From Bacteroidaceae bacterium (GTDB taxonomy: Bacteria; Bacteroidota; Bacteroidia; Bacteroidales; Bacteroidaceae): a stretch of 35,769 nucleotides of DNA. The position numbers and the translations under genes were made by a program. Shown here piece by piece: positions 1 through 35,769 of the stretch (position 1 is its first letter; each line of letters starts with the position of its first letter). The notes under the pieces are model-generated. The model saw only the letters and a program-made list of their open reading frames with translations, did not search any database and was not told the origin of the DNA. The stretch is from positions 1-35,769 of the forward strand of contig JAGCDQ010000062.1 in NCBI GenBank assembly GCA_017651245.1, in the 5' to 3' direction.

Positions 1-2460
1 AAGCTGGTGCTGCGCGACCGCAACCACGCTTGTGTGCTCTTCTGGAGTGCTGGCAACGAGAGTGGCGAGGGTCCCCTCATCACCGAAGTCATCAAGGAGG
101 GTAAGCGACTCGACCCCACTCGCTATTTCATGTATGGCGGTAACGCCTACGCTCATCCCGGCGAGGAAATCATCGGCCCCCGCTACCCTGCCCCTTATGA
201 GCTGGAAATGAACACGGCGATGACGCCTGAAGCACAAGACCCCCGTCCATCGTTCATGGACGAATACCTGTCGGTGGCTGGTAATGCTGGTGGCGGCATG
301 GACGAATACTGGGCCATCATCCGCCGTCATCCACGCTTGATGGGTGGAGCCATCTGGGATTTTGTGAACCCTGGTCTCACGGAGCATATCCGTCCGTTGA
401 CTGACAGTTCGCCCTACAACACGCCTGTCCACCTGATGGGTAACGCCAAGGTGAAGAAGGGTGTGCTGCACCTGAGCGGACATGACGAATGGGTGGAAGT
501 GTATCGCAGCAACAATGTGGAACTTGCCAGCAAGGCACTGACCATCAGTTTCGATGTGAAGCCCGGCAAACTGTGTGGCACCTACGAGGGCGCACCTTAC
601 ATCACGAAGGGCAACACGCAGTTTGGTGTGGTGCAGAAGGGTGCCGACAAGCTGCAGTTCTATCTGCATTCGGGTGTGAAGCATGCCCTGACCGTCGATT
701 TGCCAGCCAACTGGATTGGCAACTGGCACCATGTGACCGCCTCTTGGGACGGCAAGGAGATGAAGCTCTACATCGACGGACAGCTCAAAGGCACCGAGAC
801 CATTGCACAGACCGAACCTAACAACAACCGCCGTGGCAATAACGGAGGGGGTGAAAGAGGCATATTGAGCAACTTCCCTTACCCCATCAATATAGGAAGA
901 ATTGCGGGCAACCACGCTCAAGACCCTCAAACCACCTACACTGCCGATGCCGAGATGGACAATGTGGCCATTTACAGCCAATGTCTTGCCGACGGCGAGG
1001 GTAAAGCAGAAGATGCCGTGCTCTATCTCACTTTCGACGGCAATCGGGACGAAGGCACCTTCTACACCATTGGCGGCAATATGCGCACCTATGGCAGCAT
1101 CTGGCCTGACCGCACCGTGCAGCCCGAGATGAAGCAGATGAAGTGGACCACCCAGCCTGTCAGCGTGCGTCTGCTCAATGCTGAGACGGGCGAGGCAGAA
1201 GTGACCAACCGCCTCTTCTTCACCGACCTCACTCAATACGCCTCACACTGGGCATTGATGGCTGACGACCAAGTGCTGGAAGAGGGTGACATCCAGTTCA
1301 CCACGGCTCCGCAGCAGACTCAGCTCATCAAGATACCTTATCATAAGCCCGCGATTGTGGCAGGAAAGGAATACCGTGTGCTTGTCACCTCGAAACTGAA
1401 GAAAGACGAGGTGTGGGCCAAGGCAGGTCATGAGGTGGCTTGGAATCAGCTGGAACTCTCATCGTGGAACCTTCCTGCCCCTGCTCCACAGCTTTCTGCC
1501 AAGCAGGTGAACGCTCAGGAGGATGAGAAGCAAATCAAGATTAGCGGCAAGGATTTCAGCTATGTCATCAGCAAGGAAACGGGTAATCTGGAACAGATTG
1601 AAGTGGGTGGAAAGGCTGTGCTCAAAGCCCCTGTCACCTTCAACCTCTGGCGAGCACCCATCGCCAATGAGTTCGACTCTTGGGACGCCTTCCGTGTGAA
1701 TGGCGGCTATGCTGAGGGTTATGGCAATCAGGTGGCCACGCTCTGGTACAGCAAGGGTGTGAACCAAGTGCTTCCTCGCCCCACATCCATCCGTCTCAAC
1801 CACTCTGACTACGAGACCACCGTCACGGTGAGCCAGTTTGTGCAGGTGGGCGCATCTTCATACGGTGCCCTCGACCTCTACATCTCTGGCGTGCAGTTTG
1901 CAGGCTATATGCTCGAATACACATACAGCTTCTACGACGACGGCACCGTCAAGATTCACAACCATCTGAGCCCGAACGGCAAGTTGCCCGAAATCCTGCC
2001 ACGCGTTGGCTTCACCACTTCGGTGGCGAACGACTTCGACCGCATCACTTGGTATGGCCGTGGTCCTGAAGAGAACTATCCCGACCGCAAGACTGGCTAT
2101 CAGGTGGGCATCTGGAGCAAGAGTGTGGCTGACATGTACGAGCCTTACCTCTTCCCGCAAGACCATGCGCTGCGTACCGACAACCGCTATGTGCAGCTGC
2201 TCAACAAGGAGGGCAAGGGTGTGCAGATTTCCATGAACGAGCCCTTCAACTTCAACGCCTATCAGTTCACGACGGACAACCTGACGAAGAGCCAGTTCAC
2301 CTATCAGCTGCAGCCACAGGCAGACCGCTACACCTTCAACCTCGACTACTCCACCACGGGTGTGGGCTGCACCTGCATCTATGTGCTGGACGAGTATCGA
2401 GTGAAGCCCGTCGCTTTCGACAGGGAGGTGGTGATTAAGCCGGTCAATGCGCTTCGATAA
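1..2460 (+). CDS. Beta-galactosidase, GH2 family, with LamG-like insert (5' partial)
   Basis: Hydrolyses terminal beta-galactosides, probably in the periplasm or at the surface. The reading frame is open from base 1 and the N-terminal sugar-binding and Ig-like domains lie outside the window, so the GTG at 7 is not a credible start. Counting from that GTG, WSAGNESGEG carries the likely acid/base Glu18 (LacZ Glu461 equivalent) and SFMDEY carries the likely nucleophile Glu86 (LacZ Glu537 equivalent). Residues about 145-345 form a concanavalin/LamG-like domain (GNWHHVTASWDGKEMKLYID is the typical core strand), placed between the TIM barrel and the rest. Residues about 375-490 look like the Ig-like domain 4, and about 510-815 like the Bgal small-chain C-terminal domain. 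Family assignment is strong; substrate is not determinable, and plant or host glycans are possible. It is followed by a strong hairpin. Confidence 0.9.
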   Translation, partial: KLVLRDRNHACVLFWSAGNESGEGPLITEVIKEGKRLDPTRYFMYGGNAYAHPGEEIIGPRYPAPYELEMNTAMTPEAQDPRPSFMDEYLSVAGNAGGGMDEYWAIIRRHPRLMGGAIWDFVNPGLTEHIRPLTDSSPYNTPVHLMGNAKVKKGVLHLSGHDEWVEVYRSNNVELASKALTISFDVKPGKLCGTYEGAPYITKGNTQFGVVQKGADKLQFYLHSGVKHALTVDLPANWIGNWHHVTASWDGKEMKLYIDGQLKGTETIAQTEPNNNRRGNNGGGERGILSNFPYPINIGRIAGNHAQDPQTTYTADAEMDNVAIYSQCLADGEGKAEDAVLYLTFDGNRDEGTFYTIGGNMRTYGSIWPDRTVQPEMKQMKWTTQPVSVRLLNAETGEAEVTNRLFFTDLTQYASHWALMADDQVLEEGDIQFTTAPQQTQLIKIPYHKPAIVAGKEYRVLVTSKLKKDEVWAKAGHEVAWNQLELSSWNLPAPAPQLSAKQVNAQEDEKQIKISGKDFSYVISKETGNLEQIEVGGKAVLKAPVTFNLWRAPIANEFDSWDAFRVNGGYAEGYGNQVATLWYSKGVNQVLPRPTSIRLNHSDYETTVTVSQFVQVGASSYGALDLYISGVQFAGYMLEYTYSFYDDGTVKIHNHLSPNGKLPEILPRVGFTTSVANDFDRITWYGRGPEENYPDRKTGYQVGIWSKSVADMYEPYLFPQDHALRTDNRYVQLLNKEGKGVQISMNEPFNFNAYQFTTDNLTKSQFTYQLQPQADRYTFNLDYSTTGVGCTCIYVLDEYRVKPVAFDREVVIKPVNALR

Positions 2461-2754
2461 CGTCCGAAGAAGTTGAGCACAGGCATACTTCAAGCTCAAC
2501 GAAAGCAAACTTCAACTACAAATCAACGAGTAAAAGTTACCTTGCCATTCGGGGTGTTGGCATCCTGTCTGAAAGGTAACTTTTACTTTCGTTTTTAGCC
2601 TTCAGCCTCTAACGCTCCTGTATTTCCATACCTCGACCAGCACGTGGGAAATCCCTTAATAAGAGCAATAGATTTTTTCGAAGAGAATGGCGCAGACAAG
2701 CTATCTCGCCCTTCTACGAGAACTACACGGCAGACACGATTCTCACGGGTTGGA
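2461..2754. other. Intergenic region between convergent genes, no gene seen
   Basis: This 294-base gap lies between the beta-galactosidase stop and the mnmE stop. It contains a small inverted repeat (2472-2478 with 2494-2500) and the large 15-bp hairpin described separately. The right half (about 2590-2754) has short open frames on both strands, but none resembles a protein family, and the minus-strand one overlaps mnmE in another frame. I found no tRNA-like or other RNA structure here. Confidence 0.6.
2529..2587. terminator. Long perfect hairpin between convergent genes, probable bidirectional terminator
   Basis: Bases 2529-2543 and 2573-2587 are perfect 15-bp inverted repeats around a 29-base loop. 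The arms are A/T-rich at their bases, so transcripts from either side end in U-rich sequence, and more T bases follow on the plus strand (about 2588-2597). It would end the beta-galactosidase transcript and possibly the mnmE transcript. The loop is longer than in a typical intrinsic terminator. Confidence 0.6.
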
Positions 2755-4038
2755 CTATTTACCCACGCAGAAATGGCTAAAGATATTGTTGAGGGTTTCT
2801 TGGGGGGTGATTTGACCTCCTGTGATGTCGGCAAGGGCATCAAGAGTGAGGCGGAGGTCTTCGGAAAGGAGGTCTCCGCTTAATTGTTGTTGGAGACCGT
2901 CGATGACACGAGCAAGGGAGTCATGGGCACGAAGGAGGGCTTCGTGGTGACGGGCATTGGTGATGATGATGTCGGTGTCGGCAGCCTGGGGTGCAGCGGC
3001 AAGGAGTTGGGTGCGGAGTTCATCCAGTCCGATTCCATATTTGGCTTGGAATGCCTCTGTCTTGTTCTCAATGCGGATAACGGTCTGACCTTCACGGATG
3101 GGAAGGTCGGGATAAGGCACACCAGGTTCGGTCATCATCAGGATGATGGTGGCACGTTGGGCTGCAGTGAGGGAACGGTCAATGCCCAGCCGTTCGATGT
3201 GGTCATCGGTGTGTCGGATGCCAGCCGTATCGATGAATCGGAAAGTGATGCCGCCCAATTGGATGGTGTCTTCGATGGCATCGCGAGTAGTGCCCTGAAT
3301 ATCGCTGACAATGGCACGTTCCTCACCTACAAGGGCATTGAGGAGTGTTGATTTGCCTACGTTAGGTGCTCCGACGATAGCAACAGGAATGCCGTTCTTG
3401 AGGGCATTGCCAGCTTGGAATGTCTTGGCAAGATGAGTGATGCGGGCATCTATTTTCTGGGCAAGTTGCAAGAGTTCGGTGCGGTCGGCAAATTCGAGGT
3501 CTTCGTGGTCGGAGAAGTCCAGTTCCAGTTCGAGAAGCGACGTGAGTTTGAGGAGTTGATCACGAAGTTGTGCAAGTTCCGAGGAGAAATGACCACGAAG
3601 TTGGGAAAGTGCGATGTCATGGGTTGCCTTGTTGGAGGAGGCAATGAGGTCAGCAACGGCTTCGGCTTGGCTGAGGTCGAGCTTGCCGTTGAGGTAGGCA
3701 CGTTGGGTGAACTCTCCTGGATGAGCCATTCGGGCACCGTTCTGCACCAGCAACTCCAACACCTTATTTAATATATAGCGGGAACCATGACAGGAAATCT
3801 CTGCGGAATCTTCACCTGTATAACTGTGGGGGGCACGGAAAACGGAGACGAGCACTTCGTCGATGAGGTTTGAGGTTTGGTCGGTGATGTGACCGTAATG
3901 GATGGTGTTGGGCTTGGCGTTGGTCAAGTCCTTGGTAAAGATGCGGGAGAGTATCTCCAGAGATTGGTCTCCTGAAATACGGATGATTCCCAAGGCGCCT
4001 CCTGCAGCGGTGGCTATTGCACAAATCGTTTCGTTCAT
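2755..4038 (-). CDS. mnmE: tRNA modification GTPase MnmE
   Basis: With MnmG it installs the 5-carboxymethylaminomethyl-type group on wobble U34 of certain tRNAs. The 427-residue protein is slightly shorter than E. coli MnmE. It shows the N-terminal tetrahydrofolate-binding domain (to about residue 115), a helical domain, and an inserted G domain with P-loop GAPNVGKS (223-230), GTTR (249-252) and DTAG (270-273). The C-terminal FCVGK supplies the conserved Cys424. The G4 motif reads NKTE (325-328) instead of the usual NKxD. Its ATG follows directly on the stop codon of the nucleoside phosphorylase (TAAATG), so the two are almost certainly one transcript. mnmG is not in the window. Confidence 0.96.
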   Translation of the reverse strand: MNETICAIATAAGGALGIIRISGDQSLEILSRIFTKDLTNAKPNTIHYGHITDQTSNLIDEVLVSVFRAPHSYTGEDSAEISCHGSRYILNKVLELLVQNGARMAHPGEFTQRAYLNGKLDLSQAEAVADLIASSNKATHDIALSQLRGHFSSELAQLRDQLLKLTSLLELELDFSDHEDLEFADRTELLQLAQKIDARITHLAKTFQAGNALKNGIPVAIVGAPNVGKSTLLNALVGEERAIVSDIQGTTRDAIEDTIQLGGITFRFIDTAGIRHTDDHIERLGIDRSLTAAQRATIILMMTEPGVPYPDLPIREGQTVIRIENKTEAFQAKYGIGLDELRTQLLAAAPQAADTDIIITNARHHEALLRAHDSLARVIDGLQQQLSGDLLSEDLRLTLDALADITGGQITPQETLNNIFSHFCVGK

Positions 4039-4920
4039 TTAGATTCTGTTGAGCACTTTCTCAATAAGTATGTCGATGGTGTTTTTGTAGTTGGTGTTCA
4101 TTTCTGTGGTGTAGCGGTTGGCGATGACCATGCAGCAGGTCATGGCGTGGTGTCCGAGGAGGGAGGAGAGTCCTGCCAGGGCAGAGGATTCCATCTCGAA
4201 GTTGCAGATTTTCATGCCGTCATACTCAAACGCTTCCACTTTCTTGTTCTGGTCGGGGTCTTGAATCTGCAGACGGATCTGGCGACCTTGTGGACCATAG
4301 AAACCGCCGCAGGCAATGGTATATCCACGCACCATGTCGTCTTGGGCTATCTGGTCAATGAGTTCTGGGTCGGCAATTGCCACGTAGGGAGAACCCTTGA
4401 GCGGCGACCAATCCATGTGCTGTTTGAATGCCTCTTCCAACTGGAGGTCACACACGTCGTTCCTTCCTGCATAGTAGTTGAGCAGTCCGTCAAAACCAAT
4501 GCTTTTCACAGAAGCGATGAACGAACCTGTCGGTGTGAAAGGTTGCAGACCTCCACAAGTACCGATGCGCACGATGGTCAGAGTGCGGTGTCCATCCTTT
4601 TCCGTGCGTGTGGCAAAATCTATGTTGGCAAGGGCATCCAATTCGGTCATTACGATGTCGATGTTATCACATCCGATGCCTGTGGAGAGAACCGTGATAC
4701 GTTTCCCCTTATAAGTGCCCGTGAGGCTGTGAAACTCACGGCTAGACACCTCGCATTCCTGTTCGTCGAAATGTGCAGCCACAGTAGCCACTCTGCCAGG
4801 ATCACCCACAAGGATGACGCGATCGGCCAATTGTTCTGGACGCAAATGGAGATGAAACGCAGAACCATCTTCATTGATGATGAGTTCGGAAGGAGGGAAC
4901 CATTTCTTAGTCATGACCAT
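4039..4920 (-). CDS. Nucleoside (uridine-type) phosphorylase
   Basis: Predicted to cleave nucleosides with phosphate into base and ribose-1-phosphate for salvage. Numbered from the second in-frame Met (4914), the 291-residue protein has the PNP/UDP family phosphate-binding motif GDPGR (37-41), the RIGTCGG strand-turn (116-122), and FEMES (239-243), which binds the ribose hydroxyls. An open frame runs further upstream to 5130, but it crosses the promoter at 4945-4977 and the divergent rplU leader, so the start is ATG 4920 or ATG 4914 (two codons apart). It is the first gene of a two-gene unit with mnmE. Closest to uridine phosphorylases in general layout; substrate (uridine or purine nucleoside) is inference. 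Confidence 0.88.
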   Translation of the reverse strand: MVMTKKWFPPSELIINEDGSAFHLHLRPEQLADRVILVGDPGRVATVAAHFDEQECEVSSREFHSLTGTYKGKRITVLSTGIGCDNIDIVMTELDALANIDFATRTEKDGHRTLTIVRIGTCGGLQPFTPTGSFIASVKSIGFDGLLNYYAGRNDVCDLQLEEAFKQHMDWSPLKGSPYVAIADPELIDQIAQDDMVRGYTIACGGFYGPQGRQIRLQIQDPDQNKKVEAFEYDGMKICNFEMESSALAGLSSLLGHHAMTCCMVIANRYTTEMNTNYKNTIDILIEKVLNRI

Positions 4921-4944
4921 AGAATTGTTGAATGATTTACTCCA

Positions 4945-4977
4945 CAAAGATAGACATTTTTTTCGAGCAGCACAAAA
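4945..4977 (-). promoter_or_regulatory. Bacteroidota promoter for nucleoside phosphorylase-mnmE
   Basis: On the minus strand a TTTTG element (4973-4977) is separated by exactly 20 bases from TATCTTTG (4945-4952). This matches the Bacteroidota sigma-ABfr consensus TTTG-N19/21-TAnnTTTG. It lies about 25 bases before the ATG at 4920 and helps exclude longer starts. Confidence 0.8.
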
Positions 4978-5022
4978 CTTCGAGGAATAAAAATGATTTT
5001 TGTTATTTTTTGAAGAGAAAAA

Positions 5023-5055
5023 TTTGGTCGAGTCGCGAAAAAGCCGTATCTTTGC
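5023..5055 (+). promoter_or_regulatory. Bacteroidota promoter for rplU-rpmA
   Basis: TTTG (5023-5026) and TATCTTTGC (5047-5055) are 20 bases apart, a consensus match. An A/T-rich inverted repeat (5005-5011 with 5018-5023) touches the upstream element. The predicted transcript has a leader of roughly 80 bases before the rplU ATG, containing a small CCGA/TCGG hairpin at 5058-5071. Confidence 0.82.
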
Positions 5056-5141
5056 AGCCGATTTATGTCGGAAAGGCTTGAACAAGTGGGTACAGAGTGG
5101 TGCTCCGCCTCCCGATGGAACCCTAAACAATTCAAAACAAA

Positions 5142-5459
5142 ATGTACGTAATTGCAGAAATTCAGGGTCAGCAGTTCAAGGTTGAAGAGGGCAAAAAGCT
5201 CTACGTTCACCACATGCAGAATGTGGAAACTGGCGCAACTGTTGAGATTGAGAAAGTGTTGTTGGCTGACAACGACGGTGTAGTAAAAGTTGGTACTCCT
5301 ACTGTGGAGGGCGCAAAGGTTGTGCTCGAGGTACTTGTTCCACTCATCAAGGGTGACAAGGTGCTCGTGTTCCACAAGCGTCGTCGCAAGGGCTATCGCA
5401 AGCTGAGAGGCTACCGTGACCAGTTCACTCAGGTTCTCGTTAAGTCTGTTGTAGCATAA
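5142..5459 (+). CDS. rplU: 50S ribosomal protein L21
   Basis: Structural protein of the large ribosomal subunit that binds 23S rRNA. The 105-residue length and the start [17 protein letters not shown] are typical of L21, as is the basic [19 protein letters not shown] segment near the C terminus. It is immediately followed (61-base gap) by rpmA, the normal rplU-rpmA pairing. Expression is likely from the promoter at 5023-5055. Confidence 0.98.
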
Positions 5460-5520
5460 GCAAGGCAACAGATCAAGAAACAAACAAATTTATCAATCAC
5501 ATTTAAGACAGTTTTTCAAC

Positions 5521-5787
5521 ATGGCACATAAAAAAGGTGTAGGTAGTTCTAAGAACGGCCGTGAGTCACACTCTAAACGACTCGGTTTGAAGCACTTTGG
5601 TGGTGAAACAGTTAAGGCTGGCAACATTATCGTTCGTCAGCGTGGCACAAAGCATCACCCTGGTAAGAACGTAGGTATTGGCAAGGATGACACCCTGTAC
5701 GCATTGACTGATGGTGTAGTGGTGTTCAAGCGTGGTCGCGAAAACCGCAGCACAGTATCTATCGAGCCAGTGGCTGCAGAGGCTTAA
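5521..5787 (+). CDS. rpmA: 50S ribosomal protein L27
   Basis: L27 contacts the peptidyl-transferase centre through its N-terminal tail. The 88-residue protein begins [20 protein letters not shown], the mature-type N terminus. It lacks the cleavable extension seen in Firmicutes. The conserved [19 protein letters not shown] segment follows. It is cotranscribed with rplU and followed by a hairpin at 5811-5841. Confidence 0.98.
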
Positions 5788-5810
5788 CTGCTTTTGAAAA
5801 AAAGAAAGTG

Positions 5811-5841
5811 ATGGGCAATGGTCAATAAGGCTGTTGCCCAT
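5811..5841 (+). terminator. Hairpin after rplU-rpmA
   Basis: ATGGGCAA (5811-5818) pairs with TTGCCCAT (5834-5841) around a 15-base loop, and the following bases are T-rich (TTATTAGTTTTTA). It is probably an intrinsic terminator or attenuator. It overlaps the TTG at 5834, which argues against a nth start there. Confidence 0.6.
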
Positions 5842-5860
5842 TATTAGTTTTTATCAGACT

Positions 5861-6499
5861 ATGACAAAGAAAGAACGATACGAGCGCTTCATGGCTTATT
5901 TCCAAGAAGCAATGCCTGAAGCAAACACGGAACTGCACTATCAGAATCCGTTTCAGTTACTGTGTGCTGTGATGCTGTCGGCACAATGCACAGACAAAAG
6001 AGTCAACATGGTGACACCCGCCCTGTTTGAAGCATACCCCACCCCACAAGCAATGTCAGCCGCAACCAAGGAGGATGTGCTACACTATGTGAAGTCGGTG
6101 AGTTATCCGAACAGCAAGGCAGAGCATCTGGTACAGATGGCACAATTGCTGATAGAGAAGCACAAGGGTGAAGTGCCTGCTGACTTTGACGCTTTGGTGG
6201 CTTTGCCTGGTGTGGGCAGGAAAACGGCGAACGTGATGCTGAGTGTGACGTGGGGAGAAGCAAGGATGGCGGTTGACACGCATGTGTTCCGTGTGAGCCA
6301 CCGCATCGGATTGGTGTCGGACAAGTGCACGACGCCCTACGCTGTTGAAATGGAATTGGTGAAGAACATTCCCGATGAGCTTATTCCTCGTGCACACCAT
6401 TGGCTCATCTTGCACGGACGCTATGTATGCAAGAGTCTAAAGCCAAAATGTGAGGAATGTGGCATCAAAGCTTTCTGCAAGGAAGGGTCAAAGCGCTAA
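5861..6499 (+). CDS. nth: Endonuclease III (DNA glycosylase/AP lyase)
   Basis: Removes oxidised pyrimidines from DNA and cleaves the abasic site in base-excision repair. From the ATG at 5861 it has 212 residues, the usual Nth length. The helix-hairpin-helix LPGVGRKTANVM (115-126) contains catalytic Lys121, VDTHVFRV gives catalytic Asp139, and Cys190, 197, 200 and 206 form the C-x6-C-x2-C-x5-C iron-sulfur cluster. A longer frame from TTG 5834 would start inside the upstream hairpin, so ATG 5861 is preferred. Its last 12 bases overlap the 3' end of the convergent membrane-protein gene. Confidence 0.96.
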   Translation: MTKKERYERFMAYFQEAMPEANTELHYQNPFQLLCAVMLSAQCTDKRVNMVTPALFEAYPTPQAMSAATKEDVLHYVKSVSYPNSKAEHLVQMAQLLIEKHKGEVPADFDALVALPGVGRKTANVMLSVTWGEARMAVDTHVFRVSHRIGLVSDKCTTPYAVEMELVKNIPDELIPRAHHWLILHGRYVCKSLKPKCEECGIKAFCKEGSKR

Positions 6500-7183
6500 T
6501 AATATATAGAGCAAGAGTGAGCCATTATACAGCAAGCCTTTTAAGATATGGAACACAGTACCGTCGTCGCCAAGCAGAGGTAGAATGCCCGTGAAGTTAA
6601 GACACCCAAGGAACTGACTTGCAAAAAACAGCATCACAAAATAGTTGGGCATTGCCGAGAAGATGGACACGTGGGCATGAACAAAATCATGCATGGTGGA
6701 AAACCTTCCCGATGTGTAACCATAGACCATCCCTATAAAAATCGTCAAACAAGCTATCAAACCATAGAGTCCTTTGGAGAATGCTGAGTGTTGAATGGAA
6801 CCGAAGGCACTAAGCAACACAGCATCGGGCAGGATGAGGAGCAGCGAAAAGAGGCTCAGCACCACAAGTACTGAGACGCCTGTAATTTGCAAAGCCCGTC
6901 GCTGTTTCAGCGAGAGGTGGGAACGGAATGCCCGCAAGATACCAGACTCACGCAGGACACTCATCGCCATCAAACCCAACAGCATCTTGGCAATATGCAC
7001 CTCAGAGAAATTGGGCACGATGTTGACACACATCCAACGAATGCCACGATAGGTCAGCAATCCCTGCACCCCATCGACATAGATGCTCAGCACCCACGAC
7101 ACGAAAAGCAGGAGCACAAGACCAATCAGCACCCCCCAGAAGAGGTACTTCAAGATTCGTTGGATGTAGTCTTTATAGGTCAT
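6488..7183 (-). CDS. Short AbgT-like membrane protein
   Basis: A 231-residue protein with about five membrane segments (near 14-36, 99-119, 138-158, 180-199, 216-231). Two blocks resemble AbgT-family transporters. Residues 41-85 match the AbgT pattern of a GxRW segment followed by a LG..A.SVLRESGI block. Residues 145-200 match the GxxYGxxSG...MPNYFVMLFFASQF block. AbgT transporters (p-aminobenzoyl-glutamate importers, also sulfonamide efflux) are about 500 residues. This protein seems to keep only selected parts and lacks the C-terminal half, so transport activity is doubtful. Its ATG overlaps the response-regulator stop by four bases (ATGA), implying translational coupling and a link to that signalling pathway. 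Family link moderate, function unknown. Confidence 0.65.
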   Translation of the reverse strand: MTYKDYIQRILKYLFWGVLIGLVLLLFVSWVLSIYVDGVQGLLTYRGIRWMCVNIVPNFSEVHIAKMLLGLMAMSVLRESGILRAFRSHLSLKQRRALQITGVSVLVVLSLFSLLLILPDAVLLSAFGSIQHSAFSKGLYGLIACLTIFIGMVYGYTSGRFSTMHDFVHAHVSIFSAMPNYFVMLFFASQFLGCLNFTGILPLLGDDGTVFHILKGLLYNGSLLLYILLAL

Positions 7184-7899
7184 TCGTCATCGGGTTCGAG
7201 ATTATCAATATCCAAGATGCGCAATTCGATGGCTTTGGTGGCAAGGCGCGTCGCATTGACAGGTTCATGGTCTTCACCAAAAAGACGATTGGTGAGGTCA
7301 TTCTGTCTCTTTTCGATAGACTTCACGCCAAAAGGCATTCCCTTCAATCCCGCAATCATATCTTTTGTGTATCCCAGTGCCAAGTGGCGAAGGAAACGTT
7401 CATCATATTCATCAATATCGTAGTCGAGGAAAGCCTCTTGACGCATGGATTCATTGATGACGGATTGGCGGAAACGTTGCAGAATCTTCTCAAGGATGGG
7501 TTGATTGAACACCATACGCTTACCGTTGAGCACACTCTGTACATCACCCTTTGTGAGCAATTCCCCACTCTTCAAGATGATACCATCAGTACCTGCATCG
7601 AGTGCGTCCACCCACAATTTCTCATTCATGATTTCTCCTGTGAAGATGAGCACATGCACATCTGGATAACGACGACGCAACTGCTTGCACACATCAACAC
7701 CTGCAGTCGTTGAGCCGCCCAAACCCAGATCGAGGAGCACCATATCTGGCTGGCTATCACGCATGAGTCGCCACAACTCCGTCTCATTCATGGCGGTGCC
7801 GACAATCTCCGCCTCAGGAATCTCCGAACGGAAAATCTCTACTGTGCCCTTCATTTCGAGGGCGACATCTTCGACTATTATTACTTTGAAAGGATCCAT
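7180..7899 (-). CDS. Response regulator, receiver plus LuxR-type DNA-binding domain
   Basis: Cytoplasmic two-component output protein of 239 residues. The receiver domain (about 4-125) has acidic Glu10 and Asp11, phospho-acceptor Asp57, switch Thr87 and Lys110. Residues about 165-232 look like a LuxR/NarL helix-turn-helix (FLRHLALGYTKDMIAG, then VKSIEKRQNDLTNRLFG). The start is MDPFKV at 7899; upstream in-frame codons run into the kinase gene and are rejected. It begins 46 bases after the sensor-kinase stop, so the kinase is its likely partner. Target genes are unknown; the downstream AbgT-like gene overlaps it. Confidence 0.9.
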   Translation of the reverse strand: MDPFKVIIVEDVALEMKGTVEIFRSEIPEAEIVGTAMNETELWRLMRDSQPDMVLLDLGLGGSTTAGVDVCKQLRRRYPDVHVLIFTGEIMNEKLWVDALDAGTDGIILKSGELLTKGDVQSVLNGKRMVFNQPILEKILQRFRQSVINESMRQEAFLDYDIDEYDERFLRHLALGYTKDMIAGLKGMPFGVKSIEKRQNDLTNRLFGEDHEPVNATRLATKAIELRILDIDNLEPDDE

Positions 7900-7945
7900 T
7901 TTGTTTGGTTTTATGAGTTTGATGATTTGATTAGTTCTTGTTTGA

Positions 7946-10900
7946 TTAGGAGACGGGAAGGGTGAAGATGAAACTTGAGCCCTGACCTTCATCGTTGTTC
8001 TCCACATAAATGCGACACCCACGACGTGCAGAATAAGCATCATGCTCTCTGACAATCTGACGGCAAATCATATATTGTGCCCCAGACAGGGTGTCACTCT
8101 TTGCGTCGTATTTCACATTATCTATATAAAAGAGTTGTGGAATGTCCTCTTCATCATAACGGAATGCTGTGTCCGTGAATGCAAATTTAGCAAAACCATC
8201 TGAAACATCAAAATTCAGCAACAAATCTCCCCCTGATTGATGCTCAAAATAGAGAGAGATGATGTTGTCGAGGAGGGTTTGAATGAAAATCTTATCACCA
8301 TGAATCATCAGTCCCTTCTCATCCGCCACCTTGATGGAAGTCTTGCCTTGCATCTTCTTCTGCTGTTTCTTGAAAGAACGTTTTGCCATTTCACCAATAT
8401 CTTGAGCTGAAAGCTGAACGCGCTTGAAGAGCACTTTCTCCACCTGCTTGCCTGCACAAGTGCTCAGGATGGCAAACACTTCCTTGTAGTAAGAAAGCAA
8501 TTCATCAATATCGTTGATGATTTCCTCATTGACAGGAGCATGAGGGTCAGCCAACGCAACATCCACGATTTGCTTGATACGATTCGGATAATACATGGTC
8601 TCATGCTTCAGCGTCGAGAGGCAGTTATCCATAATCTGATTCCTCACATACACTTTCTGCTGTTCGTTGTCTATGCGCATTCGTTCATCCTGCTTCAATT
8701 CCAGCAATTCCGACATTTCATCCACCTTGTGGTAGGAGAAATATGAATGAATGCTCATAAACTGTGCCACGAGATTGATGATGAGTGACTCTTCATCTTG
8801 AAGTTTTCCATCAATGAAATGCACACCCAACACTCCCAGCACCTTATCTTCTGAGCCAGGCACAAACATAGGATAAGCACGGAAACGCCCATTGTTGCTC
8901 ACCACTTCCTTCTGCTGACGGTATGCAGACTGCATCATGCTTTCATAAACATTGCGTTCAGCCACAACACCCGTGAAATGAGACCAGAACTGGTCAGAAG
9001 AATCTTTTGGCGGAACCATCATACCCACCGTATCTGCAGTCTTGATGTCGGATAGGTTCTGATGCAGCACATCTGGCAAAGTCTGTTCTGTGGCTGTGAA
9101 GACATTGTTGTTCAACTGGATGAACTGTCTCAGATTGAAGATGAACAACTGCGTATTACGATAGTGCAGGAAGAAATAAGTGGCAAGCACAACAAATAGC
9201 AGCACACCCAGCAGAATGGCAGTGGTCTTCTTGTTGCGGTTCGTCATCTTAATGTTATTGCAATACCCCTCTAATGTCGGGTCTGTACTGGTCAACTTAT
9301 AGAGCCGAGTGAACACCTCGCTGTTATAATGATAGAGGCTGTTTCTGTTCAACGAAAGTGCAGCAATTGCCACCTCGTTTCTGATTCCAATAATCAGTTC
9401 GTAATCTGTATCCATTCCCGACTTCCACCACTCGATTTCTGCCATTTCTGCACCTTCCAAAGTCATCAGACACTTACCCTTTGGCACCTGTTCGAGATAA
9501 TAGCGATTAAAACATTGGATGGCTGAGTCGGCATATATAATGGCTTGTTCATAATCACCATTCACGTTGGCATTGAAGATGCTGTCTGCATACACTTCTG
9601 CTGAAGGAAGATGAACTTCTGCCTTCAGCACCAAACATTGCATGAGCAAGCCCAGACAAACCATCAGTTTCATCACGCCTTTCGGCAGGCGGAAGAAGAA
9701 TCGGCTTCCTTTCCCCACTTCACTCTCCACACCAAACTCACACACATTGAACACAGCATTGGTCTTCTTGTACTTACCGATAATACCTTTGCAGTTCATC
9801 AATCCGAAGCCGAATCCCTTGTTCTGTTTGATGTCAGATGCATTGGCACCATCTGTTCCTATCTTGCTCGAATCATACACCTTCGAGTTGTTCAAGGTAT
9901 CCACGTCTTCTGCCGACATACCATGTCCTATATCTGCCACCGACACTTCCACATAGGTTTCGGTTTCCGTGGCATACAGATTCACCTTACCACCAGCAGG
10001 CGTATATTTTCGGGCATTGTCCAATAAAGTGTTCATCATGAAGAGCGTCAAAGACTTGTCTGCCTTCACCACTGCTTCCGTGTCTTCAACAGCTAAAGAC
10101 ACACCCTTGATGTCGAAGCTCTTCGAACCATGACGCAACATCTCAAACAATGGTTTCAAGGCGAAATTCTCGATGTTCAACGTCACCATACCTTGTCGTA
10201 TCTTCACCCAATGACCTAACACATCGTTGTACTCATTGATTTTGTCAATCAGTTCACTCAAATACTGGAAACGTTCACGGATGTTTTCTGGAGTGGCGTT
10301 CTTATCCGTCTTCAGTTTGTTGATCTCATGCAAGGCACGGTCGAGGAATGGTGTGATACCATTCACGATAGACATGGAAGTCAACTTCTCAATATACTGA
10401 CGCTTGTTTTCTTCCAGACGTTTCTCAAACACATAGGTCTCACTCTCCAGTCTTTGTTCCTCCTCCGAGAAATGGATGTATTGCAATCCTTTTTGGCGCA
10501 TCCATTCGTAGAAAACCAGCAACACATGGAACAGTTCTTTATCCAATCCCTTCATTGTCTGGTAATCCACCTTCGTCCAATCCTTTCCTTTCACCTGTGG
10601 GAAAAGACGTTCCACATCAGCATCGGATATTTTGTGGAGCGCTTCCGTCAGGTCCTCCTCGTCCTCAATATCATCCGACAAAGCAGAAGACAAGTGTTTG
10701 CACACTTCTATCACCTTACTCAGCATCCTCACCTTCTTCCGATATTCCTCACGACTCCGTTTGTTATAAAGATACAATAGCCATACCAGCACCACAATCG
10801 CAATACCAAATACCCACAGCAAGAGGTTAAGCGTATGCTCCTCTTGCTTTAGATTATCTTCCTCTTGCAACACACGCAAGTCCTGTCGTGTTGCATCCAA

Positions 10901-12151
10901 AATATCGAAATAGACATTGTGGTTATAGTCGGATTCTGCTTTCAAGCCCCTTGCACCATACACAACACTCAACTGTTCTCGCACCATCGCCATCCATTCA
11001 GGTACAGCCACCACCTGCGGATTCACAATCCAACGCATCTCTGTCGAAATGGTGTCGTTCGTGTTGGTATAAGCATACAACACATCATAATCAGCTTCTT
11101 GAGCCCGCTTTGCAGTTCTCGCCATCTTTTGATGATGCTGATTGATGAGTTCCAGCGCATCCTCCATCTGCACAAACGCCAAGCTATCCTCACCAGCCTT
11201 CAAATAATAATCGGAAAGTGTGACCAAAACGGTTGTCTGAACAAAATCATTCCCATATAACTTTGCCAGTCGCAAAGCTCTGTTTGCCAGTTTCAGTTCC
11301 AGAGGCGCAAAACCAAACTCCCCAATCAGTTCCTCAATGAAGATCCAACGTGAAGGTTTCAGTTCTCCGCCCGACATAATGGACTTTGCTAAACCATTCA
11401 GCGCCAATATCTCATAATACACATTCCCATTCTGACGACTCATCGACAGCAGACGAATCAAGTTACGCTGCATTTCATCCCCAGCATCCACCATCTTCTT
11501 GTCCGCCACATTGTAGATAGAGGTCAAAAACAGATAGATTGATTGTCTGACAGAATCCGTCGCAAACAAATCCTGATGCTGCTCCAACCATTCAGATTCC
11601 TCCAGCACTCCATCATCCTGACGCATCTTGATGAAGTAATTCATGGACACCATGTGGTAATCAGTCTGTACGGCACTCCACAATGCTTGCTGGTGTTCTG
11701 TCATATCCTCTTTTTCTTCCTCCACATTCGCCAGACGCTCTTGTGCATCACTCCGATAGTCGTAAAACTCCTTACTCATCGAAAGCATCAGACAAACAGA
11801 CATCATGTCCACATCTGCCACTCCACACAGCAAGTCGTTGTTCGACGTTTCCAGCACCTGCCTGTAGCACACCTGGGCAGAATCATACTCCATCTGCATG
11901 CCATAGATATCTCCCCTATTTAGCATTGCCTCATGAAGTCCGTCACGATACGGAGAATCAGCATACTTTCCCAATACTTCATCCACATAACGAGTAGCTT
12001 CCTCAAGCGAGCGATACTTCGCTTGAGAAGCCAGCACATTGAGCAAGTCAATCTCACGCTGCTGTGCATCCATTCCTTCTCCGCACGACACCAAGCAAAA
12101 GAGCACCGCCTGTGTCATGATGAAGAATAATATGCGGAATTGAGTCCCCAT
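7946..12151 (-). CDS. Tandem two-module sensor histidine kinase (DUF5112/DUF5113-like)
   Basis: Predicted membrane sensor of about 1401 residues; positions below count from the upstream Met at 12220, and the preferred Met is residue 24 (12151). Order: signal with lipobox-like LVSC (Cys46); periplasmic TPR-like helical region (50-460); membrane helix (465-484); HisKA-like helices and ATPase module 1 (500-848); second hydrophobic segment (850-867); short periplasmic TPR-like region; membrane helix (1001-1019); GAF-like region; and module 2 (1190-1424). Module 1 has N-box Asn735, DIGHG (763-767) and GFGFGL (802-807), but no His at its GITPF box. Module 2 has the His1206-Glu box KHETMYYP, but degenerate G boxes. 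The domain names are from memory of Bacteroidales proteins. The longer start at 12220 is rejected because a promoter -7 box lies inside it. Confidence 0.85.
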   Translation of the reverse strand: MGTQFRILFFIMTQAVLFCLVSCGEGMDAQQREIDLLNVLASQAKYRSLEEATRYVDEVLGKYADSPYRDGLHEAMLNRGDIYGMQMEYDSAQVCYRQVLETSNNDLLCGVADVDMMSVCLMLSMSKEFYDYRSDAQERLANVEEEKEDMTEHQQALWSAVQTDYHMVSMNYFIKMRQDDGVLEESEWLEQHQDLFATDSVRQSIYLFLTSIYNVADKKMVDAGDEMQRNLIRLLSMSRQNGNVYYEILALNGLAKSIMSGGELKPSRWIFIEELIGEFGFAPLELKLANRALRLAKLYGNDFVQTTVLVTLSDYYLKAGEDSLAFVQMEDALELINQHHQKMARTAKRAQEADYDVLYAYTNTNDTISTEMRWIVNPQVVAVPEWMAMVREQLSVVYGARGLKAESDYNHNVYFDILDATRQDLRVLQEEDNLKQEEHTLNLLLWVFGIAIVVLVWLLYLYNKRSREEYRKKVRMLSKVIEVCKHLSSALSDDIEDEEDLTEALHKISDADVERLFPQVKGKDWTKVDYQTMKGLDKELFHVLLVFYEWMRQKGLQYIHFSEEEQRLESETYVFEKRLEENKRQYIEKLTSMSIVNGITPFLDRALHEINKLKTDKNATPENIRERFQYLSELIDKINEYNDVLGHWVKIRQGMVTLNIENFALKPLFEMLRHGSKSFDIKGVSLAVEDTEAVVKADKSLTLFMMNTLLDNARKYTPAGGKVNLYATETETYVEVSVADIGHGMSAEDVDTLNNSKVYDSSKIGTDGANASDIKQNKGFGFGLMNCKGIIGKYKKTNAVFNVCEFGVESEVGKGSRFFFRLPKGVMKLMVCLGLLMQCLVLKAEVHLPSAEVYADSIFNANVNGDYEQAIIYADSAIQCFNRYYLEQVPKGKCLMTLEGAEMAEIEWWKSGMDTDYELIIGIRNEVAIAALSLNRNSLYHYNSEVFTRLYKLTSTDPTLEGYCNNIKMTNRNKKTTAILLGVLLFVVLATYFFLHYRNTQLFIFNLRQFIQLNNNVFTATEQTLPDVLHQNLSDIKTADTVGMMVPPKDSSDQFWSHFTGVVAERNVYESMMQSAYRQQKEVVSNNGRFRAYPMFVPGSEDKVLGVLGVHFIDGKLQDEESLIINLVAQFMSIHSYFSYHKVDEMSELLELKQDERMRIDNEQQKVYVRNQIMDNCLSTLKHETMYYPNRIKQIVDVALADPHAPVNEEIINDIDELLSYYKEVFAILSTCAGKQVEKVLFKRVQLSAQDIGEMAKRSFKKQQKKMQGKTSIKVADEKGLMIHGDKIFIQTLLDNIISLYFEHQSGGDLLLNFDVSDGFAKFAFTDTAFRYDEEDIPQLFYIDNVKYDAKSDTLSGAQYMICRQIVREHDAYSARRGCRIYVENNDEGQGSSFIFTLPVS

Positions 12152-12167
12152 GAGTCTTATAATATGT

Positions 12168-12176
12168 GCAAAGGTA
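12168..12176 (-). promoter_or_regulatory. Promoter -7 box of the sensor kinase operon
   Basis: The minus strand reads TACCTTTGC, a match to TAnnTTTGC, 17 bases before the preferred ATG at 12151. No good TTTG element is visible at the expected distance, so the upstream half is weak. Confidence 0.6.
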
Positions 12177-12219
12177 AAACAAATATTTCGTTTTCTTCTT
12201 TTTTTCAGCATTTTATTCA

Positions 12220-12227
12220 TAACTTTG
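12220..12227 (+). promoter_or_regulatory. Promoter -7 box of folC
   Basis: TAACTTTG lies 27 bases before the folC ATG and is divergent from the kinase promoter. No clear TTTG partner is seen 20 bases upstream, so confidence is moderate. Confidence 0.5.
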
Positions 12228-12254
12228 TAACAAAAAATAACAAAACATACTTCT

Positions 12255-13538
12255 ATGACTTATCAGGAGACGATCAACTATCTGTTCACATCCGCCCCTT
12301 TATTCCAAAATGTTGGGGGTGACGCCTATAAAGAAGGACTCTACAACACCTATCAGCTGGATGAGCATTTCGGACATCCACACCAACGCTATAAAACCAT
12401 CCATGTAGCAGGTACCAACGGAAAAGGCTCTTGTTCACACACTTTGGCATCTATCTTACAAGCATCCGGACTGAAAGTGGGACTCTTCACCTCGCCCCAC
12501 TTGGTCGATTTCCGTGAGAGAATCCGAGTGAATGGACAAATGGTGAGCGAAGAATATGTCATCGATTTTGTAGAGCAGCATCGCTCTTTCTTCGAGCCTT
12601 TACATCCCTCATTCTTCGAACTGACCACAGCAATGGCATTCAAGTACTTTGCCGAACAGGATGTAGATGTGGCGGTTATCGAGGTAGGATTGGGAGGAAG
12701 ACTGGATTGCACCAACATCATCTCGCCTGAAGTCTGTGTCATCACCAACATCAGTTTCGACCATGTGGCTTTCCTGGGCAACACATTGGCAAAAATTGCT
12801 GGAGAAAAGGCGGGCATCATCAAGAGAAACACACCCGTTGTGATTGGTGAAACGGTGAAAGAAACCCGACCCGTATTCGAAGCAAAAGCAACGAATATGA
12901 ATGCGCCCATTTACTTTGCCGAGAAAGAAAAAGAGATTCTCAAACACAGATTCAACGCCAAAGGAGGAATCACCTATCAAACAGCTAAATACGGAAAAGT
13001 GATTGGAGAGCTTGGAGGCTACTGTCAGCAGAAGAATGCGTCCACAATCCTATGCGCCATCAGTCGACTGAAAGAAAGGAGATTCCGCATCAGCGACGAA
13101 AACATCCGAGAAGGGTTTTCCCACGTGTGTGAAATGACGGGATTGATGGGAAGATGGCAAACATTGAACGCTGCCCCTAAGGTCGTTTGCGACACAGGAC
13201 ACAATGTAGGAGGCTTCCGATGGATTACCAAACAATTAAATAAGGTACACGCGCCCATGCGTATAGTATTTGGAATGGTGAACGACAAAGACATCAGTGG
13301 TGTGCTCTCCATGATGCCCAAGCATGCCACCTATTATTTCTGTCAAGCCAGCGTGAAACGTGCCCTACCCCATGAAGACATCAAACAAAAAGCAAAGGCA
13401 TATGGACTGGAAGGCAATAGCTATCCAACCGTTGCCCAAGCCTATAAAGCAGCACTCGCTGATGCCCAAGCAGAGGATTTTATCTATGTGGGTGGAAGCA
13501 GTTTTGTGGTGGCTGACCTCCTTTCGGGGAAGAAATAG
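12255..13538 (+). CDS. folC: Dihydrofolate/folylpolyglutamate synthase
   Basis: Adds glutamate to dihydropteroate or to tetrahydrofolate, forming folate and retaining polyglutamates in the cytoplasm. The 427-residue protein has the Mur-ligase-type P-loop VAGTNGKGSC (51-60), followed by GLFTSPHLVDFRERI, the typical FolC omega-loop region. It also has EVGLGGRLDCTN, and a C-terminal domain with DTGHNVGGF and GMVNDKD. One enzyme probably serves both reactions; the sequence alone does not separate them. It is followed by an intrinsic terminator at 13547-13569. Confidence 0.95.
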   Translation: MTYQETINYLFTSAPLFQNVGGDAYKEGLYNTYQLDEHFGHPHQRYKTIHVAGTNGKGSCSHTLASILQASGLKVGLFTSPHLVDFRERIRVNGQMVSEEYVIDFVEQHRSFFEPLHPSFFELTTAMAFKYFAEQDVDVAVIEVGLGGRLDCTNIISPEVCVITNISFDHVAFLGNTLAKIAGEKAGIIKRNTPVVIGETVKETRPVFEAKATNMNAPIYFAEKEKEILKHRFNAKGGITYQTAKYGKVIGELGGYCQQKNASTILCAISRLKERRFRISDENIREGFSHVCEMTGLMGRWQTLNAAPKVVCDTGHNVGGFRWITKQLNKVHAPMRIVFGMVNDKDISGVLSMMPKHATYYFCQASVKRALPHEDIKQKAKAYGLEGNSYPTVAQAYKAALADAQAEDFIYVGGSSFVVADLLSGKK

Positions 13539-13546
13539 CGACAAAG

Positions 13547-13569
13547 AGAGGGGTGAAAGCCCCTTTTTT
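13547..13569 (+). terminator. Intrinsic terminator after folC
   Basis: GGGG (13550-13553) pairs with CCCC (13560-13563) around a T-GAAA-G loop. Flanking A-T pairs extend the stem, and six T bases follow (13564-13569). This is a classical intrinsic terminator, starting 9 bases after the stop. Confidence 0.85.
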
Positions 13570-13634
13570 CTGTCAAAAAAACTAAAAACTGAAAAATAAT
13601 TGGCAGAAAGTTCGTTTAGTAAAAATATTTTCAT

Positions 13635-13643
13635 TTAATTTGC
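13635..13643 (+). promoter_or_regulatory. Possible -7 box of galM-galK
   Basis: TTAATTTGC about 52 bases before the galM ATG resembles TAnnTTTGC with one mismatch. The preceding TTTAG is a poor upstream element. It is the best candidate between the folC terminator and galM. Confidence 0.35.
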
Positions 13644-13695
13644 AAAGAGAAATCTAAAACCAATCTATTAATCATCACTTAAAAATATAAATTCT

Positions 13696-14778
13696 ATGAG
13701 CACTATTCAGCCAAAATTGAGTGGTCTTAAAGCCGAGAACTTCCAGAAGGTAGTGAAAGGCAAGAAAACAGACCTGTACACCCTTGTGAACAAGGATGGT
13801 TACGAAGTATCAATCACCAACTACGGTGGCGCCATTGTTGCCATCATGGTACCCGACAAAGACGGCAAGGTTGCCAACGTCATTCAGGGACATGATAACA
13901 TCGATGACGTCATCAATTCTCCAGAGGCATACCTCTCCACATTAATTGGTCGATTTGGCAACCGCATTGCAAAGGGCAAGTTCACTTTGAACGGGAAAGA
14001 GTACCAGCTTGCTGTCAACAATGGTCCTAACGCTCTGCATGGTGGTCCTACAGGACTTCACGCACAAGTGTTTGAAGCTTTCCAAACTGGTGACCAGACC
14101 CTGACACTCAACTGCATCCTTCCTTATGGTCACGAAGGTTTCACGGGTGAAGTGAAAATTTCCGTAGAATTCACATGGACAGAGGAGAACGAACTTGTTA
14201 TCGAATATCTCGCCAGCACCAACAAAAAGACCATCATCAACCTGACTCACCATGCTTACTTCTCACTGCAGGGTATCGCTAATCCAACACCTGGCATCGA
14301 AGATCAAATCATGGAACTGAATGGTGACTTTTTCATTCCTATCGATGACACCTGCATCCCTACAGGAGAGATTTTGAAAGTGGCAGGCACACCATTCGAC
14401 TTCCGTACACCCAAGGCTGTGGGCAAGGACATTGATGCTGACAACGAGCAGATTAAGAACGGAAACGGTTACGACCATTGTTTCGTGCTCAACAAGAAGG
14501 AAGTGGGCGAACTCTCATTCGCAGTACGTCTCACCGATCCAAAATCAGGACGTACACTCGAGACCTACACCACAGAACCTGGTATGCAGGTTTATACCGA
14601 TAACTGGGGATCTGGCAACCCTATCCAGTTGGGATGCACGGCACCACGCCGCTCTGCCATCTGCTTCGAATGCCAGCACTTCCCAGATTCACCTAACCGC
14701 CCATACTTCCCTTCCACCATACTCAAACCTGGAGAGAAGTACACTCAGAAAACTATCTACAAGTTTGGAGTTCAATAA
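13696..14778 (+). CDS. galM: Aldose 1-epimerase (galactose mutarotase)
   Basis: Interconverts alpha and beta anomers of galactose, feeding the alpha form to galactokinase. The 360-residue protein contains GRFGNRIAKGKF (85-96), NALHGG (112-117), THHAYF (184-189) with the catalytic His pair, and FECQHFPDSPNRPYFPS (324-340), where Glu325 is the likely catalytic base. No signal peptide is visible, so it acts in the cytoplasm. galK follows after 12 bases and the two form an operon. No sugar transporter lies between them, unlike the galM-galP-galK order often seen in Bacteroides. Confidence 0.95.
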   Translation: MSTIQPKLSGLKAENFQKVVKGKKTDLYTLVNKDGYEVSITNYGGAIVAIMVPDKDGKVANVIQGHDNIDDVINSPEAYLSTLIGRFGNRIAKGKFTLNGKEYQLAVNNGPNALHGGPTGLHAQVFEAFQTGDQTLTLNCILPYGHEGFTGEVKISVEFTWTEENELVIEYLASTNKKTIINLTHHAYFSLQGIANPTPGIEDQIMELNGDFFIPIDDTCIPTGEILKVAGTPFDFRTPKAVGKDIDADNEQIKNGNGYDHCFVLNKKEVGELSFAVRLTDPKSGRTLETYTTEPGMQVYTDNWGSGNPIQLGCTAPRRSAICFECQHFPDSPNRPYFPSTILKPGEKYTQKTIYKFGVQ

Positions 14779-14790
14779 AACGACTGCCCT

Positions 14791-15957
14791 ATGAAATTAA
14801 GAATAGACGACGTACGCACACGCTTCATCAAGCACCTCGGTGGAGAACCAGGTTCGGTTTATGCATCCCCTGGCCGTATCAACCTTATCGGCGAGCACAC
14901 CGACTATAACGGCGGTTTCGTGTTCCCAGGAGCAGTGGAACAAGGCATGATTGCAGAACTTCGTCCCAACGGCACACGCACTATTCGCGCTTACTCCATC
15001 GACTTGAAGGACTATGCAGAGTTCTCTATTGATGATGAGAAAGGACCACGTGCCAGCCACTTCCGCTATATCTTTGGAGTAGCTCGTGAATTGATGGCAC
15101 TCGGAGTTCCTGTTCAGGGTTTCGACACCGCTTTTGCAGGTGATGTTCCCAACGGTGCAGGCATGTCCTCTTCGGCAGCCCTCGAAAGTTGCTACGCTTT
15201 TGCCCTCAACGATCTCTTTGGCGACAACAAAATCGATAAGATGACACTCGCCAAGGTGGGTCAGGCAACTGAGCACAAATACATCGGCGTTAACTGTGGT
15301 ATCATGGATCAGTTCGCTTCCGTATTCGGCAAAAAAGGCAACCTCATGCGTCTCGACTGTCGCTCTGGTGAGTATCAATATTTCCCATGGAATCCTAAGG
15401 GCTACAAGCTCGTACTGATCAATTCTTGCGTCAAGCACGAACTCGTCGGTTCGCCTTATAACGACCGTCGTCAGTCATGTGAGAATTGCGTGAAGGCCAT
15501 CAAAGAGCTTCACCCAGAAAAGGAAATCACTACCCTTCGCGAGGCCACATGGGAAGAATTGAAGGAAATCGAAGGTAAGGTGTCAGCAGAAGACATCAAG
15601 CGTGCCACGTTCGTACTTGGTGAGAAAGACCGTGTGCTGGCTGTTTGTGATGCCCTCGAAAAGGGTGACTACGAAGAGGTAGGACAGAAAATGTATGAGA
15701 CCCACTATGGACTTTCCAAGGAATACGAAGTGTCATGCGAAGAGCTTGACTTCCTCAACGAAATAGCCAAAGATTGTTCTGTCACAGGTTCACGTATCAT
15801 GGGCGGTGGCTTCGGTGGTTGTACCATCAACCTCGTAGCAGAGGAACTCTATGATTACTTTGTGACGACCGCAGTTTCCAAGTTCCAAGAGAAGTACGGC
15901 AAGAAACCTATCGTCATCAATGTTGTTATTGGAGACGGAGCACGTAAACTCTGTTAA
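14791..15957 (+). CDS. galK: Galactokinase
   Basis: Phosphorylates alpha-D-galactose with ATP to galactose-1-phosphate, the first Leloir step. The 388-residue protein is a full-length GHMP kinase. It has the galactokinase signature GRINLIGEHTDYN (28-40), the ATP-binding motif GAGMSSSAALE (122-132), NCGIMDQFAS with the catalytic Asp173, and a C-terminal GGGFGGC motif. It is cotranscribed with galM and ends before the hairpin at 15983-16009. galT and galE are not in the window. Confidence 0.96.
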   Translation: MKLRIDDVRTRFIKHLGGEPGSVYASPGRINLIGEHTDYNGGFVFPGAVEQGMIAELRPNGTRTIRAYSIDLKDYAEFSIDDEKGPRASHFRYIFGVARELMALGVPVQGFDTAFAGDVPNGAGMSSSAALESCYAFALNDLFGDNKIDKMTLAKVGQATEHKYIGVNCGIMDQFASVFGKKGNLMRLDCRSGEYQYFPWNPKGYKLVLINSCVKHELVGSPYNDRRQSCENCVKAIKELHPEKEITTLREATWEELKEIEGKVSAEDIKRATFVLGEKDRVLAVCDALEKGDYEEVGQKMYETHYGLSKEYEVSCEELDFLNEIAKDCSVTGSRIMGGGFGGCTINLVAEELYDYFVTTAVSKFQEKYGKKPIVINVVIGDGARKLC

Positions 15958-15982
15958 CGTATTTATCGAACTCGGAAAAATG

Positions 15983-16009
15983 AATAGGGAGTGAATTTCA
16001 CTCCCTATT
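15983..16009. terminator. Bidirectional terminator between galK and fcl
   Basis: A 12-bp stem, 15983-15994 with 15998-16009, closes a three-base loop. It is followed by TATTATAAT on the plus strand and flanked by an A run (15976-15980) that gives U bases on the minus strand. It sits between two convergent genes. Confidence 0.8.
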
Positions 16010-16033
16010 ATTATAATATAATCAGATGTGTAC

Positions 16034-17230
16034 TTATCCTTGTTGGTGATTGATACAGATACCTTGCAGATACCACTCATAAAGGCGATGAATGCCTTCA
16101 TCTATTTCGATGGTATGATGCCAACCCAGACGATGGAGTTTTTCCACATCGGTGAGTTTCCTTAGAGTTCCATCGGGTTTGGAGGAGTCCCAACGAAGTT
16201 CGCCCTTGAAGTCTATTTCCCGCATAATTCGTTCTGCTACATCTTTTATTGAGAGTTCCTTTCCTGTTCCCACATTAATGTGGCAGTTACGTATTTCTTT
16301 GATACCATCACGGTTCATGATGAAATCGCTCTTATCCACCACATCCTTGAAATCAACATTGAGAAGACAATGCACAGAAGCATCTGCCATTTCTTCACTC
16401 CATAAAAATTCACGCATAGGCGCTCCTGTACCCCACAAAGTTACAGCTTCTGGTGTAATTCCATAGTGACGAAGAACCTGAAGAATGGTGTACTCGTCGC
16501 TCATAGCTGTTGCAATGATTGTTTGAGTATTCTGTGACGTTGCCTCTTCTTGTGCACCCTGCCCATCAACCATCTTGGGGACTTTCATTGAAACTGGGCG
16601 AAGGCCAAGGTCTTTGCGAACAGCCTCCCAATTTCCTTCGTTAAGACACTTTGCCAAATAAATCTTACGAATCATGGCTGGCAGTACATGCGAGTTCTCC
16701 AAATGAAAATTATCATTCGGACCATACAAATTAGTTGGCATCACTGCAATGTAGTTGGTGCCATATTGGAGATTAAATGACTCGCACATCTTCAATCCGG
16801 CAATCTTGGCAATTGCATATGGTTCGTTGGTGTATTCAAGAGGCGAAGTGAGTAAGTAATCCTCACGCATCGGCTGTGGTGCCTCACCTGGATAGATGCA
16901 TGTAGAACCAAGGAAAAGCAATTTCTTCACACCATGCTTCCATGATTCACCAATAACGTTCTGCTGAATTTGAAGGTTCTGATAGATGAAGTCTGCTCGA
17001 TATTGCAAATTCGCCATGATGCCACCCACATGGGCGGCTGCCAACACAACAGCATCAGGTTGTTCATCGTCAAAGAACTTCTTGACGGCAACAGGGTCAA
17101 GCAAATCCAACTCTGAATGAGACTTGCCTACAAGGTTATTGTAGCCACGCGACTGGAGGTTATTCCATATAGCAGATCCCACCAGACCATGATGACCAGC
17201 CACAAATATTTTACTATGCTTTTCCAACAT
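16034..17230 (-). CDS. fcl: GDP-L-fucose synthase
   Basis: Epimerises and reduces GDP-4-keto-6-deoxymannose to GDP-L-fucose with NADPH, supplying fucose for surface polysaccharides. It is an extended SDR with Rossmann motif GHHGLVGSA (12-20), Ser109 in GSTCIYP, and the catalytic Tyr138-x3-Lys142 in YAIAK. At 398 residues it is about 75 longer than E. coli Fcl; the extra part lies roughly between 205 and 280, before the GTGAPMREFLW motif. The NVGTGKELSIKD and C-terminal RLYEWYL segments agree with the family. The partner dehydratase gmd is not adjacent, and no clear promoter was seen. Confidence 0.94.
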   Translation of the reverse strand: MLEKHSKIFVAGHHGLVGSAIWNNLQSRGYNNLVGKSHSELDLLDPVAVKKFFDDEQPDAVVLAAAHVGGIMANLQYRADFIYQNLQIQQNVIGESWKHGVKKLLFLGSTCIYPGEAPQPMREDYLLTSPLEYTNEPYAIAKIAGLKMCESFNLQYGTNYIAVMPTNLYGPNDNFHLENSHVLPAMIRKIYLAKCLNEGNWEAVRKDLGLRPVSMKVPKMVDGQGAQEEATSQNTQTIIATAMSDEYTILQVLRHYGITPEAVTLWGTGAPMREFLWSEEMADASVHCLLNVDFKDVVDKSDFIMNRDGIKEIRNCHINVGTGKELSIKDVAERIMREIDFKGELRWDSSKPDGTLRKLTDVEKLHRLGWHHTIEIDEGIHRLYEWYLQGICINHQQG

Positions 17231-17291
17231 ATCAAAATAAATTATTTACCTATAACTTTTTAATACTCTACAGTCAATGTAGTATAAACTA

Positions 17292-18245
17292 TCATATATT
17301 CACTTCACTTAATGTGACCAACTTGTTCACAATCGCATAAATGGTGAGACCCGCCGCTGAGTGAATCTGCAACTTCCTTGCAATATTGCGACGATGAGTG
17401 GTGACAGTGTTTACTGACAGACAAAGTACATCAGCTATTTCTTTGTTTGACAAGCCCTTTGCCACACATACAACAATCTCCTTTTCGCGGTCAGAGAGTT
17501 GTTCATCGTTCGATATGAGCGACGCATCTGGCTCGTCATCCTTTCTAAACTGGCGGGTCTTTGCCTGATGTTCCAAACGACGTACAGCTGGCACAAAGAT
17601 ATTGTCCTCCACCAGGCAATGAATACTCAAATCCTCCTCAGCCTGATAGATGGAGATGATGACAGCATTCAGTTTCTCGTTGATTTCTGTCTGTGGGTAA
17701 TACTGCATGAAGAGTTTTTTCAGCTCTTTCAGTTTGCTCTCTATATCTTCGTGATGACGCGACAACAACTGACTGTTCTCGATGGAGACCAATTCCCCTT
17801 CCGTCAACTTCTGGACATAAGTATAGACCGTTGATTCCTCATACTCCATGTGCTTGCGTACCTCCTCCACATACTCATCAAAGAACTTCAACACCAGAAA
17901 AGCAATTTCGTTCTGCACCGAGCAGTCGATGGCGTTTAAGAGGTGGAAACGGATGTTGGGGAAGAGGTAATTCAGGAAATAGGCGTGTGTCCTCTTCAGG
18001 TATTCAAGTACAGATACCACGCTGACATGCTCCACCCGTTGGGGGCGATTCTCTGCTCCATTCTTCACATAGTTGATGATGGTGAGAAAGGTGTCCGCGT
18101 CGACGCCACAATGGTTACATACATCAGTGATGGTCTTTTCACCAAATCCCAATGAAATGCCAAAACGGCTCATGATTTGAAGCAATCGGTAGTCGTTGGC
18201 AATCACATAACTCAATTTGTCTGTCAATTTATACTGTTCTGCCAT
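17292..18245 (-). CDS. Hemerythrin/RIC-like domain fused to a LuxR DNA-binding domain
   Basis: A 317-residue predicted di-iron sensor-regulator. Residues about 5-65 resemble the N-terminal part of RIC iron-sulfur repair proteins (YtfE/ScdA), but the Cys-Cys-Gly-Gly motif is replaced by LGFG. Residues about 80-225 form a hemerythrin-like four-helix bundle with candidate ligands His87, His101, His132, Glu136, His164 or His165, His209 and Glu213. Their spacing closely follows that of YtfE. Residues about 250-310 are a LuxR helix-turn-helix (LSDREKEIVVCVAKGLSNKE, then TVTTHRRNIARKLQ). There is no receiver domain. The start is MAEQYK at 18245; the longer frame from 18287 contains the promoter box. 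It faces feoAB across a 197-base gap, so control of ferrous-iron uptake, or of responses to oxygen or NO, is a reasonable inference. Confidence 0.85.
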   Translation of the reverse strand: MAEQYKLTDKLSYVIANDYRLLQIMSRFGISLGFGEKTITDVCNHCGVDADTFLTIINYVKNGAENRPQRVEHVSVVSVLEYLKRTHAYFLNYLFPNIRFHLLNAIDCSVQNEIAFLVLKFFDEYVEEVRKHMEYEESTVYTYVQKLTEGELVSIENSQLLSRHHEDIESKLKELKKLFMQYYPQTEINEKLNAVIISIYQAEEDLSIHCLVEDNIFVPAVRRLEHQAKTRQFRKDDEPDASLISNDEQLSDREKEIVVCVAKGLSNKEIADVLCLSVNTVTTHRRNIARKLQIHSAAGLTIYAIVNKLVTLSEVNI

Positions 18246-18264
18246 TATTTCTTCAAATGTCGTA

Positions 18265-18272
18265 CAAAGGTA
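18265..18272 (-). promoter_or_regulatory. Promoter -7 box of the hemerythrin-LuxR gene
   Basis: The minus strand reads TACCTTTG, about 20 bases before the ATG at 18245. The upstream element is poor (TTCT at the expected spacing). Its position rules out the longer ORF start. Confidence 0.6.
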
Positions 18273-18306
18273 AGGAAAAAAAATCAATGGGAAGAACTCT
18301 ATTCTT

Positions 18307-18327
18307 CACTTTTCACAAGAAAAAGTG
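18307..18327. promoter_or_regulatory. Inverted repeat between divergent feo and regulator promoters
   Basis: CACTTTTC (18307-18314) faces GAAAAAGTG (18319-18327), an 8-bp inverted repeat with one extra A and a four-base spacer. It lies between the two divergent promoters, upstream of the feo -33 element. It could be an operator for the divergent regulator; this is inference from position and symmetry only. Confidence 0.4.
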
Positions 18328-18347
18328 TGAATTACTAACAATTGAGT

Positions 18348-18380
18348 ATTGTTTGGTGTCAGAAAAGAGCGTAACTTTGC
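18348..18380 (+). promoter_or_regulatory. Bacteroidota promoter for feoAB
   Basis: ATTG (18348-18351) and TAACTTTGC (18372-18380) are separated by 20 bases. The -7 half is a full consensus match. The predicted leader before the ATG at 18443 is about 55 bases. Confidence 0.7.
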
Positions 18381-18442
18381 ACCCGATTTAGCATCAAGTC
18401 ATTGGATTATCTATTGTTGAGTTACCTCAATCAAGAAGCAGA

Positions 18443-20758
18443 ATGAAACTTTCAGCATTAAAGACGGGTGAAAAGGGTGTAATTGTCAGGGTGAAAGGAC
18501 ACGGTGGTTTTCGCAAACGCATCGTGGAAATGGGATTCATCAAAGGAAAGAGCGTGGAGGTGTTGCTTAACGCCCCCCTTCATGACCCTGTCAAATACAA
18601 AGTGATGGACTACGAAGTAAGCCTACGCCGTGCTGAAGCGGAACTGGTCGAGGTAGTCAGCGAAGAAGAGGCAAAGGAATGGGAGTCGCTCCATCCTGAG
18701 CAGAAAGGCATTCCTGCCGATGAATGCGAAGATGTGATGCATCGTCTGGCAAAGGTCAAAGAGCATGAGTTGAACGTCGTGTTTGTGGGTAATCCAAATT
18801 GCGGAAAGACATCCCTCTTCAACATCGCCAGTAGAGCACATGAGCGTGTGGGCAACTATTCAGGTGTCACCGTGGATGCCAAAGTCGGACATTTCGATTT
18901 TGAAGGTTATCATTTCAATTTAGTCGATTTACCTGGTACCTATTCCCTCTCTGCCTACACCCCCGAGGAACTCTATGTACGAAAACACATCATCGAACAG
19001 CATCCTGACATCATCATCAACGTGATTGATGCCAGCAACTTGGAACGTAATCTCTATCTGACCACTCAGCTGATCGACATGGATGTACCGATGATTATTG
19101 CACTCAACATGTTCGATGAACTACGTGAGAGTGGCAACCAGCTCGATATGCTGCAACTGGGCACCTTGCTGGGTACTCCTATCGTACCCACCGTCGGAAA
19201 GACTGGCGAAGGAGTTCGTGAACTATTTCATCAGATTATTGAGATCACGGAAGGCAGACAGAAGACTGCCAGACACATACACGTCAATCACGGAATGTTG
19301 CTCGAAGAGAAGATTGACCGCATCGAGGCATTCATCCGCATGAATCCAGAACCTCACCACAACTATTCAGCTCGTTTTCTTTCCATCAAGCTTTTGGAAA
19401 ATGACCGACAAGTGGAGGGAATTGTCAGGAAGTTGGAGAATGCCAACGACATTCTAGCTGAAAGAGACTTGTGTCAGAAAGAGATTCAGAATGAGATAGA
19501 GGAAGACAGCGAGTCAGCCATCACAGATGCCAAGTACGGCTTTGTACAGGGTGCCATGAAGGAGACCTTCAAGAAAGTGCAACGTTACAAACGATTGATG
19601 ACCAAACGCATCGATGCCGTCGTCACTCATCAGATTTGGGGTTACCCTATCTTCCTGTTGCTCATGTACCTGATGTTTTTCTGCACATTCAACATCGGGC
19701 AGTATCCGATGGATTGGATTGATGCTGCCGTCAGGTGGCTTGGTGAGATCGTAAGTGAATGGATGTCCGATGGCGCCTTAAAAGATCTGATTGTCGATGG
19801 TATCATCAGCGGTGTGGGCGGCGTCATCGTGTTCTTACCCAACATCATGATTCTCTATGCGTTTATCTCATGGATGGAGGACAGTGGCTATATGGCTCGT
19901 GCTGCTTTCATCATGGACAAAATTATGCACCGAATGGGACTACACGGGAAGTCGTTCATTCCCATGATTATGGGCTTCGGGTGCAACATTCCTGCCATCA
20001 TGGCAACCCGTACCATCGAAGACCGCAAATCGCGCCTCATCACCATGCTCATCATCCCCCTCATGTCGTGTTCGGCTCGTCTGCCTGTCTATATCATCAT
20101 CATTGGTGCTTTCTTCCCCAAGAATGCCGCACTCATCCTCTTCTGCATGTATCTGATTGGCATCGTGTTCAGCGTCTTCATGGCAAAGGTGTTTAGCCGT
20201 TTCGTCATCAAAGGCGAAAGCAGTCCGTTTGTGATGGAGTTGCCTCCCTATCGTATGCCTTCCATGAAGAGCGTGGGACGTCACACTTGGGAGAAAGGCA
20301 AGCAATATTTGAAGAAAATGGGTACGACGATTCTGGTGGCAAGCATCGCCGTTTGGGCACTCAGCTATTTCCCTCATCACGAAGAGATGAGGGAGGAGAT
20401 GCAGATGGAGACGAGCTATATCGGTCAGGTTGGTAAATTCGTTGAGCCAGTCATCCGTTCGTGCGGATTGCAATGGAAAGAAGGTGTGGCACTCATCGCT
20501 GGCGTCGGAGCTAAAGAAATTGTGGCAAGCACGATGGCAGTACTCTATCATGGTGATGTTGCCACTAGTGGCATGACACCACTTGCAGCACTCTGCTTCA
20601 TGCTCTTCGTACTGCTCTATTTCCCCTGCATCCCTACTTGCATCGGCATCAAGCATGAATCGGGCAAATGGAAATGGGCTGCCTTCACAGCACTTTACAC
20701 CACTCTGTTGGCTTGGGGGGTCTCCACATTGGTTTATCAAATTGGCAGTTTGTTCTAA
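18443..20758 (+). CDS. feoB: Fused FeoA-FeoB ferrous iron transporter
   Basis: Inner-membrane importer of Fe(II). Residues 1-75 are a FeoA (SH3-like) domain with GFRKRIVEMGF, joined by a linker to FeoB. The G domain has GNPNCGKTS (116-124), the switch region VGNYSGVTVD, DLPG (162-165) and NMFD (222-225). A helical GDI-like region follows, then the C-terminal membrane part with several helices and two Gate domains, including the IMGFGCNIPAIMATRTIEDR region and the late GVGAKEIVASTMAVL segment. FeoA-FeoB fusion is usual in Bacteroidota. The 771-residue length fits. It is divergent from the hemerythrin-LuxR regulator and is followed after 11 bases by its small Cys-rich partner. Confidence 0.96.
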   Translation: MKLSALKTGEKGVIVRVKGHGGFRKRIVEMGFIKGKSVEVLLNAPLHDPVKYKVMDYEVSLRRAEAELVEVVSEEEAKEWESLHPEQKGIPADECEDVMHRLAKVKEHELNVVFVGNPNCGKTSLFNIASRAHERVGNYSGVTVDAKVGHFDFEGYHFNLVDLPGTYSLSAYTPEELYVRKHIIEQHPDIIINVIDASNLERNLYLTTQLIDMDVPMIIALNMFDELRESGNQLDMLQLGTLLGTPIVPTVGKTGEGVRELFHQIIEITEGRQKTARHIHVNHGMLLEEKIDRIEAFIRMNPEPHHNYSARFLSIKLLENDRQVEGIVRKLENANDILAERDLCQKEIQNEIEEDSESAITDAKYGFVQGAMKETFKKVQRYKRLMTKRIDAVVTHQIWGYPIFLLLMYLMFFCTFNIGQYPMDWIDAAVRWLGEIVSEWMSDGALKDLIVDGIISGVGGVIVFLPNIMILYAFISWMEDSGYMARAAFIMDKIMHRMGLHGKSFIPMIMGFGCNIPAIMATRTIEDRKSRLITMLIIPLMSCSARLPVYIIIIGAFFPKNAALILFCMYLIGIVFSVFMAKVFSRFVIKGESSPFVMELPPYRMPSMKSVGRHTWEKGKQYLKKMGTTILVASIAVWALSYFPHHEEMREEMQMETSYIGQVGKFVEPVIRSCGLQWKEGVALIAGVGAKEIVASTMAVLYHGDVATSGMTPLAALCFMLFVLLYFPCIPTCIGIKHESGKWKWAAFTALYTTLLAWGVSTLVYQIGSLF

Positions 20759-20769
20759 AACAAGTAATC

Positions 20770-20934
20770 ATGATTGGATTTCAAGACATAATCGTATATC
20801 TTATCTTAGTAGGTGTGGCAGCCATTATTGCCCGCTACATCTATCGACAAGTGAAAGGGAAAGATAGCGGCTGTTCGTGCAGCTCCTGTTCCCAATGCTG
20901 TGACGGGTGTCATTGTCATGATACTCAAAATTAG
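20770..20934 (+). CDS. FeoB-associated Cys-rich membrane protein
   Basis: A 54-residue protein starting 11 bases after feoB. It has one membrane helix (about 7-25), a short basic stretch, then a Cys/His-rich tail with seven Cys and two His between residues 35 and 50 (GCSCSSCSQCCDGCHCH). This arrangement and the feoB neighbourhood match the FeoB-associated Cys-rich family, an apparent stand-in for FeoC. The tail probably binds metal, perhaps iron passing through FeoB; that role is inference. Confidence 0.85.
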   Translation: MIGFQDIIVYLILVGVAAIIARYIYRQVKGKDSGCSCSSCSQCCDGCHCHDTQN

Positions 20935-20976
20935 GTATGAACATTTTTCTTTTCGGGCATATCCAAGTCACTTTAC

Positions 20977-20997
20977 AACTTTTTCGGTGGAAAAGTT
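20977..20997. repeat. Inverted repeat at the end of the feo operon, abutting the next promoter
   Basis: AACTTTT (20977-20983) pairs with AAAAGTT (20991-20997); additional T-G and C-G pairs leave a three-base loop. It could act as a weak terminator of the feo transcript. It also touches the -33 element of the next promoter (20996-20999), so a role in initiation is equally possible. Confidence 0.5.
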
Positions 20998-21028
20998 TGG
21001 TGGGTTGGATAATTTGTTGTAATTTTGC
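20996..21028 (+). promoter_or_regulatory. Bacteroidota promoter for the TPR membrane protein
   Basis: TTTG (20996-20999) and TAATTTTGC (21020-21028) are exactly 20 bases apart, a consensus match. The ATG is at 21069. Confidence 0.82.
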
Positions 21029-21068
21029 ATGATTTTTGTGCGATTCAAAATTAAAAACAAAAAATATT

Positions 21069-21749
21069 ATGGCAAAAAACAAAAAACAACAAGCAACGGA
21101 TGAACCCATCGCACTTGACGTGCAACTGAGCAAGGGCGAGGCATTCATCGAGAAAAACTGGAAGAAGATTGCTATTGTGCTCGGAGCTGTCATCGTGATT
21201 GTGGCTGGTATCTACGCATACAAGCACTACATGGCAGGCAAGGAACTGGAGGCACAGAAGGCTATCGCTGGTGCACAGACAGCTTTTGCTCAGCAGCAGT
21301 ATGAGCAGTCACTCAAGGGTGAAGGCAATGTGAAGGGTTTCTTGAAGATCATTGACGAGTTCGGTGGTACAGAGACCGCAAATATGGCAAAGCTCTATGC
21401 AGGTCTTGCTTATGCAAAGACAGACAAGGTGGACGAGGCTATCAAGATGTTGGAAGACTTCTCTGCTCAGGATGACGACATGGTTTCTCCTGCAGCGATT
21501 GCCGCATTGGGCAACCTCTATGTGAAGAAAGGTGACAATGAGAAGGGTATCAAAACCCTCATCAAGGCAGCCGAGGAAGCAGACAACGATGCTGTAAGCC
21601 CTGTGTTCCTTCTGCAAGCTGGCGAGGTGTATGAATCACTGGGACAGAACGACAAGGCGTTGGAACTCTACAACAAAATCAAGAAGCAATACTTCCGCAG
21701 TCCTATCTCACAAGAGATTGACATGTATATCGAAAGAGCTACCAAATAA
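21069..21749 (+). CDS. Single-pass TPR membrane protein (YfgM-like)
   Basis: A 226-residue protein: short charged N-terminal segment, one membrane helix (about 34-55), then TPR-type helical repeats to the end. Examples are GTETANMAKLYAGLAYAKTD, VSPAAIAALGNLYVKKGD and LLQAGEVYESLGQNDKALELY. The layout resembles YfgM, which binds the Sec translocon and periplasmic chaperones, but the same layout occurs in other Bacteroidota proteins. The start is MAKNKKQQ at 21069. The frame opens earlier (21036), but that ATG lies just after the -7 box and would leave almost no leader. It is followed by the unusual repeat hairpin at 21767-21860. Confidence 0.75.
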   Translation: MAKNKKQQATDEPIALDVQLSKGEAFIEKNWKKIAIVLGAVIVIVAGIYAYKHYMAGKELEAQKAIAGAQTAFAQQQYEQSLKGEGNVKGFLKIIDEFGGTETANMAKLYAGLAYAKTDKVDEAIKMLEDFSAQDDDMVSPAAIAALGNLYVKKGDNEKGIKTLIKAAEEADNDAVSPVFLLQAGEVYESLGQNDKALELYNKIKKQYFRSPISQEIDMYIERATK

Positions 21750-21766
21750 AGACATCTTGGATTTCT

Positions 21767-21867
21767 GAAGTTGAAGAAGTTATCGAAGTTAAAGAAGTTA
21801 GAGACAATGTCGTGCTGATGACAAATATTCGTCGTTAACTTCATTAACTTCGATAATTTCTTTTTAT
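21767..21867. repeat. Hairpin built from 9-base GAAGTT repeats, possible terminator
   Basis: Four tandem 9-base units beginning GAAGTT run from 21767 to 21802. Bases 21776-21800 are complementary to 21836-21860 at 23 of 25 positions, one mismatch being a G-T wobble, around a 35-base loop. A T run follows (21861-21865). The right arm therefore carries about three inverted copies of the same unit. It lies between the TPR gene and ribH and could end the upstream transcript. Confidence 0.7.
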
Positions 21868-21889
21868 TCATCAAAATACATTGACGATT

Positions 21890-22384
21890 ATGGCAACGAT
21901 AAATCACAATCTTTCCGACTACGACATCAAATCCGTGCCGAATGCCACAGGAATGAAAATTGGCATCGTGGTGGCAGAATGGAACGAAAACATCACAGGT
22001 GCCATGTTGGATGGAGCCAAGCAGACGCTGATGAGGAACGGCGTTTTTCCTGAGGACATCAACGTTTTGACCGTGCCTGGAAGTTTCGAACTGGTGTATG
22101 GTGCCGCCCAAATGGTGAAGACGGGCGTGGATGCCGTGATTGCCATCGGATGTGTCATCCGTGGCGAGACGCCCCATGATCGCTACATCTGTCAGGGAGT
22201 GACCGCTGGTTTGGCACAACTGAATGCAGCACAAGATGTGCCTGTCATTTATGGTCTCATCACCACGCTCGATATGCAGCAGGCAGAAGATCGTGCTGGC
22301 GGCAAATTGGGCAACAAGGGAGATGAGTGTGCCGTGACAGCCATCAAGATGGTGGATTTCAAACGCAAGTTGGCTCAGGGCTAA
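21890..22384 (+). CDS. ribH: 6,7-dimethyl-8-ribityllumazine synthase
   Basis: Condenses the ribityl-aminouracil intermediate with dihydroxybutanone phosphate, the penultimate step of riboflavin synthesis. From ATG 21890 the protein has 164 residues, a normal length. AEWNENIT binds the ribityl-aminouracil. [11 protein letters not shown] and [13 protein letters not shown] (with the catalytic His), then [14 protein letters not shown], are family motifs. The TTG at 21881 is an alternative start three codons upstream and is less likely. No riboswitch is seen before it, and other rib genes are absent here. Confidence 0.96.
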
Positions 22385-22409
22385 ACAGCTGATCCCATCC
22401 TGCTGAAGA

Positions 22410-25400
22410 TTGAAAAGGCTTGAAAAAATATTAGTCAATGTTGTAGGCACCCTCATTGCCATCTATGCAGGCATTGTCCTACTGTTCAGTTTGCCGTTCA
22501 TGCAAGACGCATTGGCAAACTGGACAGCTGATATGCTTTCGAAACAATTAGGTTCGAAGGTGGAAATCGGAAGCGTCAATCTCGGCTTCCTCAATCGTGT
22601 CGTCGTGAATGACCTGACCCTTTATGAACCGAACGGAAAGAAAATGGCAAGCATCGCCAGAGTGTCGGCAAGTATCAACCCGATTGCCCTGATGTCTGGC
22701 AGAGTGGACATCGGAACGGCACAACTTTTCGGCACCAAAGCCACACTCTACAAGGACACACCCGACAGTCCTCCCAACTACCAATTTATCATAGACACTT
22801 TCGCCCAAGAAGAGAAAGAAGAGCCCACTCCCTTGGACGTACACATCGGCTCGCTCATCATGCGTCACACCGATGTGACCTACGATGTCAAGTCCGCTCC
22901 CTTTCAGCAAGGGACATTCGATCCCCAGCACTTGAAGCTGCACGATTTGGGTATGAATGTCGTGTTGCGTTGCTTGACCGACGATTCTCTCAACATGGAC
23001 GTACGTCGTCTGCAAGCTCGTGAACTCAATTCGGGGTTGACCCTTCGCGATACAAGACTGAAACTTATCGGCAACAAACAATACGTCACACTGTTGGATG
23101 TGGATGCCTCCATGCTCCACTCCCAAATCGCTGTCGACTCGTTGTACATGACCTATGGGCAATGGGAAAACGAGAAAAAATTCTCGTTCCGTACAACCGC
23201 CATCAACGGACATATCACCCCCCGCGATTTGAGTCCTTTCCACGAAAAACTTTCCTCTTTGAACCATACATTGAACTTCAGCGTGACGGCAGCAGGCGAT
23301 GAACAAGAGATACAGGTGAAGGAATGCAACATCAGTACCGAAGAGGAAGGTCTGCTACTGCGTGCCACAGGCGTTCTCTCCCACCCTCTCGACAAACAGC
23401 AACGTGACGTTCAGGCAACCATCAGCACCCTGCGCATCCATCACGACGAGTTGCTGACATGGGTGGATGCTTTGACCCCTGCCCATCAGCAAGAAGCCCT
23501 TCTCGATGCCATCCAAGATATCGAATATAACGGGACCATCCATTATCTTGCCAACGGAGAACTAATCTCCCAAGGCAATGTGTCCACTGGTGTGGGACGT
23601 GCCACCTACGACTTGATTTACGACCAGGAACATTTCCTGACAGGCACCATCACTGGAGACAGCATCAACATTGGCAAGCTGCACGACGAGCAATTTGGCA
23701 CCACCTCCTTCGACCTTGATGTTGCCCTGAATTTGGAGCACACGAAACCCCTTCCCGTGGGCAAGGTGAATGGCGCCATCCACAACATCTATTATAACGG
23801 CTACAACTACCAAAATATCAACCTCGATGCACGGAGCACTTCAAGTCAAGTTTCAGGTACAGCCAGCATCGACGACGAGAACGTGAAAGCCGATGTAGAT
23901 TTCGCCTACACCGACAATCCTCTCAAGGGAATCGATATGAATGTTTTGCTGGAGCATATCAACCCTAACAATCTAAATCTCACTAAAGAACATATCGGAG
24001 AAAGTCTCTCACTCAATACAGACATTCATCTTCAGGGAATCGACTTCAAGCATCTCTATGGTACTGCTTTGATGGACGATATCAACCTCACAACTCCCGA
24101 CGGAACATACCATCTCAATAGCATCATGCTCAATGCCGAGAAGCAGGAGAATGGGGAAAGTCTCTACACCATCAAGAGCGACATCCTCTCAGGTAACATA
24201 CAAGGGGAGACCGCCCTACCCGACATTGCTCAGAGCTTCATCCGTCAGATGTCTCGTCATCTGCCCATCATCTTCAAGCCCCAATCGGCAGAAGGGATCT
24301 CTCCTACCGCCCATTTCACCTACGACCTGACAGTGACCGATGCCCCCATTCTGCATCGCTTTGTTGATGCTGATTTCAGTCTCAGTTCCCCCATGCGCAT
24401 CTTCGGTCAGATAGACGCAGCAGAAGACAAGATGTCCTTCCAACTCGATGCACCACACTTCATCTACAATGAAAAGCCATACACCGACATCGCCGTTGCG
24501 TGCAACTCTACTTTCGACAATATGAACGTACACGCCATAGCATCGACATTCAAGGAAAGCAACGACGACGAGAAGCCCAACACTTCCACTAAGTTTGACG
24601 TGATGGCAGATATCCACAACGACCGCATTGTCAGCGACCTCTACGTGAACACCACAGGCAGTAATGACGTCATGCTCCAGCTCCTGCCCATCATCCAGTT
24701 GAGCGATTCGTCAGGCAGCATGAAGACCGACATCACCTTGCGGAAATCCACAGCCGTCATCAACGACACGGCATGGACGGTGTCTCCTGCTCACATTCAG
24801 CTTTTCAAGAAAAACATTGAGTGCCACAATGTGCGCATCTCCAACAACAATGCCAACAGTTTCCTTGCTATTGACGGCAAAGCCTCCGATTCCCCCAACG
24901 ATTCACTGGTGGCAACCCTCAATAACCTCGAAATCCAATACATCATGTCCCTCGTTAACTGGAACGTGGTGCGCTTTGGTGGAAAGGCATCTGGTAGAAC
25001 CGTCATCAACAACGTGTTGGGAGGTGGCGTGCCAGACATTCGGGCAAACCTCTTCGTGGAAGACCTTTCTGTCCAGGAAGGACACTTGGGCGATGCCAAC
25101 ATCACTGCCCATTGGGACAAAGAAGTGGATGGTATCTCCGTGGATGGACGTATGGTGGACCTGTACACTGTGCCTGACGGTTTGACAGGAAGGGAGAAAA
25201 ATGTCACAGGCATCACCACCGTCAACGGTTGGATATCGCCAGCCAAGAACGATATGGCACTCCACGTCAACACCCATAACACCAATGCTAGCTTCATTCA
25301 CGGTTTCCTCGGAGGCGTGTTTAAGGAAGTCTCTGGCTATGTCACAGGACCCGTCAGCATCATCGGCCCCCTCAACAACGTCAATATTGTGGGCGATGCC

Positions 25401-26924
25401 GTACCCAATATGAACTTGAGGCTTCGTGCCACCAACGTGCCCTATCATATCGAAGGCGATACCCTCCATATGCGTCCATACCTGTTCGATTTCCAGAATA
25501 TCAGCATCTACGACCGTTTCGGACATCGTTCCACTATCAACGGACAAGTGACGCATCGCAACATGAAGAACTTTGCTTACCACTTCCAGGCAGACCTGCA
25601 TGAACTGCTTGCCTACGACGAGAAGGAGTTCAACAGCGACAAGTTCCTTGCCACCGTCTTTACCGACGGATCTCTCACCATCGATGGCAGCGATGGGCAT
25701 CCGCTTTATGTCAATGCCAGCGTCACACCCACCCGAGGTTCCGTCTTTGCTTACGATGCTGCCACACCCGATGCCATCACAGGTAACTCCTTCATCGAGT
25801 TCCGTGACCGCGATTCCCTGCTGACCATCAATCCGCAGTTCTTCGAACGTCGGCTTGCGGATGAGCCTGTGGCAAAAGACTCGCTCAGCATCGTGAAGGA
25901 AGCCAAGAAAAACTATGCCAGCGACATCTTCATTAACTTTGACATCAACCTCACCCCTGCTTGTGAGGTGAAACTGCGAATGGACAACCTCGAGGACGGC
26001 TATATGCGCACCTTCGGCAATGCCCAGATTATTGCCAAGTGGTATAACAAAGGTTCGTTCCAAATGTTTGGCAACTACAACATCAACTCAGGTTCCTACC
26101 GACTCTACCTACAAGACATCATCTTCCGCGACCTTGCCCTGCAGTCAGGTTCTGTGGTTGAGTTCAACGGCAATCCTTTCGATGCCAACATCCACCTCAT
26201 TTGTCACCACACCATCAATTCCGTGCCGCTCAGCGACCTCACCTCCACCACAGCCTTCTCGCAAAACAACAAGGTAAAGGTCATCTGTATCCTCGACATC
26301 ACAGGCAAGCTGGGCAACATGGACTTCAAGTTCAACATGGACTTGCCCAACGTGAACGAAGAAACCCGCCAGCTCGTACGTTCCATGATCAACTCCGAGG
26401 AGGAGATGAACACGCAGATGATCTACCTGCTGGGATTGGGACGTTTCTATCCTAATGAATATGCGCGTGCCAACGGAAACGGCAACTCTGGTCAGGCAAT
26501 GAACTCCCTGCTCTCCTCCACCCTCAGCGGACAGATTAATCAAATGCTCACCAACATGATTGGTAGGGACAGCAACTGGAACTTCGGTTCTTCGCTCACT
26601 ACAGGCGAGAAAGGCTGGGACGACCTCGATGTGGAAGGCATTCTGGAGGGGCGTCTGCTCAATGAGCGCCTGCTCATCAATGGTGCATTTGGATATCGTG
26701 ACAATGCGATGACCAACCGTTCCAGCTTTATCGGTGACTTCGAGGTGAAATGGCGAATGGATCAGAAAGGCAACCTCTACATCAAGGCATACAACCAGAC
26801 CAACGACCGATATTTCACCAAAGCCACCCTCAACACGCAAGGCATCGGACTTGCCTGGCGACGCGACTTTGAGAGTATCCGTCGAAGGATGAAACAAAAG
26901 AAGGAGAAAGCCAACAGCCGCTAA
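22410..26924 (+). CDS. TamB-like (DUF490) envelope assembly protein
   Basis: A 1504-residue protein with one N-terminal membrane anchor (about 9-31), a very long beta-rich region with AsmA/TamB-type repeating strands, and a C-terminal domain (about 1050-1490) typical of TamB. That domain contains the SGSYRLYLQDIIFRDLALQ, FNMDLPNVNEETRQLVRSMI and INSEEEMNTQMIYLLGLGRF segments. In Proteobacteria TamB works with TamA and is linked to phospholipid transport to the outer membrane; the exact role in Bacteroidota is not settled. The start appears to be TTG at 22410: an in-frame TGA lies at 22404-22406, and the next Met is past the anchor. The gap to ribH is 25 bases. Confidence 0.88.
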   Translation: MKRLEKILVNVVGTLIAIYAGIVLLFSLPFMQDALANWTADMLSKQLGSKVEIGSVNLGFLNRVVVNDLTLYEPNGKKMASIARVSASINPIALMSGRVDIGTAQLFGTKATLYKDTPDSPPNYQFIIDTFAQEEKEEPTPLDVHIGSLIMRHTDVTYDVKSAPFQQGTFDPQHLKLHDLGMNVVLRCLTDDSLNMDVRRLQARELNSGLTLRDTRLKLIGNKQYVTLLDVDASMLHSQIAVDSLYMTYGQWENEKKFSFRTTAINGHITPRDLSPFHEKLSSLNHTLNFSVTAAGDEQEIQVKECNISTEEEGLLLRATGVLSHPLDKQQRDVQATISTLRIHHDELLTWVDALTPAHQQEALLDAIQDIEYNGTIHYLANGELISQGNVSTGVGRATYDLIYDQEHFLTGTITGDSINIGKLHDEQFGTTSFDLDVALNLEHTKPLPVGKVNGAIHNIYYNGYNYQNINLDARSTSSQVSGTASIDDENVKADVDFAYTDNPLKGIDMNVLLEHINPNNLNLTKEHIGESLSLNTDIHLQGIDFKHLYGTALMDDINLTTPDGTYHLNSIMLNAEKQENGESLYTIKSDILSGNIQGETALPDIAQSFIRQMSRHLPIIFKPQSAEGISPTAHFTYDLTVTDAPILHRFVDADFSLSSPMRIFGQIDAAEDKMSFQLDAPHFIYNEKPYTDIAVACNSTFDNMNVHAIASTFKESNDDEKPNTSTKFDVMADIHNDRIVSDLYVNTTGSNDVMLQLLPIIQLSDSSGSMKTDITLRKSTAVINDTAWTVSPAHIQLFKKNIECHNVRISNNNANSFLAIDGKASDSPNDSLVATLNNLEIQYIMSLVNWNVVRFGGKASGRTVINNVLGGGVPDIRANLFVEDLSVQEGHLGDANITAHWDKEVDGISVDGRMVDLYTVPDGLTGREKNVTGITTVNGWISPAKNDMALHVNTHNTNASFIHGFLGGVFKEVSGYVTGPVSIIGPLNNVNIVGDAVPNMNLRLRATNVPYHIEGDTLHMRPYLFDFQNISIYDRFGHRSTINGQVTHRNMKNFAYHFQADLHELLAYDEKEFNSDKFLATVFTDGSLTIDGSDGHPLYVNASVTPTRGSVFAYDAATPDAITGNSFIEFRDRDSLLTINPQFFERRLADEPVAKDSLSIVKEAKKNYASDIFINFDINLTPACEVKLRMDNLEDGYMRTFGNAQIIAKWYNKGSFQMFGNYNINSGSYRLYLQDIIFRDLALQSGSVVEFNGNPFDANIHLICHHTINSVPLSDLTSTTAFSQNNKVKVICILDITGKLGNMDFKFNMDLPNVNEETRQLVRSMINSEEEMNTQMIYLLGLGRFYPNEYARANGNGNSGQAMNSLLSSTLSGQINQMLTNMIGRDSNWNFGSSLTTGEKGWDDLDVEGILEGRLLNERLLINGAFGYRDNAMTNRSSFIGDFEVKWRMDQKGNLYIKAYNQTNDRYFTKATLNTQGIGLAWRRDFESIRRRMKQKKEKANSR

Positions 26925-26982
26925 CCCTCAACGCTAACCAAATGACAAACAACATAATACTAACAACCTAAAACAAAACAAC

Positions 26983-27999
26983 ATGAAAAAATTCTCTCTT
27001 GGAGCACTTACTCTGCTCGTTGCTGTAACATCCTGCAACAAAACCCAAAATCCAACCCAACTATTTAGTGAAGAAGCTATGGAGTACATCAAAACCGTAC
27101 CTTACGATGTCAATCGCACATCGCTTTACAGTGCAGAAGACCTCTATGCAGGTTATGACCCTGCCAAACCCGAGACTTTCGATTCTTGCTATGACACCAA
27201 AGTGTATCAGCACTACATTGCCACAGGCAAGCAAGCCAAAGATGTAGAAGAGTCGCTCGCACGCACCCTCCACGATCACGGTATCCACGTGGCACTCGAC
27301 GAGTTCTTCCGTGAGCACGATTCTCGTCTGTGCGTCGGCATCATGGGTGGACACGCCCTTTCTCGTACCGACCCGATGTACAAGCGTGTCGTACTTCTCA
27401 GCAAACGTCTCACCGAAGATGGATTCATCATGCTCAGTGGTGGCGGTCCTGGTGCGATGGAAGCAACCCACCTTGGTGCTTGGTTGGCTGGCAGAACAGA
27501 AGAAGATGTGGATGCAGCAGTCGAGATGCTCGCTGTGGCACCTACTTTCAAAGACGAAGGCTGGCTCGCTTCTTCCTTCGAGGTAATGAAGAAGTACCCA
27601 CGTCAGGGCGACTACGTGAGCCTCGGCATCCCCACTTACCTCTATGGTCATGAGCCATCAGCCCCATTTGCCACTCACATCGCCAAGTTCTTTGAGAACA
27701 GCATCCGTGAAGACCTTATCCTCACCGTTGCCTTTGGTGGTATCATCTACACGCCAGGTAGCGCAGGCACCATGCAGGAAATCTTCCAGGATGCCGTACA
27801 GAACCACTACGAGTCATTTGGTTTCGCAAGTCCGATGATCTTCCTCGGCACCGACTTCTGGACCAAGGAAATGCCTGTCTATCCATTCCTCCAGCAACTG
27901 GTTGAGATGGGCAAGTACAAGAATCTGCAGCTCACCCTCACTGACGACTTCGACGTGATTGCCGACGAACTCACCAAGTTCAAGAACAGCGGCAAGTAA
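26983..27999 (+). CDS. LOG-family protein with a lipoprotein signal
   Basis: A 338-residue protein of the LOG/'lysine decarboxylase-like' fold. Characterised LOG enzymes release the base from nucleoside monophosphates. It has GGGPGAMEA (153-161) and PGSAGTMQE (258-266), close to the family pair GGG.xGxMxx and PGGxGTxxE but with Ser instead of the second Gly. Unusually, it begins with a signal peptide and lipobox (VAVTSC, Cys18), which predicts export and lipidation, whereas known LOG proteins are cytoplasmic. It starts 58 bases after tamB, with no clear promoter between, and ends at a strong terminator. Activity and substrate outside the cytoplasm are unknown. Confidence 0.8.
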   Translation: MKKFSLGALTLLVAVTSCNKTQNPTQLFSEEAMEYIKTVPYDVNRTSLYSAEDLYAGYDPAKPETFDSCYDTKVYQHYIATGKQAKDVEESLARTLHDHGIHVALDEFFREHDSRLCVGIMGGHALSRTDPMYKRVVLLSKRLTEDGFIMLSGGGPGAMEATHLGAWLAGRTEEDVDAAVEMLAVAPTFKDEGWLASSFEVMKKYPRQGDYVSLGIPTYLYGHEPSAPFATHIAKFFENSIREDLILTVAFGGIIYTPGSAGTMQEIFQDAVQNHYESFGFASPMIFLGTDFWTKEMPVYPFLQQLVEMGKYKNLQLTLTDDFDVIADELTKFKNSGK

Positions 28000-28022
28000 T
28001 CAAGAAACACCCAATAAATAGC

Positions 28023-28063
28023 AAGTCGGGCAGCACACACAACGTGTACTGCCCGACTTTTTT
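28023..28063 (+). terminator. Intrinsic terminator after the LOG-family gene
   Basis: AAGTCGGGCAG (28023-28033) pairs perfectly with CTGCCCGACTT (28049-28059), followed by T bases to 28063. A strong plus-strand terminator. Confidence 0.92.
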
Positions 28064-28081
28064 ATCTACGACTTCTCAACA

Positions 28082-29026
28082 TCAATTCATGATGGCGAAG
28101 TAATCTACGATGCCGACCAGTTTACCATGGTCTGTGACAAGGAGAGAGTGAATCTTGTGCTTGCGGAACATAGCCTGAATCGTGGTGAGCTTTGCGTCGG
28201 GTGAGATTGTCTTAGGCGTCGTGGTCATCACCTCACTCACAGCGATATTGATGAAGTTCTCTCGCGCTCCCTCCACTGCACGACGGATGTCGCCGTCTGT
28301 AATGATACCCAAAATCTTTTCGTCCTCCATCACAATACCCAAGCCCAGTTTGCCACTGCTGATAGTCATGAGCGCCTCTGATAAACGCATATTTGGAGGA
28401 ACAATGGGGAAGTTTTCCGTGTACATCACATCCTTCACCTTCACCAGCAACTTGCGTCCCAGCGAACCGCCTGGGTGGAACAAGGCAAAGTCTTTGGCTC
28501 TGAACTTGCGCACCTCCATCAAGGCACACGCCAATGCATCGCCCATCGCCATTGCCGCCGTCGTACTGGAAGTAGGAGCCAGATTCAACGGACACGCCTC
28601 ACGTTCCACACTACAAAGAATATGATAAGTGGAGTGCTGAGCCAACAAAGAATCCGCCTCTCCCGTCATCGAAACGATGGGAATATGACGGTCTTCGAGG
28701 GAAGCGATGATGTGCAACAGTTCGTCTGTATTTCCCGAATTGCTGATCATGAACAGAATGTCATCATTCATAATCATGCCCATGTCTCCATGCAGGGCAT
28801 CAAGTGCATTCAGGTAAATGGCAGGAGTACCTGTGGAGGCAAGCGTGGCAGCAATCTTGGCACCCACGTGTCCTGACTTACCCACACCCGTCACGACCAC
28901 ATGACCAGTACAATGATGAATCAAATCCACCACCTGGTCGAAATTGTTATCCAATTGAGGAATCAAGTCTAGCAATGCCTGTGCTTCATCGCGCAAACAT
29001 CTTTCTGCATATACTTTTGAATCCAT
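28082..29026 (-). CDS. kdsD: D-arabinose-5-phosphate isomerase (KpsF/KdsD/GutQ family)
   Basis: Interconverts ribulose-5-phosphate and arabinose-5-phosphate, the first step of KDO synthesis. The 314-residue protein has an N-terminal SIS domain (about 35-170; GVGKSGHVGAKIAATLASTG, then SNSGNTDEL) and a C-terminal CBS pair (about 200-314; GIITDGDIRR, then HSLLVTDHGKLVGIVD). It begins 15 bases after the stop of kdsA, whose enzyme uses its product, which supports the assignment over GutQ-type paralogs. It is the last gene of the slyD-aroC-ssb-kdsA-kdsD run. Confidence 0.93.
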   Translation of the reverse strand: MDSKVYAERCLRDEAQALLDLIPQLDNNFDQVVDLIHHCTGHVVVTGVGKSGHVGAKIAATLASTGTPAIYLNALDALHGDMGMIMNDDILFMISNSGNTDELLHIIASLEDRHIPIVSMTGEADSLLAQHSTYHILCSVEREACPLNLAPTSSTTAAMAMGDALACALMEVRKFRAKDFALFHPGGSLGRKLLVKVKDVMYTENFPIVPPNMRLSEALMTISSGKLGLGIVMEDEKILGIITDGDIRRAVEGARENFINIAVSEVMTTTPKTISPDAKLTTIQAMFRKHKIHSLLVTDHGKLVGIVDYFAIMN

Positions 29027-29041
29027 TCGTGAGTTCGTTTA

Positions 29042-29797
29042 TTAGTCTATCAAACTTGCAATAACTCTGTCAAGTTCATTCAAATACAACATGTTTGGTC
29101 CATCAGACAAAGCATTGTCTGGATCAGGATGCACCTCGAAGAAATAACCATTGGCACCAAAGGCTTTAGCAGCCAATGCCATCGCAGGAACAAACTCGCG
29201 GTTACCCCCCGTCTTGCCTCCAGCCGCACCAGGACGTTGCACAGAATGCGTGCAATCCATGATGACCGTATCAGTGAAGCGATGCATGTCAGCAATATTG
29301 CGGAAGTCAACGGCAAGGTTGTTGTAGCCATAAATGTTTCCACGTTCCGTCAGCCACACGTTATCGTTGCCACTCTCTCGCACTTTCTGGACAGGAAACT
29401 CCATATCCAAACCCGACAGGAACTGCGCCTTCTTGATATTGACGATGCGACCCGTGTGGGCTGCTGCCACCAAGAGGTCTGTCTGACGGCACAGGAAAGC
29501 TGGAATCTGCAAGACATCAGCCACTTCACCAGCCACTTGAGCCTGATAGCTTTCGTGAATATCTGTGAGGACACGAAGTCCATACTTTTCCTTGATGTCG
29601 GCAAGCATCTGCATGCCCTTCTCCAATCCAGGACCACGATATGAATGGATGCTGGTGCGGTTGGCTTTGTCGAAGGAAGATTTGAAGATGATGTCGAGGT
29701 CGTACTTCTCGTTTAGTTTCACTAACTCCTGAGCTACCTCTTCCAGGCATTCCATCGACTCAATCACACAAGGACCAGCAATGATGGTTGGTTTCAT
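29042..29797 (-). CDS. kdsA: 3-deoxy-8-phosphooctulonate synthase, metal-dependent type
   Basis: Condenses arabinose-5-phosphate with phosphoenolpyruvate to KDO-8-phosphate for the lipopolysaccharide core. The 251-residue protein has AGPCVIES (7-14), FKSSFDKANRTS (38-49), LTDIHE and NIKKAQFLSG. Cys10, His184, Glu221 and Asp232 correspond, one position offset, to the metal ligands of the Aquifex enzyme (Cys11, His185, Glu222, Asp233). It therefore belongs to the metal-dependent class; E. coli KdsA has Asn at the Cys position. It lies 26 bases after ssb and just before kdsD. Confidence 0.95.
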   Translation of the reverse strand: MKPTIIAGPCVIESMECLEEVAQELVKLNEKYDLDIIFKSSFDKANRTSIHSYRGPGLEKGMQMLADIKEKYGLRVLTDIHESYQAQVAGEVADVLQIPAFLCRQTDLLVAAAHTGRIVNIKKAQFLSGLDMEFPVQKVRESGNDNVWLTERGNIYGYNNLAVDFRNIADMHRFTDTVIMDCTHSVQRPGAAGGKTGGNREFVPAMALAAKAFGANGYFFEVHPDPDNALSDGPNMLYLNELDRVIASLID

Positions 29798-29823
29798 GAT
29801 TGTTTAGCGTTTAGCGTTGAAAG

Positions 29824-30243
29824 TTAGAAAGGATAATCTCCATTGTTTTCAGATGGAACCACAGCTGCAGGCGTCTCAGGCTGAGCAGGCTGCTGTTCCG
29901 CTCCCTGTCCCATTGGCTTTGGAGAAAGGAGTTCCATATTATCAACCACAATGTCGATGGACTTGCGCGAGATGCCTTGACGGTCGGTATAGTCACGAGT
30001 TTGAATCTTACCCTCCACATAGAGTCTGTCACCCTTGTGCACATACTTCTCCACCACTTCGGCCTGTTTGCGCCAGAAGACACAATTGTGCCACTCTGTA
30101 CGGTCGGGAACCTGAGTACCATTCTGCAAGGTGTAGCCACGTTCCGTTGTTGCAAGACGGAGTTGTGCCACACAAACGCCCTGATCAAGATATTTCACCT
30201 GTGGGTCTGCACCCACATTGCCTATAAGCATTACTTTATTCAT
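29824..30243 (-). CDS. ssb: Single-stranded DNA-binding protein
   Basis: Coats single-stranded DNA in replication, repair and recombination. The 139-residue protein has an OB fold (about 1-108; [18 protein letters not shown] start, [20 protein letters not shown], and [15 protein letters not shown]). A Pro/Gln-rich linker and a C-terminal tip ending GDYPF follow, the protein-interaction tail usually written DDDIPF. Its ATG overlaps the aroC stop (ATGA), so it is translationally coupled to aroC. Confidence 0.96.
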
Positions 30244-31316
30244 AATGTCACCGATTTGTTCAATAGATAATGGTCAAGAATTGTCATGGCTGCCATCGCC
30301 TCCACCACAGGAACAGCACGAGGCAAGACGCAGGGGTCATGACGTCCCTTCACTTCGAGGGTGATTTCATTTCCGTCTTTCGTCACCGTCTGCTGCGGAC
30401 GCAATTGCGTTGCCACAGGCTTAAAGAGCACTCGGAAGTAAATATCCTGTCCGTTGGAGATACCCCCTTGAATGCCACCAGAATGATTGGTGCGGGTGCT
30501 GATGACGCCTTTATTATTAAAGAAGATGTCGTTCTGCTCAGAACCTCTCTGCCCCACTCCGCTAAAGCCCTCGCCATACTCAAAACCCTTCACGGCATTG
30601 ATGCTCAGCATTGCCGCTCCAAGGTCGGCATGGAGTTTGGAGAAAGCCGGCTCTCCCAATCCGACAGGACAACCTCTCACTACGCAAGTGATAATGCCAC
30701 CTATCGTGTCGCCTTCTGCTTTCACATCGAGAATCAGCTGTTCCATCTTCTTCGCCACTTCCGTGTCAGGACAACGAACAGGATTGCTTTCTATCATCGT
30801 GAAGTCATACTTCTGATAGTCACGCTCAAGGGCAATGTCACCCACCTGCGACGTGTAAGCCACAATATCGATGCCCAACTTCTTCAACGCCAGTTTTGCC
30901 AGCGCACCACCCACACAACGGGCAATGGTTTCGCGGGCAGATGAACGTCCGCCACCACGATGGTCGCGAAGCCCGTATTTCTGCATGTAGGTGAAGTCGG
31001 CATGAGAGGGGCGGAACACATCACGCACATTCTCATAGTCAGACGAATGCTGGTTCGTGTTTCTCACCAGGAAACCGATGGGACAACCCGTACTCTTTCC
31101 CTCAAACACACCCGACAGCAACTCCACCACATCACCTTCCTGTCTGCCTGTGGTGATACGGCTCTGACCTGGGCGACGGCGATTCAGTTCCTCCTGAATG
31201 AAGTCCACATCAATAGGGATGCCGGCAGGCATTCCGTCCACCACACCACCGATGCCAGCACCATGACTTTCGCCAAATGTGGTCAGCGTGAAAATATGTC
31301 CAAACGTATTTCTCAT
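30240..31316 (-). CDS. aroC: Chorismate synthase
   Basis: Converts 5-enolpyruvylshikimate-3-phosphate to chorismate using reduced FMN, the last shared step of aromatic biosynthesis. From ATG 31316 ([19 protein letters not shown]) it has 358 residues, the usual length. [34 protein letters not shown] and [17 protein letters not shown] are family signatures. The longer in-frame start at 31376 lies inside slyD and would give an Arg/Trp-rich tail, so it is rejected. It overlaps slyD by one base (TGATG) and ssb by four. Confidence 0.97.
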
Positions 31317-31879
31317 CAATGGCATCCTCCACATCCGCCGCAACCGCCACTTCCGCAGTCGCCGCCACCACAACAATCACATTCGCTGGCGGTGTTCAAC
31401 ATTTCCGTGATTTCCTCATTGGTGGCAGGACGTGCTTCAACGATTTGTCCCACAAAGTGCAAATCCTGTCCTGCACGAGGATGGTTCAGGTCGATGGTCA
31501 CAGCATCCTTCTTCATTTCAATGATGGTCGCCATGAATCGGTTCCCATCCTCACCCATCATCGGCACCACAGCACCTTCGTGGATATAGTTGAGGTCAAT
31601 CTTGCCATCCACCTTGAAGACGCTGTCTGGCACATCAAACATCAGTTCCTCGTTGAAATCTCCATAGGCATCCTTACAAGGGATGACAAAATCGAACTCG
31701 GCACCACTTTCCAGCGGAGCAATGTTGGATTCAAAGAGAGGAAGCACCAGATTGAAGCCACTGATGAACTGGAAAGGATGACGGCTATCCGCCACCTCGA
31801 CAGGCTCCTCGTCCTCTTCACCGTCTTCTATCGTGTATAGTTTATACGCTACTGTAATGTATTTGTTGTCAACTGCCAT
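31316..31879 (-). CDS. slyD: FKBP-type peptidyl-prolyl isomerase, SlyD family
   Basis: Cytoplasmic proline isomerase and chaperone. From ATG 31879 it has 187 residues. The FKBP domain with an inserted flap is seen in [29 protein letters not shown] and [13 protein letters not shown] (as in SlyD). The C terminus is rich in Cys, Gly and ends in His ([10 protein letters not shown] then GCGGCGGCH), like the nickel-binding SlyD tail, so metal handling is likely. It heads the packed run slyD-aroC-ssb-kdsA-kdsD. The start at 31918 is rejected because it overlaps the promoter box. Confidence 0.93.
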
Positions 31880-31914
31880 AAATTGAATAATGTGATAAAT
31901 TAAACATTGATGTT

Positions 31915-31923
31915 GCAAAGATA
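31915..31923 (-). promoter_or_regulatory. Promoter -7 box of the slyD-aroC-ssb-kdsA-kdsD run
   Basis: The minus strand reads TATCTTTGC, a full match to TAnnTTTGC, about 35 bases before the slyD ATG. No good upstream element was found at the expected spacing. Confidence 0.65.
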
Positions 31924-31968
31924 AAAAATAATTAGGAGTTAGGAATGAGGTTTTAAGAATAATTTATC

Positions 31969-31993
31969 TTTCCATGCGTTTTTTTCATGGAAA
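31969..31993. repeat. Inverted repeat between divergent slyD and GIN-lipoprotein promoters
   Basis: TTTCCATG (31969-31976) and CATGGAAA (31986-31993) are perfect 8-bp inverted repeats around a T-rich nine-base loop. It lies between two divergent -7 boxes and could be a terminator-like hairpin or an operator. Confidence 0.45.
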
Positions 31994-32019
31994 AGCACTC
32001 ATTGACCACGTTTATTTCT

Positions 32020-32028
32020 TACCTTTGC
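32020..32028 (+). promoter_or_regulatory. Promoter -7 box of the GIN-domain lipoprotein
   Basis: TACCTTTGC is a full -7 match. The nearest TTG (32002-32004) is 15 bases upstream, closer than usual. Expected transcription would begin near 32034, favouring the ATG at 32051 over 32036. Confidence 0.6.
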
Positions 32029-32050
32029 AACGGAAATGAAAATTGAACTT

Positions 32051-32776
32051 ATGAAACAAGGAATCATCATCACACTCGCAGCCCTCCTTTTGTTGGGCGC
32101 TTGCCGTCGTGCCAAGACAGAAAACGAAGAGCATTCAAGCAAAAAGAATATCGAAAAAGCTGAAACAAGGGAACAGAACATCATCAAGAAACGCATCAGC
32201 ATTCCGTTCGACTTCAGCTACATCACCAGTCTTGGCAGTGTGGACATCATCTACACACAAGGAAACTACAGCATTGAGGTGGAGGGAGACAGCGCCGTCT
32301 TGAACTATCTCAAGGCAGAGTTCGACAGCAATCTCCTGACCGTCAGCCTGCAAAGCGACAACAACTCAGACATCAACCTTTTTGGCAACGCAGGCAATGT
32401 CAAGATGTATGTGTCTGCCCCCACCCTGAAATGCGTCAGCATTTGTGCCAATGGCAGTTTCGAGAGTCAGGCCACATGGTGCGGCGAAGACATCCAAGTG
32501 GGAGTGCTCGGCACTGGAAGCATGAAACTCGGAAAAGTGGAATGCACGACTTTCAGTTTACAATCAACTGACATTGGCGACATCAACGTCACAGACCTGC
32601 ATGCCGACGATGCGACGCTCTATTCCTGCAGTTCTGCCAACATCGACGTGAACATGGACGTCAAGAACTTGGTGGTCATCAACGAGGGAACCCAGAAGTT
32701 CCATTTGAAAGGCAAGGCAGGGAACGTGATGTTCAAAAAACCCAACGACATGAACCTGACCAATGACTTGAAATAA
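32051..32776 (+). CDS. Lipoprotein with head-GIN-like (DUF2807) domain
   Basis: A 241-residue predicted exported lipoprotein with signal and lipobox LLLGAC (Cys about residue 18). After a charged linker, residues about 50-235 show the repeating short strands of the DUF2807 'head GIN' beta-helix family. Examples are FSYITSLGSVDIIYTQG, KMYVSAPTLKCVSICANGSF and VGVLGTGSMKLGKVECT. Proteins of this family are common in Bacteroidota, and no molecular function is established. The start at 32036 is possible but would leave almost no leader after the promoter at 32020-32028. The gene ends just before a bidirectional terminator. Confidence 0.8.
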   Translation: MKQGIIITLAALLLLGACRRAKTENEEHSSKKNIEKAETREQNIIKKRISIPFDFSYITSLGSVDIIYTQGNYSIEVEGDSAVLNYLKAEFDSNLLTVSLQSDNNSDINLFGNAGNVKMYVSAPTLKCVSICANGSFESQATWCGEDIQVGVLGTGSMKLGKVECTTFSLQSTDIGDINVTDLHADDATLYSCSSANIDVNMDVKNLVVINEGTQKFHLKGKAGNVMFKKPNDMNLTNDLK

Positions 32777-32801
32777 CAGAAAAGAATCATACATAAAGAA
32801 A

Positions 32802-32836
32802 AGCCACTTGCCTCGACGGACAAGTGGCTCTTTTTT
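32802..32836. terminator. Bidirectional terminator between the GIN lipoprotein and valS
   Basis: AGCCACTTG (32802-32810) pairs with CAAGTGGCT (32821-32829). T bases follow at 32831-32836 on the plus strand, and A-rich sequence at 32795-32802 gives U bases on the minus strand. It serves both convergent genes. Confidence 0.9.
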
Positions 32837-32850
32837 ATAGGAAATGTTTC

Positions 32851-35595
32851 TTATTTCTTCAGCTTGGCAATGCTTTCAGTCAAGGCGGCAATCTTCGTCT
32901 CGGCATCACTCTGCTTCTTGCGTTCGAGTTCCACCACCTGAGCAGGTGCGTTCGCCACGAAACGCTCGTTGCTGAGTTTCTTCTTCACGCCGACGAGGAA
33001 GCCCTGCAAGTGCTTCAGCTCTGCCTCCATCTTGGCAATCTCTGCTTCTGCATCAATCAGGTTGCCCAGTTGTACAGCATATTCTGTCGTGCCAATCAAG
33101 AACGTGGAAGTGCCATCGCTCTTGGCTTGCACATACTGGATTTCTGCCAACGAAGCCATTTTCTTGATAACGGCACCGAGTGAAGAGCACTTGGTCACGT
33201 TGTTGTCGGCTGGAGCCACCACTTCGAGGTTGAGCGGTTCACGAGGTGAGATGTTCTTGCTCTGACGCACGGCTCGAACACCTGAGATGATTTGCTTTGC
33301 CTCCTCATACTGAGCCAGCAGAGCAGCATCTTCGTTGGTAGGTGCATCGAGGATGAGTGGAGAAACCATGATGCTCTCGCCATCCTTACGCTCAGCGATG
33401 TGCTGATACAGTTCCTCTGTGATGAACGGCATGAATGGATGAATCATCTTCATCAGCTGTTCGAAGAAGCCTAGCGTAGCCTTGAAGGTGGCAGCATCAA
33501 TCGGAGCCTGATAAGCAGGCTTGATCATTTCGAGATACCAGCCAGAGAACTCATCGGTGAAGAGTTTGAAGACAGCCATCAACGCCTCGTTCAGACGATA
33601 CTTCGCATAGAGACCGTTGATATCCACGAGTGCCTTCTTGATGGTTGCCTCCATCCATGCGATGGTCTTCTTGTTCTCCTCAGGTTGAGCAAGGTCTTCC
33701 TTCACTTCCCAACCCTGCACCAGACGGAAAGCATTCCAAATCTTATTGCAGAAGGCAGCACCCTGCTGGCACAGCTGCTCGTCGAAGAGGATGTCGTTAC
33801 CTGCTGGAGCAGAAAGGAGCATACCCATACGCACACCATCCGCACCATACTTGTCGATGAGGCCGAGTGGATCAGGCGAGTTACCCAATGACTTCGACAT
33901 CTTGCGACCCAGCTTGTCACGCACCACACCTGTGAAGTACACATTGCGGAAAGGCACGTCCTTCTGGTATTCCTCACCTGCCATAATCATGCGAGCCACC
34001 CAGAAGAAGATGATGTCTGGAGCGGTCACGAGGTCGCAAGTGGGATAATAGTAGTTGATTTCTTCGTTGCCAGGATTGTTGATGCCGTCGAAGAGTGAGA
34101 TAGGCCAGAGCCATGAAGAGAACCAAGTGTCGAGTGCATCCTCATCATGACGAAGTTGGTCGATGGTGATGTTCTCATAGCCAGGAATCTTCTTAGCCTC
34201 TTCCAATGCCTCTTCTGGCGTCAATGCCACCACATACTTCTCCTCCTCTTCCTCTGCTGTAGGCAGGAAATAAGCAGGAATGCGGTGTCCCCACCAAAGC
34301 TGGCGGCTGATGCACCAGTCCTGAATGTTCTCCATCCAGTTGCGGTAGGTGTTCACATATTTGGTTGGGTAGAACTTGATCTTTCCTTCGAGCACTGGAG
34401 GCAGGGCGATGTCAGCAAAATGCTTCATCGAGAGGAACCACTGCTTGCAGAGACGAGGCTCCACAGCGGTGTCTTGGTTACGCTCAGAGTAACCCACCTT
34501 GTTGTCATAATCCTCCACCTTCTCCATCAAGCCAGCTTCCTTCAGGTCGATGGCAATCTGCTTGCGCACCTCCATTCTGTCCATACCCACATACAAGCCA
34601 GCCTCCTCAGAGAGCGTGCCGTCAGGGTTGAAGATGTCGATGGTCTCCAGGTTATGCGCCTTACCCAATGCATAGTCGTTCACGTCGTGAGCAGGTGTCA
34701 CCTTCAGACAGCCTGTACCAAACTCAATGTCCACATAGCGGTCTTCAATCACAGGAATGACACGATTCACCAGCGGCACAATCACCTTGTGACCTCTCAG
34801 CCACTGGTTCTTCGGGTCTTTCGGATTGATACACATAGCCGTGTCACCCATGATGGTCTCAGGACGCGTGGTGGCAACCACAGCATAATAGCCTTTGGCG
34901 TCCTTATGAATGATGTTGCCCTCCTGTTCCAATGTCTCGATAGACACCTTGCTGCCCACCGAAGTGAGGTTCTCAGGGTCAGCAACATAATATTTCAGAT
35001 GATACAGATGGCTCTTCTCATCACGATAGATCACCTCCTCCGTCGAGAGCACCGTCTGTGCCTTAGGGTCCCAGTTCACCATGCGGAGACCACGATAAAT
35101 CAGTCCCTTCTTGTAGAGGTCCACAAACACCTTCAGCACACTCTCGCTACGCTTCTCATCCATCGTGAAAGCCGTTCTGTCCCAGTCGCACGAAGCACCC
35201 AGATGACGCAGCTGCTTCAGGATGATGCCGCCGTGCTCGTCCGTCCAAGCCCATGCATGCTTGAGGAACTCCTCACGCGTGAGGTCACGCTTCTTGATGC
35301 CCTGTTCAGCGAGGCGGTTCACCACCTTCGCCTCTGTGGCAATCGAAGCATGGTCCGTGCCAGGCACCCAACAAGCATTCTTGCCGTCGATGCGAGCCTT
35401 ACGGATCAGGATGTCCTGAATCGTGTTGTTGAGCATGTGACCCATGTGGAGCACACCCGTCACGTTTGGTGGCGGAATCACAATCGTGTAGGGTTCACGC
35501 CCATCGGGTTTACTGGCAAAAAGTTTGTGGTCAAGCCAGTATTGATACCACTTTCCCTCCACCTCGGAGGGGTTATAATTTTTCGCTAATTCCAT
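32851..35595 (-). CDS. valS: Valyl-tRNA synthetase
   Basis: Charges tRNA-Val in the cytoplasm. The 914-residue class I synthetase has the HIGH-type motif GVLHMGH (47-53), the editing CP1 domain (about 190-330, including [19 protein letters not shown]), and KMSKS at 565-569. An anticodon-binding helical domain and a C-terminal coiled-coil arm (last about 65 residues, rich in Glu/Lys) follow, as expected for ValRS. It has its own promoter at 35616-35648 and the terminator at 32802-32836, so it is monocistronic. No T-box or other leader is visible in the short upstream region. Confidence 0.98.
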
Positions 35596-35615
35596 TGGTT
35601 ATAAAAATTTTGCCT

Positions 35616-35648
35616 GCAAAGTTACGCACAATTCTCCAAACAGCCAAA
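35616..35648 (-). promoter_or_regulatory. Bacteroidota promoter for valS
   Basis: On the minus strand TTTG (35645-35648) and TAACTTTGC (35616-35624) are separated by exactly 20 bases, a full consensus match, about 20 bases before the ATG at 35595. Confidence 0.85.
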
Positions 35649-35658
35649 CAATGGACAT

Positions 35659-35699
35659 AAAAAAAGGAGAAGTCTCCATTTCGGAGCCTCCCCTTTTTC
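35659..35699. terminator. Imperfect hairpin upstream of the valS promoter, probable terminator
   Basis: An inner CTCC/GGAG stem (35674-35677 with 35683-35686) around an ATTTC loop is extended by imperfect pairing of the A-run GGAGA side with the CCTCCCC-T-run side. A run and T run flank it, so it can act in both directions. It probably ends a gene lying beyond the right edge. Confidence 0.6.
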
Positions 35700-35769
35700 G
35701 TTCAGCGTTCATCGGTTATCGACACCCCACATAGCTCTTTAACCTTTAATTTTCAACTTTCAATTTTCA
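35700..35769. repeat. A/T-rich intergenic end with heptamer-like repeats
   Basis: No gene is seen in the last 70 bases. CGTTCAG and CGTTCAT are adjacent 7-base units at 35699-35712. TTTCAAC, TTTCAAT and a partial TTTCA run in phase at 35751-35769 and reach the window edge. Confidence 0.5.

Follow-up and report, generated by a model that had tools for sequence, protein, structure and literature searches.

The analysis revealed that the gene at 17292..18245 on the minus strand of the window (the whole stretch of 35,769 nt analysed here), which comes from a rumen bacterium, encodes a fused hemerythrin and LuxR regulator that is probably a one-component activator of an iron-starvation regulon and would be inactive once its di-iron site holds iron. 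We refer to the gene as hrR, a name coined in this analysis. The sequences support this reading through the domains, the metal ligands, the DNA site, the predicted regulon and the co-occurrence of site and regulator. The family is partly described and the fused build is already published for another species; as far as the literature searched shows, the new parts are the predicted conserved palindromic operator, the predicted regulon, the feo link over long distances, and the lost phosphorylation site together with repeated fusion.

Domain Architecture of the Fused Regulator

The ORF scan placed the start codon (ATG) of the regulator at 18245 and its stop at 17292, giving a protein of 317 aa. 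Residues 80-220 (17586..18008, minus strand) match the Hemerythrin family PF01814 with 39.3 bits against a cut-off of 25.3, and residues 249-304 (17334..17501, minus strand) match the LuxR/GerE DNA-binding domain PF00196 with 63.2 bits, above the gathering score of 23.5, with a linker of 28 residues between the two Pfam domains. The N-terminal segment, residues 7-70 (18036..18227, minus strand), is RIC/ScdA_N-like by its profile match to the ScdA crystal sequences. A family profile of 49 sequences (that of the window and 48 relatives) matched the crystal chains of ScdA and YtfE with a best E-value of 5e-8, and the ScdA crystal sequences 9j47 and 9r7j were matched over profile positions 7-221, so most of the protein before the helix-turn-helix (HTH) is RIC-like. 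The curated RIC model TIGR03652 covered residues 14-220 with 49.3 bits, below its cut-off of 204.7. The fusion of a RIC-like hemerythrin with a LuxR domain, proposed in an earlier sequence-only reading of this DNA, was borne out by PF01814, PF00196 and the sub-cut-off TIGR03652 match. This genome, 2.83 Mb in size and 86% complete, has no Hemerythrin-family match besides the regulator. Elsewhere in the window, a 1424-aa ORF at 7946-12220 on the minus strand contains DUF5112, two DUF5113 and two HATPase_c stretches, apparently two histidine-kinase-like modules in one frame.

Conservation of the Di-Iron Site

The window protein harbors all six YtfE-type ligands within its hemerythrin domain. Across 136 non-identical family proteins (72 fused and 64 split), His87, His132, Glu136, His209 and Glu213 were found in 136/136 and His165 in 131/136, the exceptions being five of the 72 fused proteins (L019, L026, L028, L115 and L116). 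The sequence-only reading had listed these six residues, giving one of them as His164/165, and all the residues it named lie where it numbered them; its seventh candidate, His101, was rejected as a conserved ligand because residue 101 is His in just 17/72 fused and 3/64 split proteins. A 2022 review names the YtfE ligands as H84, H204, H129, H160, E133 and E208, with H105 outside that list (PMC9268430). The His near the YtfE 105 region in RIC-like proteins (14/15) aligns with Ser109 of the window protein.

The Cys pair of RIC proteins, whose absence had been read correctly, is replaced by Gly33-Phe34 in the window protein and by Gly-Phe in nearly all relatives; Cys was observed there in 0/135 family proteins with a residue at that position versus 14/15 RIC-like proteins (Cys-Cys), the latter set comprising the 15 weaker hits of the phylum search whose loci were fetched. 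Cys43 is maintained in 135/136 family proteins. The position before His165, corresponding to YtfE Glu159, is Glu in 13/15 RIC-like proteins and His, Asn or Lys in 116/136 family proteins; in YtfE this Glu lies beside a proposed iron channel and contacts the ligand H129 (PMC9268430). The metal site thus looks intact in the alignment, yet it is probably unlike that of an iron-donating repair protein. That the protein repairs Fe-S clusters as a RIC, its DNA-binding part being incidental, would agree with its RIC-like sequence profile and ligands, but it is scarcely credible given the Cys pair missing in 135 of 135, the TIGR03652 score far under its cut-off, and an HTH that is 76% identical to that of a separate regulator.

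Operator and Promoter Elements

Comparison of the intergenic regions between regulator and feoAB revealed a palindrome, TACYNA-N4-TRRGKA, with TTG next to it and then TAnnTTTG after a further 20 nt. In the window, the predicted operator TACTAACAATTGAGTA occupies 18333..18348 on the plus strand and abuts the TTG at 18349-18351, with which the feoAB promoter begins (18349..18379, plus strand: TTG, exactly 20 nt, then TAACTTTG, by pattern match). These promoter elements are of the Bacteroidota -33/-7 type. The match to the full 47-base pattern at 18333-18379 has 0 mismatches, with a chance expectation of 0.02 in the window at ≤3 mismatches. When the spacing to the -7 box was left free at 12-30, exactly 20 nt separated the elements in 54 of the 59 palindrome-box pairs with a perfect TAnnTTTG, out of 164 palindromes examined (≤2 mismatches). 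By the usual Bacteroidota promoter numbering, the operator is centred near -44, the position of a class II activator, and its inverted symmetry and position suit LuxR/NarL proteins. Position and fixed distance to the -7 box together suit an activator of the LuxR/NarL type.

Alternatively, the protein could repress feoAB, with iron serving as corepressor: when bound to the palindrome it would sit directly beside the -33 TTG and could stand in the way of the polymerase. We consider this improbable, because the 20-nt spacing in 54/59 pairs suits polymerase contact, CdhR, a relative, is a reported activator of hmu/hmuYR (PMC10101095), and relatives rise together with such targets on iron depletion (PMC10434189).

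The regulator's own promoter in the window has a probable -7 box, TACCTTTG, read from the sequence at 18265..18272 on the minus strand. No operator copy facing this promoter was found in this genome, which leaves it without an autoregulatory site there. A similar arrangement faces the regulator's own gene at many loci of both the fused and the split form, those of Bacteroides among them, and its last box is often TTnnTTTG. A second inverted repeat, TTCACA-N8-TGTGAA at 18312-18331, was recovered across the scanned upstream regions only as the window's own copies and a variant in L004/L111 and was rejected as not conserved. The operator was not found in the distant operons that join the hemerythrin gene, luxR and feoAB, where L059-L065 remained at control level.

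Distribution of the Site across Genomes

A search of 81 family genomes with the 47-base pattern at ≤2 mismatches returned 360 matches versus 11 for the reversed pattern. A scrambled palindrome with the same promoter half was added because the reversed pattern does not keep the promoter and is too weak alone, and this one control returned 15 matches in the 81 genomes. Within the same genus, 13 genomes contributed 45 sites versus 1 control match. The operator was learned from feo and regulator promoters, so hits at those genes are not independent.

The regulator was matched in 75/81 family genomes (E ≤1e-10). Matches to its hemerythrin part were listed in 72 genomes, 41 in one frame with an HTH and 31 without; the regulator list consists of such matches, and three genomes with an HTH alone or a match not listed (G024, G039 and G059) lie outside the 72 and carry 1, 1 and 2 sites. 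At least one site was present in 69/72 genomes with the hemerythrin part (G019, G038 and G067 have the regulator and no site) and 0 sites in the six regulator-less genomes (Fisher p 3e-7, uncorrected for relatedness). The six span four genera; completeness is 75-84% for four of these genomes, and missing sequence could explain part of the absence. A Fur-family gene was found in 20/20 genomes tested, the six regulator-less ones included, and a strong FeoB match in 76/81 genomes, including five of those six (not G004); the regulator is present in G001, G016, G028 and G031, which have no strong FeoB match.

These counts bear on whether the palindrome belongs to Fur or another iron regulator, of which the gene encoding the hemerythrin and LuxR parts would be merely a target. 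In favor of this, iron-starvation genes of a general kind make up many of the predicted targets, and the site often stands at the regulator gene too (34/75). However, the six regulator-less genomes all have a Fur-family gene, and five of them a strong FeoB, with 0 sites, so the site tracks the hemerythrin and LuxR regulator and not mere Fur-family presence; the symmetry and position of the site, which suit LuxR/NarL proteins, also argue against another owner. A site moreover stands before an hmuYR-like operon, and hmuYR is a published target of CdhR (PMC10101095). We give this explanation a slim chance and regard the fused regulator as the protein that would bind the site.

Predicted Regulon

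Before genes were counted, FeoB_N matches below ~119 bits (other GTPases) and flavodoxin matches below ~69 bits (mostly frames of ~400 aa) were excluded. The site lies 320-620 bp before the FeoB_N match in 19/80 feoB genes, where 0.06 would be expected under a uniform spread, and 11 of the 19 are in genomes without feoB found within 3 kb of the regulator. It also precedes 8/34 flavodoxins and 34/75 regulator genes.

The 45 same-genus sites reduce to 42 distinct sequences once three exact repeats are set aside, and the gene that follows is feoAB in 12, a lipoprotein cluster in 9, a porin-like gene with a GGYGE motif in 6, DUF4491 in 4, flavodoxin in 3 and other genes in 7, with no gene call in 1. 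Pfam scans of these downstream genes covered two lipoproteins (Calycin_like), one DUF4491 protein and one flavodoxin; the one GGYGE porin-like protein scanned had no Pfam match. The operator precedes the gene for the small DUF4491 protein in several same-genus genomes (L216, L226, L230 and L238); this protein is a candidate iron-starvation protein.

This genome contains 8 site matches at ≤3 mismatches versus 1 for the control. The site with 0 mismatches precedes feoAB; the one with 1 mismatch precedes a row of calycin-like lipoprotein, HmuY (PF14064, 124.6 bits) and TonB receptor; the one with 2 mismatches precedes a porin-like gene followed by an imelysin (Peptidase_M75, 127.8 bits). For the remaining five, each with 3 mismatches, there is no clear connection with iron; one lies beside a TonB-receptor gene. 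Neither the hmuYR-like nor the porin-imelysin operons were used to learn the operator, and the pairing of porin and peptidase M75 matches an iron-starvation locus of B. thetaiotaomicron (PMC10434189). On these predictions, the regulon consists largely of iron acquisition and iron sparing.

Linkage to feoAB

The gene facing the regulator, at 18443..20758 on the plus strand, encodes FeoA and FeoB fused in 771 aa (PF04023, PF02421, PF07664 and PF17910) and is followed at 20773..20934 (plus strand) by a FeoB-associated Cys-rich membrane protein of 53 aa (PF12669, 30.4 bits, cut-off 27). The regulator and feoAB are divergent across 197 intergenic bases, so that the arrangement described by the sequence-only reading, divergence from a fused feoAB with a Cys-rich partner, is confirmed.

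Among the 72 family genomes, feoB lies within 3 kb of the regulator in 13 and within 15 kb in 8 more, and 13/72 is a lower bound because some regulators are at contig ends. Ten of the 13 are divergent, and three of one genus have feoAB, hemerythrin and LuxR in a row on the same strand. The relatives kept were the best 80 of 561. Among the named loci, 80 in number, feoB stands within 3 kb in 13, every one of them fused; none of the named split loci has it within the available flank. Several genera (L082, L083, L084 and L088) have feoB ~9.5-14 kb from the regulator. At the phylum level, nine genomes with strong matches (≥169 bits) were obtained, and feoB is downstream on the same strand in 7/9; for the other two, G094 and G236, it was absent from the available stretch. 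One of the seven distant feo-linked genomes has the fused form, its FeoB being 27% identical to that of the window, and for another, G411, the ORF scan found no LuxR gene. In one distant family (L245-L248, the same genes as L063-L066), the hemerythrin gene is upstream of feoAB on the same strand and the Gly-Phe-Gly motif is replaced by Ile-Val-His.

Adjacency to feo as the defining context of the whole family was rejected. A tally of adjacent feoB, suggested by the sequence-only reading, thus favors the link in the distant genomes (7/9) and in part of the family (13/72), whereas most family relatives have no adjacent feoB. Control of ferrous-iron uptake by the fused regulator, which the same reading had proposed, is well supported at the sequence level by the gene context and by the site that is conserved in the feoAB promoter. 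The predicted regulon goes beyond that proposal and takes in hmuYR-like, porin-imelysin and flavodoxin genes.

Split and Fused Forms

In 19 of the 20 places fetched, the hemerythrin and LuxR parts form a neighboring gene pair with ends overlapping or nearly touching, the hemerythrin being ~234 aa and the LuxR protein ~200 aa in length; the twentieth, G024, has an HTH fragment only. The window protein shares 45% identity over residues 3-229 with the hemerythrin of the Bacteroides fragilis pair (L168) and 76% over residues 248-315 with its LuxR partner. No Pfam receiver match was obtained in the N-terminal part of the six LuxR partners scanned. A profile of 32 LuxR partners aligns over nearly its full length with VraR, a response regulator; the column that pairs with the phospho-accepting Asp of VraR holds Asn, and Asp was observed there in 1/59 split LuxR partners. 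The fused window protein contains no receiver domain by Pfam, and the 28 residues between its two Pfam domains leave no room for one.

In a tree of 121 sequences, the fused and split states need 8 changes by parsimony, and strongly supported branches force at least 3; the tree was built by a quick method, has several long branches, and omitted 11/15 RIC-like rows, the truncated L086 and near-duplicates. That these two proteins fused repeatedly is good evidence of a joint function. A fused regulator in an assembly titled Clostridium sp. (MAG; L159, 6001-6978) groups with the Paraprevotella ones, and this assembly is probably mislabelled or contaminated. G425, a genome from the same order, has the hemerythrin part in three copies, one at L056 and the others at two more places.

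Proposed Mechanism

When cytosolic ferrous iron is plentiful, the di-iron site would be filled and the regulator would not activate. When iron is short, the apo regulator would bind TACYNA-N4-TRRGKA as a dimer and, beside the -33 TTG, recruit RNA polymerase to the feoAB, hmuYR-like and porin-imelysin operons; in relatives its targets would also include flavodoxin and the regulator gene itself. Bacteroides and others would divide this device between two proteins, with the degenerate receiver of the LuxR protein probably docking the separate hemerythrin, and fusion would have made the receiver dispensable. We infer in this model the binding of DNA by the window protein, the activation, iron as the ligand, the direction of the switch and the docking. 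The apo form should be the active one because relatives and such targets rise on iron depletion, BT0519-0520 by 16-20-fold and PG1236-1237 by ~7-fold (PMC10434189). By analogy, a similar logic applies to plant hemerythrin iron sensors, which are reported to bind iron reversibly (PMC12022348). The sequence-only reading had suggested a one-component sensor with iron, oxygen or NO as the signal; iron is favored indirectly, through the kept di-iron ligands and the induction of relatives on iron depletion (PMC10434189). No experiment showing iron binding by any family member was found in the literature searched, and PMC10434189 says the same of CdhR itself.

The hemerythrin site might instead sense NO, O2 or redox, with iron uptake adjusted within a nitrosative or oxidative stress response. 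ScdA and YtfE are the closest solved relatives, nitrosative stress induces ytfE, which gives protection against NO and H2O2 (PMC9268430), the di-iron centres of the plant hemerythrin sensors are oxidised by O2 and H2O2 (PMC12022348), and cdhR is lowered under microaerophilic conditions (PMC10101095). However, the predicted regulon is largely one of iron acquisition and iron sparing, the published induction of relatives is by iron depletion (PMC10434189), and both the Cys pair and the YtfE Glu159 position are changed; sensing of this kind therefore appears unlikely, though with a real chance of being right.

Beyond the iron-responsive activator proposed for the window, a broader proposal is put forward tentatively, as one whose chance falls just short of even: Bacteroidota of this kind may sense cytosolic iron chiefly via a hemerythrin di-iron protein and not Fur, the apo form switching on one regulon (feoAB, hmuYR, porin-imelysin and flavodoxin) through TACYNA-N4-TRRGKA, with the split form acting via a receiver turned docking domain that repeated fusions discarded. 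If true, bacteria would have their own equivalent of the eukaryotic hemerythrin iron sensors. The activator reading of the window protein itself points to what may be an iron-sensing route in a large group of gut bacteria. The sensor site (six residues), the operator and the short target list are defined, which makes the question directly testable in a laboratory strain. The regulator as two proteins versus one also offers a natural experiment, in which a receiver loses phosphorylation and perhaps becomes an adaptor.

Comparison with Known Systems

The sequence-only reading knew of no well-described regulator of this build, and this did not hold: a 2023 paper describes two genes (hemerythrin and CdhR) in Porphyromonas and Bacteroides and a fused form in P. 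intermedia, and states that PG1236 - CdhR (PG1237) and BT0519-0520 are identical operons (PMC10434189). In the literature searched, mostly without subscription papers and without supplements, no mention of an operator, a pseudo-receiver or a feo link of the hemerythrin and CdhR system was found. Published CdhR work reportedly, by its title, also ties CdhR to signalling with Streptococcus.

Like the window protein, the PG1236 - CdhR and BT0519-0520 systems join a hemerythrin with a DNA-binding regulator; they rise on iron depletion, and CdhR is linked to hmuYR (PMC10434189, PMC10101095). Both halves of the B. fragilis pair (L168) align with the window protein, and this pair served for the sequence comparison. 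The split pairs fetched consist of two genes, and their LuxR protein has a receiver-like domain, whereas the window encodes a single protein that lacks this domain and faces feoAB. PIN17_RS10465 of Prevotella intermedia, compared by description, is stated to be the same operon fused in one protein (PMC10434189, Fig. 3E legend), and the part of that source available states no site, regulon or feo link for it.

YtfE and ScdA (RIC) share with the window protein the sequence profile over most of its length and all six di-iron ligands, but the window protein is without the Cys pair, has an extra HTH and lies in a different gene context. FBXL5 contains a hemerythrin-like di-iron domain for which iron sensing has been proposed or shown, and it controls iron balance, which we treat as an analogy only. 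The same applies, again only by analogy, to the hemerythrin-like di-iron domain of BRUTUS, with iron sensing proposed or shown and control of iron balance (PMC12022348). Both are parts of E3 ubiquitin ligases and, unlike the window protein, are not DNA-binding, and we claim no common membership with them.
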